Positions 1-64,000 of a stretch of DNA of 64,000 nucleotides are shown piece by piece (positions within the stretch are counted from its first letter, which is position 1; the number at the start of each line of letters is the position of its first letter). The translations under genes and the position numbers were made by a program. Source of the stretch: Neisseriaceae bacterium ESL0693 (GTDB lineage: Bacteria > Pseudomonadota > Gammaproteobacteria > Burkholderiales > Neisseriaceae); contig JAQTIE010000013.1 of NCBI GenBank assembly GCA_029433475.1, positions 62,001-126,000 on the forward strand, in the 5' to 3' direction. The notes under the pieces were generated by a model. That model did no database searches. It was not told the origin of the DNA and was given only the letters and a program-made list of their open reading frames with translations.

Positions 1-116
1 AGAAATAACGGCTGAAACAGAAAAAAACCTTTAGATTTATTGAACAACCATTGTCCGAAAACAAATAAACCTAATGATAAAAGTATACCAAATAAAGGAT
101 TGGACATTAAATTCAT
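1..116 (-). CDS. lrgB: LrgB/CidB family protein, N-terminal fragment
   Basis: Only the first 38 or so codons are inside the window; the gene runs off the left edge. The start ATG is preceded by a good Shine-Dalgarno AAGGAG. The fragment reads MNLMSNPLFGILLSLGLF and continues as a hydrophobic helix, as at the start of LrgB/YohK proteins. It begins 18 bp after the lrgA stop, so the two form an operon. In characterised systems LrgA/LrgB (CidA/CidB) are membrane proteins linked to control of murein hydrolase activity and to pyruvate or other metabolite movement. The assignment rests mainly on the lrgA neighbour. Confidence 0.75.
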   Translation of the reverse strand, partial: MNLMSNPLFGILLSLGLFVFGQWLFNKSKGFFLFQPLF

Positions 117-134
117 TATTATTGCTCCTTATCA

Positions 135-548
135 TTATTTCAGGGTGGATGCATGACGTCCGAAACGATTCTTAATAAACAACAGTATCCGGGTGGTATA
201 AGCCGTCACCACCAATAAAACCACCGTAGACAGAATGATCACAATCACCAATCTGACCCCTTCTGTTTCCATAATATTCAGATGCTCTGCCAAAGAAATA
301 CCGGAAGGCACAAACAAAAAACCGATCACACCAATCAGTGCACCGGCTAAAGAATCAACCCATTCCAATTTAATCACATGGAAAGTCAGCAGCAAATACA
401 ATAAAACCAATCCGACTACCGGCGTAGGTAAAGGAAAAGTAGATGGCATTAAATTGGAAATAAATTGTGAGACAAATAATACTGCTGCAAAAATCAGCAT
501 TTGAAACAATATGGGCGCAGATTGGACGGTTTTCTCTTTTTCGTTCAT
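135..548 (-). CDS. lrgA: LrgA/CidA family holin-like membrane protein
   Basis: The protein has 137 residues, close to the usual 120-145 for the family. Four hydrophobic segments are visible, near residues 13-33, 38-58, 66-86 and 95-117. The family landmark LMPSTFPLPTPVVGLVLLYLLL (about residues 33-54) lies in the second, and LFVPSGISL follows in the third. LrgA proteins sit in the inner membrane and are proposed to act as holin-like or transport partners of LrgB, affecting cell lysis and overflow metabolism. The gene is followed by lrgB on the same strand. The actual substrate or role here cannot be read from the sequence. Confidence 0.88.
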   Translation of the reverse strand: MNEKEKTVQSAPILFQMLIFAAVLFVSQFISNLMPSTFPLPTPVVGLVLLYLLLTFHVIKLEWVDSLAGALIGVIGFLFVPSGISLAEHLNIMETEGVRLVIVIILSTVVLLVVTAYTTRILLFIKNRFGRHASTLK

Positions 549-1132
549 CTTTTCCTACCTTTCTTCTATTATTGATTCTAGCCACCACCATTGATAAATC
601 AAACGGCACAACCAGTGACACCATGGCTATCAGTGCTACTGACAATAAAAATCATACGATTCAGCATAGCTAACCAGTACATCAGCATAGAAAATACACA
701 AACCACTACCATTTTCTCTAAAAATCAATACTGCTCGTATCCTTACTACACTACCATCAATATGTTGATATATCAAATTATTAATTCACAATAATTGTAT
801 TATTTTACAGTATTTTAATCCTGATCATAGGCAAGTATTAATCTCAATTAAGCGTCACAACATCTCATTTACAACCCGAATCTGATTACTTGAATATTGC
901 AGATAACAATTGATTCATTTTTAATTTAAATAATAATAAGTTATATAAAAATATTTCTTATCCATATTACAACTGATCATTTTCAAAACAATATTGATTA
1001 AGCAATAACATAAAAAAACTGGCCTGAAACCCAGACCAGTTTTTTGTGATTCACCGATAAAACAGTTGATCAGCCAATGCTGCATCAATAGCCGGCATTC
1101 TTCTTATTGCCCATAATACAGATGCCAATGAA
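549..1132. other. AT-rich intergenic region between lrgA and rsfS
   Basis: This 584-bp stretch holds the lrgA promoter region at its left side and a terminator at its right side (annotated separately). A perfect 12-bp palindrome TTGATATATCAA lies at 765-776, about 220 bp upstream of lrgA. No convincing coding sequence was seen; the short open frames lack ribosome binding sites and have no coding character. Confidence 0.6.
1012..1045. terminator. Bidirectional intrinsic terminator after rsfS
   Basis: The inverted repeat AAAAAACTGG / CCAGTTTTTT encloses a 13-14 nt loop. The A and T tracts on either side let it work in both directions. It lies about 90 bp beyond the rsfS stop and would end the 2813-to-1133 operon. 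Confidence 0.8.
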
Positions 1133-1528
1133 TTATCGTTCATCCGCCGCATGCCAGGGCTTAGCCGCACCGGCATGAAAAGAAGGTTTTTCACCACCCC
1201 ATAATGCCTCAATATCATAGTAATCACGTACCGCAGGCTGCATCACATGCACCACCAGATCACCCGCATCCACCAGCGCCCATTCACCACTATCAGTACC
1301 TTCCGTACTGATGACATCATAACCCGCTTCTTTCAGATCAACAGCCACATTACTGGCCAACGCCTTAACCTGTCGCGTGCTGTCGCCACTGGCAATAATC
1401 ATGCGAGAAAATAATGATGTCTTGCTTGTGGTATCCAGAACCACAATATCTTTTGCCTTGATGTCCTCAAGTGCATTCACAGCAATAGCTACTATCTTAT
1501 CCCACTCAACGGCCAAATTATCGCTCAT
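1133..1528 (-). CDS. rsfS: Ribosomal silencing factor RsfS
   Basis: RsfS (Iojap/DUF143 family) binds ribosomal protein L14 and blocks joining of the 30S and 50S subunits when nutrients are short. The family signature is clear: LEDIKAKDIVVLDT near residue 20, MIIASGDSTRQVKALA near 42-57, then GEWALVDAGDLVVHVM and RDYYDIEALWG near the end. The 131 residues are at the longer side of the family because of a C-terminal tail of about 20 residues after the ALWGGEK motif. It follows nadD by 68 bp; nadD-rsfS adjacency is common in bacteria and supports both calls. Confidence 0.95.
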   Translation of the reverse strand: MSDNLAVEWDKIVAIAVNALEDIKAKDIVVLDTTSKTSLFSRMIIASGDSTRQVKALASNVAVDLKEAGYDVISTEGTDSGEWALVDAGDLVVHVMQPAVRDYYDIEALWGGEKPSFHAGAAKPWHAADER

Positions 1529-1596
1529 TGATCACTGCCCTTCTTTTCTGGCTTAATATAAAGCCATTAAAATATTAAATAAAAATCAAATCACTA

Positions 1597-2244
1597 TCAT
1601 CGCTGATAAAGATGTTCATGCTTGATATAATCAGCCACCGCAGCAGGTACCCACTTTCGTAGCACTTCATATTGCCCAACACAACACGCATCACGCAATT
1701 GTGTTGAACTGATGTCTATTGTCTCACACTTTAATAAACATGCCCGCCCCCCATCAATCCCGTCTGGCTGATGCTGAGCTTTGGTTAAAGCCGCAGGTAA
1801 CCAGTTCTGTAATGCTGGCGGTAAATGAGACAACTGGGCAGAAGGACGCATGGCAACAGCTAAATTAACATCACGCAAAAAAGCCTGATAACGATGCCAG
1901 GTCGGGATGGCTAAGAGACTGTCCATGCCTAAAAGCCACCATAACTGAGTCTGCGGAAAAACCTGTCTGAATATCGATACTGTATCAAAAGAATACGTAG
2001 CACCCGGGCGCAAAATATCGCAATTAGACACAGAAAACCGATCATCTACCGCAATTGCCCGTTCTACCATCGCCAGACGCTGCTGTGGTGTAGCCTCAAG
2101 GGCATGTGCCTTGTGGTAAGGCGTACCTGCCGGAATAAACACCACACTATCCAACGCCAATTCATCGGCAAAAGCTTTGGCAATGTGCAGATGTCCATTA
2201 TGCGGTGGATCAAATGTACCACCAAATAAACCCATTCGTTTCAT
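1597..2244 (-). CDS. nadD: Nicotinate-nucleotide adenylyltransferase
   Basis: NadD joins nicotinate mononucleotide and ATP to give deamido-NAD in the cytoplasmic NAD pathway. The nucleotidyltransferase phosphate-binding motif GGTFDPPHNGHL is at residues 8-19 and the second motif ISSTQLRD is near residue 178. Length, 215 residues, is normal. The ATG shares one base with the stop of the carbonic anhydrase gene upstream (TAATG), which suggests translational coupling. An ATG three codons further in (MGLFGG) is an alternative start. Confidence 0.95.
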   Translation of the reverse strand: MKRMGLFGGTFDPPHNGHLHIAKAFADELALDSVVFIPAGTPYHKAHALEATPQQRLAMVERAIAVDDRFSVSNCDILRPGATYSFDTVSIFRQVFPQTQLWWLLGMDSLLAIPTWHRYQAFLRDVNLAVAMRPSAQLSHLPPALQNWLPAALTKAQHQPDGIDGGRACLLKCETIDISSTQLRDACCVGQYEVLRKWVPAAVADYIKHEHLYQR

Positions 2245-2813
2245 TAACTGCTTATTTCATCTCCATTCACAATCGTGGTCAATTTACCTGTGGTTGGATG
2301 AATCACCAGACCATGCACTTTAATGTCAGCAGGCAATAAAGGATGTTTGCGGATAATATTAACAGAATGACGGATGGCATCTTCAACATGCGCAAATCCG
2401 GTCAACCAGGTATTCAGATCAATACCCGCATTCTCCAGCATACTGATGTTTTCGTCTTTAATACCATGCGCACGCATCTGATCCAGTAAATCCGGTCCGT
2501 GCAGCCGCTGCATACCACAATCATGGTGGCCAATGACCATGATTTCCTTCACTTTCATTTCATAAATGGCCACCAGAATGGAACGCATCACCGAACCCCA
2601 CGGGTGCGTCACCAAGGCACCGGCATTTTTAATCAGTTTAGCATCGCCGTTTTTCAAACCCAAAGCACGCGGCAATAAATCCAGCATACGTGCATCCATG
2701 CAAGAGACAATGGCCAAATGTTTTTCCGGGTACTTGTCGGTAACAAACTCTTTGTATTCACCCTGTTTAACGAAATCTCCATTAAATGAGAGAATTTCTT
2801 TCATCAAAGACAT
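2244..2813 (-). CDS. Beta-class carbonic anhydrase
   Basis: This zinc enzyme interconverts CO2 and bicarbonate. The zinc and active-site residues are present: Cys38, Asp40 and Arg42 in CMDARM, and His96 and Cys99 in GHHDCGM. The 189-residue length and the motif order match the short beta-class subgroup rather than the longer E. coli Can/CynT type. It is the first gene of a run with nadD and rsfS. A separate gamma-class homologue is encoded at 54684-55229, so the organism probably has two unrelated carbonic anhydrase folds. Confidence 0.9.
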   Translation of the reverse strand: MSLMKEILSFNGDFVKQGEYKEFVTDKYPEKHLAIVSCMDARMLDLLPRALGLKNGDAKLIKNAGALVTHPWGSVMRSILVAIYEMKVKEIMVIGHHDCGMQRLHGPDLLDQMRAHGIKDENISMLENAGIDLNTWLTGFAHVEDAIRHSVNIIRKHPLLPADIKVHGLVIHPTTGKLTTIVNGDEISS

Positions 2814-2943
2814 AATTTATAAGCAACCTTTAGGATATTCAATACCCATCTAACTGATTAATAAAATCAATTATACTGCTAAATAGGAAACCGGATACAT
2901 ATTACAGATAAAATAGTCAGCCAATCGTCCTCTTGCACCTTCG

Positions 2944-4257
2944 CTATACACCCATAAAGCAAAACTTGGCAGCCCATAAAGCGGCAATAATCCACACCAT
3001 ATAAGGCACCGTTTTGGCTTTACCACAGCACAATTTGATTATCGCATAACTGATAAAACCCATGGCAATACCATCAGCAATCGAATAGGAAAAAGGCATA
3101 AAAATTACGGTAAAGAAAGCAGGAGCAGCCTCAGTAACATCACTCCAGTCAATACGCGTCAAACTACGCATCATCAACACACCCACATACATCAATGCAG
3201 GCGCAGTTGCATAAGCGGGTACGCTTTGGGCTAACGGTGCAAACCACAGGCTCACCAGCATTAAGGCACCTACCACCACCGCAGTCAAACCTGTTTTACC
3301 ACCCGCAGCAGCCCCGGCCGCCGATTCTACATAAGCAGTAGTTGAAGAAGTACCCAGACTGGCGCCCACTGCAATAGCAGTTGAATCCGCAAATAATGCC
3401 TTTTTTAAGCGCGGCAACTTACCATCAACCAGTAAACCAGCACGATCAGCCACGCCGACCAATACACCGGTACTATCAAATAAATCCACAAAGAAAAAGA
3501 CAAAAATGACACCGATCATGCTCATGGTAAACAAATCATGAAAATCCATTTGCATGAATGTGGGCGCCAATGACGGAATCTCACCCACCACACCGGCAAA
3601 ATGATTCAGCCCAATAGCTGATGCCAATGCAGTAACAGCTAAAATACTGATGATAATACCACCCCGGACATGATAATGCTCTAAAGTCACCATCAGGAAG
3701 AAACCAACAAACGTTAATAAAACCGGTAATGATCTAATTTCACCCAATCCAATAATGGTCGCCTCATTACTGACCACCACCCCTGCACTTTTTAACGCCA
3801 CCAAAGCCAGAAAAAAACCGATACCGCCAGCAATCGCAAATTTCAATGAAGCAGGGAGTGAATTAATAATCGCTTCCCGCACCTTCCAGAAACTCAGAAT
3901 AATAAAAATAATACCGGAAACAAAAACCGCACCTAAAGCCACTTGCCAGGGTACGCCCATCCCTTTTACTACCGTAAAAGTGAAATAAGCATTCAATCCC
4001 ATGCCAGGTGCCAGAGCAATAGGATAATTGGCCAGAAAACCCATGATAAAACAGCCAATGGCAGCTGAAATACAAGTAGCTACAAACACAGCGCCAAAAT
4101 CCATGTTTGCTTCACTTAAAATATTAGGATTAACCACCAGAATATAACTCATCGCCAAAAATGTGGTCAGTCCGGCCAATACTTCTGTCCGTATCGTGCT
4201 GCCACTTTCACGTATTTTAAATAAACGATCCAGAAATAATGAAGCTTTACTACTCAT
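2944..4257 (-). CDS. NCS2 family (AzgA-like) purine permease
   Basis: This is a polytopic inner-membrane transporter of 437 residues with about 12 hydrophobic segments. The AzgA/PbuG branch of the nucleobase-cation symporters, which imports adenine, guanine or hypoxanthine, is indicated by GLNAYFTFTVVKGMG, FVDLFDSTGVLVGVADRAG and GTSSTTAYVESAAGAAAGGKTGLTAV (about 26 residues, positions roughly 300-325). An open frame extends 19 codons upstream to 4314, but the start chosen here (MSSKASLF) has the Shine-Dalgarno AAGGGA seven to eight bases before it. It appears to be a single-gene unit. Confidence 0.9.
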   Translation of the reverse strand: MSSKASLFLDRLFKIRESGSTIRTEVLAGLTTFLAMSYILVVNPNILSEANMDFGAVFVATCISAAIGCFIMGFLANYPIALAPGMGLNAYFTFTVVKGMGVPWQVALGAVFVSGIIFIILSFWKVREAIINSLPASLKFAIAGGIGFFLALVALKSAGVVVSNEATIIGLGEIRSLPVLLTFVGFFLMVTLEHYHVRGGIIISILAVTALASAIGLNHFAGVVGEIPSLAPTFMQMDFHDLFTMSMIGVIFVFFFVDLFDSTGVLVGVADRAGLLVDGKLPRLKKALFADSTAIAVGASLGTSSTTAYVESAAGAAAGGKTGLTAVVVGALMLVSLWFAPLAQSVPAYATAPALMYVGVLMMRSLTRIDWSDVTEAAPAFFTVIFMPFSYSIADGIAMGFISYAIIKLCCGKAKTVPYMVWIIAALWAAKFCFMGV

Positions 4258-4400
4258 GGTGGTTCCCTTAAGTGAGTCAACATCAAAAAACGTTATTATA
4301 AAATAACTCCCCATTACTGAATATCATGTTTTCCATTCAGCAAATTTATTTTTACAGAATAAATCTTTAGGTAATAATATTAAAATATGACAATAAAAAT

Positions 4401-4437
4401 AAAATTAAGCCCGAAATATTTTTTCAGGCTTAATTTA
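4401..4437. terminator. Intrinsic terminator between miaB and the purine permease
   Basis: AAATTAAGCC pairs with GGCTTAATTT across a 15-nt loop, in the gap downstream of miaB (minus strand). The repeat is followed by few T residues on the minus strand, so efficiency is uncertain. Confidence 0.6.
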
Positions 4438-4460
4438 TAACAGGTAATATCAACATACCC

Positions 4461-5792
4461 CTATTCGCTAATAACCATTTTGCCACGCAATGAAAAGGTA
4501 TAAGCTTCTTCGATTTCCAACTCCACCATCTGGTTAATGAGTCGGGTCGAGCCAGTAAAATTTACAACCCGGTTATTGGCTGTGCGTGCCTGCAACTGAT
4601 CCGGATCTTTTTTGGATACGCCCTCAACCAGACAGCGCTGTATGGTGCCCACCATGGTTTGATTAATACGCGCCGTTTCTGCTTCAATGACTTCATTCAA
4701 TGCTTCCAAACGACGCACTTTTTCAGCATGTGGCGTTTCATCGGGCAGATTCGCTGCCGGTGTTCCCGGACGCGGACTATAAATAAATACAAAACTCAGA
4801 TCAAAAGCCACCTCTTTAACCAATTTCAGCGTCTGCTCAAATTCACGCTCAGTTTCACCGGGAAACCCGACAATAAAATCTGAACTCAGACATAAATCAG
4901 GACGAATGGCTCGCAGCTTACGAATAATATGTTTGTATTCCAGAGCAGTATATCCACGCTTCATGGCAGACAGTACGCGATCTGAACCAGACTGAACCGG
5001 CAAATGCAGATGTGACACCAATTTGGGCAAATCCCGGTAACATTCAATAATGGCATCTGAAAATTCACGCGGATGACTGGTGGTAAAACGCAAACGCTCA
5101 ATGCCCGGGATATCATGGACGATACGCAGCAAAGTGGCAAAATCGCAAATCTGGCCATCACCCATGTCACCGCGATAAGCATTGACATTCTGCCCCAAAA
5201 GATTAATTTCCTTAACCCCTTGCTGTGCCAGACCGGCAATTTCAGTCAATACATCATCCAACGGACGAGAAAATTCCTCCCCGCGCGTGTAAGGAACCAC
5301 ACAGAAACTGCAATATTTAGAACAACCTTCCATAATAGAGACAAAGGCCGATCCACCTTCTACCCGTGCTGGCGGTAAATGATCAAATTTTTCAATTTCC
5401 GGAAAAGAAATATCTACCTGAGACAGGCCACTACTTTCCTTATCCATAATCATCTGCGGCAGCCGATGTAATGTCTGAGGGCCAAATACCACATCAACAT
5501 AAGGTGCCCGCTGCACAATAGCCTCACCTTCCTGCGAGGCAACACAACCACCGACACCAATAATTAAATTAGGATTTTTGGCTTTCAATGGCCTTACACG
5601 ACCCAAATCAGAAAATACTTTTTCCTGTGCTTTTTCGCGCACAGAACAAGTATTGAATAAAATAATATCGGCCTCTTCTGCTTTATCTGTACGCTCTAAC
5701 GGCTGCCCTTCAGCCAATACGGATAACATCTTATCACTGTCGTATTCATTCATCTGACAGCCAAAGGTACGAATAAAAACTTTTTTCATCAT
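4461..5792 (-). CDS. miaB: tRNA-2-methylthio-N6-dimethylallyladenosine synthase MiaB
   Basis: MiaB is a radical-SAM enzyme that adds the methylthio group to i6A37 of tRNAs reading UNN codons. The N-terminal methylthiotransferase domain has its three cluster cysteines at 12, 49 and 83. The radical-SAM cluster motif CxxxCxxC is at 157-164 (CSKYCSFC), followed by [13 protein letters not shown] domain for tRNA binding closes the protein at about residues 375-440. Length 443 is typical. The gene is followed on its upstream side, 15 bp away, by a small secreted protein gene of unknown role. Confidence 0.97.
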
Positions 5793-5807
5793 ATCTACAT
5801 CATTGAA

Positions 5808-6188
5808 TTATTGATTAACTTGAGGACGTTGCTTTAGCATGAGTTGTTCATTAGGGGATAGAATCCAGATTTCCTGTATCTGTTTATTTCTATTAAACCG
5901 CACTCCAACCACCCGACCCTGATACTGGGATAAACGGTTAAAGGTGATAAACCGATTGCGGTCATCACGGATTTGTACATTATTATTCAAACGAAACAAT
6001 TGACTATTGTCGGCTACGCCCAAGGTGAGAATACGTTTTGGCCCCCATGTGTTTGCCAGAACCACTTGCTTTCCACTTGCTTGCTTTAACTGGACGATCC
6101 TCATATCAGCCGGAATGACCCGGGCAGCCCAGACAAAAGAAGACATCATCAATAGCAGCATACATAAACAACAACGCATCATCTTCAT
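5808..6188 (-). CDS. Small secreted protein of unknown function
   Basis: The product has 126 residues and starts with a clear Sec signal peptide (hydrophobic run to about residue 20, likely cleavage after VWA). The mature part of about 105 residues is basic and rich in beta-prone stretches such as RIVQLKQASGKQVVLAN and GRVVGVRFNRNKQIQEIWIL. No domain was recognised. It lies 15 bp upstream of miaB and is transcribed with it. A periplasmic location is inferred from the signal peptide. A purine-rich Shine-Dalgarno GGAGGTAGTACC lies immediately before the ATG. Confidence 0.75.
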   Translation of the reverse strand: MKMMRCCLCMLLLMMSSFVWAARVIPADMRIVQLKQASGKQVVLANTWGPKRILTLGVADNSQLFRLNNNVQIRDDRNRFITFNRLSQYQGRVVGVRFNRNKQIQEIWILSPNEQLMLKQRPQVNQ

Positions 6189-6503
6189 GGTACTACCTCC
6201 AAAATCAGTATTTCTTTATAGAAAGGAAAGCCATACACCAGTCGCTATACCACTACTAAACAGATCATTCAACCGACATTTTTATTCTTGATCGCTGATA
6301 TCCATTCAAACCATTAAAATGGTTTCTATAATCAATATCCGATCATTAATAGTTGATTTTACCAAAAAATCAAAAAAGTATTATCATTCACTGGATAAAT
6401 TGAGCCAATATACAATTATTCGTATAAAAATATCTAAAATTATTGATTTTTATAATATAAAGAAAGCCAGCCGAAAAGGGCTGGCTTATCTTGCTACTTA
6501 GAG
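6189..6503. other. Intergenic region between the secreted protein gene and rplQ
   Basis: This 315-bp AT-rich gap contains the promoter region of the secreted protein-miaB unit and the rplQ terminator annotated separately. No gene was seen. Confidence 0.6.
6463..6488 (-). terminator. Terminator of the ribosomal protein block
   Basis: AAGCCAGCC pairs with GGCTGGCTT across the loop GAAAAG, 16 bp after the rplQ stop. On the minus strand the stem is followed by a T-rich stretch. It ends the alpha operon. Confidence 0.9.
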
Positions 6504-6884
6504 TTATTCCGCAGCTTCGGCTTCAGGAGCTTTATCTACTAACTCAATCAAAGCCAAAGGCGCATTGTCGCCCTTACGAAAACCATATTTCAGAATACGC
6601 AGATAGCCACCATTACGTGCAGCAAAACGCGGACCCAATTCATCAAACAATTTCACCACTACGTCACGATCACGAGTACGATTAAAAGCCAGACGACGAT
6701 TGGCTAAAGACGGTTTTTTACCTAAGGTAATTAACGGCTCAGCTACACGACGTAATTCTTTGGCTTTTGGCAATGTTGTTACAATGGTTTCATGAGTCAA
6801 CAATGAGTTGGCCATGTTGCGCAACATTGCAGCACGATGGCTGCTGGTGCGGTTTAATTTGCGGTTACCATTACGATGACGCAT
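6504..6884 (-). CDS. rplQ: 50S ribosomal protein L17
   Basis: L17 is a large-subunit protein near the peptide exit region. The start [17 protein letters not shown] and the body [26 protein letters not shown] are diagnostic. The 126 residues include an acidic C-terminal tail (KAPEAEAAE). It is the last gene of the alpha operon, 18 bp after rpoA, with a strong terminator behind it. Confidence 0.98.
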
Positions 6885-6902
6885 GTCATTATCCTTTAAT
6901 CA

Positions 6903-7889
6903 TCAAACTTGTGGCTTTTCCAAGCTGGCAGGTGGCCATGCTTCGAGTTTTGATCCTAACGTTAAACCTTTTGAAGCAAGAACTTCTTTGATTTCATTAA
7001 GAGACTTACGTCCTAAATTAGGTGTTTTCAGTAACTCAGTCTCTGTACGTTGAATCAAATCGCCAATATAGTAAATGTCTTCAGCTTTCAAGCAGTTAGC
7101 TGAGCGAACAGTTAATTCCAAGTCATCAACCGGACGCAACAGGATAGGATCAATAGGTGGCTCTTTTTCTTCAACCACTTCAACCGGCGTACCCTGTAAA
7201 TCAGCAAAAATTGACATTTGATCAATCAGAATGCGGGCAGCACAGCGAACAGCCTCTTCCGGATCAATGGCGCCATTGGTTTCAATATCCAAAACCAGAC
7301 AATCCAGATCTGTTCTCTGTTCTACACGCGCAGGCTCTACTTCAAAGCTAACGCGACTGATGGGTGAAAAGCTGGCATCCAGCTGAATCGCTCCGATACG
7401 TTTGTGGTCATCTTTGGTACGACGGCCAGATACAGCTTCATATCCACGGCCTTCCTCCACCTTGATTTCCATACTGATACTGCCATTTTCAGAAAGGTGA
7501 CAAATCACGTGATCCGGATTAATCACCTCTACATCATGCGGCAACTCGATATCAGCAGCAGTAACCACTCCTGCACCAGATTTTTTCAAACTCAGATTAA
7601 CTTCAGCTCGACCATGCACTTTAAACACAACACCTTTTAAATTCAGCAAAACGTCTACAACGTCTTCCTGAATACCATCCAATGTTGAGTATTCATGCAA
7701 TACACCTTCAATCGTTACTTCTGTCGACGCATAACCATTCATTGATGACAGTAAGATACGACGCAAAGCATTACCCAATGTATGACCGAAGCCTCGCTCA
7801 AATGGTTCCATAGACACTTTGGCACGAGTGGCAGACAAGGTGTCCACGTCAATCTGACGCGGCTTCAAAAATTCGGATGTGTTTTGCAT
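6903..7889 (-). CDS. rpoA: RNA polymerase alpha subunit
   Basis: RpoA starts RNA polymerase assembly and contacts promoter UP elements and activators. The N-terminal dimerisation domain includes [21 protein letters not shown] near residues 28-48, and the C-terminal domain includes [27 protein letters not shown] near 283-309. Length 328 is standard for betaproteobacteria. It lies between rpsD and rplQ as in the classical alpha operon. Confidence 0.99.
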
Positions 7890-7913
7890 TTAACTGTCCT
7901 CACTTAACCAGCA

Positions 7914-8534
7914 TTATTTAGAGTAGAACTCTACCACTAGCTGTTCATTGATATCGCTACTCAGCTCTGCGCGATCAGGCATGTTTTTAAACACACCTTC
8001 CAGTTTGCTTTCTTCAACAGTAACCCAGTTTGGCAAACCAATCTGGCTGGCCAGGCTGAATGCTTCCTGAATGCGCACCTGTTTTTTTGCTTTTTCGCGA
8101 ACAGCCACCACATCACCTGCTTTCACCTGGAAAGAAGGAATATTAACAATCTGGCCATTTACAGTAATGGATTTATGAGACACCAGTTGGCGTGCTTCAG
8201 CTCGGGTGGAACCAAAACCCATACGGTAAACCACATTGTCTAGACGAGATTCCAGCAACTGCAACAACAATTCCCCGGTCGAACCTTTACGGCGTTCAGC
8301 CTCAGCAAAGTAGCGGCGGAATTGACGTTCCAATACACCATATATGCGGCGAATTTTCTGTTTTTCACGTAACTGCAAACCATAACCAGACAGACGCGGT
8401 TTTTTAGCCCCGTGCTGACCAGGTGCAGTATCTAGTTTACATTTTGAATCCAAAGAGCGACGGGCACTCTTTAAAAATAAATCGGTACCCTCACGACGGG
8501 CTAATTTACATTTGGGGCCAGTATAACGTGCCAT
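7914..8534 (-). CDS. rpsD: 30S ribosomal protein S4
   Basis: S4 nucleates small-subunit assembly on 16S rRNA and in E. coli represses the alpha operon at the translational level. The start [20 protein letters not shown] and the S4 RNA-binding domain ([14 protein letters not shown] through [10 protein letters not shown], about 96-130) are clear. Length 206 is usual. It lies between rpsK and rpoA. Confidence 0.99.
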
Positions 8535-8549
8535 ACTTGAATACTCCTG

Positions 8550-8942
8550 TTAAATACGACGTTTTTTAGGCGGACGGCAGCCATTATGTGGCAACGGAGT
8601 CACGTCTGTAATACTGGTAATTTTGAAACCAAGAGAACTTAGCGCACGTACAGAAGATTCACGACCAGGCCCCGGGCCTTTAATGCGTACTTCAAGATTT
8701 TTCACGCCATACTCTTGGGCAACTTTACCAGCTGCTTCAGCCGCAACCTGAGCGGCAAATGGTGTGCTCTTACGTGAACCTTTAAAACCAGCACCGCCGG
8801 AGGTAGCCCAAGATAATGCATTTCCTTGACGATCGGTGATGGTAATGATGGTATTGTTAAAAGACGCATGCACGTGCACAATACCTTCACTGACAGATTT
8901 ACGTACTTTCTTGCGCACACGAGCTGTGTTTGCTTTAGCCAT
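8550..8942 (-). CDS. rpsK: 30S ribosomal protein S11
   Basis: S11 forms part of the 30S platform near the mRNA exit site. Characteristic sequences are [23 protein letters not shown]-type [17 protein letters not shown] and the C-terminal [18 protein letters not shown]. Length 130 is normal. It lies 16 bp downstream of rpsM. Confidence 0.99.
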
Positions 8943-8958
8943 TGTTATTCCTTAAAAA

Positions 8959-9321
8959 TTATTTCTTGCCTGCAATCGCTTTACGCGGACCTTTGCGAGT
9001 ACGCGCATTAGTACGAGTGCGTTGACCACGACACGGCAAACCGCGACGATGGCGCAAACCACGATAGCAACCCATGTCCATCAAACGTTTGATGTTCATG
9101 GTCACTTCACGACGCAAGTCACCTTCTACATGATACTGGGCAACTTGTTCACGCAAAGCATCAAGTTGAGTTTCGTCCAAATCTTTTACTTTGGTGCTCG
9201 GTTCAATACCGGCAGCTTGGCAAATCAATTTGGCACGAGACGAACCGATACCGTAAATAGCCTGAAGGCCAATTACGACATGGGCATTGTTAGGGATGTT
9301 TACCCCTGCAATACGAGCCAT
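8959..9321 (-). CDS. rpsM: 30S ribosomal protein S13
   Basis: S13 contacts the P-site tRNA and the 50S subunit through intersubunit bridges. The start [19 protein letters not shown] and the basic tail with [20 protein letters not shown] are diagnostic. Length 120 is normal. It is the first gene of the alpha-type group, 56 bp after rpmJ, a gap that could hold an S4-responsive leader as in E. coli, although that was not demonstrated here. Confidence 0.99.
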
Positions 9322-9377
9322 ATTTCTTCCTTAGGGCAAAAATGCGTCACTATAACACAAAGAATTGGTTAATCCAA

Positions 9378-9491
9378 TTAACCTTGACGTTGTTTATGAC
9401 GCGGATCAGTACAAATCACACGTACAACACGATTGCGACGAATGATTTTACAATTGCGGCAAAGTTTCTTTACCGAAGGCTGAACGCGCAT
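9378..9491 (-). CDS. rpmJ: 50S ribosomal protein L36
   Basis: This 37-residue gene is easily missed because of its size. The translation starts [19 protein letters not shown] and ends [11 protein letters not shown], giving the zinc-ribbon ligands Cys11, Cys14, Cys27 and His32 of the classical zinc-binding L36. It lies between infA (18 bp away) and rpsM. A Shine-Dalgarno-like AGGAAG precedes the ATG. Confidence 0.97.
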
Positions 9492-9509
9492 AATACTTCC
9501 TTTCTACAC

Positions 9510-9728
9510 TTAACGAGCACGGAAAACGATGCGTGCACGAGATAAATCGTACGGTGTCAGTTCTACAGTCACCTTATCTCCCGGAGAAATACGAATATAA
9601 TGCATACGCATCTTACCAGAAATGTGACCTAAAACGACATGATCGTTTTCAAACTTAACTTTAAAAGTTGCATTAGGCAGAGTTTCTAATATTTCACCCT
9701 GCATTTGTATGGTGTCTTCTTTAGCCAT
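9510..9728 (-). CDS. infA: Translation initiation factor IF-1
   Basis: IF-1 occupies the 30S A site during initiation. The 72-residue S1/OB-fold protein shows [33 protein letters not shown] and [19 protein letters not shown]. Its start lies 5 bp after the secY stop, a placement typical of betaproteobacterial spc operons. Confidence 0.98.
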
Positions 9729-9733
9729 AATAC

Positions 9734-11053
9734 TTAACGACGTGATGATAATGATTTCATGGCAGAGCGCTTCATTAAATGCTCATACTGGCTACTCATC
9801 ATGTAAGAAGCAATCTGCGTTCTAAAGTCCATGGTCACCACCACCAGAATCAGCAGTGACGTACCACCCAAATAAAACGGCACATTCATCGCAGAAGTCA
9901 GAACCTCTGGAATCAGGCAAACAATAGCAATATAAATTGCTCCCCAGAATGTCAACCGCAACACTACTTTTTCCAAGTAGCGGCTTGTTTGTTCCCCTGG
10001 ACGAATACCTGGCACAAAAGCTCCACTCTTCTTTAAATTCTCCGCCATTTCGCGTGGGCTGAACACCAAAGCAGTGTAAAAATAACAGAAGAAAATAATG
10101 GTGGCCGCAAAAAGCAAAATATATACCGGCTGACCGTGCTGCAATAATCCTGCTAATTTTTGCAAGAACCCATCATGTTCTGCCGAACCGAACCAGCTTA
10201 ATAATGTTGATGGGAACAGAATAATACTGGAAGCAAAAATCGGCGGAATCACACCGGCCATATTCAGTTTAAATGGCATATGTGAATTCTGAGCCTGCAT
10301 AATACGGTTACCAACCTGACGTTTGGCGTATTGCACGGGTACTTTCCGTTGCGCACTTTCTATATAAACTACGATATAGATAAGGGCCAAAGCACCAATA
10401 ATCAAGGCTATAGCCATTAAATAGCTGATGGATCCCTGACTGGTCAATGTTAATAACCGGCCAATACCCGAAGGCAGGCTGGCAGCAATCCCTGCAGTAA
10501 TGATCAGAGAAATACCATTCCCAATGCCTCGCTCAGTAATCTGCTCACCTAACCACATCAAAAACATGGTACCGGTAACCAGACATACAATCGTTGACAA
10601 ATAAAATTCAAACTGACTAGCAACAACGATACCCTGTTGATACACAAATGCGGCTGCACCAAAACTTTGTAATGTAGCCAGCAATACCGTGCCATAGCGG
10701 GTATATTTAGTCAGAATACGTTTTCCTGATTCTCCTTCTTTTTTCAGTGCTTTTAAAGAAGGAATAATTTCGGAAGCCAACTGTATGATGATTGAAGCAG
10801 AGATATACGGCATAATGCCAATAGCAAAAATACTGAACCGTGCTAAAGAACCACCGGAGAACATATTAAGCATGTTTAATATGCCTCCGCCGGCGCTTTG
10901 ATACAATTTTGCTAAAGCGGCACCATCCACACCGGGCACAGGAATATGTGAACCGATGCGGAATACAACCAACGCACCCAATAAAAACAATAGTCGATTT
11001 TTTAAGTCACCGAACTTTGATAGTCCTGTTGCGGATTGTTGATTATTAGCCAC
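9734..11053 (-). CDS. secY: Protein translocase subunit SecY
   Basis: SecY is the channel subunit of the SecYEG translocon in the inner membrane. The 439-residue protein has ten hydrophobic segments. Family markers include [10 protein letters not shown] near residue 33, [12 protein letters not shown] near 80, [10 protein letters not shown]-like [17 protein letters not shown] near 165 and [17 protein letters not shown] near 337. It follows rplO by 13 bp. Confidence 0.99.
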
Positions 11054-11066
11054 TTTATTTTTTGCC

Positions 11067-11501
11067 TTATTCTGCTACTTTGCCACCGGCAGCTTCAATG
11101 GCTTGTTGCGCACCTTTGGTGGCTTTAATACCATTTAAAGTTACCGCTTTATCAATTTTGCCAGATGCAATGACTTTAACATTCTGCGCATTTGCCGGAA
11201 TTAAACCCGCCTGCTTCAATACCAGAACATCAATTTCATCAACGGCTACTTTTGCCAGCTGATCCAAACGAACCTGTGCATTCAGATGAGCAGTCAGTGA
11301 TTTAAAACCACGTTTTGGCAAACGGCGCTGCAAGGGCATCTGACCGCCTTCAAAACCAACTTTATGGTATCCACCATTGCGGCTTTTTTGACCCTTGTGA
11401 CCACGACCACAAGTTTTACCCAAACCGCTGCCGATACCACGACCTACGCGACGGGATGCGTGTTTAGCACCTTCGGCAGGCTGAATCGTATTTAGCAACA
11501 T
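11067..11501 (-). CDS. rplO: 50S ribosomal protein L15
   Basis: L15 is a late-assembling large-subunit protein. The glycine-rich basic N-terminus ([22 protein letters not shown], about residues 17-38) and [18 protein letters not shown] are diagnostic. Length 144 is normal. One base separates it from the rpmD stop. Confidence 0.98.
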
Positions 11502-11502
11502 A

Positions 11503-11688
11503 TTACTTCTCCACTTTCAAAAGGTAGCTGATCTTGTTGATCATGCCACGATTTTCGGGGGTATCCAGCACTTCAACTGTATGCTCACGATGACGCAGAC
11601 CCAGACCTCGTGCACAGGCACGATGTGCTGCAATCGTACCAATCAGACTCTTGGCCAGAGTTACTTTAATGGTTTTCTGTTCACTCAT
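11503..11688 (-). CDS. rpmD: 50S ribosomal protein L30
   Basis: The 61-residue protein reads [19 protein letters not shown] followed by [22 protein letters not shown], matching L30. Its ATG lies inside the end of rpsE; the two genes overlap by eight bases, which points to translational coupling. Confidence 0.98.
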
Positions 11689-12199
11689 GTCCCGCTCCTA
11701 AAATGTCTTCTACAGTCAGACCGCGTTTAGCGGCAACTTCTGCAGGTGTATACAATTTAGATAAGCCATCCAGTGTTGCACGAACAATATTATAAGGATT
11801 GGTTGAACCATATACTTTGGCAGAAATATTGTGGATTCCCATTGCATCAAATACCAGACGCATTGGACCACCTGCCTTCACACCATTACCTTCTTTAGCT
11901 GGCTGCATAAATACACGGGTAGCACCATGACGGCCAATAACCTCATGATAAATGGTACGGCCATTCAAAGGTACTTTAATCATATTGCGACGGGCATGAT
12001 CCATGGCTTTTTGCACGGCAACCGGTACTTCTTTGGATTTACCTTTACCCATGCCAATACGGCCATCGCCATCGCCTACTACGGTCAAAGCGGAAAAGGC
12101 CATGATACGACCACCTTTAACCACTTTAGTCACACGATTAACGGCAACCATTTTTTCAATCAGGCCGTCACCGCGTTCTTCAGTTTCATGTTTTGCCAT
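11681..12199 (-). CDS. rpsE: 30S ribosomal protein S5
   Basis: S5 is a fidelity protein at the mRNA entry side of the 30S subunit. [26 protein letters not shown] and [20 protein letters not shown] are diagnostic. A longer frame opens with GTG at 12214, but that GTG lies within the Shine-Dalgarno GTGGAG itself; the ATG chosen here ([10 protein letters not shown]) sits about 8 bases behind it, giving 172 residues. Confidence 0.98.
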
Positions 12200-12220
12200 A
12201 ATTCTGGTCTCCACAATTTA

Positions 12221-12574
12221 TTAGAAGCTCAAGCCGTTTTCACGCGCCGCTTCAGCCAAGGCTTTAACACGACCGTGATATTGGAAACCAGAGCGATCAA
12301 ATGCCACAGTATCAATACCGGCTGCTTTGGCTTTTTCAGCGATCCGCTTACCTACCACTACAGCAGCTTCAACATTGCTGCCATGTTTAATGCTGGTACG
12401 CACATCCGCTTCTAAAGTAGAAGCCTGAGCCAATACTTTGTCACCCTCGGCACTAATAACTTGGGCATAAATGTGATTATTGGTGCGGAATACGCACAAT
12501 CTCACTTTGTTCAATGCTGCGATTTTGGCACGAGTTTTACGTGCACGGCGCAGTCTTGCTACATTTTTATCCAT
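12221..12574 (-). CDS. rplR: 50S ribosomal protein L18
   Basis: L18 binds 5S rRNA. The 117-residue protein shows [32 protein letters not shown] and the C-terminal [20 protein letters not shown]. It lies between rplF and rpsE with short gaps of 13 and 21 bp. Confidence 0.98.
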
Positions 12575-12587
12575 CAGTGAGCCTCAA

Positions 12588-13121
12588 TTATTTTTTCTTG
12601 GTTTCTTTAAGAACCACACGCTCATCCGCATAACGCACACCCTTACCTTTATAAGGTTCCGGCGGACGGAAATTACGGATTTCGGCAGCAACCTGACCAA
12701 CAACCTGTTTATCTGCACCAGCAATAATTACTTCGGTAGCAGATGGTGTGGTTGCTGTAATACCTTCAGGTAACTCATAATTAATTGGATGAGAGAAACC
12801 TAAAGACAGATTCAGTACTTTACCCTGAGCCTGTGCGCGGTAACCCACACCAATCAATTGCAGTTTTTTCTCAAAGCCATCGGTAACACCGACAACCATG
12901 TTATGCAATAAAGCACGTACTGTACCAGACAGTGCATTGGCTTTGGCAGTTTCATCAGTTGCGGTAATCACTAATTGATTATCTTCTAATGCAACATTAA
13001 CCTCAGTATGCTGGTGCAGAGACAATTCACCATTTTTGCCTTTGACAATAATGGCTTCTGGAGAAAACTTAACGTCAACGCCAGCCGGAACGATCACCGG
13101 ATGTTTAGCAACTCGAGACAT
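12588..13121 (-). CDS. rplF: 50S ribosomal protein L6
   Basis: L6 lies near the factor-binding centre of the 50S subunit. The 177-residue protein carries two L6 repeats: [16 protein letters not shown] at the start and the conserved C-terminal block [20 protein letters not shown]. Spacing to rpsH is 9 bp. Confidence 0.98.
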
Positions 13122-13130
13122 GTTTTCTCC

Positions 13131-13523
13131 TTAGGCAACAACGCACAATAACTCACCACCCACACCGTTGGCACGGGCTTTACGGTCAGTCATCACACCT
13201 TTAGAAGTACTTACAATCACAACGCCCAGTCCGTTCATCACAGAAGGGATATCGTTGGAACCTTTATATACACGCAGGCCGGGACGTGAAACACGCTGAA
13301 TGCGTTCAATCACTGGATGGCCGGCGTAGTATTTCAATTGGATTTCCAATGTCGGCTTGGCTTCAGTAGACACAGCAAAATCTTCAACATAGCCTTCAGC
13401 TTTCAATACTTCAGCAATGGCTACTTTTAATTTTGAAGATGGCATAGCGACAGAAGCTTTATTCGCACGCTGTGCGTTACGAATACGGGTCAACATATCG
13501 GAAATAGGATCATGCATACTCAT
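13131..13523 (-). CDS. rpsH: 30S ribosomal protein S8
   Basis: S8 organises the central domain of 16S rRNA and in E. coli represses the spc operon by binding near rplE. The start [16 protein letters not shown] and the C-terminal [20 protein letters not shown] are diagnostic. Length 130 is normal; an ATG two codons downstream (MHDP) is the alternative start. Confidence 0.98.
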
Positions 13524-13537
13524 TCTTTATACTCCTA

Positions 13538-13843
13538 TTACCAGCTGGCTTTGATCACGCCCGGGATTTCACCACGCATGGCAATTTCACGGATTTTAGT
13601 ACGACCCAGACCGAATTTACGGAAGTTTCCACGCGGACGGCCGGTTAAGGCACAACGACGACGCTGACGAACCGGAGCAGCATTGCGTGGAATGGTTTGT
13701 AATTTCAGACGGGCTTCAAAACGCTCTTCATCAGTCGCATTGGCATCATTGACAACAGCGAAAATGGCTTCACGTTTTGCAGCATATTTCTTGGCCAAAG
13801 CCTCACGCTTCAGCTCACGATTAATAAGTGCTTTCTTAGCCAT
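13538..13843 (-). CDS. rpsN: 30S ribosomal protein S14, zinc-free type
   Basis: The 101-residue length and the lack of CxxC pairs identify the long, zinc-independent form of S14. The C-terminal block [24 protein letters not shown] is diagnostic even though one cysteine remains. It starts 2 bp before the end of rplE in the order expected for the spc operon. Confidence 0.98.
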
Positions 13844-13845
13844 AA

Positions 13846-14385
13846 TTAACCCTTAAACGGAAATTTGAACAAAGACAGCAGCGCTTTGGCTTCTGCATCA
13901 GTCTTGGCAGTGGTGGTGATGGTGATATTCAGACCACGGATCGCATCGATTTTATCGTATTCGATTTCCGGGAAAATAATTTGCTCACGCACACCCATAT
14001 TGTAGTTACCACGACCATCAAATGATTTACCGTTTACACCGCGAAAGTCACGTACACGTGGCAGGGCGATGGCAATCAGACGATCCAGAAACTCATACAT
14101 CCGCTCACGACGCAATGTTACTTTGCAGCCGATAGGATAGTTATCACGAATTTTGAAACCGGCAATAGACTTGCGTGCTACAGTTACTACAGGTTTCTGA
14201 CCAGCGATTTTTTCCAAATCGCCAACCGCATGTTCCATGACTTTTTTGTCTGCCACTGCTTCGCCAACACCCATATTCAGGGTAATTTTTTCAATGCGAG
14301 GCACTTCCATGATGGATTTGTAGCCGAACTGTTTCATTAATTCAGGAACAACGGTGCTGGTATAAAAATCTTTTAAACGAGCCAT
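13846..14385 (-). CDS. rplE: 50S ribosomal protein L5
   Basis: L5 binds 5S rRNA and contacts the P-site t[42 protein letters not shown] and [15 protein letters not shown] are diagnostic. Length 179 is normal. It follows rplX by 10 bp. Confidence 0.98.
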
Positions 14386-14395
14386 TGATTACTCC

Positions 14396-14719
14396 TTATG
14401 CACCTACGGCAGCACCGGTGGATTTAAATACACGGGTACGAACTACTTTACCGTCTACTGTTTCCACTTTAATGCCTACACGATCAGCTTTTTGGGTTTC
14501 AGGATTGAAGATGGCTACATTTGAAATGGCCAGTGGTGCATCTTTATGGATCACACCGCCTTCAATACCACGCATTGGATTGGGTTTTTGATGGCGTTTA
14601 ACCTGGTTAACACCTTCAACAATGATTTTCTCACCCAATATGCGTACTACTTTACCCTGTTTGCCCTTGTCCTTACCGGCAATGACGATAACTTGATCGC
14701 CAGTTTTAATCTTTTTCAT
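14396..14719 (-). CDS. rplX: 50S ribosomal protein L24
   Basis: L24 starts assembly of the large subunit. The 107-residue protein has the KOW motif at the start ([22 protein letters not shown]) and the block [19 protein letters not shown]. It lies 11 bp downstream of rplN. Confidence 0.98.
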
Positions 14720-14730
14720 TGCGACCTCTC

Positions 14731-15099
14731 TTACAGCACTTCAGGAGCTAATGAAACGATTTTCATAAATCGTTCAGTACGCAGCTCACGGGTTACCGGG
14801 CCAAAAATACGGGTACCGATCGGCTCCAGTTTGTTGTTTAACAACACGGCCGCGTTATTATCAAACTTGATCAGTGCCCCATCACTGCGACGTACACCTT
14901 TGGCTGTACGAACAACCACAGCGTTGTATACATCGCCTTTTTTTACGCGACCACGCGGGGCTGCGTCTTTAACGGCCACTTTAATAATGTCGCCCACAGA
15001 AGCGTAGCGACGCTTAGATCCACCTAAAACTTTGATACACATCACGCGGCGTGCACCAGAGTTATCAGCCACATCTAAGATGGTCTGCATTTGAATCAT
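14731..15099 (-). CDS. rplN: 50S ribosomal protein L14
   Basis: L14 is the docking site of RsfS, which is also encoded in this window. The sequence [21 protein letters not shown] and the C-terminal [19 protein letters not shown] are diagnostic. The frame is open 22 codons further upstream, but the ATG at 15099 has the Shine-Dalgarno AAAGG at good distance and gives the standard 122 residues. It is the first gene of the spc part of the block, behind an unusually long leader. Confidence 0.98.
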
Positions 15100-15253
15100 G
15101 TTAATACCTTTAAAAATCCAACTTAATTTACCGCTTTCAGCCAGCTGCCAGTTTTGCACAGCCATCTGAAACCGCTCACGGTTCTAGTAAACCAGTCTTG
15201 GGTCCCGAAGGGAGAAACCCGACGATTATCGGGCACTTTCAAGAGTCTGAAAG

Positions 15254-15308
15254 ATAAGGAACGAAGTTTACAGACAATCTATCTTTGCCGCAAGACTTCG
15301 TTCCTTAT
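15254..15308 (-). repeat. Long inverted repeat in the rpsQ-rplN gap
   Basis: A perfect 14-bp inverted repeat, ATAAGGAACGAAGT at 15254-15267 and its complement at 15295-15308, encloses a 27-base loop. No U-run follows on the minus strand, so it does not look like an ordinary terminator. It could be an attenuator, a processing site or an operator over the candidate promoter that lies in its loop. Three smaller hairpins follow downstream (15236-15253, 15218-15233 and TTTCAG/CTGAAA around 15135-15171). Confidence 0.7.
15265..15293 (-). promoter_or_regulatory. Candidate spc-operon promoter before rplN
   Basis: On the minus strand TTGCGG and TAAACT are separated by 17 bp. This would start transcription about 160 bases before rplN, corresponding in place to the E. 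coli spc promoter between rpsQ and rplN. It overlaps the arm and loop of the 14-bp inverted repeat. The prediction is by eye only. Confidence 0.45.
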
Positions 15309-15332
15309 AAAAGCACATTTATGTTGTGTTAT

Positions 15333-15596
15333 TTACACATTACGTGCTTTTTCTACCAATTCAGTTACGACCCAGGCTTTGGTTTTAGATAATGGACGAG
15401 ACTCGGAAATAATAACGATATCTCCATTACCATACTGATTTTGTTCATCATGAGCATGGATTTTAGTAGAACGGCGGATCACTTTGCCATACAAAGGATG
15501 CTTCACTTTGCGTTCAACCAATACCGTTACGGTTTTATCCATTTTGTCACTAACGACTTTGCCCTGTAAGGTACGGATGTTTTTAGCTTCAGTCAT
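15333..15596 (-). CDS. rpsQ: 30S ribosomal protein S17
   Basis: S17 binds the 5' domain of 16S r[25 protein letters not shown] and the block [21 protein letters not shown] are diagnostic. Length 87 is normal. Its start shares a base with the rpmC stop. It is the last gene of the S10-type part, before a 233-bp gap. Confidence 0.98.
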
Positions 15597-15787
15597 TATT
15601 CACCATCCTTCTGACCCAAAATGGTTTTTACACGAGCAATATCACGACGTACTTTTTTCAGCTCGCTGTTTTTAGCCAGCTGGCCGGTAGCATGCTGCAT
15701 ACGCAAACCAAACTGCGCTTTCAACAGGCCGACCAGTTCCTCGTTCAACTGCTCAACAGATTTGTCTTTCAATTCACTGGTTTTCAT
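15596..15787 (-). CDS. rpmC: 50S ribosomal protein L29
   Basis: L29 lies at the peptide exit and contacts chaperones and targeting factors. The 63-residue protein [18 protein letters not shown] with [10 protein letters not shown] and [11 protein letters not shown] is diagnostic. It overlaps rplP and rpsQ by a single base on each side. Confidence 0.98.
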
Positions 15788-16203
15788 TATTGACCTACCT
15801 GTCGTTTAACAAATACAGTCGGAATCGGTAGTTTTGCCGCAGCCAATTCAAATGCCTGACGTGCCAAAGCTTCATCTACACCATCCATTTCGTACAGCAT
15901 TTTACCGGGTTGGATTTCAGCAATGTAATATTCCACATTACCTTTTCCGCCGCCCATACGAACCTGAATTGGCTTTTCAGTGATCGGTTTATCCGGAAAT
16001 ACACGAATCCAGATACGACCACCACGTTTAATATGACGAGTCATTGCACGACGTGCTGCTTCAATCTGACGTGCAGTCAAACGACCCCGACCCACAGCTT
16101 TCAGTCCGAAATCACCAAAGCTAACCTTGTTACCACGGGTAGCGATACCGGTATTGCGGCCTTTTTGCTGTTTGCGGTATTTCATTCTAGTGGGCTGCAG
16201 CAT
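15787..16203 (-). CDS. rplP: 50S ribosomal protein L16
   Basis: L16 helps to place A-site tRNA. The start [19 protein letters not shown] and the motif [28 protein letters not shown] are diagnostic. The chosen ATG gives 138 residues, the family norm; it overlaps the end of rpsC by 17 bases, so translation is probably coupled. The frame stays open 20 codons further upstream, but that part lies within rpsC. Confidence 0.98.
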
Positions 16204-16891
16204 TTCGACCACCTGCCTTTCTGCTGTGTTTCTTTTCCTGTTCCGGCTTAGCCTGGATTTCACCCGGAGTCAGCTCACCTTTATAAACCCATACTTTGAT
16301 ACCGATGATACCGTATGTGGTTTTGGCTTCACTGGTGGCATAATCCACGTTGGCACGCAAAGTATGCAAAGGCACACGACCTTCACGATACCATTCGGTA
16401 CGTGCAATTTCGATACCATTCAGGCGACCTGAAGACATGATTTTAATGCCTTTGGCACCCACACGCATGGCGTTTTGCATGGCGCGTTTCATGGCACGAC
16501 GGAACATCACGCGTTTTTCCAACTGCGAAGCGATATTATCTGCAATGATCTGTGCATCCAGTTCCGGTTTACGAATTTCTTCGATATTGACATGAACAGG
16601 TACACCCATCAATTTCTGCAAATCGCGTTTCAATACTTCGATGTCTTCGCCTTTTTTACCGATCACAACACCCGGACGGGCACTGTAAATGGTAATACGC
16701 GCTGACTTGGCAGGACGCTCAATTACAACACGACCTACAGAAGCATTGGCCAAACGTTTACGCAAGAAATGACGTACATCAATGTCTTCTTTCAGCACTT
16801 TGGAAAAGTCGCCACTTTTGGCAAACCATTTGGAAGACCAATCTTTATTCACTGCCAGGCGAAAGCCTGTAGGGTTAATTTTCTGTCCCAT
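16187..16891 (-). CDS. rpsC: 30S ribosomal protein S3
   Basis: S3 lines the mRNA entry tunnel. [20 protein letters not shown] begins the protein, a KH domain follows with [13 protein letters not shown] near residues 73-85, and IKVWVYKGE lies in the C-terminal domain. The 234 residues end in a basic tail ([12 protein letters not shown]). It overlaps rplP. Confidence 0.98.
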
Positions 16892-16900
16892 CGCTTTTCC

Positions 16901-17230
16901 TTAGTTGCCCACAATCACATTGATGTGACAAGTTTGTTTTTCGATGCGATTACCGCGACCTTTAGCTCGCGCCTGGAAACGTTTCAAGCTCGGGCCTTTA
17001 TCGATATAAATGGTAACCACTTTCAGTTCATCGATGTCAGCACCTTCATTGTGCTCAGCATTCGCTATAGCAGATTCCAGTACTTTCTTAATCAGTTCAG
17101 CACCTTTTTTAGGGCTGAATGTTAAGGTATTTAATGCCTGTTCGATGTTTTTACCGCGAATAAGATCAGCCACCAGGCGGGCTTTCTGGGCGGAAATACG
17201 GGCATTTTTGTGTTGCGCACTTACTCTCAT
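16901..17230 (-). CDS. rplV: 50S ribosomal protein L22
   Basis: L22 lines the peptide exit tunnel and its loop is the site of macrolide-resistance mutations. [19 protein letters not shown] and the C-terminal loop [21 protein letters not shown] are diagnostic. Length 109 is normal. Confidence 0.98.
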
Positions 17231-17240
17231 GTCTTATCCC

Positions 17241-17516
17241 TTATTTCTTGGCCTTTTTATCAGCCAGATGGCCTTTAAAGGTACGGGTCAATGAGAATTC
17301 ACCTAATTTGTGACCAACCATGTTATCGCTGATGAATACCGGTACATGTGTACGGCCATTATGCACAGCAATGGTCAAGCCAATAAAATCAGGCAAGATG
17401 GTAGAACGACGTGACCAGGTTTTAATTGGGCGTTTGTCGTTATTGGCACGAGCCGCATCGACTTTTTTCAGTAAATGCAGGTCGACATAAGGGCCTTTTT
17501 TCAATGAACGAGCCAT
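17241..17516 (-). CDS. rpsS: 30S ribosomal protein S19
   Basis: S19 contacts S13 at the head of the 30S subunit. [41 protein letters not shown] and [16 protein letters not shown] are diagnostic. Length 91 is normal. It lies 5 bp after rplB. Confidence 0.99.
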
Positions 17517-17521
17517 GTCAA

Positions 17522-18358
17522 TTAACCTTTAGTTGAGTAACGGCGGCGAACAATCATGTTGTCCGTGCGTTTATTGCGACGAGTACGATAACCTTTGCTT
17601 GGTGTACCCCATGGGCTCACTGGTTCACGAGCCTCACCAGTACGACCTTCACCACCACCGTGCGGGTGATCCACAGGATTCATCACCACACCGCGTACAG
17701 TTGGCCGGATACCGCGCCAGCGTTTAGCACCGGCTTTACCCAATTTTTGCAGGCTTTGTTCTTCATTGCCGACTTCGCCAATGGTGGCACGACAGTCAAC
17801 ATGAATTTTACGCACTTCACCAGAACGCAGACGAAGCTGAGCGTAAACACCCTCTTTCGCCAGCAACACGGCTGAAGCACCGGCTGAACGTGCAATCTGC
17901 GCACCTTTGCCTGGTTTCATTTCGATACAATGTAATGTAGTACCTACCGGAATATTGCGAATCGGCAAGTTATTACCTGCTTTAATGGCTGCTTCCGCAC
18001 CAGCGATCAATACAGTACCAACCTGAATGTTGCGCGGCGCAATAATGTAACGACGCTCACCATCAATAAAACACAATAAGGCAATATGTGCCGTACGATT
18101 CGGATCGTATTCGATACGTTCTACCTTAGCCGGAATACCGTCTTTATCATTGCGTTTAAAGTCAACGATACGATAGTGATGTTTCTGACCACCACCTTTA
18201 TGACGGGTAGTGATACGACCGCCATTGTTGCGACCAGCGGTTGATGATTGTTTTTCCAACAATGGTGCATAAGGTGCACCTTTATGCAAACCTTCCGTTA
18301 CCACGCGAACCATGCCGCGACGGCCAGCAGAAGTGGGCTTCATTTTAACAATAGCCAT
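17522..18358 (-). CDS. rplB: 50S ribosomal protein L2
   Basis: L2 is required for peptidyl transferase activity and subunit joining. [22 protein letters not shown] near residue 44 and [17 protein letters not shown] near 224 are diagnostic; the latter contains the histidine important for the peptidyl transferase centre. Length 278 is normal. Confidence 0.99.
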
Positions 18359-18363
18359 AGTGC

Positions 18364-18678
18364 TTATTCCTTATCTGCAGAAGCGGCAGCAGATTCGATG
18401 TCCAGTTCCTGACCAGCAGCAAGGCTGATATAGGCTTTTTTCACATCACTGCGCTTACCCATGGTACGGCCAAAACGTTTGCTTTTACCTTTGGTAATGG
18501 TAGTGGTTACTGCATCCACTTTCACATTAAACAACATTTCCACCGCTGCTTTGATTTCGCGTTTGGTGGCATTCGGCAAAACTTTAAACGTCATTTGGTT
18601 GCGTTTTTCGGCCAGCATGTTGCTTTTTTCAGAAACAACAGGTGCCAAAATCACTTGTGTCAAACGTTGCTGATTCAT
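18364..18678 (-). CDS. rplW: 50S ribosomal protein L23
   Basis: L23 sits at the exit tunnel and binds trigger factor and [23 protein letters not shown] and [19 protein letters not shown] are diagnostic. Two ATGs are possible; the upstream one (18684) is only two bases from the GAGGAG Shine-Dalgarno, while this one is eight bases away and overlaps the rplD stop as ATGA, so it was chosen. It gives 104 residues. Confidence 0.97.
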
Positions 18679-19295
18679 ACCCATTGCTCCTCAAGTTGTG
18701 CCACAGCTGCTTTAGTCAGCACCACTTTCTTAAAGCGTAACAAATTGTACGGGTCAGTTTGTTGTGCTTCCAATACCAGGACATTTGGCAGATTACGACT
18801 GGACAGATAAACGTTTTCGTCTAATTGTTTGGTAACAAACAATACCTGTTCCAGACCCAAGTTTTTCACCTGTTCGGCAAATGCTTTGGTTTTCGGGGTT
18901 TCGGCAGATAATTCATCAATCACAAATAAACGCTCATCACGTACCAGTTGTGACAAAATGGCGGCCATACCGGCACGGTACATTTTGCGGTTCACTTTCT
19001 GGGTGAAGTTTTCATCCGGTTTATTCGGGAATGCACGACCACCACTACGCCAGATCGGCGATGAAGTCATGCCAGAACGGGCACGGCCGGTTCCTTTCTG
19101 ACGCCACGGTTTTTTGGTGGAGTGTTTTACTTCTGCACGAGTTAACTGAGAACGGTTACCAGAACGGGCATTTGCCAAGAAGGCAGTGACTAATTGGTGA
19201 ACCAGATCCTCATTGTACTCACGAGCAAATAAGGCATCGGAAGCGGTAACAGCACCGGCAACCTGACCCTGAGCATCAATTAATTTTAGTTCCAT
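18675..19295 (-). CDS. rplD: 50S ribosomal protein L4
   Basis: L4 lines the exit tunnel and in E. coli regulates the S10 operon by attenuation and translational repression. [26 protein letters not shown] near residue 50 is the signature. Length 206 is normal. It overlaps rplC by one base and rplW by four. Confidence 0.98.
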
Positions 19296-19939
19296 TATGC
19301 ACCTACCTTCACGCTCGGACGCACAATCACATTGCCGTTAATGGCGCCCGGAACGGCTCCTTTAACCAACAATAACTGGCGCTCGGTATCAATACGCACG
19401 ATTTGCAGATTCTGTACGGTAGATTTAACGTTACCATACTGACCGGCCATACGTTTACCCGGGAAAACACGACCCGGATCCTGTGCCATACCGGTAGAAC
19501 CGGGCACACGATGCGAACGTGAGTTACCGTGAGATGCACGCTGTGAACCAAAATTATGACGTTTGATCGTACCAGAGAAGCCTTTACCTTTGCTGGTACC
19601 TGTAACGTCTACCAACTGACCGGCTTCAAAAATGTCAACGGTGATTTCAGCACCGGCTGATAGTTCAGCCAGCTTTTCAGCAGAAACAGTAAATTCAACC
19701 AGACCACGACCGGCTTCAACACCGGCTTTGGCGAACTGACCTGCCTGAGCCTTATTAACACGATTGGCTTTTTTCTGACCGAAGGTAACCTGAACAGCGG
19801 TATAGCCATCGGTATCTTCGGATTTAAGTTGAGTGACGCGGTTAGCAGACATATCCAGTACAGTAACCGGAACTGATGCGCCATTCTCATCGAATATACG
19901 CGTCATGCCTACTTTGCGCCCAACCAGACCTAAAGTCAT
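19295..19939 (-). CDS. rplC: 50S ribosomal protein L3
   Basis: L3 is an early assembly protein. [20 protein letters not shown] and [24 protein letters not shown] are diagnostic. The frame opens nine codons earlier, but the ATG chosen has the Shine-Dalgarno AAAGGAA and gives the normal 214 residues. It is here the first gene of the ribosomal block: rpsJ, normally immediately upstream, is absent and rsgA stands there instead. Confidence 0.98.
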
Positions 19940-19986
19940 AGTTATTTCCTTTAACAAAGGGACCAATTACGATTGATTGGCCTCGC

Positions 19987-20022
19987 ACAAAAAAGAATCT
20001 TGCCGACAAAAAATCGGCAAGG
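19987..20022 (-). terminator. Terminator-like hairpin in the rplC leader
   Basis: CTTGCCGA and TCGGCAAG (minus-strand arms CTTGCCGA at 20021-20014 and TCGGCAAG at 20006-19999) pair across a T-rich loop, followed on the minus strand by ATTCTTTTTT. It lies about 50 bases upstream of rplC and almost at the 5' end of the transcript predicted from the adjoining promoter. It may be an attenuator, a 5' stabilising hairpin or a relic terminator of a lost upstream gene. Confidence 0.65.
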
Positions 20023-20027
20023 TGTTG

Positions 20028-20057
20028 ATGGTATCATGCTTAATTTGGCTAAATCAA
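20028..20057 (-). promoter_or_regulatory. Candidate promoter of the rplC operon
   Basis: On the minus strand TTGATT and TACCAT are separated by 18 bp, with TG two bases before the -10. Transcription would start about 85 bases upstream of rplC. The placement fits a promoter newly serving an S10 operon that begins with rplC. Seen by eye only. Confidence 0.5.
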
Positions 20058-20187
20058 GTATTTATCTTATGAAAGCATGGATTTATGCAAAAAAGCAACG
20101 TTAAATCCAGTATCAGTTTCTTGTCATTATCTTAAAAACAGATATTCAAAACTGCTACTGCATTGATTCATTAATTATAAATAATAG

Positions 20188-21075
20188 TTATGACTGACTG
20201 AGTTCGTGTGTCAGATGCTGCAATAACGCCAGCCGTTCAGCCCTGATTTTACCTTCCTCGACGGCTTGCTTCACCAGACAGCCCGGTTCATTCTGATGGA
20301 TACAGTTATGAAAACGACACTGACCGGTATATGGCCGGATATCAGGAAAATAATTCAGTAAAGAAGATGCTGGCAGATGGTGTAATCCGAACGCCTGTAA
20401 TCCGGGAGAATCAATCAGGGTAGTATCTGCATCTAAGTGATATAGCTGTGCATGGGTAGTGGTATGTCGTCCCGAATCTAAGGCGGTGGAGATATCGGCC
20501 ACTCTGGCAACAGTCTGACCCAGTAATGCATTGGTGAGCGTGGATTTCCCCATACCGGACTGCCCCAATAAAATGGTGCATTGCCCTTGTAACTGTTGCC
20601 GTAAGGCTCTGATATCGCCTTTGGCACTGATATTAAGGATATCGTACCCTAGTGTCTGATAAAAATTCAGCTTTTCAACCCATTTATCATTTTGTGGCAA
20701 ATCGGCTTTATTAAGTACAATTAATGGTCTGATGCCAGCTGCCTCGGCCGCAATTAACGCGCGCTGCAATAACATTTCACTGGGTGTAGGTACTGCCGCC
20801 AGTACGATCAGCATCAAGGTAACATTTGCAGCAATCAGTTTACTGCGGGTGGCATCTTGCCGATAAAGCAGACTGGTACGGGGTACAAAATCCTCGATTA
20901 CCGCTTGTTCATGATTGATCAGATGAATATGAACATAATCTCCGCAGGCAAAATCCACCCGTTTTTTACGGGTAGTAGCTTCATATCGCTGGCCGCCTTC
21001 TGTCTCAATCACATAGCGACGGCCAAAGCTGGTTACGATCTGGGCTGTTGTTGTCTGATTCATCGGTTCAGTCAT
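20188..21075 (-). CDS. rsgA: Ribosome small subunit-dependent GTPase RsgA
   Basis: RsgA is a circularly permuted GTPase that checks late 30S assembly. In order: an N-terminal OB fold (RRYVIETEGGQRYEATTRKK), the permuted G4 motif LNKAD, then P-loop GQSGMGKSTL, then G3 DSPGLQAF. The C-terminal zinc site is visible in CRFHNCIHQNEPGC. The frame is open upstream to 21180; MTEPMNQ at 21075 overlaps the protease stop by eight bases and fits the usual length (295 residues). No strong Shine-Dalgarno is present, consistent with coupled translation. It lies where the S10 operon head would normally be found. Confidence 0.95.
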   Translation of the reverse strand: MTEPMNQTTTAQIVTSFGRRYVIETEGGQRYEATTRKKRVDFACGDYVHIHLINHEQAVIEDFVPRTSLLYRQDATRSKLIAANVTLMLIVLAAVPTPSEMLLQRALIAAEAAGIRPLIVLNKADLPQNDKWVEKLNFYQTLGYDILNISAKGDIRALRQQLQGQCTILLGQSGMGKSTLTNALLGQTVARVADISTALDSGRHTTTHAQLYHLDADTTLIDSPGLQAFGLHHLPASSLLNYFPDIRPYTGQCRFHNCIHQNEPGCLVKQAVEEGKIRAERLALLQHLTHELSQS

Positions 21076-22357
21076 GTTTTGTTGCCTGTAGATGCTGCAA
21101 TGCGGCAATCCGTTCGTGTGCTCCGGGATGGGAATCATAAAAACGGGAATACCACTTATCCGTGACCAGACTGGAGGCATTGGTACGATACAGTTTGGTT
21201 AATGCCTGAATTAAATCTGAGGCATGGGCATGACGAGCCGCAAAACGATCAGCTTCAAATTCATTTTTACGTGACATCACACTGGACAGAATGGAAAATG
21301 GAAAAGTAAATACTGGCAGAACCATAAAAAACAATAAAATAGCCATTGCATCACTCATCTGATGTACACCCAGCCCCCAGTAAAAAGCCGGCTGTGGCAA
21401 TAACCAGGCCAGTACGGCCAGAGTGATCAATCCCAGAACAAAGGTTAATAACATTTGTTTGAATACATGCTTATGAGCAAAATGACCCAGTTCATGTGCC
21501 AATATGGCTTCAATCTGTGCTGGCGACATGTCTTTTAATAAGGTATCAAAAAAGACAATCCGTTTATGCCGCCCCAAACCAGTAAAATAGGCATTGCCAT
21601 GGCCACTGCGTTTGGAGCCGTCCATGATGAAAATACCGTTGCTGTGAAAGCCGGTTCGTTGCAATAACTGCTCAATCCTTACACGCAACTCTTTATCTGA
21701 TAAAGGAATAAATTTATTGAATAAAGGTGCAATCCATTTTGGGAAAGCCCACATCAATAGTAATGAAAAAATCACCCATACCAGCCATACGGCCAGCCAC
21801 CAGAAATGATTCAGATGGTTAGAGGCCAGCATAAATTGCATAATGGCCAGAATAATATACAGTAATGGAAAACCAATGATTACTGCCAGCAAAATACCCT
21901 TTATCTGATCGGTGATAAAGGTTTTGAGCGTCATATGATTAAATCCGAAACGCGCCTCCAGTCTGAAACAGCGATACCATGCCAGAGGCCACCCCAGAAT
22001 CATGTTGACTAAGGCAAATAAACCAATCAGTACCACACCTTGCAAAATACCATGGTGTACCCATAGCTGTGCAATGCCTGATAAAACATTCAGACCCCCA
22101 CCCAAGGTAAAAATCCATAATAAAACAGCCTGAAACAAAATCTGATAACGAGCAAAACGTTGTTTCGCCAATGTATAGTCAGCGGCCTTCTGATGTTCAG
22201 TCAAGGAAATACTGTCTGCAAAAGCTGGCGGAATCTGGTTACGATGCGCCAGAATCACCTTACTTTGGCGCAACGACAGATAGAGCTGTCCGCAGGTACT
22301 GCACACAAAAAACAATAAAAAAATGACATAAACCACAGGGGGAGTGAGGGCAAACAT
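21068..22357 (-). CDS. M48 family (Ste24-like) membrane metalloprotease
   Basis: The protein has 429 residues with several membrane helices and the zinc motif HELGH within AILAHELGHFAHKH near residue 290, plus the third ligand region NEFEADRFAARHA near 365. This arrangement is that of Ste24p/CAAX protease 1-type M48 enzymes rather than the shorter HtpX. In bacteria such proteins are inferred to act in membrane protein quality control; the natural substrate is unknown. The gene overlaps rsgA and is probably cotranscribed with it. Confidence 0.9.
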   Translation of the reverse strand: MFALTPPVVYVIFLLFFVCSTCGQLYLSLRQSKVILAHRNQIPPAFADSISLTEHQKAADYTLAKQRFARYQILFQAVLLWIFTLGGGLNVLSGIAQLWVHHGILQGVVLIGLFALVNMILGWPLAWYRCFRLEARFGFNHMTLKTFITDQIKGILLAVIIGFPLLYIILAIMQFMLASNHLNHFWWLAVWLVWVIFSLLLMWAFPKWIAPLFNKFIPLSDKELRVRIEQLLQRTGFHSNGIFIMDGSKRSGHGNAYFTGLGRHKRIVFFDTLLKDMSPAQIEAILAHELGHFAHKHVFKQMLLTFVLGLITLAVLAWLLPQPAFYWGLGVHQMSDAMAILLFFMVLPVFTFPFSILSSVMSRKNEFEADRFAARHAHASDLIQALTKLYRTNASSLVTDKWYSRFYDSHPGAHERIAALQHLQATKHD

Positions 22358-22665
22358 AAGCCAATCGTAATCCGTCAGAAAATAGGGTTATTGTAACCAA
22401 GTTTTAAATCAGCGACAGAAAATTAATGATCTGTCTTATTAAGACATATCATTCAATGAATTTTATCTTTTGGCATTATGGGCATAATAGACACGCAGCC
22501 AGAATACCTGATGATGGTATAGCGACATTGAACCATAAACATACCATGATCAATTCCGCGAATCACAAAGCATCCGGATCAGAAATCATGTCTACAAATC
22601 TTAGTTAAGGAGACTATGGCCTGTCAGTACTGACGGGATACACATGTTACCCTGTATCTACAAGA
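22358..22665. other. Intergenic region between the M48 protease and the DUF305 gene
   Basis: This 308-bp stretch holds the promoter region of the protease-rsgA unit and a near-perfect palindrome (CTGTCAGTACTGACGG, around 22620-22636) downstream of the DUF305 gene. No gene was seen. Confidence 0.5.
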
Positions 22666-23004
22666 TTAACGATGCTGCTGTAACCATTGTTGTAATATCT
22701 TAATCTGTGCTTGCTGTTCACGAATGATTTCTTCAGCCAAACGCCGCATTTTGGCATCATGACCATATTTTAATTGTATCTTAGCCATACTGACGGCGCC
22801 TTCATGGTGTGCCAGCATGCCTTGAGCAAAAGCCACATCGGGATTATTCGCCTCAATTGCCGGCATCATCTCTTGATGCATTCTTTGCATTGATGCCTGA
22901 TATTCACTTTTATAAGCCTGTGTCTGCATGGGTGCAGCAGCTGCATAACCTGTCAGCCCCAAAACTAGCAGTCCTGATAATAATCCAGATAAACATTTAT
23001 TCAT
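22666..23004 (-). CDS. DUF305 family secreted protein
   Basis: The 112-residue product has a signal peptide (hydrophobic to about residue 22, cleavage likely near AAAAP) and the DUF305 landmark DVAFAQGMLAHHEGAVSMAKIQL at about residues 57-79, with a histidine pair and many methionines. DUF305 proteins are helical and often found with copper-handling genes, so a periplasmic metal-binding role is possible but unproven. A Shine-Dalgarno AGGAGACG precedes the ATG. It stands alone, with no copper genes nearby. Confidence 0.88.
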   Translation of the reverse strand: MNKCLSGLLSGLLVLGLTGYAAAAPMQTQAYKSEYQASMQRMHQEMMPAIEANNPDVAFAQGMLAHHEGAVSMAKIQLKYGHDAKMRRLAEEIIREQQAQIKILQQWLQQHR

Positions 23005-23149
23005 TATCGTCTCCTGTATATTTAAAATGAGATGATTTTTACATTTCTGAGCATATCTTACGTGTTCAGTATGAATTAAATTTCAGTGAAACTATCAGTA
23101 ACAAATGAAAAAAGCTAAAATATCATTTTATTTTATGTAAGCAATCATT

Positions 23150-23698
23150 ATGCAAAATGCAAAAAATCTGGTTTGGCTGGATATGGAGATGACCGGACTC
23201 AATCCGGAAGTGAACCGTATTATTGAAGTCGCCATGATTGTCACCGATAGTCAGCTGAATATTCTGGCACAATCCGAAGTCTATGTTATTCATCAGCCAG
23301 ATGATGTGATTGATCATATGGACGCATGGAATACAGCTACACACACCCGCACAGGACTGGTGGACAAAGTCAAGGCCTCTGGCTGGACAGAGGCTGAGGT
23401 AGAACAACAATTACTGAACTTTATGGCACAATGGGTGCCAGAAAATACAACCCCGATGTGTGGTAATTCCATTCATCAGGATCGCCGCTTTATGGTGCGT
23501 TATATGCCCAGACTGGAAGCTTACTTTCATTATCGTAATTTGGACGTCTCCACACTCAAAGAACTGGCCAAACGCTGGAATCCGGCCATTCTTAAAGGCA
23601 TGGTTAAAAAAGGGGCTCATCAGGCGCTGGATGACATCATCGAAAGTATTGAAGAAATGCGTTATTACCGTGAACATTTTCTGAAAATCGCCTCCTGA
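23150..23698 (+). CDS. orn: Oligoribonuclease
   Basis: Orn is a 3'-5' exonuclease of the DEDDh family that degrades dinucleotides, including pGpG and pApA, in the cytoplasm. The acidic catalytic motifs are present: LDMEMTGL (residues 10-17), NSIHQDRRF (about 105-113) and [10 protein letters not shown] (about 162-171, DEDDh histidine and aspartate). Length 182 is typical. It appears to be transcribed on its own, ahead of pgi. Confidence 0.97.
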
Positions 23699-23783
23699 TT
23701 TTAAATGTTTTTATCAGAAATATCTGACCTGACCATCTATACAGATATTGTAGAATCTAATCACTGAAATAGCAGCTATTGCC

Positions 23784-25442
23784 ATGACATCGACCCGCCC
23801 CATTAATCAAACTGCCATCTGGGCTCAATTACACCAGCATCAGCGTTGTACCCGTTTTCTGCATATGCGTGATTTATTCGCTCAGGAACCAGATCGTTTT
23901 GAATGCATGCATGAAAAATTAAATGGCCTGTTACTGGATTACAGCAAAAACCGGATTACCGAACACACATTGTCATTATTGATCAAACTGGCAGAAACAG
24001 CTGAATTGAGTGACTGGATCCATAAAATGCGAGATGGGGAGAAGATCAATGTCAGTGAAAAAAGAGCAGTATTGCATACCGCATTGCGTCAGCCAGCCAC
24101 AGCCAAAATCTATGTAGACGGCCATAACATTATTCCCGACGTTCAGCGTGAATTAATTCATGCGCTTGATTTTGCAGAATCCATACGTTCTGGGCAACAC
24201 AGAGGATCACGAGGCGATCGCATTACCAATATTGTTAATATCGGCATTGGCGGATCCCATTTAGGCCCCCAAATGGTGACATTGGCACTAAAACCGTTTC
24301 ATGATCCGAATATCCATATTCACTATGTCGCCAATGTGGACAGTAATAATCTGCATGAAGTGTTGGCACAGATTAATCCGGCACACACTCTTTTTATTAT
24401 TGCCAGCAAATCCTTTACCACCCCCGAAACCTTACTCAATGCCAAGACAGCCCGACAATGGTTTTTACAACAAGGTTTTGATGAGCATGATATTGCCCAC
24501 CATTTTGTTGCCATTTCCAGTGCTACCAAAAAAGCCATGGATTTTGGTATTGCCAAAGAAAATATCTTTGCCATGTTTGACTGGGTAGGTGGCCGTTATT
24601 CGGTCTGGTCGGCCATAGGTTTATCAGTCATGTGCGCAATCGGACGACAACACTTTCTGGATTTTCTGGAGGGTGGTCATGCCATGGATCAACATTTTTT
24701 TGAGGCACCTTTCAGACATAATATTCCAGTGTTACTTGGCCTGATTGGGTTGTGGTACAGTACTTTTTATGCCACCACCAGTCACGCCATTATCCCTTAC
24801 GACTATGGTTTACGTCGTCTGCCGGCACATTTGCAACAATTAGACATGGAAAGTAATGGTAAACAGGCGGGTCGTTATGGCGAGCATTTGGATTTTGATA
24901 CCGGCCCAGTGATTTGGGGAGAAGAAGGGGTAAATTGTCAGCATGCTTTTTTTCAACTGCTGCATCAGGGGCCGCGCCTGATTTCTTCCGATTTCATCGT
25001 GCCAATCAACAGCTTTTCCAGTTTTGACAAACAGCATCAGGTTCTGGTTGCCAATGCACTGGCACAGACTGAAGCATTGATGCAGGGTAAAACATTAGCA
25101 GAAGCTTACGCCGAACTGGCTCATCTTGATAATGAACAATGCGATATGCTGGCACCACAAAAGGTTTTTCCGGGCAATCAACCATCCAATACTTTGTTAC
25201 TGGATGAAATCAATCCCTTCACACTGGGCATGCTGCTGGCCATGTATGAACATAAAGTATTTGTACAAGGCATTATCTGGGGTATTAATTCATTTGACCA
25301 ATGGGGTGTGGAATATGGCAAAATCCTGGCCAAACGCATTGAACCACAACTCCAGAATCAGGAACCTTTAAATCACGATGCCTCTACCAATGGGCTGATC
25401 AACTATTTCCGAAAACATCATCATGACACCACTTCTGCATGA
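23784..25442 (+). CDS. pgi: Glucose-6-phosphate isomerase
   Basis: Pgi interconverts glucose 6-phosphate and fructose 6-phosphate. NIGIGGSHLGPQMV near residue 152 and the signature DWVGGRYSVWSAIGLS near 266 are clear, and the C-terminal signature appears as FDQWGVEYGKILAKR near 508. Length 552 is normal. Its 3' end overlaps the pncC gene by 20 bases, indicating cotranscription. Confidence 0.98.
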   Translation: MTSTRPINQTAIWAQLHQHQRCTRFLHMRDLFAQEPDRFECMHEKLNGLLLDYSKNRITEHTLSLLIKLAETAELSDWIHKMRDGEKINVSEKRAVLHTALRQPATAKIYVDGHNIIPDVQRELIHALDFAESIRSGQHRGSRGDRITNIVNIGIGGSHLGPQMVTLALKPFHDPNIHIHYVANVDSNNLHEVLAQINPAHTLFIIASKSFTTPETLLNAKTARQWFLQQGFDEHDIAHHFVAISSATKKAMDFGIAKENIFAMFDWVGGRYSVWSAIGLSVMCAIGRQHFLDFLEGGHAMDQHFFEAPFRHNIPVLLGLIGLWYSTFYATTSHAIIPYDYGLRRLPAHLQQLDMESNGKQAGRYGEHLDFDTGPVIWGEEGVNCQHAFFQLLHQGPRLISSDFIVPINSFSSFDKQHQVLVANALAQTEALMQGKTLAEAYAELAHLDNEQCDMLAPQKVFPGNQPSNTLLLDEINPFTLGMLLAMYEHKVFVQGIIWGINSFDQWGVEYGKILAKRIEPQLQNQEPLNHDASTNGLINYFRKHHHDTTSA

Positions 25443-25908
25443 CATCACCACTCAACTTACCCAGCTTGGCCATACGGTTACCTGTGCTGAGTCTTGTACC
25501 GGTGGCCTGCTGGCCGCGGAATTCACCCGTCTGCCGGGCAGTTCCAACTGGTTTCAGATGGGCTATGTGACTTACAGCAATCAGGCAAAACAACATTTAC
25601 TGAATGTCAACCACACAACCTTAAACCATTATGGCGCCGTCAGTGAAGAATGCGTGCGTGAAATGGCATTGGGTGCTTTAATTGATGCCAAAGCAGATTA
25701 TGCTCTATCCATTTCAGGTATTGCCGGACCCGAGGGTGGCAGCGTGGAAAAACCGGTAGGCACAGTATGGTTTGGTCTGGCCACAAAGCAACGTATCTGG
25801 GCCAGAAAGCATTTATTCAGCGGTTCGCGCGATCAGATCAGAGCACAGGCAGTCATCTTTGCATTACAGTTTTTACATCAATATCTATATCGCAAACAGA
25901 TATCCTGA
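25423..25908 (+). CDS. pncC: Nicotinamide-nucleotide amidase (CinA C-terminal domain)
   Basis: PncC converts NMN to nicotinate mononucleotide, feeding NMN back to NAD synthesis through NadD. The 161-residue stand-alone domain shows AESCTGGLLAAEFTRLPGSS near residues 20-39 and SISGIAGPEGGSVEKPVGTVWFG near 95-117. The N-terminal COG1058 domain of full-length CinA is absent. The start ATG lies inside the end of pgi. Confidence 0.93.
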   Translation: MTPLLHDITTQLTQLGHTVTCAESCTGGLLAAEFTRLPGSSNWFQMGYVTYSNQAKQHLLNVNHTTLNHYGAVSEECVREMALGALIDAKADYALSISGIAGPEGGSVEKPVGTVWFGLATKQRIWARKHLFSGSRDQIRAQAVIFALQFLHQYLYRKQIS

Positions 25909-25954
25909 TGACGAATGAAATTAAGCACCAGCTTACCTCAATCATACAGAGAAA

Positions 25955-25998
25955 CTGCACTTTTTAGGCCAAGTTAGCATCCAACTTTCCGAGTGCAG
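25955..25998. repeat. Imperfect long hairpin between convergent pncC and amtB
   Basis: CTGCACT and AGTGCAG form outer arms, and AAGTT/AACTT inner arms, in the gap between the two convergent genes. It may terminate one or both transcripts, although no clear T-run follows. Confidence 0.4.
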
Positions 25999-26031
25999 CT
26001 GTATGGATAAAGCTTTTATTATCAATATTAT

Positions 26032-27363
26032 TTACTCAATACGCTCACCATGAATACTGACATCCATGCCCTCACGTTCGGCTTCCGGGTGTAAGCGCAG
26101 GCCACCACATATCCAGCCAACGATCTTCAGAATCACAAATGTAACTATAGCGCTATAAATAATAGTCACTGCAACATCTTTAATTTGTGCCCAAAGCTGA
26201 CTGATAATATGAGCATCGCCACCAAAAACCGTATTATTGAATAATAATCCGGTCAGAATAGAGCCTACTATCCCCCCAAAACCATGAATACCAAAGGCAT
26301 CCAAAGAATCATCATAGCCGAACCACCGCTTTAATGTGACCGCGGCAAAATACGCGCCTATGGCCGTAACTACACCAATCACCAAAGCAGCCTGTGGCAT
26401 CACAAAACCAGCCGCTGGTGTAATACCCACCAATCCTGCTACTGCACCAGATGCCAGCCCCAGTGCAGAAGGTTTATGGCCGGCCAGCTTTTCACACAAT
26501 AACCAGGTTAAAGCACCGGCTGCGGCAGCAATCTGAGTTACCGCCATCGCCATACCCGCACTGGCATCTGCTGCGCCAGCCGAACCGGCATTAAAACCAA
26601 ACCAGCCTAACCATAACATGGCTGCACCCGTTAATGTCAAAACCATATTATGCGGCGACATCATATCGCGCCCATAACCCAGACGCTTGCCTATCATTAA
26701 CGCCGCCACCAGACCGGCAACCCCGGCATTAATGTGTACTACGGTACCGCCGGCGAAATCCATGACTGGTGTTTCAGCGCCAGCCATAAAACCACCACCC
26801 CATACCCAATGACAGATCGGTGCATATACCAAAATAATCCATGCAGCACAAAATAATAATAAAGCAGAAAATTTCATGCGCTCAGCAAAAGCACCGGTAA
26901 CGATGGCCATGGAAATTATGGCAAATGTCATTTGGAAAAACATGAAAACGCTTTCCGGTACCGTACCACTGCCACCAAACAAGGTAGTCATTTCATGCGC
27001 TTTATCAAAACCCATGCCATTTAACATGAATCGCTCAAAACCACCGATAAAAGCATTTCCCGGCGTCAGCGCCAGTGAATAACCAATAAACATCCAGACA
27101 ATACTGACCACAGCTGCAACAGCAAAACTATGTACCATGGTTCCCAAAACATTCTTTTTGCGTACCATGCCGCCATAAAATAATGCCAGACCAGGAATGG
27201 TCATGAATAATACCAGTATTGCTGACATCATCATCCAGGCCGTGTTACCGGTATCAATCTGTGCAGTTGGACGCCACCAGTCATCCAGATCTGCCGCCCA
27301 TGATAGAGCGGGCAAGCTCACCAGCAATATTTTTGGTATGACATAAATCATTTTTTTCAGCAT
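26032..27363 (-). CDS. amtB: Ammonium transporter AmtB
   Basis: The protein moves ammonium through the inner membrane. It starts with a signal peptide-like segment and has eleven further helices. Family markers include TIPGLALFYGGMVRKKNVLGTM near residue 56, the CHWVWG-type segment ICHWVWGGGFM and DFAGGTVVHINAGVAGL near 200-216, and FGIHGFGGIVGSILTGL near 355. The C-terminal tail EAEREGMDVSIHGERIE is the PII (GlnK) contact region. No glnK gene lies next to it, unlike in many proteobacteria. Confidence 0.96.
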   Translation of the reverse strand: MLKKMIYVIPKILLVSLPALSWAADLDDWWRPTAQIDTGNTAWMMMSAILVLFMTIPGLALFYGGMVRKKNVLGTMVHSFAVAAVVSIVWMFIGYSLALTPGNAFIGGFERFMLNGMGFDKAHEMTTLFGGSGTVPESVFMFFQMTFAIISMAIVTGAFAERMKFSALLLFCAAWIILVYAPICHWVWGGGFMAGAETPVMDFAGGTVVHINAGVAGLVAALMIGKRLGYGRDMMSPHNMVLTLTGAAMLWLGWFGFNAGSAGAADASAGMAMAVTQIAAAAGALTWLLCEKLAGHKPSALGLASGAVAGLVGITPAAGFVMPQAALVIGVVTAIGAYFAAVTLKRWFGYDDSLDAFGIHGFGGIVGSILTGLLFNNTVFGGDAHIISQLWAQIKDVAVTIIYSAIVTFVILKIVGWICGGLRLHPEAEREGMDVSIHGERIE

Positions 27364-27991
27364 GTTGTTCCCTTAATAACACATGGTGGCGAACTATTCA
27401 CTCTATAATAATAGCGAATATACATACGCCAATAACGTTGCATTGAACATGTACACCCGTCTGCATATTCTGTTATTTACCCACATCACTGAACCCATAG
27501 ACCTTATAAATAATTTTTATACTGGAATGATGGCGCCCATCAATCTACATAGATGAATCAAAGTAAACAGAAAGTCATCTTACAATACATTTTTATTTTT
27601 AAAATGCCAAGATGTATTATAAAACCTTATATAACAGACAAGGCTCCGTGATAGTCACGCATACCGCCAGTGGCCAATATAATCAAAAATTATTATCTAA
27701 ATATTTATCTAATAATAGATTTTCTAAAATTCAAAATTAATGGATTCAAATTTAACATTATTAATTATAATTTATTCATACCTATATTACATTTCCACTG
27801 ATATTTCGCTCAGATGAATCTCAAGCGGTCTTAATTGAGTCATTCTGGCCATTTATACTAATTATTTTATTTTTGCCAGTGAAATTCAGCCTGAACATGG
27901 CTAAGTGTGAAGATTATGTCAATATCGGGTATAATTTTATCCATGACGCTGTCTAAGTTTTACCGAATTTCGTTTAATTAAAGAGGCCACC
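27364..27991. other. AT-rich divergent intergenic region, amtB to DUF3579 gene
   Basis: This 628-bp region carries divergent promoters: one for amtB (annotated) and a possible TATAAT at 27930-27935 for the DUF3579 gene. The middle is very AT-rich with no coding sequence recognised. No GG-N10-GC sigma-54 element was seen near amtB. Confidence 0.5.
27405..27432 (-). promoter_or_regulatory. Candidate amtB promoter
   Basis: TTGGCG and TATTAT on the minus strand are separated by 16 bp and lie about 40 bp upstream of the amtB start. This suggests sigma-70 transcription. Confidence 0.4.
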
Positions 27992-28828
27992 ATGCTGATT
28001 TGTAATCCATATGAAATTGTTATTGAAGGCATTACACAGAAGGGCAAACGTTTCCGCCCAAGTGACTGGGCTGAGCGACTGTGTGGTGTGTTGGCATCTT
28101 TCGACCAAGGTCATCGGTTGTCTTACCATCAATGGGTTCGCCCCATTCTTGTGGATAATATCCGCTGTGTCACCATTGATCGCAAACTGGAACAAATCAG
28201 TCCTGAAATGTTTCATTTCCTTATGGATTTTGCCCACGATAATGATTTACATATCTTAGACTGCAAATCATTTCTGGAAGAACATAACGAACAAAAACAA
28301 ATTGCACTGGAAGATGCCGTTCGCCAGACTCAGGACAAACCGGTTACATCTAAACCGCCTCAATCCAGCCCAAAAACAATCATTCCTTCTGACACACAAA
28401 TACGTGAACTGGCACCAGCAGAAATTGATACCGCTTTTGCAGCATTGCACAGTATTCATCCCAATATCCGTGACATCAATCAATTTCAGGATCTGGTGCA
28501 TATTCAGCAAGCTGAAGGTTATCGTCTGCTGGGTATTTTTGAAGAGGGCAAGCATAACGCTGTTGCCGTATGCGGCTTCCGTATCTGTACCAATTTTGCT
28601 TTTGGCCGTTACATGAATATTGATGATTTAGTCAGCGCTAATCCATCAATGCAATATGATTATCTGGGTCAGCTTCTCACTGCCACACAAGAAATTGCAC
28701 AGGCAACTTATTGTACCAGCATACAGATTTGTACCCGGCAGCAACAGAAACTGAACGATTTATATCTTGATCATCATTTCATATCGAATGGTGAGCACTT
28801 CAGTTATGTTGTAAAAACCGTTTCCTGA
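27992..28828 (+). CDS. DUF3579 domain fused to a GNAT-like domain
   Basis: Residues 1-90 match the betaproteobacterial DUF3579 family: EIVIEGITQKGKRFRPSDWAERLCGV followed by a FLMDFAHDNDLHILD block. A polar linker (about 91-130) leads to a second domain, about 130-278, with the look of an acetyltransferase (GNAT) fold: LGIFEEGKHNAVAVCGFRI, then YDYLGQLLTATQEIAQ and CTRQQQKLNDLYLDHHF. DUF3579 proteins are usually only about 100 residues. A GAGG Shine-Dalgarno precedes the ATG by five bases. The function is unknown; the substrate of the putative transferase cannot be inferred. Confidence 0.75.
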   Translation: MLICNPYEIVIEGITQKGKRFRPSDWAERLCGVLASFDQGHRLSYHQWVRPILVDNIRCVTIDRKLEQISPEMFHFLMDFAHDNDLHILDCKSFLEEHNEQKQIALEDAVRQTQDKPVTSKPPQSSPKTIIPSDTQIRELAPAEIDTAFAALHSIHPNIRDINQFQDLVHIQQAEGYRLLGIFEEGKHNAVAVCGFRICTNFAFGRYMNIDDLVSANPSMQYDYLGQLLTATQEIAQATYCTSIQICTRQQQKLNDLYLDHHFISNGEHFSYVVKTVS

Positions 28829-28969
28829 ATGCGGCATAAAAATACATAAATACACACGAAGCAATATTGATAAGCAGTTTGCAGTTTAGTGATATTTTAC
28901 TCATCTGGCGTTTAATTAAACACAAAACCAAAACAGATCATCGCCTCACAATGCGTACTGTTCTCCAAT

Positions 28970-29003
28970 AAAAAACGGCTGAAACTGATTTCAGCCGTTT
29001 TTT
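28970..29003. terminator. Bidirectional terminator between the DUF3579 gene and rpoH
   Basis: AAAAAACGGCTGAAA pairs with TTTCAGCCGTTTTTT around a four-base loop between two convergent genes. The A and T tracts serve both directions. Confidence 0.95.
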
Positions 29004-29017
29004 CATTCAATCATGAT

Positions 29018-29869
29018 TTAAACTTCTGGTGCACTTAAAAAACCACGTAATTTTTGCATGGCCTTTGCCTCAATCTGACGGATACGCTCTGCTGATACAC
29101 CATACTGACCGGCCAACTCATGCAATGTCAGCCCGCCATCATCGGCCAGCCAGCGGCTTTCAACAATATGACGGCTACGATCATCCAGCTTAGCCAAAGC
29201 CGTATGTAATCCATTGGTTTGCAAATCATAGTATGCCTGACGCGCCAATACCTGCGTGGGCTCGGTGTGGGAATCTGCTAACCAGTCAATGGGAGCGAAA
29301 CTGTCTTCATCATCGTTTTCAGCCAGTAAAGTCACGTCTTTACCGGTCATACGCTGTTCCATTTCCAATACTTCAGATAATTTCACACCTAAATCATCTG
29401 CAATGGCCTGAGCTTCTTTATCGCTCAGTGAAGACATTGATTTTCTCATGCTGCGTAAATTAAAAAATAATTTACGCTGCGGTTTGGTGGTGGCTACCCG
29501 TACCAGCCGCCAGTTACGCAAAATAAACTCATGAATTTCGGCTTTAATCCAATGAACCGCAAAAGAGAATAAACGAACGCCTCGAGTGGGTTGAAAGCGC
29601 TTTACCGCCTTCATTAAGCCGATATTACCTTCCTGAATCAGATCAGCCTGATTCAGACCATAGCCATCATAGCCACGGGCAATGGAAACCACAACACGTA
29701 AATGTGACAAAATTAATTTTTTGGCCGCTTCCAAATCACCATCGATCTGACGTACAGCTAAATCCTGCTCTTCTTCTAACGTCAGCATGGGAATATTGTT
29801 AACGGTATGAATGTATTGTTCCAGGCTACCGTGACCAGTTAATACAGGTAATGCAATAGCGGTACTCAT
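29018..29869 (-). CDS. rpoH: RNA polymerase heat-shock sigma factor RpoH
   Basis: RpoH (sigma-32) directs transcription of heat-shock genes. Region 2 shows LIQEGNIGLMKAVKRFQPTRGVRLFSFAVHWIKAEI (about residues 78-113), and the RpoH box QRKLFFNLR, which is specific to sigma-32, is present at about 132-140. Region 4 ends with LHELAGQYGVSAERIRQIEAKAM. Length 283 is normal. The Shine-Dalgarno AAAGGA is 5 bases from the ATG. Confidence 0.97.
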   Translation of the reverse strand: MSTAIALPVLTGHGSLEQYIHTVNNIPMLTLEEEQDLAVRQIDGDLEAAKKLILSHLRVVVSIARGYDGYGLNQADLIQEGNIGLMKAVKRFQPTRGVRLFSFAVHWIKAEIHEFILRNWRLVRVATTKPQRKLFFNLRSMRKSMSSLSDKEAQAIADDLGVKLSEVLEMEQRMTGKDVTLLAENDDEDSFAPIDWLADSHTEPTQVLARQAYYDLQTNGLHTALAKLDDRSRHIVESRWLADDGGLTLHELAGQYGVSAERIRQIEAKAMQKLRGFLSAPEV

Positions 29870-30084
29870 GCCTGTCCTTTCTCTATGTCCTTAGTCATAT
29901 TATCACTAATTCAGCTTTATGGGTTATGCATAATGACACCCTAAGTAATATCATGATTAGGATAAATAATTTAGCGACACACTATGTAACCATGATTACG
30001 GTTTATAATATGTCTTCCATTGGTAAAATTATGTACCGGATTTATTTTTATTGTCAAAATCTATCGTACTCAATAAAAGTACAA

Positions 30085-31614
30085 TCAGACTTGACGTATT
30101 TTACTATATCTATATCCATAAATGCAGCTTAATATCAATAATATAACCATAAATATGGCGATCGGCCAGCTACTGCCGAGCCACATGTATGGTGTACTGC
30201 CATGATATCCCTGAACCGTACCTTGCAAAATAGCCGTAGTGTCCGGAGCCAGAGTGGCGATTACCTGCCCTTTCGGATTAATGATGGCGGTGACGCCATT
30301 ATTCGTTGCACGTACCATATACCGACCCAGCTCCAATGCCCGCGCCTGCGATTGTTGCAATTGCTGATACATGGCATGTGAGTGGCCGTACCAAGCCATA
30401 TTACTGACATTGGCTAACAAGCTACTTTTTTTAGCCGAAGCAATCAGCTCATCACCGAAACCATCTTCATAGCAAATATTAAAGGCCACTTGCTGATTGG
30501 CCAATGATAATGGCGTCTGACCTCGCCCGCCACCAGAAAAACCCGTTAATGGCATATCCATTGTCTGATAGATCCAACCTGTTATTTTAGGTAACGGGAT
30601 ATATTCACCAAATGGTACTAAATGATTTTTGGCATAAAAAGCAGAATCATGCTGGTTTGCCCAGCTTAAAGACAGATTAATCACAGCATTCTGATAGCCA
30701 GTTCCGTCTTGAGTATATTGGGGTATGCCCATTGCCAGAGCGGCACCATTCTGTATCGCCTGCTGGCTAAACTGCGCCAGAATAAAATCCGGAATATCCT
30801 GTCGCATCACAGGAATCGCCGTTTCTGGCAAAATAATAATATCCGCATGGCTTTGGGCTACTTGATCGAAATAGCGCTGTAAAGTAGGTTGTAAACTGGC
30901 TTCATCCCATTTAATGGACTGGGCAATATTACCCTGTGGTAAAGCTACTGTGGCTTTAGTACCATCGGGGTGGGTAAAATTGATGTGCCATAATATGCTA
31001 CCTATTCCTGAAACCACCAATAAAAATAACAGCGGTATCAGGCGTTTTTTCCAGGTGGGTGCAAACCAGAACCAGGCCAGACACCCTGCACTGAATATCG
31101 TAGCCCAGTTAACCAATAAAATGCCTCCCACGGGGGCATAACCCGCTAAAGGCATATGAGCCATTTGTGAATAACCCACTGCTCCCCAACCAAATCCGGT
31201 GAAAACACGCTCACGAACAAATTCACCGATAGCCCATAATAATGGCCAGATGAATACCCATTTTATCGGCCAAGAAAATCTGAATTTACCCAATAGCCAG
31301 AATACGAGTGCCGGATATATGGCCAGATAAGCAGGTAATAATAAAGTCAGCGGTAATGCATAGATCTGCGGTAACCCGGCCACATCATGTAATGCAATAT
31401 CAATCCAGTAGAATTGAGCCGTATAAGCAATCAATGCCCAGACATAAGCGCCACGCCCCATAAATCTGACACGTTCGGACAAGCAAATCGCTAACAATGC
31501 CAGTAACAGCGGCATCAGCCAGAATTGCTGATAGGGAGCAAATGTAAAAGGCGTCAGTATTGCTGAAGTCATGATGACTGGCCAGAATACATACGGCTTG
31601 GTGAGAATAGTCAT
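30085..31614 (-). CDS. lnt: Apolipoprotein N-acyltransferase
   Basis: Lnt adds the third acyl chain to lipoproteins at the periplasmic face of the inner membrane. The N-terminal half has about six membrane helices; the C-terminal nitrilase domain has the catalytic glutamate in ILPETAIP, lysine in YAKNHLVPFGEY and cysteine in NICYEDGFG. The frame also opens with GTG two codons earlier (31620), but the ATG is chosen here, giving 509 residues. It follows corC by 168 bp in the corC-lnt order known from other proteobacteria. Confidence 0.96.
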   Translation of the reverse strand: MTILTKPYVFWPVIMTSAILTPFTFAPYQQFWLMPLLLALLAICLSERVRFMGRGAYVWALIAYTAQFYWIDIALHDVAGLPQIYALPLTLLLPAYLAIYPALVFWLLGKFRFSWPIKWVFIWPLLWAIGEFVRERVFTGFGWGAVGYSQMAHMPLAGYAPVGGILLVNWATIFSAGCLAWFWFAPTWKKRLIPLLFLLVVSGIGSILWHINFTHPDGTKATVALPQGNIAQSIKWDEASLQPTLQRYFDQVAQSHADIIILPETAIPVMRQDIPDFILAQFSQQAIQNGAALAMGIPQYTQDGTGYQNAVINLSLSWANQHDSAFYAKNHLVPFGEYIPLPKITGWIYQTMDMPLTGFSGGGRGQTPLSLANQQVAFNICYEDGFGDELIASAKKSSLLANVSNMAWYGHSHAMYQQLQQSQARALELGRYMVRATNNGVTAIINPKGQVIATLAPDTTAILQGTVQGYHGSTPYMWLGSSWPIAIFMVILLILSCIYGYRYSKIRQV

Positions 31615-31782
31615 ACACACTCAATGGTTTTATTTTAATCGGGCAAGATCATGAAATGACGTTATCCCGATCATATCATCTTTCATGCTGTATATTTGTA
31701 GATAACTTTTAAAATCATAATATTATTGATATTCAGCTTTAACAACAAATTTATACGACAGATTATGGGTTTTAAACATGGG

Positions 31783-32616
31783 TTAATCATCATGTTTTAT
31801 GGTAACCATTAAGGTATGCAGGCGCCGTGCATCTGCCTGAGCTACGGTAAAATTTAATTTCCCAATGGTTATCTTTTCACCACGTACCGGTAAATATCCG
31901 AATTCCTGGATCAGCAAACCACCAATCGTATCTACTTCATCATCGGGATAGTGTGTACCAAAAAAAGCATTAATGTCCCCGATCTCTGTAGTAGCTTTTA
32001 CTCGAAACCGTTCGGCTGAAACCGGAAAGATATTGTCAGCACTGTCATCCTCATCAAATTCATCTTCAATATCACCCACAATAGGTTCGATCACATCTTC
32101 AAAAGTTACCAATCCGGATGTACCACCATATTCATCCACCACGATCGCCATGTGATTATGTTGTTCGCGAAACTCTTTCATTAAAGAATTTAATGATTTC
32201 CCTTCCGGCACAAATACCGGTTCACGCAATACCTGTTCAATTTGAAGCTGATCAGTACGGTTCCAATATTTCAATAAATCCTTGGTATGTAAAATACCCA
32301 ATACCTGATCTTTATCTTCGCCGATAACCGGAAAACGTGAATGAGAAGTATCAACAATATAGGCAATAATTTTTTCTAATGGTTCATTTATTTTAATAAC
32401 ATCCATCTGGCTGCGTGTAATCATTACATCGCGGACTTCCAATGCCGGGAACGCCAGTATATTTTCCATGCGCTGTAGCGTGTCAGCATCAAATACATGC
32501 TGCTCATAAGCGTTGCGTAATATTTTGCCTACTTCTTCCGCCGTTTCCGGTGCATCGCCGGCAAAACGACTGACCAATCGCTCTAAAAAGCCTGGTTTCG
32601 AGGGACTATCATCCAT
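31783..32616 (-). CDS. corC: CBS-domain protein of the CorC/HlyC family
   Basis: The 277-residue cytoplasmic protein has two CBS domains (about residues 65-190, with FPALEVRDVMITRSQMDVI and GTSGLVTFEDVIEPIVGDIEDEFD) and a C-terminal transporter-associated domain (about 200-275). CorC is connected with magnesium and cobalt tolerance, although its exact job is debated. It shares one base (TAATG) with ybeY and is followed by lnt. Confidence 0.93.
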   Translation of the reverse strand: MDDSPSKPGFLERLVSRFAGDAPETAEEVGKILRNAYEQHVFDADTLQRMENILAFPALEVRDVMITRSQMDVIKINEPLEKIIAYIVDTSHSRFPVIGEDKDQVLGILHTKDLLKYWNRTDQLQIEQVLREPVFVPEGKSLNSLMKEFREQHNHMAIVVDEYGGTSGLVTFEDVIEPIVGDIEDEFDEDDSADNIFPVSAERFRVKATTEIGDINAFFGTHYPDDEVDTIGGLLIQEFGYLPVRGEKITIGKLNFTVAQADARRLHTLMVTIKHDD

Positions 32617-33131
32617 TAATATTCATCCTGTACATAGGGATTGTTATATCCTAACTGATACAGGATACTGATTTCAAGCGATTCCATTATTTCTGCTTCT
32701 GCATCCTGAACATGGTCATAGCCCATGAGATGTAAAATACCATGCACAGTCAGATGAGCATAATGGGCTTGTAATGATTTACCTTGTTCATTTGCTTCCC
32801 GGGCAATAACTTCGGGACATAATACCAGATCACCATTCAGAACCTTATGCTGAAACCGATGTGCACATTCTCCTTCATTCAGTGCAAAACTTAATACATT
32901 AGTCGCATAGTCTTTCTGGCGATAGTCACGATTCAATATTCTCGCTTGCGGCTCATCACATAATAATATGCTTATATTGGCATAACGATATTCATTTTTA
33001 CAACTTTGCCATATCCAGCGCTGAAAATCAGCAGCAGCAGGCACATCTGTGGACATGCTTTCCTGCTCTAAATAAAAATTAAAGTTGGAATGCAATCGTT
33101 GCAAAAATAAATTTTTTTTAGCTTGTTTCAT
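32616..33131 (-). CDS. ybeY: Endoribonuclease YbeY
   Basis: YbeY is a metal-dependent RNase needed for 16S rRNA 3' maturation and ribosome quality control. The metal motif HGILHLMGYDH, with its three histidines, lies near residues 132-142, and NRDYRQKDYATNVLSF precedes it. A frame four codons longer starts at 33143; no clear Shine-Dalgarno decides between them. It precedes corC and lnt as in E. coli, but ybeZ (PhoH-like) is missing from this cluster. Confidence 0.94.
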   Translation of the reverse strand: MKQAKKNLFLQRLHSNFNFYLEQESMSTDVPAAADFQRWIWQSCKNEYRYANISILLCDEPQARILNRDYRQKDYATNVLSFALNEGECAHRFQHKVLNGDLVLCPEVIAREANEQGKSLQAHYAHLTVHGILHLMGYDHVQDAEAEIMESLEISILYQLGYNNPYVQDEY

Positions 33132-33143
33132 TATGGATACCAT

Positions 33144-33607
33144 AATTCAGACATATGTAACAACATACATCAATAAATCCAAATACCTTTAAAGAGAGGC
33201 AAGTACAATCTATATAATCAGATAAAATAGTAGATATTATGTGATTATGATGAAATTAATTTCACGTCTTAATGAGAAGTCATCTTTAATTATTGTGCTA
33301 TTGTGTTTCATAAGTGGTTATTAATCAAGTATATGCTGTTATATGTTATTCCGGCCATTTGGCAGGCAACATTTAAATTTATTATTTTAATGATTTATAA
33401 TCAAAACTATTATAAAATGCCGTAAACATGAATAAAAACTATTTTCATACCAAAATTAAATTATCTACGAGAATACGATATTACCCATAGATAACCATTT
33501 CATGTCTATAAAACATACAGCTTACACCAATGCATAACCATATAAATAGACTGGGTTAAAGATTTTTAACCCAGATTATTCTGCTATATTCATAATAGGA
33601 TTTTAAC
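33144..33607. other. AT-rich intergenic region between ybeY and the roadblock operon
   Basis: This 464-bp region lies downstream of the minus-strand roadblock operon and upstream of ybeY. It holds the terminator at 33551-33574 and presumably the ybeY promoter. A 25-codon frame at 33247-33324 with a hydrophobic stretch lacks a ribosome binding site and was not called. Confidence 0.5.
33551..33574 (-). terminator. Terminator of the roadblock/GTPase operon
   Basis: CTGGGTTAAA and TTTAACCCAG pair around a four-base loop, 33 bp beyond the last gene of the operon. The stretch after it on the minus strand is T-rich (TCTATTTATA). Confidence 0.8.
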
Positions 33608-33973
33608 TTAATTCAATATATCAACAACACTGCGAGCAGCACGGCGCGCGTCCAACAAAATCAGACCCAATTTGGCGCCTTCATTTGCAGTTACTGCCAA
33701 TACATTGGTATCACCAGCCTGAATGAGTAAAATATAGCCATGTTTACCTTTAACCATCACCTGCTCCAACTGATCACATTGCAACTCACGTGAGGTACGA
33801 TTACCCAGAGCCAGTAATGCCGCAGCCATAGCACCTACACGATCAGGATCAACACCGTTTGGTAATAAAGTGGCTACAGGTAAACCATCAGTAGAAATTA
33901 CGGCAGAAGCAGTAATGTCAGCCGAAGAGCTGTTTAAATCGCTTAATACCGAAACCAGTAATTGTTCTTGCAT
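33608..33973 (-). CDS. Roadblock/LC7 domain protein
   Basis: The 121-residue protein is a single roadblock/LC7 domain: SAVISTDGLPVATLLPNGVDPDRVGAMAAALLALG at about residues 23-57, then MVKGKHGYILLIQAGDTNVLAVTA and GLILLDARRAARSVVDIL. Domains of this kind dimerise and act as partners or GTPase-activating proteins of small Ras-like GTPases, as MglB does for MglA, or sit in conservon operons as CvnB. It is the last gene of a five-gene operon containing such a GTPase. A partnership is therefore likely but is inferred. Confidence 0.9.
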   Translation of the reverse strand: MQEQLLVSVLSDLNSSSADITASAVISTDGLPVATLLPNGVDPDRVGAMAAALLALGNRTSRELQCDQLEQVMVKGKHGYILLIQAGDTNVLAVTANEGAKLGLILLDARRAARSVVDILN

Positions 33974-33996
33974 CTTAATATCTTTCCTATTGATTA

Positions 33997-34656
33997 TTAT
34001 TCATCTATTACATGAATGTCTTCACCAGCCAATACATATAGCCCGCGTACCAGCGTTACAAATGCTTCACTATTCAGTAAGGGCATGCCGGCAGTTACCA
34101 GAATATTCTTCGCACTTCCAATGTATAAAGGGAAAAATGTCAGTTCACTTTGTCCGGTAGGATCACAAATGCCTACTGCATTATTGTAAATATTAAGGTT
34201 ATTTTTAATAAGCAGACTATGCTTTTCAGATAAACGGGTAGCTTCATTGGCTAGGTTGGCCACTTCTTCTGCTGTCTCATGATTAAAGCCGACATTTGCA
34301 AAATAAAAGCCGTCCTGATCTACCAATAATGCGCGATGGCTATCAGAAAGCTGTCCCAGAATATCCTCAAATGCATCCGAAGTTACTTTAATTAACTGGG
34401 AACTCGGGGTTGTCTCACCATACAAAAACTCAAGTCTTTGTAAGCGATAAAGTAAATTCAGTGCAGTATGGGTATCATCTGTCTCTGCCCATTTTTTCAG
34501 ACGTTCATCAGATAATACATCATTAATATCTGCCTGCAATAGATTGGCCAATAGCTTACGGCTACCACTACTGCTTTTGCTAGAGACAGCATAAAAAGCA
34601 CCAGCAGGGGTTACTTTCGGATACAGATCATCGTGTAACAGTAATGTAGAGTCCAT
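33997..34656 (-). CDS. Roadblock-like protein of the GTPase operon
   Basis: The 219-residue protein has no recognised domain in its first half, a helical stretch with TALNLLYRLQRLEFLYG near residue 68. The C-terminal half (about 95-219) looks like a diverged roadblock/profilin-like fold: SHRALLVDQDGFYFANVGF, then EEVANLANEATRLSEKH and NILVTAGMPLLNSEAFVTLVRGL. It lies 6 bp after the GTPase gene and 23 bp before the plain roadblock gene, so all three are translated from one message. It may be a second subunit of the regulator. Confidence 0.65.
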   Translation of the reverse strand: MDSTLLLHDDLYPKVTPAGAFYAVSSKSSSGSRKLLANLLQADINDVLSDERLKKWAETDDTHTALNLLYRLQRLEFLYGETTPSSQLIKVTSDAFEDILGQLSDSHRALLVDQDGFYFANVGFNHETAEEVANLANEATRLSEKHSLLIKNNLNIYNNAVGICDPTGQSELTFFPLYIGSAKNILVTAGMPLLNSEAFVTLVRGLYVLAGEDIHVIDE

Positions 34657-34662
34657 ACTGAT

Positions 34663-35199
34663 TTAACCTTCCAAGCCCGGATCAATGGAATAAAGCATTG
34701 CGGTGACCAATTGTTTAACATCATTTTCATCACGGGCATCAACTTCAAACACAGGTACATTCAGTTTATGCTGTGCCAAATATTGCTGATAAACTTCTAC
34801 CCCAGGCTGGGGATGCAAATCCATCTTGGTCACACCAACAACCACAGGAGCGTCATGCAGTAAGTCATGAAACGAAGTCAGGAAAAATTTTAAATCTTTA
34901 AGCGGATTCGGACGGGTGTTATCCAAAAGCAGAATCAAGCCCATACTGCCTTTACTCAGAATACCCCACATGAAATCAAAACGCTCTTGTCCTGGCGTAC
35001 CATATAAGTGAACTTTAGTATTTTCATCCAGACGAATAACACCATAGTCCATAGCCACAGTAGTATAACCCTTACGATCCTGGGTCATATCTGAAGCACT
35101 GGCGTCTGTCTGAACAGGTGGATCATCGGACAATGCCGCGATGGCAGTGGTTTTACCCACGCCAACCGGGCCGGTAAAAATAATTTTATTTTCAATCAT
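34663..35199 (-). CDS. Small Ras-like GTPase, COG2229 type
   Basis: The 178-residue protein carries the P-loop GPVGVGKT at residues 10-17, the switch II motif YGTPGQERFDFMWG near 66-79 and the base-recognition motif TKMD near 126-129. The G3 aspartate of DxxG is replaced (GTPG), and G4 has Thr for Asn; both are normal for the COG2229 / CvnD-like branch. GTPases of this branch pair with roadblock proteins to form polarity or signalling switches. Neighbours include two roadblock-type genes and a receiver-like gene. Confidence 0.88.
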   Translation of the reverse strand: MIENKIIFTGPVGVGKTTAIAALSDDPPVQTDASASDMTQDRKGYTTVAMDYGVIRLDENTKVHLYGTPGQERFDFMWGILSKGSMGLILLLDNTRPNPLKDLKFFLTSFHDLLHDAPVVVGVTKMDLHPQPGVEVYQQYLAQHKLNVPVFEVDARDENDVKQLVTAMLYSIDPGLEG

Positions 35200-35217
35200 G
35201 ATTACTCCCTGTAGGTG

Positions 35218-36375
35218 TTAATTGCCACGTAGCCGACCTATCAAACGCGATAATAAACCCTTAGGTTTAGCTGCATCGTCACTAACATTTTCTGAATCCT
35301 GATCTACACGTACAGATTTGGTCGGAATCTGCTGATCTTTCCGGCTCAGAACCATATCCTGCTCTTTCGATAACACAGACTGGCCTACTGGCTGCTCAAT
35401 AGCTAAAGAACCTATTGCATAAGTGGCCGCAATATAATTCAATATATTTTCTAAAGTAACAGGTAATAACTTATATAGCGTGTTTAACGCTACTGGTGAT
35501 TTGACCAGAAAGGCTGACAGGCGCATTGATTCAGGTAAATAAGCCAGACGGGTCATATTAGGCCAGGTTTTCAGGCGTAACATTGTTTCTGGCGTGATAG
35601 GCTCAATCAAACGGCCACGTGCTGTCCAGATGGCCAGCTGCCAGATACAGGCTTGAATAGAAAGTTTTGCTTTCTCATGTAGATTTGCCGTAGCCGGAAC
35701 ATGACGGGTTTGCCATTCCTGCTCCGTATGTGCACATAATTGATACAGCTCATCATGAGTAGCAGTTAATAAAACTTTTTTGATGGATGGAAAAACAATC
35801 AGTACAGGCTTATGGTTTACAATAATAGCTGTATCCTCTTCCTGTTCCGTCAGTTGTCTTACCTTATCAAATAAAGTGCCTTTTGTATTAAATCGTACAA
35901 TAACTTTAGCTTGTTGATGCTCATGAGCAGGATGCTTACTCTCTGCAGCCACGGGTTTGGCCTGATCTGGTACTTTTTGTACAGTTTCAGCCTGCTCGGC
36001 CGGTTCTGGTTTAGCCTGCTCTCCATCAGCCACCCAGATACCATTACCTTGCTGCAAATTACGCAAATGAGTAAACAATGTATTAAACTGAATGGGTTTT
36101 GCCAAATAAGGTGCTGTAAAAGCAGGAGGATTTACTGAGAAAAATATAATTTTCGCATCAGGAAACCGTTGTCGTAACTGCAGCCACGCATCCTTATTTT
36201 CTGCATTATCACCATCCATTAGTACCAAATCGGGGGTGTCGTTTTCTGTCACTAATGTATAATTAACACTATGGTACATTTTAAATGCCATACGCAACAT
36301 AGCTGTCTGACGATCATCCACATCGACGAGCAAAATATTGGCAGTTTTTACTTTAGGTATTGTATCGTTCATCAT
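35218..36375 (-). CDS. Receiver-like domain protein of the GTPase operon
   Basis: The 385-residue protein starts with a degenerate response-regulator receiver (about residues 10-115): NILLVDVDDRQTAML as the acidic pocket, DLVLMDGDN as the phosphoacceptor strand and APYLAKPIQFNTLF with the conserved Lys-Pro. A charged, low-complexity linker (about 118-160) follows. The C-terminal part has a helical block with WTARGRLIEPITPE, LKTWPNMTRL and several leucine-rich helices ending near LNYIAATYAIGS. No enzymatic motif was seen. It overlaps the TPR gene by four bases (ATGA) and lies 18 bp ahead of the GTPase gene. Function unknown; an adaptor is plausible. Confidence 0.65.
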   Translation of the reverse strand: MMNDTIPKVKTANILLVDVDDRQTAMLRMAFKMYHSVNYTLVTENDTPDLVLMDGDNAENKDAWLQLRQRFPDAKIIFFSVNPPAFTAPYLAKPIQFNTLFTHLRNLQQGNGIWVADGEQAKPEPAEQAETVQKVPDQAKPVAAESKHPAHEHQQAKVIVRFNTKGTLFDKVRQLTEQEEDTAIIVNHKPVLIVFPSIKKVLLTATHDELYQLCAHTEQEWQTRHVPATANLHEKAKLSIQACIWQLAIWTARGRLIEPITPETMLRLKTWPNMTRLAYLPESMRLSAFLVKSPVALNTLYKLLPVTLENILNYIAATYAIGSLAIEQPVGQSVLSKEQDMVLSRKDQQIPTKSVRVDQDSENVSDDAAKPKGLLSRLIGRLRGN

Positions 36376-37811
36376 TGATTTTGCACACCATCGTGGTTAA
36401 TACGTTTCAACAATTGACTCATGGCCAGTGCCACTTCTTCTGGTGGCGTTTTAATTTTCGTACGGATTATCTGTAACATTTTTTGCAATCGTGTCCATTC
36501 TTCCGCACGTTCATATAAATCAAACAATGTAATATAAAGCTGAGATTCCTGCGGATATTTCAATACAGATTCCTCTAACAAATCCAGAGCCTGATCCAGC
36601 TGACCAAAGGTCAACAGCGACTCAGAATCTCGCAGAATATGATCTATTGGTGTTTCCGGGGTATTGGTATTATTCTGTGCATCTTCCACTAAAGGCAGTC
36701 TTCGCGCTTTTAGTGCACTGCTATTCATGGGCAAATAACCCTGAGTTACACCGATATCGCGCAATATCTTCTCATTCGGCTTACTTTCCAGTTCATCAAA
36801 CATGGGGTGTACGCCCATATTATACCCCCAACCCAACATGCGCTCTTTAACTAAATTACCATATTGACCCAGAGTATAGTATAAACGCCATAAGTGCTGC
36901 GCAAATACATTGATATTCTTGTAACGGTAATCCAATGCCAATGCGTCAATAATCAGGCTGGCAGGCTTATTTGATGTTTCAATGGCTCTATTAAGACAGC
37001 GAAGGGCTGCTTCATACGGTAACTGATCTTTCAGCAATGCATAGCTTTTTTCTGGTTTAGAAAAACTCAGCAGCACATCACGTTCATCACCATGAACCTG
37101 AAAATACCCTACATTGCCTTCAATCAGTAATTTACGTTTAGATTTAATTTCTTTATCTTTTTGGGCAGCGGGACTTAGTTTGGTATTGGTCTCCGGTTCG
37201 GGTGGCAATTTGTCTTCAACACCAATCTCTTTATCTGTTTCATGTACATCCCAGTGCAGCAGATCTTCTGCTAATACCCGCAATCCCAGATGATTGGCAT
37301 CAATCACCAGCCCCTGACGAATGAGCTCTTGCAGAGTGGATTTATCCAGATAGGTACGATAGTGATCAATGACTGTAGCCAGCTGATCTTGATTTTTGGC
37401 CGCCAGACATAAATCCGCCAGCTCGCGTACCAGTATCTGAGTAGCTTCGGCAGCCTGCCCTTTGATATTGGCGCTCAGATAGGCAGACAGGGAATCAGCT
37501 GCTTTTTGAAAATAACCAAACTGTTTGTAAACCTTAAATTCAGTCAGGTGATCGACGGAAGCAACCGACACGGTTGCCTTGTCTGAAGGCTGAGACTGCC
37601 AGTCCCACTCTTCTTCCTCTTCAGCCGCAGACGAATTCTGCTTGGCCGCATCTGTTTGAGACGCATCTTTACTCTCGACATTGGCTTTTTTCGGCTTTTG
37701 TCGTGATGCTTTACGTTTTTTTGACACTCCTGCGCTACCTTGTCGTTTTTTAAGAACCAGCAAAACGACCAGTAGAACCACCAAGAGAGGAATAATAATC
37801 AAAATATCCAT
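36372..37811 (-). CDS. Membrane-anchored TPR protein, FimV-like in layout
   Basis: The 479-residue protein begins with one membrane helix (residues 2-20), then a strongly basic stretch (KKRKASRQKPKK) and an acidic patch (SAAEEEEEWDW), so the body is probably cytoplasmic. TPR-like helices near the C-terminus (about 390-465) read SLLTFGQLDQALDLLEESVLKYPQES, a FimV-like arrangement. It is the first gene of the operon and may anchor the GTPase module at the membrane. This layout is what is seen; links to type IV pili are inference. Confidence 0.6.
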   Translation of the reverse strand: MDILIIIPLLVVLLVVLLVLKKRQGSAGVSKKRKASRQKPKKANVESKDASQTDAAKQNSSAAEEEEEWDWQSQPSDKATVSVASVDHLTEFKVYKQFGYFQKAADSLSAYLSANIKGQAAEATQILVRELADLCLAAKNQDQLATVIDHYRTYLDKSTLQELIRQGLVIDANHLGLRVLAEDLLHWDVHETDKEIGVEDKLPPEPETNTKLSPAAQKDKEIKSKRKLLIEGNVGYFQVHGDERDVLLSFSKPEKSYALLKDQLPYEAALRCLNRAIETSNKPASLIIDALALDYRYKNINVFAQHLWRLYYTLGQYGNLVKERMLGWGYNMGVHPMFDELESKPNEKILRDIGVTQGYLPMNSSALKARRLPLVEDAQNNTNTPETPIDHILRDSESLLTFGQLDQALDLLEESVLKYPQESQLYITLFDLYERAEEWTRLQKMLQIIRTKIKTPPEEVALAMSQLLKRINHDGVQNQ

Positions 37812-37952
37812 AGCTTATACCTCTCCAGACAGATATTTAGTGCGCAATTGTATATTTAAGTGCACGTTTTTCATTTACTCTGTAATGTTTCACATACAAT
37901 TATCAAAATATTTTCCTATTTTACCTGACCTTGGAAAAATTCGCTAGTTTAT

Positions 37953-39263
37953 TTATTTGATTATAGGCAATACTCCTTTGGGAAATAGCTGCCAGACATA
38001 GCCAGTATGTTTCATTTTGCCGGCCAGCCGGCCGGCTGCATCGCCATATCCCCAGAAGTAATCAACCCGGACAGCACCATTAATGGCACTTCCTGTATCT
38101 TGCGCCATAATTAATTTATTGAGGCCACGTCCGTTTTCCGGATGGGTAGTGGCCAGAAATAACGGTGCACCCAGCTGGATAAAATGGCGATCAACGGCAC
38201 CGGAGTATTCACCGGTTAATGCTACACCCAGCGCGCCTACCGGACCCTCTGCCGGATCGGTTGAAGCCTGAAAAAACACATAGCTGGGATTTTGGCCTAA
38301 AACTTCAGCCAGCTTATCCGGATGTTGCTGCAGCCAGAGTTTAATTCCCTGCATGGATGTTTGCGCTAAGGGAAGATAGCCTTTATTGGCCATATATTTA
38401 CCTATAGATACATAAGCATAATCATTTTTATCGGCAAAGCCAAGACGAATCATCTGGCCAGTCGGGGTTTTCAATCGACCAGAACCTTGTACATGCAGGA
38501 AAAATAATTCTACCGGATCATTGGCATATCCCAAGACAGGTGCTTTGCCATTCAGCGCGCCGGCATTAATCTGGGCACGCGTATAGTAAGGCACAAACTG
38601 ATTACCGCTGATGCGTCCTTTTAATGCTTTGGTTTTGGCATTAATCGGAAACGCACTCAGGTTGGCACTATAAACACCATTTGCGGCAATAATACCGCTA
38701 TGCTGACCCGTTAATTGAATACGTACTGTGCCCTGACGCTGGCCGGTAGATAAGGGGACAGAAATAAAATCGTCAGGCAGGCCATAAATCGGAAACCGTG
38801 CCTGAGCCGTTTGGTAACGGTCACCCAGCAGCATGGGTTCATAATAACCGGTAACCATACCGTCCAGACGGCCATTTTGTGCGATTTGCCATGGCGTGAA
38901 ATAGTGTTCAAAGAAATGCTTGGCCTGCCGGTCGGTTTCATGAGTCTGACTGGCCTGCTGACAAACCATCTGCCATGCGGGTTGTACCTGAAGCTTCTGA
39001 CAGCTTTTCTTGAATGCACGTAAACTCTGGCTGAATGGCTGCTGTGACCATTGTGGCAAATCAGTAAAAGAAACCACTTGATAACGCACGCCTTGACGAT
39101 TGGCATCATGAACATAGTGTAACGGCAAGGCCTGGCCGGATGGTATTTGCTGGCCGGACAGAGGAATAAGAACAGATGGGCGTGGCGTGGATTTATGAAG
39201 AGTACAACTTGTCAGCAATAAGGCAATCAGACAGACTGCCGCATAAATTTTCATGATTTTCAT
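37953..39263 (-). CDS. mltA: Membrane-bound lytic murein transglycosylase A
   Basis: MltA cleaves the glycan strand of peptidoglycan. The start MKIMKIYAAVCLIALLLTSC gives a lipoprotein signal with lipobox LLTSC, so the product is anchored to a membrane by its cysteine. The MltA domain shows DGMVTGYYEPMLLGDR, and the C-terminal 3D domain has QDTGSAINGAVRVDYFWGYGDAAGRLAGKMKHTG (about 34 residues) with its conserved aspartates. A frame nine codons longer begins at 39290. It diverges from mutS across about 200 bp. Confidence 0.95.
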   Translation of the reverse strand: MKIMKIYAAVCLIALLLTSCTLHKSTPRPSVLIPLSGQQIPSGQALPLHYVHDANRQGVRYQVVSFTDLPQWSQQPFSQSLRAFKKSCQKLQVQPAWQMVCQQASQTHETDRQAKHFFEHYFTPWQIAQNGRLDGMVTGYYEPMLLGDRYQTAQARFPIYGLPDDFISVPLSTGQRQGTVRIQLTGQHSGIIAANGVYSANLSAFPINAKTKALKGRISGNQFVPYYTRAQINAGALNGKAPVLGYANDPVELFFLHVQGSGRLKTPTGQMIRLGFADKNDYAYVSIGKYMANKGYLPLAQTSMQGIKLWLQQHPDKLAEVLGQNPSYVFFQASTDPAEGPVGALGVALTGEYSGAVDRHFIQLGAPLFLATTHPENGRGLNKLIMAQDTGSAINGAVRVDYFWGYGDAAGRLAGKMKHTGYVWQLFPKGVLPIIK

Positions 39264-39466
39264 CAGCCAGATTCTCGGTAAAGGGATCAACGGATCAGTT
39301 ATTCAATGGCGTGTTATTATCGCAGGCATTACCGGTACAGAACAAGACAGATATTACATGCTGTTTTCAGTCAGAAAACTGGTCAGCCATGGCATAAACA
39401 CACTATGGCGACAATGGCATTCTGCTAAAATAGCGCTTTTCAGCCAGACAGATACATTTGGATACC

Positions 39467-42094
39467 ATGAGCAAAGCAACAGTTACCCCCATGATGGCTC
39501 AATATCTTGCCATCAAAGCAGATCATCAGGATAAATTACTTTTTTACCGCATGGGTGATTTTTATGAACTGTTTATGGATGACGCGGTAGAAGCTGCGCG
39601 CTTACTGGATATTACCTTAACATCCCGCGGTTATTTGCATGGACAGCCGATTAAAATGGCGGGTGTGCCTTATCATGCGGCAGAACAATATCTGGCTAAA
39701 CTGGTTAAACTGGGCAAAAGCGTGGCCATTTGTGAGCAGGTTGGCGATGTAGCCACCAGCAAAGGGCCGGTAGAACGTAAAGTAGTACGGATTGTGACGC
39801 CGGGTACCCTGACTGATAATGCGCTTTTGGAGGATAAAGAAACCAATCGGGTGGTTGCGGTTTATCCGCTGAAAAAACAAGTCGGGCTGGCATGGCTTTC
39901 TCTACAGAGTGGTGAATTTAAATGTAAGCTGATTACGCCGGAAATTTTGCCACATGAACTGGCACGCCTTACCGCAGCAGAAATTCTGGTACCTGATTCT
40001 GCCATTAATCAGCTTGATCTGACAGGCTATACCCAATACCTTACCCGAATCCATGGCTGGCAATTTGCACCTGACAGCAGCGAACGGCTGATTAGGCGTT
40101 ATTTTGGTTGTCAGGATTTACGCGGTTTTGGTCTATTGCCGGGAGAACACGATGCCGCCATTGGCGCGGCCGGTGCTTTGCTGAATTATGTTCAGCAGAC
40201 CCAGACCCAATTACCGGCGCATTTAGACAGTTTATCGCTTGAACAGGCTGCCACCTATATCGGTATGGATGCTGCTACCCGCCGCAATCTGGAACTGACT
40301 CAGACATTAAGCGGGCAAAAATCACCGACTTTGTTGTCAGTACTTGATCAGTGCGCTACCCACATGGGTAGCCGCCTGCTGGCATTATGGCTGCATCATC
40401 CATTACGCCGGCGCGAACAGATTATTGCCCGCCAACAGGCAATACAGGCTGTATGGCCACATCAGGCGTTAATCACTGCAACTTTGAGTCAGGTGGCCGA
40501 TATTGAACGTATTGCCGCCCGCATTGCGCTTGGGAGTGCCCGTCCTCGCGATTTATCCAATCTGCGTGACAGTCTGCAACAGTTAATTCAATTTCAGCTG
40601 TCGGATGAAACTGAAAGTCCGCTTATTCAACAGCTTTTATCCCGATTTCCACCCATGCAGGATGTGTTTGAACAACTGCAGGCAGCGATTATGCCTGAAC
40701 CGGCAGTATGGTTACGCGATGGCGGGGTGATTAATGATGGCTTTCATCAGGAACTGGATGAATTACGTCAGCTGCAAACCCATGCCGATGATTTTTTACA
40801 TCAGCTGCAAACGCGTGAACGTGAACGTACCGGCTTATCCAGTCTGAAAGTAGAGTTTAACCGCGTCCATGGTTTTTATATTGAGCTGAGTAAAACTCAG
40901 TCTGATCAGGCACCGGCTGAATATCAGCGACGCCAAACATTGAAAAATGCTGAGCGCTACATCACGCCGGAATTAAAAATATTTGAAGACAAAGTATTAA
41001 ATGCCCAGCAAAATGCGCTTGCCTTAGAAAAGCGATTATACGAAGCCTTATTAACTGAGCTTCAGCAACATTTATCTTTATTACAGCAATGCGCCAAGGC
41101 AGCGGCTACTTTAGATGTATTGAATACTTTATCTTTATTGCTGACAACTGATGCCACCAAACCTTATTGTTTTACGCAGTGGGTAAATTATCCGTGTATT
41201 CAGATTGAAGCCGGACGTCATGTGGTGGTGGATACTCAAGTGGCACAGTTTACGCCCAATGATACGCGTCTGGACGATAAACATCGGCTGATGTTGCTGA
41301 CAGGGCCGAATATGGGTGGTAAATCAACCTATATGCGTCAAGTGGCATTAATTGTTTTACTGGCTCATGTGGGGGCACCTGTACCGGCTCAGCGCTGTAC
41401 ACTGGGCGAAGTGGATCAGATTTTTACTCGTATTGGTGCCTCTGATGATCTGGCCGGCAATCGTTCTACTTTTATGGTGGAGATGTCGGAAACTGCATAT
41501 ATTCTGCATCATGCCACGGCCAGATCACTGGTCTTAATGGATGAAGTCGGCCGGGGGACTTCTACTTTTGACGGGCTGGCATTGGCGCAGGCGATTGCCG
41601 AACACCTGTTACATAAAAACCAATGTTATACCTTGTTTGCCACCCATTATTTTGAATTAACCCAGCTGCCACAGCATCACATAAATGCTTTTAATATGCA
41701 TTTATCCGCGTTGGAACAGGGACAGGATATTGTGTTTTTACATCACATTGAATCAGGGCCAGCCAATAAAAGTTATGGTATTGCTGTGGCCAAACTGGCG
41801 GGGCTGCCTGCCCGTACGCTGAGTGCTGCTTATAAATATTTACACCGCTTAGAACAGCAGGCTGATCAGGACAAGACCCAGTTGGATATGTTTCAACCGA
41901 TTGTTGATATAAAGGAAATGAATGCCGATGAGCCTCTTCTGACTGGTGCTATTGAAATTCCTATGGCATTAAAGCAACAGCTCGATGCGTTACAGCCAGA
42001 TGAACTGACGCCTAAAGCGGCATTAAATGCTTTATATGACCTAACACAATGGTGGCAAACATATCAGCAAAATCAATCAGAGCAAGATAAATAA
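39467..42094 (+). CDS. mutS: DNA mismatch repair protein MutS
   Basis: MutS recognises mismatches and starts repair with MutL. Domain I has the mismatch-reading Phe-x-Glu in RMGDFYELF near residue 32; the ATPase has GPNMGGKST near 614, [15 protein letters not shown] and [15 protein letters not shown]-terminal region [19 protein letters not shown] is the dimer/tetramer segment. The frame can start at a TTG three codons earlier (39458); the ATG MSKATV is chosen, giving 875 residues. Confidence 0.98.
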
Positions 42095-42116
42095 TATATC
42101 ATTTTGATATTGAGTC

Positions 42117-42144
42117 TTGACATCATGGTATTTAACTGTATAAT
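42117..42144 (+). promoter_or_regulatory. Consensus sigma-70 promoter of the initiator tRNA
   Basis: TTGACA and TATAAT, both perfect, are spaced by 16 bp and end 13 bp before the tRNA. It lies immediately after mutS and gives the tRNA its own strong promoter. Confidence 0.9.
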
Positions 42145-42157
42145 TCATGTTCTCAGA

Positions 42158-42234
<77 letters not shown>

Positions 42235-42241
42235 GATACTG

Positions 42242-42269
42242 AAAGATCGCTGCTAAGCGGTCTTTTTTT
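42242..42269 (+). terminator. Terminator of the initiator tRNA
   Basis: AAAGATCGCT pairs with AGCGGTCTTT around GCTA, with one T-G pair, followed by a T-run. It lies 8 bp after the tRNA. Confidence 0.88.
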
Positions 42270-42504
42270 ATTTCTACTTATTTTTCTATAGAGCTGGATT
42301 ATGATCTGGTTTTTCAAATATTAAAAAAACATAAAGCGTCTATTCGTACTTATGGGAAATGATTTATCATCGCTTTGACCGGTATGCCTTACCCGGCACA
42401 TAGGTATTACTCTCCGGTATGATATTGATTAAACTATTAATTGATAGATATGATTATGTCGATTATGCTGACTGATCTGTTATCCATGCTATAAGGAAAT
42501 GACA

Positions 42505-43125
42505 ATGGCACAATGTCTGGCTATTCATCCTGATAATCCGCAAGCTCGCCTCATTACTCAGGCAGTGTCTGCGCTGCAACAAGGTAAAGTTATTGTTTAT
42601 CCAACTGATTGTTGTTATGCCCTGGGTTGTCAGATCGACAGTAAATCAGCCTTGGAGCGTATATTACGTATTCGGCCAATAGATACCAAACAACCGTTGG
42701 CACTGATGTGTCATGATTTAAGTCAGGTTGGTCATTATGCACAGGTACACAATGATCAGTTCCGTTTATTAAAAATGGTGGATTGCAGTCAATATACATT
42801 TATTCTTGAAGCCACCAAAGCCGTGCCCAATCGGCTGATACCACCCAAACACAAAACCATTGGCGTACGTATGTCAAAACAGGCGATTACGCAGGCACTC
42901 CTGACTGAACTGGAAGCGCCGATCTTAACCTGTACTTTGTGGTTGCCGGCGGACGAAGAGCCTTTAACCGATCCGTATGACATTTGTACGCGATTGGATC
43001 ATGAGGTTGATCTGGTTATAGATGGGGGCTGGTGTGGTACAACGCCCACAACAGTCATCAATATGACCGATGGTCTGGAATTAATCAGTACAGGGGCAGG
43101 CGCTACTGCACCATTTGGCCTCTAG
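42505..43125 (+). CDS. YrdC/Sua5/YciO-family protein
   Basis: The 206-residue protein has the YrdC-fold motifs VIVYPTDCCYALGCQ near residue 31, RPIDTKQPLALMCHDL and ESIGVR-like TIGVRMS. Members make threonylcarbamoyl-adenylate for tRNA t6A37, but the YciO branch, to which the length and sequence seem nearer, has a less certain role. An in-frame ATG two codons upstream (42499) is only two bases from the AAGG Shine-Dalgarno; the chosen start MAQCLAIHP is at normal distance. Confidence 0.82.
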   Translation: MAQCLAIHPDNPQARLITQAVSALQQGKVIVYPTDCCYALGCQIDSKSALERILRIRPIDTKQPLALMCHDLSQVGHYAQVHNDQFRLLKMVDCSQYTFILEATKAVPNRLIPPKHKTIGVRMSKQAITQALLTELEAPILTCTLWLPADEEPLTDPYDICTRLDHEVDLVIDGGWCGTTPTTVINMTDGLELISTGAGATAPFGL

Positions 43126-43244
43126 TCTGATAACTGTTACCATGATAATTCATGTCATAACGCCATGACATGAATTATATGCAACTATGCATTCATATAC
43201 TATAGAGTATGCTGATGATTTATTTGTTATTCAAGGAAGTTTAA

Positions 43245-43907
43245 TTGCATAATCACGATTTTGCCCAAATATTACTGGCCATATTACCCCTATTGCTGGC
43301 CATTACTGTTCATGAAGCGGCGCATGGTTATATGGCACGTCATTATGGTGATCATACGGCGGCATTGATGGGGCGGTTAACCCTCAATCCGGTAAAACAT
43401 ATTGATCTGGTCGGCACCATTATTGTGCCATTAATCATTTTTATGTCCAGCAGTCTTTTTGGTGCACCGATGATTTTCGGCTGGGCCAAACCGGTACCCA
43501 TTAATCCGCGCCACTTTCGCAATCCGCGTATTGCCAGCCGGATGGTTTCTGTGGCGGGTCCTTTGGCCAATTTATTCATGAGTTTCGGCTGGGCATTGTT
43601 GCTTATCGCCAGCCAGTGGGTGCCTGACTCATTCAAGATGGCATTAGAATTAATGAGCTTTATGGGCATTTCATTTAATATCGGCCTGTTTATTCTCAAT
43701 ATGCTTCCGATTCTGCCATTAGACGGCGGCCGGTTTATAAACACTTTTTTACCGCTGAAGTGGTCTTATCAGTATCAGAAGACTGAACCTTACGGTATGT
43801 GGATTATATTATTGTTATTGATCACCAACGTTTTAGAAGCAATTATCAAGCCACTTTATCAGCTTATATTCATACCGATTAATTTATTGATCAACTTATT
43901 TATGTAA
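43245..43907 (+). CDS. Site-2 protease family (M50) membrane protein
   Basis: The 220-residue polytopic protein has the zinc motif HEAAHGY near residue 23 and the second active-site motif ILNMLPILPLDGGR near 157-170, as in the short S2P-like peptidases. It may cleave membrane-embedded substrates; none is known. The start is TTG, supported by AAGGAAG five bases before it; no ATG occurs in the first 25 codons. It stands alone between a YrdC-type gene and the convergent prmC. Confidence 0.9.
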   Translation: MHNHDFAQILLAILPLLLAITVHEAAHGYMARHYGDHTAALMGRLTLNPVKHIDLVGTIIVPLIIFMSSSLFGAPMIFGWAKPVPINPRHFRNPRIASRMVSVAGPLANLFMSFGWALLLIASQWVPDSFKMALELMSFMGISFNIGLFILNMLPILPLDGGRFINTFLPLKWSYQYQKTEPYGMWIILLLLITNVLEAIIKPLYQLIFIPINLLINLFM

Positions 43908-43958
43908 GCAGTATTGATACAGCCACCACTGAAAGCGCATGGTCATTGCCGCCGGCGG

Positions 43959-44798
43959 TTATCCTGCCTGAGGTATCCATTGCCCAAGGCTGACCCGATC
44001 CAAACCGGCCAGATCAGTTAATGTATGAACCTGTGTAAAATGCTGCTGCTCTAAGAGCGTACGCACTCTGCTACCCTGATCAAACCCATGTTCCAACACT
44101 AACCAGCCGCCCGGCTTTAGCCATTGCGGTGCGGTCTGAATAATGTGTTGCAAGGCTTGTAAACCATCAGCAAAATCCGTCAGTGCTGACAGAGGTTCAA
44201 ACCGCAGATCTCCCTGGTTTAAATGGGCATCATGCTGCTCGATATAGGGGGGATTGGAGACAATCACATCCACACTGCCTATGGCGGGCTGCGGCTGGGC
44301 TTCAAACCATGACCCTTGACCCCAGTGAATGCTGACGCCCATTTTACTGGCATTATGCCGGGCTATGTGTAACGCCGGCTGACTGATGTCGGCTGCCCAG
44401 ACCGTGGCACCTGGCCGTTCACACGCCAGTGTTACGGCAATGGCACCGCTGCCGGTGCCTAGGTCCCAGACGGTACCTGCCGGCGGCAAGTGCGCTAATG
44501 CAGCTTCAACCAGATGTTCTGTTTCGGGTCTCGGTATCAGCACAGCATCTGATACCGAAAAAATACGCCCATAAAATTCCCGCTCCTGAATAATATAGGC
44601 CAATGGTTCTCCTGCCTGCCGCCGTGACACGGCCTGATTAAGCTGTGTCAGGCAAGCAGGCGGCAGTAAATCATCGCCATGGGCAATCAGATGGCTGTGA
44701 CTGATGCCAGCAAAATGTGCCAGTAATAGCCTTGCCTCCAGACGAGGAAGGCGGCAATGCTGTAGCCAGTCATTCAGGCTATGAGAATCATGATTCAT
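43959..44798 (-). CDS. prmC: Release factor glutamine methyltransferase
   Basis: PrmC methylates the GGQ glutamine of release factors 1 and 2. The SAM motif DLGTGSGAIAVTLACERP and the NPPY motif in IVSNPPYIEQHDAHLN are clear. The frame opens with GTG three codons further up, overlapping the mgtE stop; the ATG is chosen here, giving 279 residues. It follows mgtE by 5 bases. Usually prmC lies beside prfA, which is not present here. Confidence 0.95.
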   Translation of the reverse strand: MNHDSHSLNDWLQHCRLPRLEARLLLAHFAGISHSHLIAHGDDLLPPACLTQLNQAVSRRQAGEPLAYIIQEREFYGRIFSVSDAVLIPRPETEHLVEAALAHLPPAGTVWDLGTGSGAIAVTLACERPGATVWAADISQPALHIARHNASKMGVSIHWGQGSWFEAQPQPAIGSVDVIVSNPPYIEQHDAHLNQGDLRFEPLSALTDFADGLQALQHIIQTAPQWLKPGGWLVLEHGFDQGSRVRTLLEQQHFTQVHTLTDLAGLDRVSLGQWIPQAG

Positions 44799-44803
44799 AA
44801 ACG

Positions 44804-46246
44804 TCACAATAAAAATAAAGTGGCTAAACCCAGAAAAATAAAGAATCCACCGGAATCAGTGACGGCAGTAATCATAACGCTACTACCGAGCGCCGGATCA
44901 TGTCCCAATTTCTGCATCACTACTGGAATCATCACACCCACGGTAGCCGCTAACATCAGATTGAGCGTCATGGCTGCAACCATGACAATGCCGATGCCTA
45001 CATCATGATAGAGTAAATACGCCACTATGCCCATGACAGAACCCCACAATAAACCATTGACGATGGCAACGCCTTCCTCTTTGCGTAATAAGCGCCAGGC
45101 CTGGCTGTTGCTGATTTGTCCTGAAGTCATGGCGCGCACAATCATGGTAATGGTCTGATTACCGGAATTACCACCGATACCCGCCACAATCGGCATCAGA
45201 GTAGCCAACGCCACAATTTTTTCGATGGAGCCTTCAAACATACCAATGACCCGACTGGCCAGAAATGCAGTACACAGATTCACAGCCAGCCAGACCCAGC
45301 GATTTTTTACCGAATCAAATACCGGTGCAAATAAATCTTCTTCTTCTTTTAAACCGGCCATGTTTAACATGTCGGCTTCGGATTCTTCGCGGATAACGTC
45401 TACCATTTCATCAATGGTAATCCGGCCGATCAGTTTATGATGCACATCTATTACCGGCGCAGTCACCAGGTCATAGCGTTCAAACGCGGCGGCAGCTTCT
45501 TCAGCATTGTCTTCGGGTCGGAAGGTCACCACATCACTGACCATGACATCGGATACCTGGCGATCCGGATCGGCCACCAGTAAGGTACGAATGGGTAATA
45601 CACCTTGTAATACATCATGATCATCAACCACAAAAATTTTGTCTGTATGGTCAGGTAAATGGTCAAACCGGCGTAAATAACGCAGCACCACTTCACAGGT
45701 GACATCGGCACGGATACTGACCAATTCAAAATCCATTAATGCACCAACCTGATCATCTTCAAATGACATCGCCGCGGCTACCTGGGCACGTTCTTCCTCA
45801 TCGCGCGAACTGAGGGCTTCATATACGACGTTATTGGGTAAATCAGGTGCCAGCGCAGCCAGTTCATCCGCATCCAGATCATCAACAGCGTTTAATAATT
45901 CCTGCTGCGCCATATTTTCAATTAAGGTTTCGCGTACAGGATCGGAAACCTCTAAGAGCACTTCGCCATCTTCTTCAGGAGCGGCCAGATTCCACACCAG
46001 TATGCGCTCTTGTAATGGCAATGACTCAAGTAAGGTGGCCATATCGGCCGGATGCAGTTCGCAAAGTGCAGCAATCAATTCATGCAATATGCGATTGGAT
46101 TCAGGATCACTGAGCTGAGTATCACGACTCAGTCTGGTTTTGAGTGAAACGGGTAACAGAATTTTTGCCAATTCACAAATGTGGCTGACATCAAGATGGA
46201 GGCGTTCCAGTTTACTGGTATTATATTTTGGATCAGTTGCGTTCAT
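44804..46246 (-). CDS. mgtE: Magnesium transporter MgtE
   Basis: MgtE is a homodimeric Mg2+ channel whose cytoplasmic domains close when Mg2+ is abundant. An N-terminal superhelical MgtE_N domain (about residues 40-160) is followed by a CBS pair (about 165-290, with VTAPVIDVHHKLIGRITIDEMVDVI) and five membrane helices from about 315 on, including MPIVAGIGGNSGNQTITMIVR. Length 480 is slightly longer than usual because of the N-terminus. The leader upstream shows several inverted repeats. Confidence 0.96.
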   Translation of the reverse strand: MNATDPKYNTSKLERLHLDVSHICELAKILLPVSLKTRLSRDTQLSDPESNRILHELIAALCELHPADMATLLESLPLQERILVWNLAAPEEDGEVLLEVSDPVRETLIENMAQQELLNAVDDLDADELAALAPDLPNNVVYEALSSRDEEERAQVAAAMSFEDDQVGALMDFELVSIRADVTCEVVLRYLRRFDHLPDHTDKIFVVDDHDVLQGVLPIRTLLVADPDRQVSDVMVSDVVTFRPEDNAEEAAAAFERYDLVTAPVIDVHHKLIGRITIDEMVDVIREESEADMLNMAGLKEEEDLFAPVFDSVKNRWVWLAVNLCTAFLASRVIGMFEGSIEKIVALATLMPIVAGIGGNSGNQTITMIVRAMTSGQISNSQAWRLLRKEEGVAIVNGLLWGSVMGIVAYLLYHDVGIGIVMVAAMTLNLMLAATVGVMIPVVMQKLGHDPALGSSVMITAVTDSGGFFIFLGLATLFLL

Positions 46247-46247
46247 A

Positions 46248-46272
46248 ATCGTTCTTAACCTACAGGAACGAT
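46248..46272 (-). promoter_or_regulatory. Hairpin over the mgtE ribosome binding site
   Basis: ATCGTTC and GAACGAT form a perfect 7-bp stem just one base upstream of the mgtE ATG. The only Shine-Dalgarno-like bases (AGG) lie in its loop. The structure could limit translation initiation; the role is inferred from position. Confidence 0.45.
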
Positions 46273-46323
46273 GACGCCCTGCAGGAAATTAAAGGAGTGA
46301 TTGAAAATAAAATTGAATAAAAA

Positions 46324-46376
46324 TGCCTGACTGGCAACTCGGAGGTTCCATAAATAATGGCCTGCTATGGGCAGGC
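46324..46376 (-). promoter_or_regulatory. Structured 5' leader of mgtE
   Basis: Three small hairpins follow one another on the minus strand: GCCTGC/GCAGGC (46360-46376), CCAT/ATGG (46348-46360) and TGCC/GGCA (46324-46336), the last followed by TTTTTATT. The 5' arm GCCTG could also pair with the later CAGGC in the third hairpin, so alternative folds are possible. No known riboswitch consensus such as the M-box was recognised. Confidence 0.4.
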
Positions 46377-46528
46377 AGAGTCTTTAACGGGGCTATTGTA
46401 CATGGTTTTGTGTGAAATACGGTTTATTTTCTGTATGAAATGCACCTGAATATTCAGCATGTGCTTTTAAATGAATCATTGGAAATAGACGGGCTAATAT
46501 CCGGAATGGCTGTATTGCCTGATGATAA

Positions 46529-46561
46529 AAGCCGTCATGACTGAAGATGTCATGACGGCTA
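46529..46561 (-). terminator. Terminator downstream of dld
   Basis: AGCCGTCATGAC and GTCATGACGGCT form a 12-bp stem with a 7-base loop. On the minus strand TTTTATC follows. It lies 25 bp after the dld stop. Confidence 0.88.
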
Positions 46562-46585
46562 AAGCTTGATTTAATGATTGAAAAA

Positions 46586-48289
46586 CTAAGCCCAGTTTTT
46601 CTTTTTCGAAGTTTTGCCGATACCCGGGTTAAAACTGTTGGTGGGATCCAGTTGCCGGTAAAATTGTTTCAGTGCCGGTTTGGCATGGTACAGATGGCCG
46701 ACATTGTGTTCAGCCGGATACTGAGCACCACGCTGATCCAGTAACGCCAGCATTTCTTCTTCTACCGCCATACAATCGGTGCCTTTTCTGGCAATGTAGT
46801 CCTGGTGGAACACATGACAGAAAAAGTGGCCATAATACAATTTATGAATAAAATGCCGATTGATATCATCGGGTAATGTTTCAAACCATGCTTTATCATT
46901 GCGCCGTAAAGCCACGTCAAGTGCCACGATATCCTCAACTTCATGCGTGTGTACATCACGGTAGCGCACGGCTGCACCCGCCACAGCAAAGCGATGCAAC
47001 ATCGCTGCTTCCGCTTCTTTGGCATTACAACGGAAATACGCGCCTTCTTTCTCGGTGAAATATGATTTCAGAAATGCTTCGGCCTCAGCAATGCCATCAT
47101 CAGCCATTTTTAAAATCAAATGATGCTCGAAACGATCACGATAATCACGGATAGACTGTGGTAAATGTTGCGGCAATAATCTACTGAATGCCTGGATTAC
47201 CCGATCAGTCAGATGTTTGGGCAGAAACGGAATTTTAGTGGCGATACGGTCAACCGTATTTTTAAAGGCAAATAATCGCGGCAGATTGTCTGTACCGAAT
47301 TTCTGAATCATCCAGAATGTATCTTTGCCATAAATCGCGGCCACATCAAATGCTTCACGATGGATATATTCACCCGATACCGGTAAATTTTTAAATTGGC
47401 TTAAAATATGGCGACGAATATCATCCAGTTCAGCCGTATGATTGGTTCCGATATAAAAAACCGCACTGGTTTTTTCCAATGGAAATGTATCCAGCCGCAC
47501 CGCAAATACCATTAATTTACCCGCACTGCCCGAAGCTTCATAATGACGCGCGGGATCGGCATTGAACCGTGCCGGCGTATCGGCATCAATTTCGCGCACA
47601 TGTTCACGATAGGTATCATCATGACCTTTACCGGCATGATGTGTTACCTCTTTATCGGTATATTGCCGGTTTTGCAGATTCTGTAAGATGGTTTCAGGCT
47701 CATTACCCAATTCAATGCCCAGATGGTTGATCAGATGCAATTGTCCTTGCTCGTCAACCTGCGCGAATAATGCCATTTGTGTATAGGCTGGCCCACGCTG
47801 AATCAGGGCGCCACCTGAATTATTACATACACCGCCCATTACTGAAGCACCGATACAGGAAGAGCCAATCACTGAATGCGGGCCGCGTCCCAGAGGCTTT
47901 AATTCTTTTTCCAGCCGGTTAAGGGTACTGCCCGGCAGACACACCACTTGCTCGCCCTGCTCAATAATCTGGATACCATCTAACCGGCGAGTACTCACAA
48001 TCACAATAGGACGATCATAATCTTGTCCGTCAGGTGTGGAACCACCTGTCAGGCCGGTATTGGAAGACTGGGTAATAACGATGACATCCGCAGCCACACA
48101 AGCTTGTAAAACACGCCACTGTTCAACCAGATTTCCCGGAATCACCACTGCCAGCGCATCGCCCTCACCAAAACGAAAACCTTGCCGATAAGGTAAGGTA
48201 TGTGCCGGATCGGTCAGCGTATGGGCTGATCCGACAATATTCTTTAACTGATCAATAAGCTGTGTATGCGTGCTATTTACATTTATCAT
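46586..48289 (-). CDS. dld: Quinone-dependent D-lactate dehydrogenase
   Basis: Dld oxidises D-lactate to pyruvate and passes electrons to quinone at the cytoplasmic face of the inner membrane. The FAD-binding part contains ITQSSNTGLTGGSTPDGQDYDRPIVIVS (about 28 residues near 75-102) and SVIGSSCIGASVMGGVCNNSGGALIQRGP. The C-terminal half is the Dld-specific membrane-binding and cap region ending NSFNPGIGKTSKKKNWA. Length 567 agrees with the E. coli enzyme. The Shine-Dalgarno AAGGA is nine bases from the ATG. Confidence 0.95.
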   Translation of the reverse strand: MINVNSTHTQLIDQLKNIVGSAHTLTDPAHTLPYRQGFRFGEGDALAVVIPGNLVEQWRVLQACVAADVIVITQSSNTGLTGGSTPDGQDYDRPIVIVSTRRLDGIQIIEQGEQVVCLPGSTLNRLEKELKPLGRGPHSVIGSSCIGASVMGGVCNNSGGALIQRGPAYTQMALFAQVDEQGQLHLINHLGIELGNEPETILQNLQNRQYTDKEVTHHAGKGHDDTYREHVREIDADTPARFNADPARHYEASGSAGKLMVFAVRLDTFPLEKTSAVFYIGTNHTAELDDIRRHILSQFKNLPVSGEYIHREAFDVAAIYGKDTFWMIQKFGTDNLPRLFAFKNTVDRIATKIPFLPKHLTDRVIQAFSRLLPQHLPQSIRDYRDRFEHHLILKMADDGIAEAEAFLKSYFTEKEGAYFRCNAKEAEAAMLHRFAVAGAAVRYRDVHTHEVEDIVALDVALRRNDKAWFETLPDDINRHFIHKLYYGHFFCHVFHQDYIARKGTDCMAVEEEMLALLDQRGAQYPAEHNVGHLYHAKPALKQFYRQLDPTNSFNPGIGKTSKKKNWA

Positions 48290-48307
48290 GAATAAAGTCC
48301 TTAATTT

Positions 48308-48326
48308 AATTGCTTCAAAAGCAATT
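48308..48326. promoter_or_regulatory. Inverted repeat upstream of dld
   Basis: AATTGCTT and AAGCAATT, separated by three bases, lie just before the dld Shine-Dalgarno. The position suits a repressor site, but no regulator was identified. Confidence 0.3.
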
Positions 48327-48425
48327 TATTTTATTTTAAATGGTCTGATGACAAATATAAAGGCATGGATACATAAATACCGTTAAATTAAATACTCTCC
48401 TCATGCCATTGCCAAAGAGCGTAAA

Positions 48426-50264
48426 TTATTCGGGTAAAAATCCGCCACTCTGATGTTGCCATAACATGGCATATACCCCTTTTCTGGCTAATAATTCATG
48501 GTGGCTGCCCTCTTCAACAATACGTCCCTGATCCATCACAATCAGTCTGTCCATGGCAGCAATGGTTGATAACCGGTGGGCAATCGCAACCACGGTTTTA
48601 TCCTGCATCAATTGAGTCAGATTATCCTGAATCGCCGCCTCTACTTCTGAATCCAGCGCACTGGTGGCCTCATCAAGCAACAAAATCGGTGCATCTTTGA
48701 GCATCACCCGGGCAATGGCAATCCGCTGTCTCTGGCCACCAGACAATTTCACTCCGCGTTCGCCCACATAGGCATCATAACCGCGCCGCTGTCTGGCATC
48801 GGTTAAGGCCGGAATAAAATCGGCGGCTGCCGCTTTTTGGGCGGCCTGTTCAGTTTCGGCCATCGTGGCATCAGGGCGGCCATAAACAATGTTATCCCGT
48901 ACTGACCGGTGCAATAACGAAGTATCCTGAGTCACCAGACCGATGGCCTGACGCAGACTTTCCTGAGTTACGGTACGGATATCCTGCCCGTCAATCAGAA
49001 TCTGGCCATGCTGCACATCATAAAACCGCAGCAAAAGGTGCATTAATGTACTCTTACCGGCACCACTGCGCCCGACCAGTCCGACCTTTTCTCCCGGTTT
49101 AATCGTCAGATTGAAATGATTCAATAAAGGTTTGTCAGCACTATAGGCAAAATTCACATCACGAAATTCAATCGCACCCTGTGTCACTTTCAGTGTCTGC
49201 GCATGAGGTGCATCAATCACTGCATGCGGTTTGGATAACGTATTCATACCATCCTGTACAGTGCCGATGGCTTCAAATAAACCCGCACTTTCCCACATCA
49301 CCCAGCGCGATAATCCATTCACCCGTAAAGCCATGGCCGTAGCAGCAGCGACCGCACCTACGCCCACCTCGCCCTCTATCCATAACCACACCCCCAGGCC
49401 GGCTGAACTCATGACCAGTAAAGTATTAATGGCGGTACTTAATGTATCCAGCCCATTGGCTAACCGCATCTGGGCATGAACCGTATGCAAAAATTCCTGC
49501 ATGGACGCCTTGGCATAGGCTGCCTCACGCGCACTGTGTGAAAAGAGTTTCACCGTAGCAATATTGGTATAGGCATCGGTAATCCGTCCGGTCATCAGAC
49601 TGCGTGCATCTGCCTGCCGGCGTGCCGTTTTGGATAATTGCGGGATCAGAAACCGCATGACGATGCCAAACAATATGATCCAGCAGATAAAAGGCAACAG
49701 TAACCAGCCATCCATGGAAGCCAGAATAATGCCACTGGTGATGAAATACACCAATACATACACCAGCATATTGCTGACAGACATCACTGTATCCCGCACC
49801 GCCAGTGCAGTTTGCATCACTTTGGCCGCCACTCGTCCGGCAAATTCATCCTGATAAAAGCCCATACTCTGACCCAGCATCAAGCGATGAAAATTCCAAC
49901 GCAATCGCATCGGGAAAGCACCTTGTAAGGTTTGTAATTTGACATTGGCCGCCAGAAATGACCACAACACCATAAACAGCATCACCACAGCCATGCCGAT
50001 TAAAGCGGTACTCTTAGTCTGCCACAAAACCTGAGGGGATTCCTGTCCCATCCAGTCAACAATGGTACCGATAAACCGGAACACCAGAGCCTCTAAAATG
50101 CCATTACCCATGGCAAAAATCATCATCACCAACACCCAGCCGCGCACACCATCCAGACAGTGCCAGATAAAGGGAATCACACCGCGGCCAGTCAGTTGGG
50201 GCATTTTGTCAGGATAAGCATCAATCCGGTTTTCAAACCAGGAAAACAAACGATTAAGTAGCAT
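48426..50264 (-). CDS. ABC exporter, fused permease and ATPase
   Basis: The 612-residue half-transporter has about six membrane helices (residues 25-330) and one ABC ATPase: Walker A GRSGAGKST near 396, signature KLSGGQRQR near 505 and Walker B ILLLDEATSALDS near 525. Its layout matches MsbA-like or multidrug-type type IV exporters that work as homodimers. No neighbouring gene hints at the cargo; export of a lipid or drug is possible but not shown. It stands alone between dld and rnpB. Confidence 0.9.
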   Translation of the reverse strand: MLLNRLFSWFENRIDAYPDKMPQLTGRGVIPFIWHCLDGVRGWVLVMMIFAMGNGILEALVFRFIGTIVDWMGQESPQVLWQTKSTALIGMAVVMLFMVLWSFLAANVKLQTLQGAFPMRLRWNFHRLMLGQSMGFYQDEFAGRVAAKVMQTALAVRDTVMSVSNMLVYVLVYFITSGIILASMDGWLLLPFICWIILFGIVMRFLIPQLSKTARRQADARSLMTGRITDAYTNIATVKLFSHSAREAAYAKASMQEFLHTVHAQMRLANGLDTLSTAINTLLVMSSAGLGVWLWIEGEVGVGAVAAATAMALRVNGLSRWVMWESAGLFEAIGTVQDGMNTLSKPHAVIDAPHAQTLKVTQGAIEFRDVNFAYSADKPLLNHFNLTIKPGEKVGLVGRSGAGKSTLMHLLLRFYDVQHGQILIDGQDIRTVTQESLRQAIGLVTQDTSLLHRSVRDNIVYGRPDATMAETEQAAQKAAAADFIPALTDARQRRGYDAYVGERGVKLSGGQRQRIAIARVMLKDAPILLLDEATSALDSEVEAAIQDNLTQLMQDKTVVAIAHRLSTIAAMDRLIVMDQGRIVEEGSHHELLARKGVYAMLWQHQSGGFLPE

Positions 50265-50422
50265 ATTTAAAACGCTTAAAAAATAGAAACAGAATGACTG
50301 GACAAACAGATACGATGGCCAGACCGAAAAATGATAAAGAGTATCATTATAATACGCGTAGATTGGTTTTGATATAAAGTCACGTATTTATATCATCTAT
50401 GTTAGAATGCCTCTGCACATCA

Positions 50423-50777
50423 GCACATCAGACAGTCGCTGTGAGAAAATTGGTCTCATAGAGGAAAGTCCGGGCTCCAAAGAGCGGAATGCCGGTTAAT
50501 GGCCGGGCATCGCGAGGTGACGGAAAGTGGCGCAGAAAGCTAAACCGCCGATGGCTGCCCAGCAGCACAGGTAAGGGTGAAATGGTGCGGTAAGAGCGCA
50601 CCGTGCCGTTGGTAACAACGCGCAGCAGGCAAAACCCCATTCGGAGCAAGACCAAACAGGATACGCTGACGCTGCTCGCCGAGTATCCGGGTAGGTCGCT
50701 TGAGCGGTACAGCAATGTACCCCCCAGATGAATGACTGTTCAACGACAGAACCCGGCTTATCGATGAGCTGATGTGC
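50423..50777 (+). ncRNA. rnpB: RNase P RNA, type A
   Basis: This is the catalytic RNA of RNase P, which matures the 5' ends of tRNAs. Conserved regions are seen in order: GAGGAAAGTCCGGGCTCC near 50461-50478, the AAACCGCC element near 50544, the GGTAAGAGCGCACC element near 50590-50603, and ACAGAACCCGGCTTATCG near 50747-50764. GCACATCAG at 50423-50431 pairs with CTGATGTGC at 50769-50777 as helix P1, which sets the ends. A TAGAAT -10-like element lies at 50403-50408. The nine-base P1 sequence is also present, overlapping, at 50415-50423. Confidence 0.95.
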
Positions 50778-50778
50778 T

Positions 50779-50813
50779 TTCAGCCACTTAATATGCATGG
50801 TATGCTGGCTGAA
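50779..50813 (+). terminator. Hairpin behind rnpB
   Basis: TTCAGCCA pairs with TGGCTGAA, one base after the end of helix P1 of rnpB. No T-run follows, so it may be a processing or protection hairpin as much as a terminator. Confidence 0.5.
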
Positions 50814-50996
50814 TGAGTGGTATAACCGGCCGATGGATCAGTGATCTGTAATCAGGCTTTGTGAATATCCGGACATTTCAGATATTCCACCCATAAACAA
50901 CAGTGGGATAACAGGTTATATCTATAATAAGATAGAACATCATGTTACAGATTCACCAGCAACATCCGGCCGATGTATGACCCTGATTGACTGCCT

Positions 50997-52415
50997 TTGA
51001 GGTATACAGTGTATTCCCGCCAATTTTTATCTTTGTACAGTGCCATTTTTTTTCTGTTTTCAGGTTATGGCCTGTTTTTGAATTCTGCCGGCGTCAAACT
51101 GACTCAGATGGGGGTGAACAATCTGACCATCGGGGTACTCAATGCCGCCTTTTTTGTCGGTGGCACCCTCAGCGCCATCATTTCACACCGCATTATTTCC
51201 CGTGTCGGTCATATCCGCAGTTTCAGTGTTTTCGGCGCCATCTTTGCCATTGCCGCTTTAGCACATCTGATGGTGGAGATACTCTGGCTATGGGGTTTAT
51301 TCCGGATACTTCTCGGCTTTTGCCACTACAGCCTGTTGATGATTGTGGAAAGCTGGTTTAACGCCCGCAGCAATAATGAAAATCGTGCCAAGGTGCTGGC
51401 ACTATACGAAGTGATGTATTATTCCGCTTCCGCCACCGGCGTTTTACTGCTCAGTCTTAATCTGTCGAGCAATAATATTTTTACATTGGCCGCCATTCTG
51501 GTGATTACCTCTACCCTGCCCATCGGGCTGACGCGCATGAAACAGCCGGATATTCCCCAACGTCAGCGTGTTAGTCTGCCACATGTCTTATCTATCGCTC
51601 CTTTAGCATGGCTATCCTGCTTTATGGCCGGTATTTTTATCAATGGCTTTTTTACCATGGGTTCGGTATTCGTCTTACGGCAAGGATTTGATCTGCGGCA
51701 GGTTTCCATATATCTGGGTGCTGCCATGGTTGGCGGCTTTACCATTCAGTTAATGGTAGCGTGGCTATCCAATCGTTTTGGCCGACCCCGTGTCATCAGT
51801 GGTTGTGCCGCTACTTCAGCCATGACCGCACTGATCGGCATATTGTTATTGCTGTTTTTGCCGCATACTGCATGGGTACAATACATTATTGCCTTTATGA
51901 TCGGTTGCAGTGCTTTTCCCTTATATGCCCTCGGACTGGCACGAGCCAATGATGTTTTGCCCAATAACATGAATACTGTAGAAGTTAACCGTGCTCTGTT
52001 ATTTGTGTATGGCATGGGATCATTGGTAGGGCCTTTACTGCTTGGCGGCATTATGCAGCTCTTCAGCCATTACGGTTTTTACAGTGTCTATCTGATTGCA
52101 GCACTGTGTCTGGCCATTTATGCCATGCGGCAGCCGCATGTTCCTGTATCTGAACGCAGCGTGTATGTACCGGTACCGGGCAACAGTGGCCCAGCCATCG
52201 TAACGGTGTTGGATCCGCGCAATGAAGACAATAATAAACCCTTTGATCCGGTCATTGCCGAGCAGTATGTACAACAAACGCTGCAAACCAACCCCGATGA
52301 ACCTACTGAGCCCGGTAACGAAACCGATACCAATGAACACATTGAACCAGATGTGACACAAAGTCAGATAGACCAGCCGACACAATCATCTGACCAGACA
52401 GACAAAATCCGATAG
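50997..52415 (+). CDS. MFS transporter with acidic C-terminal tail
   Basis: The 472-residue protein has twelve membrane helices in about the first 380 residues, with RTYS-like short N-terminus and a loop NRFGRPRV typical of the major facilitator motif A region. The pattern (IIMxxY-like ILGFCHYSLLMIVESWFNARSNNENRAKVLALYEV) resembles the YcaD group. The last ~90 residues are hydrophilic and acidic, rich in Asp, Glu, Thr and Gln. The start is TTG and has no clear Shine-Dalgarno; a GTG four codons later is an alternative. Substrate unknown. Confidence 0.82.
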   Translation: MRYTVYSRQFLSLYSAIFFLFSGYGLFLNSAGVKLTQMGVNNLTIGVLNAAFFVGGTLSAIISHRIISRVGHIRSFSVFGAIFAIAALAHLMVEILWLWGLFRILLGFCHYSLLMIVESWFNARSNNENRAKVLALYEVMYYSASATGVLLLSLNLSSNNIFTLAAILVITSTLPIGLTRMKQPDIPQRQRVSLPHVLSIAPLAWLSCFMAGIFINGFFTMGSVFVLRQGFDLRQVSIYLGAAMVGGFTIQLMVAWLSNRFGRPRVISGCAATSAMTALIGILLLLFLPHTAWVQYIIAFMIGCSAFPLYALGLARANDVLPNNMNTVEVNRALLFVYGMGSLVGPLLLGGIMQLFSHYGFYSVYLIAALCLAIYAMRQPHVPVSERSVYVPVPGNSGPAIVTVLDPRNEDNNKPFDPVIAEQYVQQTLQTNPDEPTEPGNETDTNEHIEPDVTQSQIDQPTQSSDQTDKIR

Positions 52416-52911
52416 CAATATATTCATCCGTTGTTCTGGCAGCCATACATCTGCTTTACGTTCAAAAATTCATATATTATTTTTTAAATAAAATTTATCC
52501 GGAAGATAAACCATGTAATAAAAAACTGTTCTGCTGACAATCACGGCAGAACAGTTTGGTTGGTTTTGAGTTCGATACAAAAAGAAAAGCACTCCGATAA
52601 AATACTCCTCTAAAATTAAGTCAATAAACAGACCATCACCGCCAGATTGTGGCGTGTATAGATATACTAACAATAATAAGAATTATTATCAATAGTATTT
52701 TTATCTTTATAATAAATACTGGTCGTATTAATACTGATAATAACAACAATTATTTATTCCAATAACATTAGTTATAATAAATGATTGTTTTTAAAATAAC
52801 AAAGAGTTATTATAACCGTAGTTTATCAGCACAATAATAGGGTTTTCGGTATAATTAATACCTGCGGTATTTATTTCATCACCACACTTTTGCGCTTAAA
52901 ACAGGCCATTC
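52416..52911. other. AT-rich intergenic region between the MFS gene and tldD
   Basis: This 496-bp region holds the MFS terminator and, near its right end, a TATAAT at 52850-52855 that may serve tldD. The segment 52680-52810 is extremely AT-rich with many AATAATA-type runs. No gene was seen. Confidence 0.55.
52523..52557 (+). terminator. Terminator downstream of the MFS transporter
   Basis: AAACTGTTCTGC pairs with GCAGAACAGTTT around an 11-base loop, and TTTGGTTGGTTTT follows. It lies about 110 bp after the stop. Confidence 0.8.
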
Positions 52912-54369
52912 ATGCACACTCAAATTTCTGCTCAAGCGACACAATGGGTTCAGCAGCAATTGCTGGATCACAATCAACTGGCTCAATCCGATTTTAGTCA
53001 GGCTCTTTCACTGATTGGCTCCCACCATGTTGATTATGCCGATATTTACTGCCAGCGGACAGCATATGAAAGCTGGCATCTGGAAGAAGGCATGGTCAAA
53101 TCAGGCAGTTTTCAGATTGATCAGGGTATAGGTATTCGTGCTGTCAGTGGTGATAAAACCGCATTTGCCTATGCCGATAATCTTACCGCACCTTCTCTGA
53201 TTCAGGCAGCAAAAGCAGTACGTGCCATCGGGCAAAGCGCCAAAGAGCAGCACATTAAGCTCTCCGCTCCGGTCATTTCTCCTGTTTTATACTCAGCAGA
53301 CAATCCCATGACCAGCCTTCAGGCAACCGAAAAAATTGCCCTGTTACATCGGATTGAAACCCTGGCCAAAGCCGCTGATCCGCGCATTATTCAAGTCATG
53401 GCCGGCTTGGTGTGTGAACACGAACTGATTTATTTAAACCGGTTAGATGGCCGCATTCATATGGACGTACGGCCACTGGTGCGGTTATCCATCAGTGTCA
53501 TTGCCAAACAAGGTGAGCGTCGGGAGCAAGGCAGCAGTGGTGGCGGTGGCCGGTTTGATCTGAATTATTTTGATGATGGAAAAATACAACAATACGTCTC
53601 CAGTGCAGTAAATCAGGCACTCACCAATCTGGAAGCACGACCGGCACCGGCCGGTGCCATGACCGTCGTACTGGGCAATGGCTGGCCGGGCGTATTACTG
53701 CATGAGGCGGTTGGCCATGGCCTGGAAGGTGATTTTAATCGTAAAGGTACCAGCGCGTTTTCCGGTCGTCTGGGTCAGCAAGTAGCCGCCAAAGGCGTGA
53801 CCGTAGTTGATCAAGGCAATATCAGCCAGCGACGGGGCTCATTGAACATAGACGATGAAGGCAACGAAACCGGTCGTACTGTCTTGATCGAAGACGGTAT
53901 TTTATGTGGCTACTTACAGGATGAAACCAATGCCCGTTTAATGGGCATGCAGGTTACCGGCAATGGCCGGCGTGAAAACTACGCCTCTGCCCCGATGCCA
54001 CGCATGACCAACACCTTTATGGAAAACGGCCACACACCAGCAGAAGAAATTATTGCCTCAGTAGACAAAGGTATTTATGCCGTCAATTTTGGTGGCGGAC
54101 AAGTAGACATTACCAGCGGTAAATTTGTTTTCAGTGCATCAGAAGCCTGGTGGATTGAAAATGGTAAGCTGCAATATCCGGTTAAAGGTGCCACCATTAT
54201 CGGAAATGGGCCAGAAGTCCTCAAACATGTCAGCATGATTGGTAATGACATGGCGCTGGATAGTGGTGTAGGTGTCTGCGGTAAAGACGGCCAGAGTGTA
54301 CCGGTGGGGGTAGGCCAGCCTACCTTGAGAATTGATGAAGGGCTAACCGTAGGCGGTAGCCAAACCTGA
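52912..54369 (+). CDS. tldD: Metalloprotease TldD
   Basis: TldD with its partner TldE (PmbA) forms a heterodimeric zinc protease, known for microcin B17 maturation and CcdA degradation. The catalytic zinc motif HEAVGHGLEGD is at about residues 263-273, GTSAFSGRLGQQVA follows, and RMTNTFMENG lies near 368. The C-terminal ends with the usual VGQPTLRIDEGLTVGG. Length 485 is normal. No tldE is in the window; it is normally encoded elsewhere. Confidence 0.96.
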   Translation: MHTQISAQATQWVQQQLLDHNQLAQSDFSQALSLIGSHHVDYADIYCQRTAYESWHLEEGMVKSGSFQIDQGIGIRAVSGDKTAFAYADNLTAPSLIQAAKAVRAIGQSAKEQHIKLSAPVISPVLYSADNPMTSLQATEKIALLHRIETLAKAADPRIIQVMAGLVCEHELIYLNRLDGRIHMDVRPLVRLSISVIAKQGERREQGSSGGGGRFDLNYFDDGKIQQYVSSAVNQALTNLEARPAPAGAMTVVLGNGWPGVLLHEAVGHGLEGDFNRKGTSAFSGRLGQQVAAKGVTVVDQGNISQRRGSLNIDDEGNETGRTVLIEDGILCGYLQDETNARLMGMQVTGNGRRENYASAPMPRMTNTFMENGHTPAEEIIASVDKGIYAVNFGGGQVDITSGKFVFSASEAWWIENGKLQYPVKGATIIGNGPEVLKHVSMIGNDMALDSGVGVCGKDGQSVPVGVGQPTLRIDEGLTVGGSQT

Positions 54370-54455
54370 AAACGGTGTCTTTGATGGCTCAAATATTGAT
54401 ACTGTGACTTATCTTTGTCCGATAGCCGAATGGTCATGATTATAGATCATTTAAT

Positions 54456-54495
54456 AATAAAGCCATGGTTAACATATGCCAACCATGGCTTTATT
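54456..54495. terminator. Bidirectional terminator between tldD and the small lipoprotein gene
   Basis: AATAAAGCCATGGTT pairs perfectly over 15 bp with AACCATGGCTTTATT around a 10-base loop, with TTT on either side. It separates the two convergent genes. Confidence 0.9.
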
Positions 54496-54524
54496 TTCGA
54501 CCATACTGCAACTATGATTGAGTA

Positions 54525-54674
54525 TTAATCGCGGGTATTGTCAAAAGAATTATCCTGACTGCTGCCATACATTTCAGCTTCAGTAGCACCCACATTGTGC
54601 GGATGAGAAATACTAGAGCAGGCACCTAAAAATAACACAGCAGCCAATACACTGACATTAATCAAAGTTTTCAT
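54525..54674 (-). CDS. Small lipoprotein of 49 residues
   Basis: This gene is too short for usual length cut-offs. It codes for MKTLINVSVLAAVLFLGACS, a lipoprotein signal with lipobox LGAC, and then a mature part of about 30 polar residues ending NSFDNTRD. A Shine-Dalgarno GGAG precedes the ATG. It starts 9 bp after the gamma-carbonic anhydrase stop on the same strand, so the two are probably cotranscribed. Anchoring to a membrane is likely; function unknown. Compare the similar-sized lipoprotein at 55752-55907. Confidence 0.8.
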   Translation of the reverse strand: MKTLINVSVLAAVLFLGACSSISHPHNVGATEAEMYGSSQDNSFDNTRD

Positions 54675-54683
54675 TTCATACTC

Positions 54684-55229
54684 CTATTTTGGTTGAGTGA
54701 GTTTATAATTACGCATAATACTAACATAATGCTGGGCAGAATAAGGTAAAAAATTTAATTCTTCTTCGGTCAGCAATCGCACTGGCTTAACCGGTGAACC
54801 CAGATATAAATAGCCACTGGCCAGATGTTTGCGCGGCGGCACGAGACTACCGGCACCGATCATGACATTATCTTCAATCACCACATCATCCAGCACCACA
54901 CTATTAATACCCACCAATACACGGTTGCCAATACGACAGCCATGTAAACTGACCTGATGACCAATGGTTACGTCTTCACCAATCCATAATGGCGAACCCT
55001 CAGGATCAGTACTGGTTTTGTGGCTTACATGCAACATACACTGATCCTGGATATTGCTGCGCGCACCAATACGAATACTATTCACATCACCACGCAATAC
55101 CGCACACGGCCAGACAGAAACATCCTCTGCCAGATGAACATCACCGATAATCACAGCACTATCATCAATATAGCAGCTTGAATCAATCTGTGGCCAATGA
55201 TCTAAGTAGGGACGAATTGCTGAAGACAT
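54684..55229 (-). CDS. Gamma-class carbonic anhydrase-like hexapeptide protein
   Basis: The 181-residue protein is a left-handed beta-helix of hexapeptide repeats (SCYIDDSAVIIGDVHLAEDVSVWP onward), with the gamma-carbonic-anhydrase metal histidines represented by CMLHVSHK and GHQVSLHGC. It resembles YrdA/PaaY, which are trimers that may bind zinc and whose CO2 hydration activity is variable. It lies ahead of the 49-residue lipoprotein gene. A beta-class enzyme is encoded separately at 2244-2813. Confidence 0.92.
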   Translation of the reverse strand: MSSAIRPYLDHWPQIDSSCYIDDSAVIIGDVHLAEDVSVWPCAVLRGDVNSIRIGARSNIQDQCMLHVSHKTSTDPEGSPLWIGEDVTIGHQVSLHGCRIGNRVLVGINSVVLDDVVIEDNVMIGAGSLVPPRKHLASGYLYLGSPVKPVRLLTEEELNFLPYSAQHYVSIMRNYKLTQPK

Positions 55230-55282
55230 AAATAAACCTTATTGTTATAGAGTGTGTCTGCTGTATTTTATGCTTTATGAGA

Positions 55283-55641
55283 CTAACCATCAAAAGCTAT
55301 TTCAATCAGATTCAGGTCATAATCATATCCATCAACAAACATTATCCGATTACGGCCGACCATACAAACTACATAGCCCGCTACCAGCTTAATTGCCTTA
55401 TTTTTAAAAGTCACAGTATCGGTCACCAGACAAATATCCGCCGATCCTGATGCAGACAAACGGGCTTCAGGTTCAATTTCATACCCATTCATATACATTG
55501 ATTTGCTGCCATCCAAACTGCAAAGCAAATGGCCGGCGCTGAAAATAATGCAATGCCAATGAGATAATTCGGTATAAAATTCAATACAGAGCCTGAAGTT
55601 ATCAGTGATTAAATCAAATAATCCATAGATTTAATTATCAT
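55283..55641 (-). pseudogene. Small gene disrupted by a one-base frameshift
   Basis: The frame from about 55633 to 55283 reads as coding sequence throughout (for example FYTELSHWHCIIF, SLDGSKSMYMNGYEIEP, VAGYVVCMVGRNRIMFVDGYD), but has no ATG near its open end. An ATG at 55641 with AAAGTG before it reads MIIKSMDYLI and stops at TAA in a different frame. Adding one T in the short T run near 55616 joins the two as MIIKSMDYFDLITDNF, an intact protein of 119 residues. This could be a disabled gene, a phase switch or a sequencing error. Function unrecognised. A TTG at 55528 is a possible internal start. Confidence 0.5.
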
Positions 55642-55751
55642 ATCACTTTCTATCCGCAAAACTAAACCAGTATTCAGATACACATGATCTGTATCAAAAT
55701 AAAACACATGTACTGTTTCTGAATCAAATCAGGTTTGTCATCGCAGCTAAA

Positions 55752-55907
55752 TTAATGGTTGGTATGACTGCTCTCTACGCCGCCTTTAATCTGGCCATAA
55801 GCCTGAGCCTGACCTGATGCATCTTCCTGACCATTGCCGCTGGTGCTGGCACAAGCGCCCAGACTCAATGCCACCAATACCACACTACATAAAGACCATA
55901 ATTTCAT
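55752..55907 (-). CDS. Small lipoprotein of 51 residues
   Basis: This short gene codes for MKLWSLCSVVLVALSLGAC, a signal with lipobox LGAC, then ASTSGNGQEDASGQ and a C-terminal stretch YGQIKGGVESSHTNH. The mature part has about 33 residues. An AGGAG Shine-Dalgarno is six to seven bases from the ATG. It is of the same size and layout as the lipoprotein at 54525-54674, about 1 kb away, but shows little residue identity beyond the signal and a Tyr-Gly pair. Function unknown. Confidence 0.82.
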   Translation of the reverse strand: MKLWSLCSVVLVALSLGACASTSGNGQEDASGQAQAYGQIKGGVESSHTNH

Positions 55908-56243
55908 CTGCTATCTCCTGATCGGTTAACAATAAGTAAAGTATTCATGATGTTTAATCATCATATTCCAAGGAATTGAATGTATCACAGCAATCTGGCC
56001 AAGACCAGACTTCACGGCAAAATTTTCGCGGCCACACAGCAACTATTCATTGCCTGTGGTCTCTATGCTCAATCAGGGATTGTTTTCTGGCATGCTTGAC
56101 CTTATTGTATCCACATAACGTGAATTGATTAACAGCCCTCACACCTGTCTGAGCCGGGTTTTATATCGTCATCCGATTGATCGGTTTTATATGAAATTAT
56201 GAAACCACAACCATCGTCCTTAACCTTCTTATCGAGAGAATTT
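55908..56243. other. Intergenic region before prlC
   Basis: The 336-bp region holds the divergent promoters of the 51-residue lipoprotein and prlC. No gene was seen and no promoter stood out clearly. Confidence 0.45.
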
Positions 56244-58271
56244 ATGTCTGAAAATGTTTTATTGAATCTGGATAGCGAACCAAAATTTGACGCCATTTGT
56301 GCCGAGGATATTGAACCGGCGCTGACCCAGGCCATGGCACAAGCCAAAGAAGCCATTACCACACTAAAAGCACAAACACCCCCGACCTGGTCTAATACAG
56401 TAGAACCGCTGACGGATATTAATGAACGTGTTGGCCGCATCTGGGGGGTGGTGTCACACCTGAACAGCGTGGCCGACACAGCGGCTTTACGTGAAGTCTA
56501 TAACCGCATGATGCCTGAAATTACTGCCTTTTTCACCGCCATTAGTCAGGATATTGAATTATACGAACGGTTTAAAGCCATCAGAAACAGCGATGAATAC
56601 CCAAAACTCAATGCAGCACAAAAAACGCGGCTGGCTCATGATCTACGTGATTTCGTTTTAAGTGGTGCTGAATTGGCACCAGAGGCACAGGCAGAATTGG
56701 CCGCCTTACAGACCGAAGGCGCACAACTGGCTGCCTCGTTCAGTCAGAATGTACTCGATGCTACCGACGCTTTTGCCTTGTATTTTGACAACACCGATCA
56801 ATTGACTGGCCTGCCCGAAGACGCCTTAGCCATGTTTGCCGCTGCTGCCGAAGCCGAAGGCAAAACCGGCTATAAAATCGGCTTACATATGCCACACTAT
56901 CTGGCTGTCATGCAGCATGCCGACAATCGTGAACTACGGGCACAGCTTTATCGTGCCTACAGTACCCGCGCCAGCGATCTGGGCGAAGACAAATGGGACA
57001 ATAGCGCCAATATTGACCGTATTTTGCAGCTGGCCACGCGGGAAGCAACTCTATTGGGCTTTAATAATTACGCTGAATTGTCGCTGGCCACCAAAATGGC
57101 CGATACTCCTGCCCAGGTGTTATCTTTTTTACAGGATCTGGCGCAGCGTGCCAAACCTTACGCCCAGCGCGATCTGGCTGAAGTAACCGAATTTGCCCGC
57201 CAGCAGCTAGGCCTTACTGATCTGCAACCCTGGGACATTACCTATGCCAGCGAAAAATTACGCCAGCAAAAATATGCCTTTAGTGAGACTGAAGTAAAAC
57301 AATACTTTCCGGCCAACCGTGTATTACAGGGGTTATTCAGTCAGATAGACAAACTATACGGTGTCCATTTTATTGAGAAAACAGTGCCGGTATGGCACCC
57401 TGATGTCCACTATTTTGAACTGGAAAAAGACGGCAAAATCATTGGCGGGGTCTATATGGATTTATACGCCCGCGCCGGCAAACGCGGCGGTGCATGGATG
57501 AATGATTATCGTGGTCGCCGTCAGTTTAAAACCGGTGCCCATCAAGGTCAGATTCAGACACCGATTGCCTATCTGGTGTGTAATTTCACCCCACCGGTTG
57601 GCGATAAGCCGGCACAGCTGAGCCATGATGAAATCCTTACCCTGTTTCATGAAACCGGACACGGATTACACCACCTGTTAACCCAGGTTGATGAATTAGG
57701 CGTTTCCGGCATTAACGGCGTTGAATGGGACGCCGTCGAAATGCCCAGCCAGTTTATGGAAAATTTCGTATGGGAATATGATGTCCTGGTTGGCATGAGC
57801 AGTCACCAGCAAACCGGCGCTACTTTACCCCGTGCATTATATGACAAAATGCTGGCCGCCAAAAATTTCCAGCGCGGTATGTTTATGGTTCGACAAATGG
57901 AATTTGCCCTGTTTGATATGCGCATTTACAGCGAACCTAATGCCCACTGGGCACAAGTATTACAAGACGTTCGCCATGAAGTGGCTGTCATTCAACCGCC
58001 TGAATTCAACCGTTTTGCTCATTCATTCAGCCATATTTTTGCAGGTGGCTACTCTGCCGGTTATTACAGCTATAGCTGGGCAGAAGTCTTATCTGCGGAT
58101 ATTTATGCTGCTTTTGAAGAAGAAGCTAATCCTCAACGCACAGGGCAGCGGTTCTGGCGTGAAATTCTGGCGGTGGGCGGCTCCCGTCCGGCCATGGATT
58201 CGTTTCAAGCCTTTCGTGGCCGAACCCCAAAGATTGATGCCTTACTTCGCCACAGCGGCTTTGATGCCTGA
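56244..58271 (+). CDS. prlC: Oligopeptidase A (M3 family)
   Basis: PrlC/OpdA is a cytoplasmic zinc endopeptidase that degrades signal peptides and other short peptides. The zinc motif HETGH in LFHETGHGLHHLL is near residue 470, with ESQ-type downstream helix VEMPSQFMENF and the C-terminal SHIFAGGYSAGYYSYSWAEVLSADIY. A longer frame starts at 56199, but MSENVLLNLDSEP has the better ribosome binding site (GAGAGAA) and gives 675 residues, close to E. coli. Confidence 0.96.
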   Translation: MSENVLLNLDSEPKFDAICAEDIEPALTQAMAQAKEAITTLKAQTPPTWSNTVEPLTDINERVGRIWGVVSHLNSVADTAALREVYNRMMPEITAFFTAISQDIELYERFKAIRNSDEYPKLNAAQKTRLAHDLRDFVLSGAELAPEAQAELAALQTEGAQLAASFSQNVLDATDAFALYFDNTDQLTGLPEDALAMFAAAAEAEGKTGYKIGLHMPHYLAVMQHADNRELRAQLYRAYSTRASDLGEDKWDNSANIDRILQLATREATLLGFNNYAELSLATKMADTPAQVLSFLQDLAQRAKPYAQRDLAEVTEFARQQLGLTDLQPWDITYASEKLRQQKYAFSETEVKQYFPANRVLQGLFSQIDKLYGVHFIEKTVPVWHPDVHYFELEKDGKIIGGVYMDLYARAGKRGGAWMNDYRGRRQFKTGAHQGQIQTPIAYLVCNFTPPVGDKPAQLSHDEILTLFHETGHGLHHLLTQVDELGVSGINGVEWDAVEMPSQFMENFVWEYDVLVGMSSHQQTGATLPRALYDKMLAAKNFQRGMFMVRQMEFALFDMRIYSEPNAHWAQVLQDVRHEVAVIQPPEFNRFAHSFSHIFAGGYSAGYYSYSWAEVLSADIYAAFEEEANPQRTGQRFWREILAVGGSRPAMDSFQAFRGRTPKIDALLRHSGFDA

Positions 58272-58291
58272 ATAATACCTGATTATCATTT

Positions 58292-58328
58292 AAATCCATG
58301 CCTCTTTTATAGCCGGCATGGATTTTTT
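58292..58328. terminator. Terminator between prlC and ftsY
   Basis: AAATCCATGCC pairs with GGCATGGATTT around a 12-base loop, followed by a T-run on the plus strand. It lies 20 bp after prlC and sits between convergent genes. Confidence 0.9.
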
Positions 58329-58353
58329 CATCTACACAATCAAATATGAGTGT

Positions 58354-59568
58354 TTATTCCGCATCATCCAGCAATGCATCAACAAAAGCCCGCGCATCAA
58401 AGGGGCGTAAATCATCAATACCTTCACCCACCCCAATAAACCGCACCGGAATCGGGCGCTTGGCCGCCAGTGCCGCCAGAATACCGCCTTTCGCCGTACC
58501 ATCCAGTTTCGACACAATCAGACCGGTCAGCCCCAAGGCATCATCAAAAGCCACCACCTGATTAATCGCATTTTGCCCTACATTGGCGTCCAGCACCAAA
58601 ATAATCTCATGCGGTGCATCAGGCAACGCTTTTTGTAATACCCGTTTGACTTTTTTAATTTCTTCCATCAAATTCAATTGCGTCGGCAAACGACCTGCCG
58701 TATCCGCCAGCACCACATCAATCTGCCGCGCTTTGGCTGCCTGCACTGCATCAAAACAAACCGCCGCTGAATCGCCGGAAGCCTGCGAGATTACCGTCAC
58801 ATCATTACGTTCACCCCATTGCTGCAATTGTTCTCGCGCCGCGGCACGAAAGGTATCACCAGCAGCCAGCAAAACACTTTTATGCTGACTTTGAAAATAT
58901 TTGGCCAGCTTACCGATACTGGTGGTTTTACCCGCACCATTCACCCCGGCCATCATTATCACAAACGGCTTCTGTGCGGTATTTAAGGTCAACGGCTGTT
59001 GTAATGGCAACAATAATTCATATAATGCTTCTTTTAAAGCACTGCGCAATTCATGGCCATTTTTCAAACCCTTCAGACTGACGCGCCGGCGCACCTCCGC
59101 CAGCAGCTTTTCAGTAGCCTCAATGCCCATGTCACTGGTCAGTAAAACTGTTTCCAGTTCTTCATATAAATCTTCGTCAATCTTACCGCCACCAAACACA
59201 CCCGCCAGCGATTTAGCCATGTGCTGGCGCGATTTACTCAGCCCCTGTTTTAAGCGCGCAGCCCAGCTTAATTTAGCCGGTGAAGCCGCTGTCTCGGCCG
59301 TTAATGCCGCATCATCTTCAGTAGTCGGTGTCACTGTTTCGGCAGGTGTCACCACCAAATCTGTGGCTACCGGAGGTACTACAACCGATGATACTGATTG
59401 TTGCGCATCATGTGTATCTTCAATATCAACCTTTGCCGGTTGATCTTGTTGCTCCGGCTCCTGCGCTATGACGTCCTGATCGGCTTCTTGAGGTAACGGT
59501 GCCGATTCGTGCGACTGATCAGGCGTAACTTCCGATCCCGCTTTTTTCTTTTTGAAAAATCCAAACAT
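58354..59568 (-). CDS. ftsY: Signal recognition particle receptor FtsY
   Basis: FtsY is the SRP receptor that delivers ribosomes making membrane proteins to SecYEG. The start MFGFFKKKKAGSEV leads to an acidic, low-complexity A domain to about residue 95, rich in Glu, Pro and Val. The NG domain has the P-loop GVNGAGKTT near 207, DTAGRLPT and SKLDGTAKGG. A longer frame starts nine codons upstream; the chosen ATG gives 404 residues. E. coli places ftsY beside ftsE and ftsX, which are not here. Confidence 0.97.
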   Translation of the reverse strand: MFGFFKKKKAGSEVTPDQSHESAPLPQEADQDVIAQEPEQQDQPAKVDIEDTHDAQQSVSSVVVPPVATDLVVTPAETVTPTTEDDAALTAETAASPAKLSWAARLKQGLSKSRQHMAKSLAGVFGGGKIDEDLYEELETVLLTSDMGIEATEKLLAEVRRRVSLKGLKNGHELRSALKEALYELLLPLQQPLTLNTAQKPFVIMMAGVNGAGKTTSIGKLAKYFQSQHKSVLLAAGDTFRAAAREQLQQWGERNDVTVISQASGDSAAVCFDAVQAAKARQIDVVLADTAGRLPTQLNLMEEIKKVKRVLQKALPDAPHEIILVLDANVGQNAINQVVAFDDALGLTGLIVSKLDGTAKGGILAALAAKRPIPVRFIGVGEGIDDLRPFDARAFVDALLDDAE

Positions 59569-59787
59569 AAGCAAATATCCTGATGATCCATACAAATCTC
59601 ATCATCTGTACTGGCATCATTGAAAAATAAATAAATTAAATCATGTTATAGAAATGCTGTTATTGTAACCTAATCATCTGTTTCTGACAGAAGAATACAT
59701 ATCAGGGCAAGGCAATAGCCAGAACATAACCCCCTTCTTTGCAGACTGAAATAGATTCATTCGTCATTTATCATAAAACCCACACAC

Positions 59788-60336
59788 TCAATCCAATAAA
59801 TACCGCCATGAATCCGGTTTGCGCCAGCATACGCGATGTCTCGCCGCAACGGAGCGATTATACGGTTGATCATATAGCCAATGCTGCCATTGCGGCGATA
59901 AACTACCACTGATACAGGGTTTATCATCAATCAGGATATCGCCGCGAACCCAGGTTTTATCCTTGGTAATAATCACGCGCCGCAACCAGGCTTCGCCCAG
60001 ATACTGGCGCACCCAGTCAAATTTTTCTGCCATACAATATTGATAGGCCATAATCGGAGAAGTACAAATACGCACATCATGGCCAGCATGCAATAATTGC
60101 TGTGCCGCCTCAATCGCCCCGTCAATCGGAGGTAAACGAGCAAAAAAACCACGACTGGCATAAACCTGATGTAACGCCTGATGGTATTTTTCAGGCATAT
60201 CGTCACGCAAATAAAAATGATGTCGTTCACCCAATGGAATGGGCTGATTAAATTTTTGCTGCCAACTGCGGCGCACGCCCAGCTCAAAATCAGCCAATAC
60301 TCCATCCTGATCCAGCAAAATCAGCTTATTGCCCAT
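59788..60336 (-). CDS. 5'(3')-deoxyribonucleotidase-like HAD phosphatase
   Basis: The 182-residue protein begins with the HAD catalytic motif LLDQDGVLADF (Asp9 nucleophile and Asp11 acid/base) and has motif II ICTSPI near 92, a lysine near KDKTW and motif III DILIDDKP near 134. This matches the NT5C family, which removes phosphate from dUMP and dTMP type nucleotides. The link to ruvA 22 bp upstream on the same strand is probably fortuitous; both would be in one transcript. Confidence 0.83.
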   Translation of the reverse strand: MGNKLILLDQDGVLADFELGVRRSWQQKFNQPIPLGERHHFYLRDDMPEKYHQALHQVYASRGFFARLPPIDGAIEAAQQLLHAGHDVRICTSPIMAYQYCMAEKFDWVRQYLGEAWLRRVIITKDKTWVRGDILIDDKPCISGSLSPQWQHWLYDQPYNRSVAARHRVCWRKPDSWRYLLD

Positions 60337-60358
60337 ACCATCCTCCCGATCACAGTCA

Positions 60359-60937
60359 TTACAGCCGATTCTTCAGCGCCAGCCGTACCCCTTCGCTCAC
60401 ATCAATATCCACAGGCAACGCTTTACACGCCGCTCTGGCCTCACGCTCGGTATAACCCAACGCCAATAAAGTACCCACAATATCTTCGTGGCAATCATTG
60501 GCCACAGGTGCAAATAAACCCGTATCCTGCTGATGACCGGCCAATTTACCCCGTAACTCCAACACCAGACGCTCAGCGGTTTTTTTACCAATCCCCGGTG
60601 CGGCTGATAATTTTTTCACATCTTCAGCCGCAATTGCCGCGGCCAGTTCATCGGTATTTAACTGCGACAAAATGCCCAAAGCAATCTTGGCACCAATACC
60701 ACTGACTTTCACCAAAGCACGAAAGGTTTCTCTTTCTTCCCGCGTATTAAAACCAAATAATAAATGTGCATCTTCACGTACTACCAGCTGTGTATACAAC
60801 TGTACTTCAGACCCAGCCGCCGGCAAGGCATAAAAAGTATGCATCGACACCTGAACTTCATAACCCACACCCTGGGCATCAATCACCACCAAAGGCGGAT
60901 TTTTTTCTAAAATCATGCCACGTAAACGGCTAATCAT
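60359..60937 (-). CDS. ruvA: Holliday junction branch migration protein RuvA
   Basis: RuvA forms tetramers on Holliday junctions and loads the RuvB motor. The OB fold [28 protein letters not shown] begins the protein (28 residues), helix-hairpin-helix motifs [13 protein letters not shown] and [16 protein letters not shown] follow, and the C-terminal RuvB-binding domain ends [12 protein letters not shown]. The frame opens 23 codons further up, but the AAGGGAAAAGGC Shine-Dalgarno supports this start; 192 residues. ruvB and ruvC are not in the window. Confidence 0.97.
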
Positions 60938-60974
60938 GCCTTTTCCCTTTCGATTGACCAGCACAGACCAAAAA

Positions 60975-61004
60975 CAACGAGCCCATACATCATAGCATGG
61001 GCTC
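60975..61004 (-). terminator. Terminator downstream of rlpA
   Basis: GAGCCCAT pairs with ATGGGCTC around a 10-base loop. On the minus strand GTTGTTTTT follows, 20 bp after the rlpA stop. It separates rlpA from ruvA. Confidence 0.82.
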
Positions 61005-61024
61005 ATTATGCAACTGTATCTGAT

Positions 61025-61798
61025 TTATATTGCCGTAGTTGACATCATTTTTTTCATGGCTTCGGCGCGATTCTGCTGCAAGAACGGCCCCATGCGCACC
61101 ACATAACTGTCTTTCACCTTAACCAAAGAAGCCGTTTGCTCGCTCTTGGCCTGTTTTAAATGACGCGTGGTGGCCAGCAAATAATCTCTTGCCGCTTGTT
61201 TATCTTTAAATTCTTGTAAATCAACATAGATTTTTTCCTGATGCTGATTTTTCTGTACCACCTGATCCGCAGACGGCAAAATCTGCTCTACCCGTACCTG
61301 TGCCGTACCCGCACGCACAAAACTCAGCTTCTCTGCCGCAGCCTGTGACACATCAATAATGCGGTTACCATGAAACGGCCCGCGATCATTAATACGAACA
61401 ACCACACTTTTACCATTTTTCAAATTGGTTACCCGTGCATAACTCGGGATAGGTAAAGTCGGGTGCGCTGCCGTCAGCGCATTTTTATTAAATATTTCGC
61501 CGGAGGTGGTACGGCGGCCATGAAACTGACCACCATAAAAGGAGGCCGAACCCGTCTGGCTAAACTCAGCCACCTTTTGCAACGGATAATAACGTTTACC
61601 TGCCACGCGATAACTTAAATTGGCGGTTTTATGCAACCGCTCTTTAGGCACCGTGACGGATTGACCCAATATCGGGTGTTTAGATTGATACACAGGCGCA
61701 GACAAATGCTTTGTGTTATGCGTAGCGGCTGTAGCCAGACCCAGATATAAGCCCAGCACAGTAACAAAACTAACAAAAATCATTTTGGTCTTAATCAA
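61025..61798 (-). CDS. rlpA: RlpA-like septal ring lytic transglycosylase with SPOR domain
   Basis: RlpA proteins cleave glycan strands that lack stem peptides and gather at the septum through the SPOR domain. The double-psi beta-barrel (about residues 83-175) shows ASFYGGQFHGRRTTSGE, and VVRINDRGPFHGNRIIDVSQAAAEKL with its catalytic aspartate; the SPOR-like domain is about 190-255. The signal peptide (MIKTKMIFVSFVTVLGLYLG) has no lipobox cysteine, so unlike E. coli RlpA it is not obviously a lipoprotein. Confidence 0.9.
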   Translation of the reverse strand: MIKTKMIFVSFVTVLGLYLGLATAATHNTKHLSAPVYQSKHPILGQSVTVPKERLHKTANLSYRVAGKRYYPLQKVAEFSQTGSASFYGGQFHGRRTTSGEIFNKNALTAAHPTLPIPSYARVTNLKNGKSVVVRINDRGPFHGNRIIDVSQAAAEKLSFVRAGTAQVRVEQILPSADQVVQKNQHQEKIYVDLQEFKDKQAARDYLLATTRHLKQAKSEQTASLVKVKDSYVVRMGPFLQQNRAEAMKKMMSTTAI

Positions 61799-62157
61799 AC
61801 CGAAATTCCATTCTTTGAGTTAAAAACATCGGATATCAGATAAATGCCATGTTATGTTATAACATTATCTGATTAAAATTAATGAACTTACCAAGCCATC
61901 AATATTCACAACATTATTTAAGTAGAACCACCATTAAAACTGTGGTTGATAAAGCAAAAGCTTCAGGAGAGACTGATGACAGTAAGACACCATAACACCT
62001 GAAAAGGCATTCATGACGACTATTTCCCCTGTCTCAGCATTAAAACAGCCATTCAACCAGACAAGTGATTGCCAGACTGAAATGACCATAAAAGATTGAA
62101 TGCATCATTCAATAGGCCGCTATTATTCCTGAAAGTGCTTAAATTGTCAACACTTTT
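61799..62157. other. Intergenic region between rlpA and comF
   Basis: The 359-bp region lies downstream of comF and upstream of rlpA. A weak hairpin, AAAGTG / CACTTT around 62135-62158, follows the comF stop. No gene was seen. Confidence 0.45.
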
Positions 62158-62856
62158 TCAATTTGGTCGGCTCAACGCCCAGCCAAAAACCTGCGCTGCC
62201 CCTGCCTTTCGCAATGACTGGGTCAAAGCACCCATCGTTGCCCCTGTTGTCACCACATCATCAATCAATAATAAACTCAGCCCGTCCAGCCGGCCATTCA
62301 CCTGAAACACACCTTTCACATTCAAAAAGCGTTGTGCTCCTTTAAGGGTTGATTGAGCCTGCCGATGCTGACGCCGTATCATTTTCGCTGCTAAGAGCGG
62401 GCAATCCAGCGATTGCGCCACCGCCTGCGCCAGTAACCGGCTTTGATTAAAGCCACGTTTAAACAAACGAGGCCGGCTTAATGGCATGGCCACAATCGCA
62501 TCAAACTGCTGATCAAAAAGCCAGACCGGCGGCTGGGACAACATCAAGCCAGCCAGCACCTCTGCCAGATAAAGCTGTTTCTGATGTTTAAAAGCATGCA
62601 GTAATTGACGCAATGGTGGCACATACTCATAGCTGGCATATAATGCCTCCATAGGTAACGGTTTTTGCTGGCACCGGCCGCAAACCGTACCATCGATACT
62701 GAAACGAGTGCAGCGCGGACACAACGCTTGCCACGACCTGGCCAGATGACCAAAATCATCGGCACATGCCAAACAGAGGCCGGAAGTCACACCCTGTTCA
62801 TGGCATAATATACAATGAGGTGCTCCCAAACCGATACACCGTAACCACCCCAACAA
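62158..62856 (-). CDS. comF: ComF family phosphoribosyltransferase-like protein
   Basis: ComF proteins are needed for uptake of DNA in naturally competent bacteria, probably acting at ssDNA entry. The N-terminal zinc ribbon shows CILCHEQG, CLAC, CPRC and CGRC. A phosphoribosyltransferase domain follows and ends LLIDDVVTTGATMGALTQSLRKAGAAQV, with the PRPP motif. Length 232 is normal. No ATG opens the frame; the start is taken as TTG at 62856, 13 bases from the divergent bioH start. The true start may be upstream, at a rarer codon close to a GGAGAGG at 62877-62883. Confidence 0.88.
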   Translation of the reverse strand: MLGWLRCIGLGAPHCILCHEQGVTSGLCLACADDFGHLARSWQALCPRCTRFSIDGTVCGRCQQKPLPMEALYASYEYVPPLRQLLHAFKHQKQLYLAEVLAGLMLSQPPVWLFDQQFDAIVAMPLSRPRLFKRGFNQSRLLAQAVAQSLDCPLLAAKMIRRQHRQAQSTLKGAQRFLNVKGVFQVNGRLDGLSLLLIDDVVTTGATMGALTQSLRKAGAAQVFGWALSRPN

Positions 62857-62869
62857 TGAAACCGTACTT

Positions 62870-63619
62870 ATGATTGCCTCTCCTAAAGTATTTATGATTC
62901 ATGGCTGGGCCACCAATCACCATATTTTCGATGATTTGCGCGCCAGAGCCGGTATTGCCGCAGACTATTGGCAAACCCCCGACCTGCCCGGCCATGGCAC
63001 CACACCTTTAGGCCAGCATTTCAATATTGAGGCCATTGCCCAAAGCTTTGCAGCACAAATCAGCCAGCCCGTTCATCTGCTGGGCTGGTCTTTAGGCGGC
63101 ATGATCGCCTTATCCATCGCTGCCCATTATCCGGAAAAAGTCCAAACCCTCTGCCTGACCGCCAGTCTGGCCAAACTCAGCGCCAGCCCCGACTATCCGC
63201 AAGGACTGCAACACGCAGCACTTCAAAACATGGTGCTCTTGTTTGAACACAACTATACCAAATTCATACAACAATTTCTCACTTTACAAATGCTGTATGC
63301 CACCCCTGAAGATCAGCAAAGTGCCCGGAAACTATTACCTGCATTATGTCAGTACGGTACTCCTGCCGGCCTCACTACATCACTGCATAGCTTGCAGCAA
63401 GCCGATCTACGCCCTCTATTGCCTTCCATTCAAGTTCCCACCTTACTGATTTTTGGCGGGCGCGACACCATCACCCCGCCACGCATGGGCGAATATCTAC
63501 ACCAGCACATATCAGGCAGCCAGTGGCAATATCTGCCCAAAGCCGCTCATCTCCCTTTTTTAAGCCATCCTGATGTATTCACCCAATCATTACATCATTT
63601 TTGGGAGCAACACTCATGA
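62870..63619 (+). CDS. bioH: Pimeloyl-ACP methyl ester carboxylesterase BioH
   Basis: BioH removes the methyl group from pimeloyl-ACP methyl ester, ending the chain-synthesis phase of biotin formation. The alpha/beta-hydrolase features are present: HGWATNHHIF near residue 11, nucleophile serine in GWSLGGM near 76-82, aspartate in GGRDTITP near 198 and histidine in KAAHLPFLSHP near 225. Length 249 is normal. It overlaps the next gene by four bases (ATGA) and is divergent from comF. Confidence 0.93.
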   Translation: MIASPKVFMIHGWATNHHIFDDLRARAGIAADYWQTPDLPGHGTTPLGQHFNIEAIAQSFAAQISQPVHLLGWSLGGMIALSIAAHYPEKVQTLCLTASLAKLSASPDYPQGLQHAALQNMVLLFEHNYTKFIQQFLTLQMLYATPEDQQSARKLLPALCQYGTPAGLTTSLHSLQQADLRPLLPSIQVPTLLIFGGRDTITPPRMGEYLHQHISGSQWQYLPKAAHLPFLSHPDVFTQSLHHFWEQHS

Positions 63620-64000
63620 CCTTCACCCTCTCTCGTCAGCCCGACTGGTTTTTACACGCATACACCGCCTCAACACTGGATGAACGTCTGGCACTACTCA
63701 GACAACCACCACAAAACATCATACTGGCCGCAGCCGATGGCAACGAAAGTTACCGCCTGCTCAAAACACGCTATCCCAATGCCGAATTTCAGGAATTTGA
63801 TCAGCGACAAGACTATCTTTATTGGTCACTGCAAGCACGCAAAGCCGAACTGAATCTCTGGCAGAAACTCAGCCAGCCTCTGCCCCCCCAGTACCCCACC
63901 GATATCTTACCCACCGATGAAGCCGCCGACATGGTCTGGAGTAATCTCGGCCTCATCCATCAGGGCGACCCCGCTCCCATCATGGAAAACTGGGCAGACA
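63616..64000 (+). CDS. bioC: BioC-like malonyl-ACP methyltransferase, N-terminal part
   Basis: The gene starts at an ATG overlapping the bioH stop and leaves the window after 128 codons. BioC methylates malonyl-ACP to begin the pimeloyl chain, the reaction that BioH later reverses. The visible part has a methyltransferase-like segment (PPQNIILAAADGNESYRLLK) and DMVWSNLGLIHQGDP, which matches the BioC acidic/SNL block. The usual glycine-rich SAM motif is not clear, so the call relies partly on the overlap with bioH. Confidence 0.7.
   Translation, partial: MTFTLSRQPDWFLHAYTASTLDERLALLRQPPQNIILAAADGNESYRLLKTRYPNAEFQEFDQRQDYLYWSLQARKAELNLWQKLSQPLPPQYPTDILPTDEAADMVWSNLGLIHQGDPAPIMENWAD

Follow-up and report, generated by a model that had tools for sequence, protein, structure and literature searches.

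What kind of switch do five tightly packed minus-strand genes of a Neisseriaceae genome encode, and on what cellular machinery would it act? The genes lie in the window, the whole 64,000-nucleotide stretch of Snodgrassella DNA analysed here, and an initial annotation read them as a roadblock-GTPase operon that could be a polarity or pilus-related switch. The five open reading frames were recovered at the positions given in Table 1, separated, as annotated, by three short gaps (23, 6 and 18 bp) and one overlap of 4 bp. A search of 33608-37811 for open reading frames and domains found no histidine kinase, in agreement with the annotation, and no CvnC gene. The terminator placed behind the operon corresponds to a hairpin that is indeed present, but its role as a terminator is plausible rather than proven, since it scores on both strands and is one of five such sites in the region 33300-38200, where shuffled sequence gives 3.7 on average.

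Table 1. Features of the mgl locus, in window positions
Feature	Length	Position	Strand	Details
TPR protein gene	479 aa	36372..37811	(-)	hydrophobic N-terminus at about residues 4-22 (read from the sequence), TPR after about residue 90
Receiver-like protein gene	385 aa	35218..36375	(-)	receiver at about 8-112, linker, conserved C-terminal region at about 155-330
MglA gene, small Ras-like GTPase	178 aa	34663..35199	(-)	GPVGVGKT, TPGQ, TKMD, DAR
MglB1 gene, divergent roadblock-like	219 aa	33997..34656	(-)	roadblock part at about residues 95-190
MglB2 gene, plain roadblock/LC7	121 aa	33608..33973	(-)	Robl_LC7 E 5.3e-17
Terminator-like hairpin	10 bp	33574-33551	(-)	behind the last operon gene; both strands score

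The central gene encodes a P-loop GTPase (Pfam ATP_bind_1, E 1.3e-15; Ras, E 2.2e-11), whose relatives in the PDB include MglA (E 4.9e-7), outscored by eukaryotic Sec4/Rab chains; the small GTPase of the annotation is confirmed. Residues T68-P69-G70-Q71, D154 and R156 are invariant in all 22 aligned GTPases. The G5 motif reads DAR in the window protein and DGR in some of the others, and TKMD, the G4 motif, is kept in the window protein and variable elsewhere in the alignment. The arrangement of a REC-like protein with MglA and MglB was described in 2014 as Group 3 MglA, in which the G4 lysine is “often” missing (PMC4316618), and the window protein shows the PGQ in G3 and the DAR in G5 that mark this group. 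A mgl operon of Snodgrassella was linked in 2024 to type IV pilus motility and gut colonisation, the MglA of S. communis being placed in Group 3 (PMC11112851). The suggestion that the combination has not been described is contradicted by these two reports.

The two roadblock proteins differ in how clearly they can be recognised. MglB2 is a plain roadblock/LC7 protein, as annotated. The MglB1 sequence on its own stays below the Robl_LC7 cut-off (16.1 against 23 bits), but the same family is matched by 29 of 45 MglB1 relatives at E<=0.1 (best 1.5e-5), the MglB1 family profile finds its best PDB match in CvnB5, a roadblock protein (E 0.0085, 56 positions), and a roadblock profile ranks first of 11 against MglB1, albeit weakly (E 0.029). 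On account of these three sequence results MglB1 probably has a roadblock fold; its annotation as roadblock-like stands at the level of the family, with the fold itself only probable. The operon thus carries the two coupled MglB proteins expected of a two-MglB Group 3 system, one clear and the other weak but supported by its family. A direct comparison of the MglB1 and MglB2 profiles gave no mutual match above noise. A winged helix common to the N-terminal part of MglB1 and the C-terminal part of the receiver protein was also considered, and profile comparisons lent it no support.

The receiver protein alone matched no Pfam family. Its family profile matched 26 PDB chains at E<=1, the best being a response regulator at E 0.0014 and the remainder, mostly named response regulators, lying at E 0.012 or weaker; no other fold is apparent in the names of the 26 chains. 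Among 48 relatives, the phosphoacceptor D54 and the receiver residues K93 and P94 are kept in 46, 47 and 48, respectively, while the N-terminal acidic pair is eroded, with D at column 20 in 34 of the 48. The description “degenerate receiver protein” is thus right about the receiver, but “degenerate” is too strong, because D54, K93 and P94 are conserved in nearly all relatives. The receiver-like N-terminus is encoded next to MglA, as in Group 3.

The TPR protein consists of an N-terminal hydrophobic stretch followed by TPR, and TPR_19 is matched by 25 of 26 relatives at E<=0.1. The hydrophobic N-terminus is found in 39 of 41 long relatives and in none of the 34 short ones; since short proteins of this kind account for 34 of the 75 relatives scored, membrane anchoring is not essential to the system. 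The initial label “FimV-like” lacks specificity: no FimV or SgmX model matches the TPR protein of the window, and a separate FimV is encoded in its own genome (FimV_core at G000:C21:17657). Among the 26 relatives, FimV_Cterm matches two (best E 0.0065), PilW five, LapB 12 (best E 6.5e-6) and the NCBIfam model of SgmX five, the last with the best E value of that table (2e-6). When a profile of the TPR protein was built from 21 Neisseriaceae loci only, it picked out the open reading frame in the same slot of 56 out of 58 other loci (E<1e-3), with no hit at E<=10 to any further open reading frame there. Identity with the meningococcal antigen P47 (NMB0035; PMC3088726) was considered and dropped. 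The P47 gene lies near mltA, but mltA adjoins the operon in just 8 of the 80 loci, and no locus titled Neisseria is among the eight.

The order TPR-REC-MglA-MglB1-MglB2 is kept in 78 of the 80 named loci, the two exceptions being L131, which is a fragment of 3 kb, and L150, a MAG with a rearrangement. The block is therefore not a product of chance; the check in relatives bears out that the five genes are conserved together and, with the domains, that an MglA/MglB-type switch is an apt parallel. In 28 further stretches, the TPR gene is present in 13 of 13 with MglB1 and in 0 of 15 without it, one of the latter (L241) ending about 1 kb upstream of mglA and being uninformative on this gene. As far as sequence comparison reaches, the TPR gene is the constant fifth member of the two-MglB subtype wherever this is found complete. 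The same 13 of 83 Neisseriaceae genomes are without MglA and without any roadblock match, the mglA of G061 being counted only through a relative at 48% identity.

The distribution of mglA follows that of PilT. A close PilT is found in 68 of the 70 Neisseriaceae genomes with mglA versus 1 of the 13 without (Fisher, 1.2e-11), a comparison that ignores kinship. The genomes without mglA tend to fall together, with four in g4 and two in g7, and completeness is below 90% in four of the 13. The count rests on a search with the PilT of the window's own genome, the best matches of which lay at >=76% or <=64% identity, those at >=76% being called close. An earlier count with the TIGR01420 profile gave 69 of 70 versus 1 of 13 at a threshold set after looking; the profile was replaced because a paralog scores well on it, which moved G043 to the genomes without a close PilT. 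The exceptions are G009, with PilT and no mglA, and G043 and G051, with mglA and no close PilT. In a sample of the class, mglA is matched in 50 genomes, each of which also has a PilT-family match no weaker than E 2.4e-125; in the sample as a whole, 232 of 274 genomes exceed the cut-off of that family. These figures rest on the family profile and include three marginal mglA matches (E weaker than 1e-6). PilQ, matched in 11 of the 13 Neisseriaceae genomes without mglA, shows no such relation, so the link is to PilT and not to every pilus gene. Judged by gene content, mglA and PilT have been lost together in Neisseriaceae. This joint loss supports the pilus-related switch that had been proposed, as does work on mglB and motility in Snodgrassella, where mutation of mglB-3 accompanies motility flares and colonisation (PMC11112851). 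The CheA dimerisation domain was found in 0 of 83 Neisseriaceae genomes (control, 7 of 14).

Another recurrent companion is a pair of genes for a PAS and a PhnD-like protein, likely a sensor pair from its domains. It occurs in 27 of the 80 mgl loci, mostly of Methylococcales and Thiotrichales, within 200 bp of the mglB2 end in 24 of the 27; it is missing from several Thiotrichales loci (for example L142, L147, L152 and L158). Methylotuvimicrobium buryatense 5G (L134) has all seven genes in one run, TPR-REC-MglA-MglB1-MglB2-PAS-PhnD. In the window's own genome and in 10 of 13 retrieved Neisseriaceae loci it lies beside an orphan mglB-3. At E<1e-50, a line drawn after looking, PAS is matched in 11 genomes of the class, ten with mglA, and lies within 1.8 kb of mglA in all nine of these other than our own; relaxing the cut-off to E<=1e-35 raises the number to 54 out of 274 class genomes, of which just 24 have mglA, and many of these matches fall inside larger proteins. 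All 32 Neisseriaceae genomes with PAS have an mglA match, and PAS is rare in g5 (3 of 46 genomes). The pair also stands once (C23) without a roadblock gene beside it in the same genome, so that its association with Mgl is not obligatory.

We favour, and consider fairly probable, an explanation in which the operon encodes a Group 3 switch with two MglB proteins that controls type IV pili, with the TPR protein as its anchor or effector. MglA would cycle between GTP and GDP, MglB1 and MglB2 would form the GAP side, and the receiver protein would carry the input that turns the switch, by analogy with RomR/RomX or CvnC-type exchange factors elsewhere. The TPR protein would bind MglA-GTP at the inner membrane, and the switch would act on type IV pili, with retraction or adhesion via PilT as its most likely output. 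The PAS and PhnD-like pair could provide a second, detachable input, whether behind mglB2 or beside the orphan mglB-3. In Neisseriaceae, where no CheA was found, the MglA switch may do the job of Pil-Chp in Pseudomonas. An extended version, in which all seven genes (TPR, receiver, MglA, MglB1, MglB2, PAS and PhnD-like) form a Ras-type switch that senses an intracellular redox or small-molecule signal, sets pilus retraction via PilT and replaces the CheA-based Pil-Chp in Neisseriaceae, is put forward tentatively and is rather unlikely in full.

The C-terminal region of the receiver protein raises a different prospect, that the protein binds DNA through a winged helix once MglA releases it, and the output is transcription. 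This region contains a strongly conserved block (W245, G254, W271-P272 and R276), and among the 48 relatives PF0610-like_N, which we take to be a winged-helix family, matches two (best E 0.013), MarR_2 one and HTH_20 one (E 0.013-0.075). Wuichet and Sogaard-Andersen suggested such an output for Group 3, with a Phyre2 model in which part of the receiver protein's C-terminal region is a winged helix (PMC4316618). We regard it as improbable here: only a handful of relatives match winged-helix or HTH models, and weakly; in the PDB profile search the C-terminal part drew no DNA-binding match of its own; and the association with a membrane TPR protein and with PilT favours direct action. A switch governing cell polarity or division geometry instead of pili themselves, on the model of Group 1 MglA from Myxococcus, where MglA and MglB are polarity proteins (PMC11112851; PMC3441718), seems to us no more probable than a transcriptional output, because mglA is lost together with PilT inside one family. 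Neisseria are, moreover, often cocci, and a polarity role sits badly with a system kept there. Least probable of all is a conservon-like signalling module with a metabolic or stress output, to which pili would be incidental: MglA- and MglB-type parts are common to the actinobacterial conservons, and the presence of PAS and PhnD-like proteins as partners would fit the sensing of metabolites or redox state, but the operon is without a histidine kinase or CvnC gene, and mglA correlates with PilT.

A Group 3 switch acting on pili can be set against systems already known. Ras-like switches are little studied in Proteobacteria beyond Myxococcus and its kin, and the comparison yields testable parts: the TPR partner wherever MglB1 is found, the PAS-PhnD sensor pair and the tie to PilT. 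A convenient test organism is Snodgrassella, a symbiont of bees in which colonisation is already studied. A literature search confined to main texts and covering few subscription papers gave no paper on MglB with tetratricopeptide proteins in gammaproteobacteria. The Group 3 systems share with the window a receiver-like protein, MglA and one or two MglB proteins, and occur in beta- and gamma-Proteobacteria including Neisseria, whereas the words TPR and tetratricopeptide do not occur in the main text of that description, and its passages on Group 3 name no PAS-PhnD pair (PMC4316618). The S. communis operon comes from the same genus and has the same single mglA, two coupled mglB and orphan mglB-3, but the main text of the study is without tetratricopeptide, TPR, PAS domain or phosphonate (PMC11112851). 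In Myxococcus xanthus, MglA works with a TPR protein, SgmX, in type IV pilus formation (PMC7519303); the window TPR protein, in contrast, has no SgmX match, and LapB matches more of its relatives than SgmX does (12 versus 5 of 26). The actinobacterial conservons CvnA-D are likewise compact operons that encode MglB-type and MglA-type proteins, with the histidine kinase CvnA and CvnC where the window operon has a receiver and a TPR protein (PMC13343842). To these descriptions the present comparison of sequences adds the finding of no CheA, the PAS-PhnD pair, the joint loss of mglA and PilT, and the TPR protein as a constant member.

All five ORFs of the operon, which the initial annotation had described as a tightly packed minus-strand block, were confirmed, with gaps of 23, 6 and 18 bp, a 4-bp overlap and a 10-bp hairpin behind the last gene. 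The 178-residue protein (MglA) was identified by domain search as a Ras-like GTPase, in which TPGQ, D154 and R156 are invariant in 22 aligned sequences, and the 121-residue protein (MglB2) is of the plain roadblock type (E 5.3e-17). The match of the 219-residue protein (MglB1) to Robl_LC7 falls under the cut-off; 29 of 45 relatives match this family at E ≤ 0.1 (best 1.5e-5), and its family finds its best PDB match in CvnB5, a conservon roadblock protein (E 0.0085). We grade the predicted roadblock fold of MglB1 only as probable, because direct profile comparison gives no link between MglB1 and MglB2. The N-terminus of the 385-residue protein (REC) is a receiver: the profile of its family matches 26 PDB chains at E ≤ 1, one at 0.0014 and all others at 0.012 or weaker, and judging by their names these chains are response regulators. 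The acidic pair of the receiver is eroded among its 48 relatives, while D54 (46/48), D56 (47/48), K93 (47/48) and P94 (48/48) are kept and column 80 is S or T in 40; phosphorylation may still be possible. Finally, the 479-residue protein contains a hydrophobic stretch at the N-terminus and TPR regions.

Coordinates of the operon and of related features in the own genome (G000) and in compared genomes
Feature	Position	Remark
Five-gene operon	33608-37811 of the window	minus strand
ORF in front of the operon	37953-39290 of the window	presumably mltA
Third roadblock gene, own genome	G000:C25:42249-42611	far from the operon
Third roadblock, PAS and PhnD-like genes, own genome	L061:1462-3234	contig G000:C25
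Second PAS-PhnD pair, own genome	L237:2927-4203	contig G000:C23
TPR gene match of genome G012	L070:7566-9010
mglA match of genome G023	G023:C13:40007-40536
mgl locus of a Hydrogenophilus MAG	L104:5544-8914

The order TPR-REC-MglA-MglB1-MglB2 is found in 78 of 80 named loci, the best 80 of at least 579 confirmed relatives collected via the GTPase; the two exceptions come from a contig of 3 kb and from a rearranged MAG. Gaps, measured from the first start codon, are of 100 bp or less at the four successive junctions in 76, 77, 78 and 69 of the 78 loci, respectively. A further 28 gammaproteobacterial stretches were picked from a class sample of 274 genomes, a few of their genomes being also among the 80 (G331, for example, is that of locus L134). 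The TPR gene is present in all 13 stretches with MglB1 and in none of the 15 without it, one of which, L241, ends about 1 kb upstream of mglA. This co-occurrence points to a split of Group 3 MglA systems, which seem to comprise a type with TPR and two MglB proteins and a simpler REC-MglA-MglB type, in agreement with the 1:2 and 1:1 systems in the examined text of PMC4316618. Seven of the eight genomes G058-G065 (genera g8 and g9) have more than one MglA match, with extra relatives at 44-52% identity. The mglA match of G023, from genus g5 (taken for Neisseria), is split across two frames, a sign of a possibly broken gene; that of G051 is likewise split.

Because TPR profiles can drift, a separate TPR profile was trained on 21 Neisseriaceae loci alone. 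It matched the same-slot ORF at E < 1e-3 in 56 of the 58 other loci, and no other ORF in those 58. The short form of the TPR protein can be aligned with the long one over 213 columns (hhalign probability 99.1); a hydrophobic N-terminus is found in 39/41 long forms (Neisseriaceae, Chromobacteriaceae, Acidithiobacillus and others) and in 0/34 short ones (mostly Methylococcales and Thiotrichales). The TPR gene match of G012 consists of two overlapping frames, a possible frameshift.

The third roadblock protein of the own genome is the counterpart of the orphan mglB-3 in the examined text of PMC11112851. Its gene is followed by those for a PAS protein and a PhnD-like binding protein, the latter with no signal peptide visible by eye; the second PAS-PhnD pair of this genome has no roadblock gene alongside. 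A second roadblock gene apart from the operon occurs in 22 other Neisseriaceae genomes, a count that disregards stray weak hits in G061 and G063. Among 13 of these loci inspected, PAS and PhnD-like genes adjoin the roadblock gene in 10, PAS precedes a contig end in one (L199), and neither gene is present in two (L194, L195). The MglB-3 proteins form one group separate from the MglB2 rows (tree support 92/91), a provisional grouping where long branches meet. The PAS-PhnD pair lies inside the mgl locus in 27 of the 80 named loci, none of the 21 Neisseriaceae being among them, and is within 200 bp of the mglB2 end in 24 of the 27. Many Methylococcales and Thiotrichales carry it behind mglB2; several Thiotrichales loci of this set have neither gene. 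PhnD-like genes without PAS occur in L151 and L104, the latter, from the Hydrogenophilus MAG, having two mglB2 copies, three PhnD-like genes and no PAS match in its mgl locus. PAS was found in 32/83 Neisseriaceae genomes, all 32 with an mglA match, and in only 3/46 genomes of genus g5. At E < 1e-50, 11 genomes of the class sample contain PAS, 10 of them with mglA (the exception is G228); of these 10, all except our own (nine genomes) have PAS within 1.8 kb of mglA. At 1e-35, the cut-off of the search itself, the figures are 54/274 and 24, with many matches within larger proteins.

Thirteen of the 83 Neisseriaceae genomes are missing mglA, and the same 13 have no roadblock match. Close PilT (at least 76% identity to the own genome's PilT as query) is present in 68/70 genomes with mglA versus 1/13 without, and in 61/62 versus 1/9 when only genomes with completeness ≥ 90% and contamination ≤ 5% are counted, the genomes not being independent (four of the 13 are from one genus and two from another). 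The exceptions are G043 and G051, with mglA and no close PilT, and G009, with PilT and no mglA; G061 (58% complete), whose sole MglA relative is at 48% identity, was counted as having mglA. PilQ was matched in 11 of the 13 genomes. In the class sample, a PilT-family match at E ≤ 2.4e-125 accompanies the mglA match (marginal in three genomes) in 50/50 genomes, the family being above cut-off in 232/274 overall. No CheA dimerisation domain turned up among the Neisseriaceae genomes (0/83; control positive in 7/14), and thus no Pil-Chp-type kinase is seen in them.

Alongside this observed composition, conservation and joint loss with PilT, we infer functional steps in which MglA-GTP would act on the pilus machine and MglB1/MglB2 would promote GTP hydrolysis. 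The receiver protein would be an input or exchange factor, and the TPR protein may act as effector or anchor, by analogy with SgmX, described in the examined text of PMC7519303 as a TPR protein working with MglA in Myxococcus. The PAS-PhnD pair could supply a further signal, entering via an MglB.

The suggestion that this could be an undescribed switch does not stand: the examined texts already present the system as Group 3 MglA (PMC4316618) and as the Snodgrassella mgl operon (PMC11112851). In the latter, mutation of mglB-3 was associated with altered motility flares and with improved colonisation of a bee other than the native host; a re-reading of Tn-seq data reportedly shows each of the three mglB genes to be beneficial. 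Neither the TPR gene as a constant member, nor the PAS-PhnD arm, nor a combined loss of mglA and PilT appears in the examined text of either paper, figures and supplements aside, and that text describes no experiments on the TPR or PAS-PhnD parts. For this reason, the operon is assigned to a known kind of system, Group 3 MglA, about whose composition some new facts are added.
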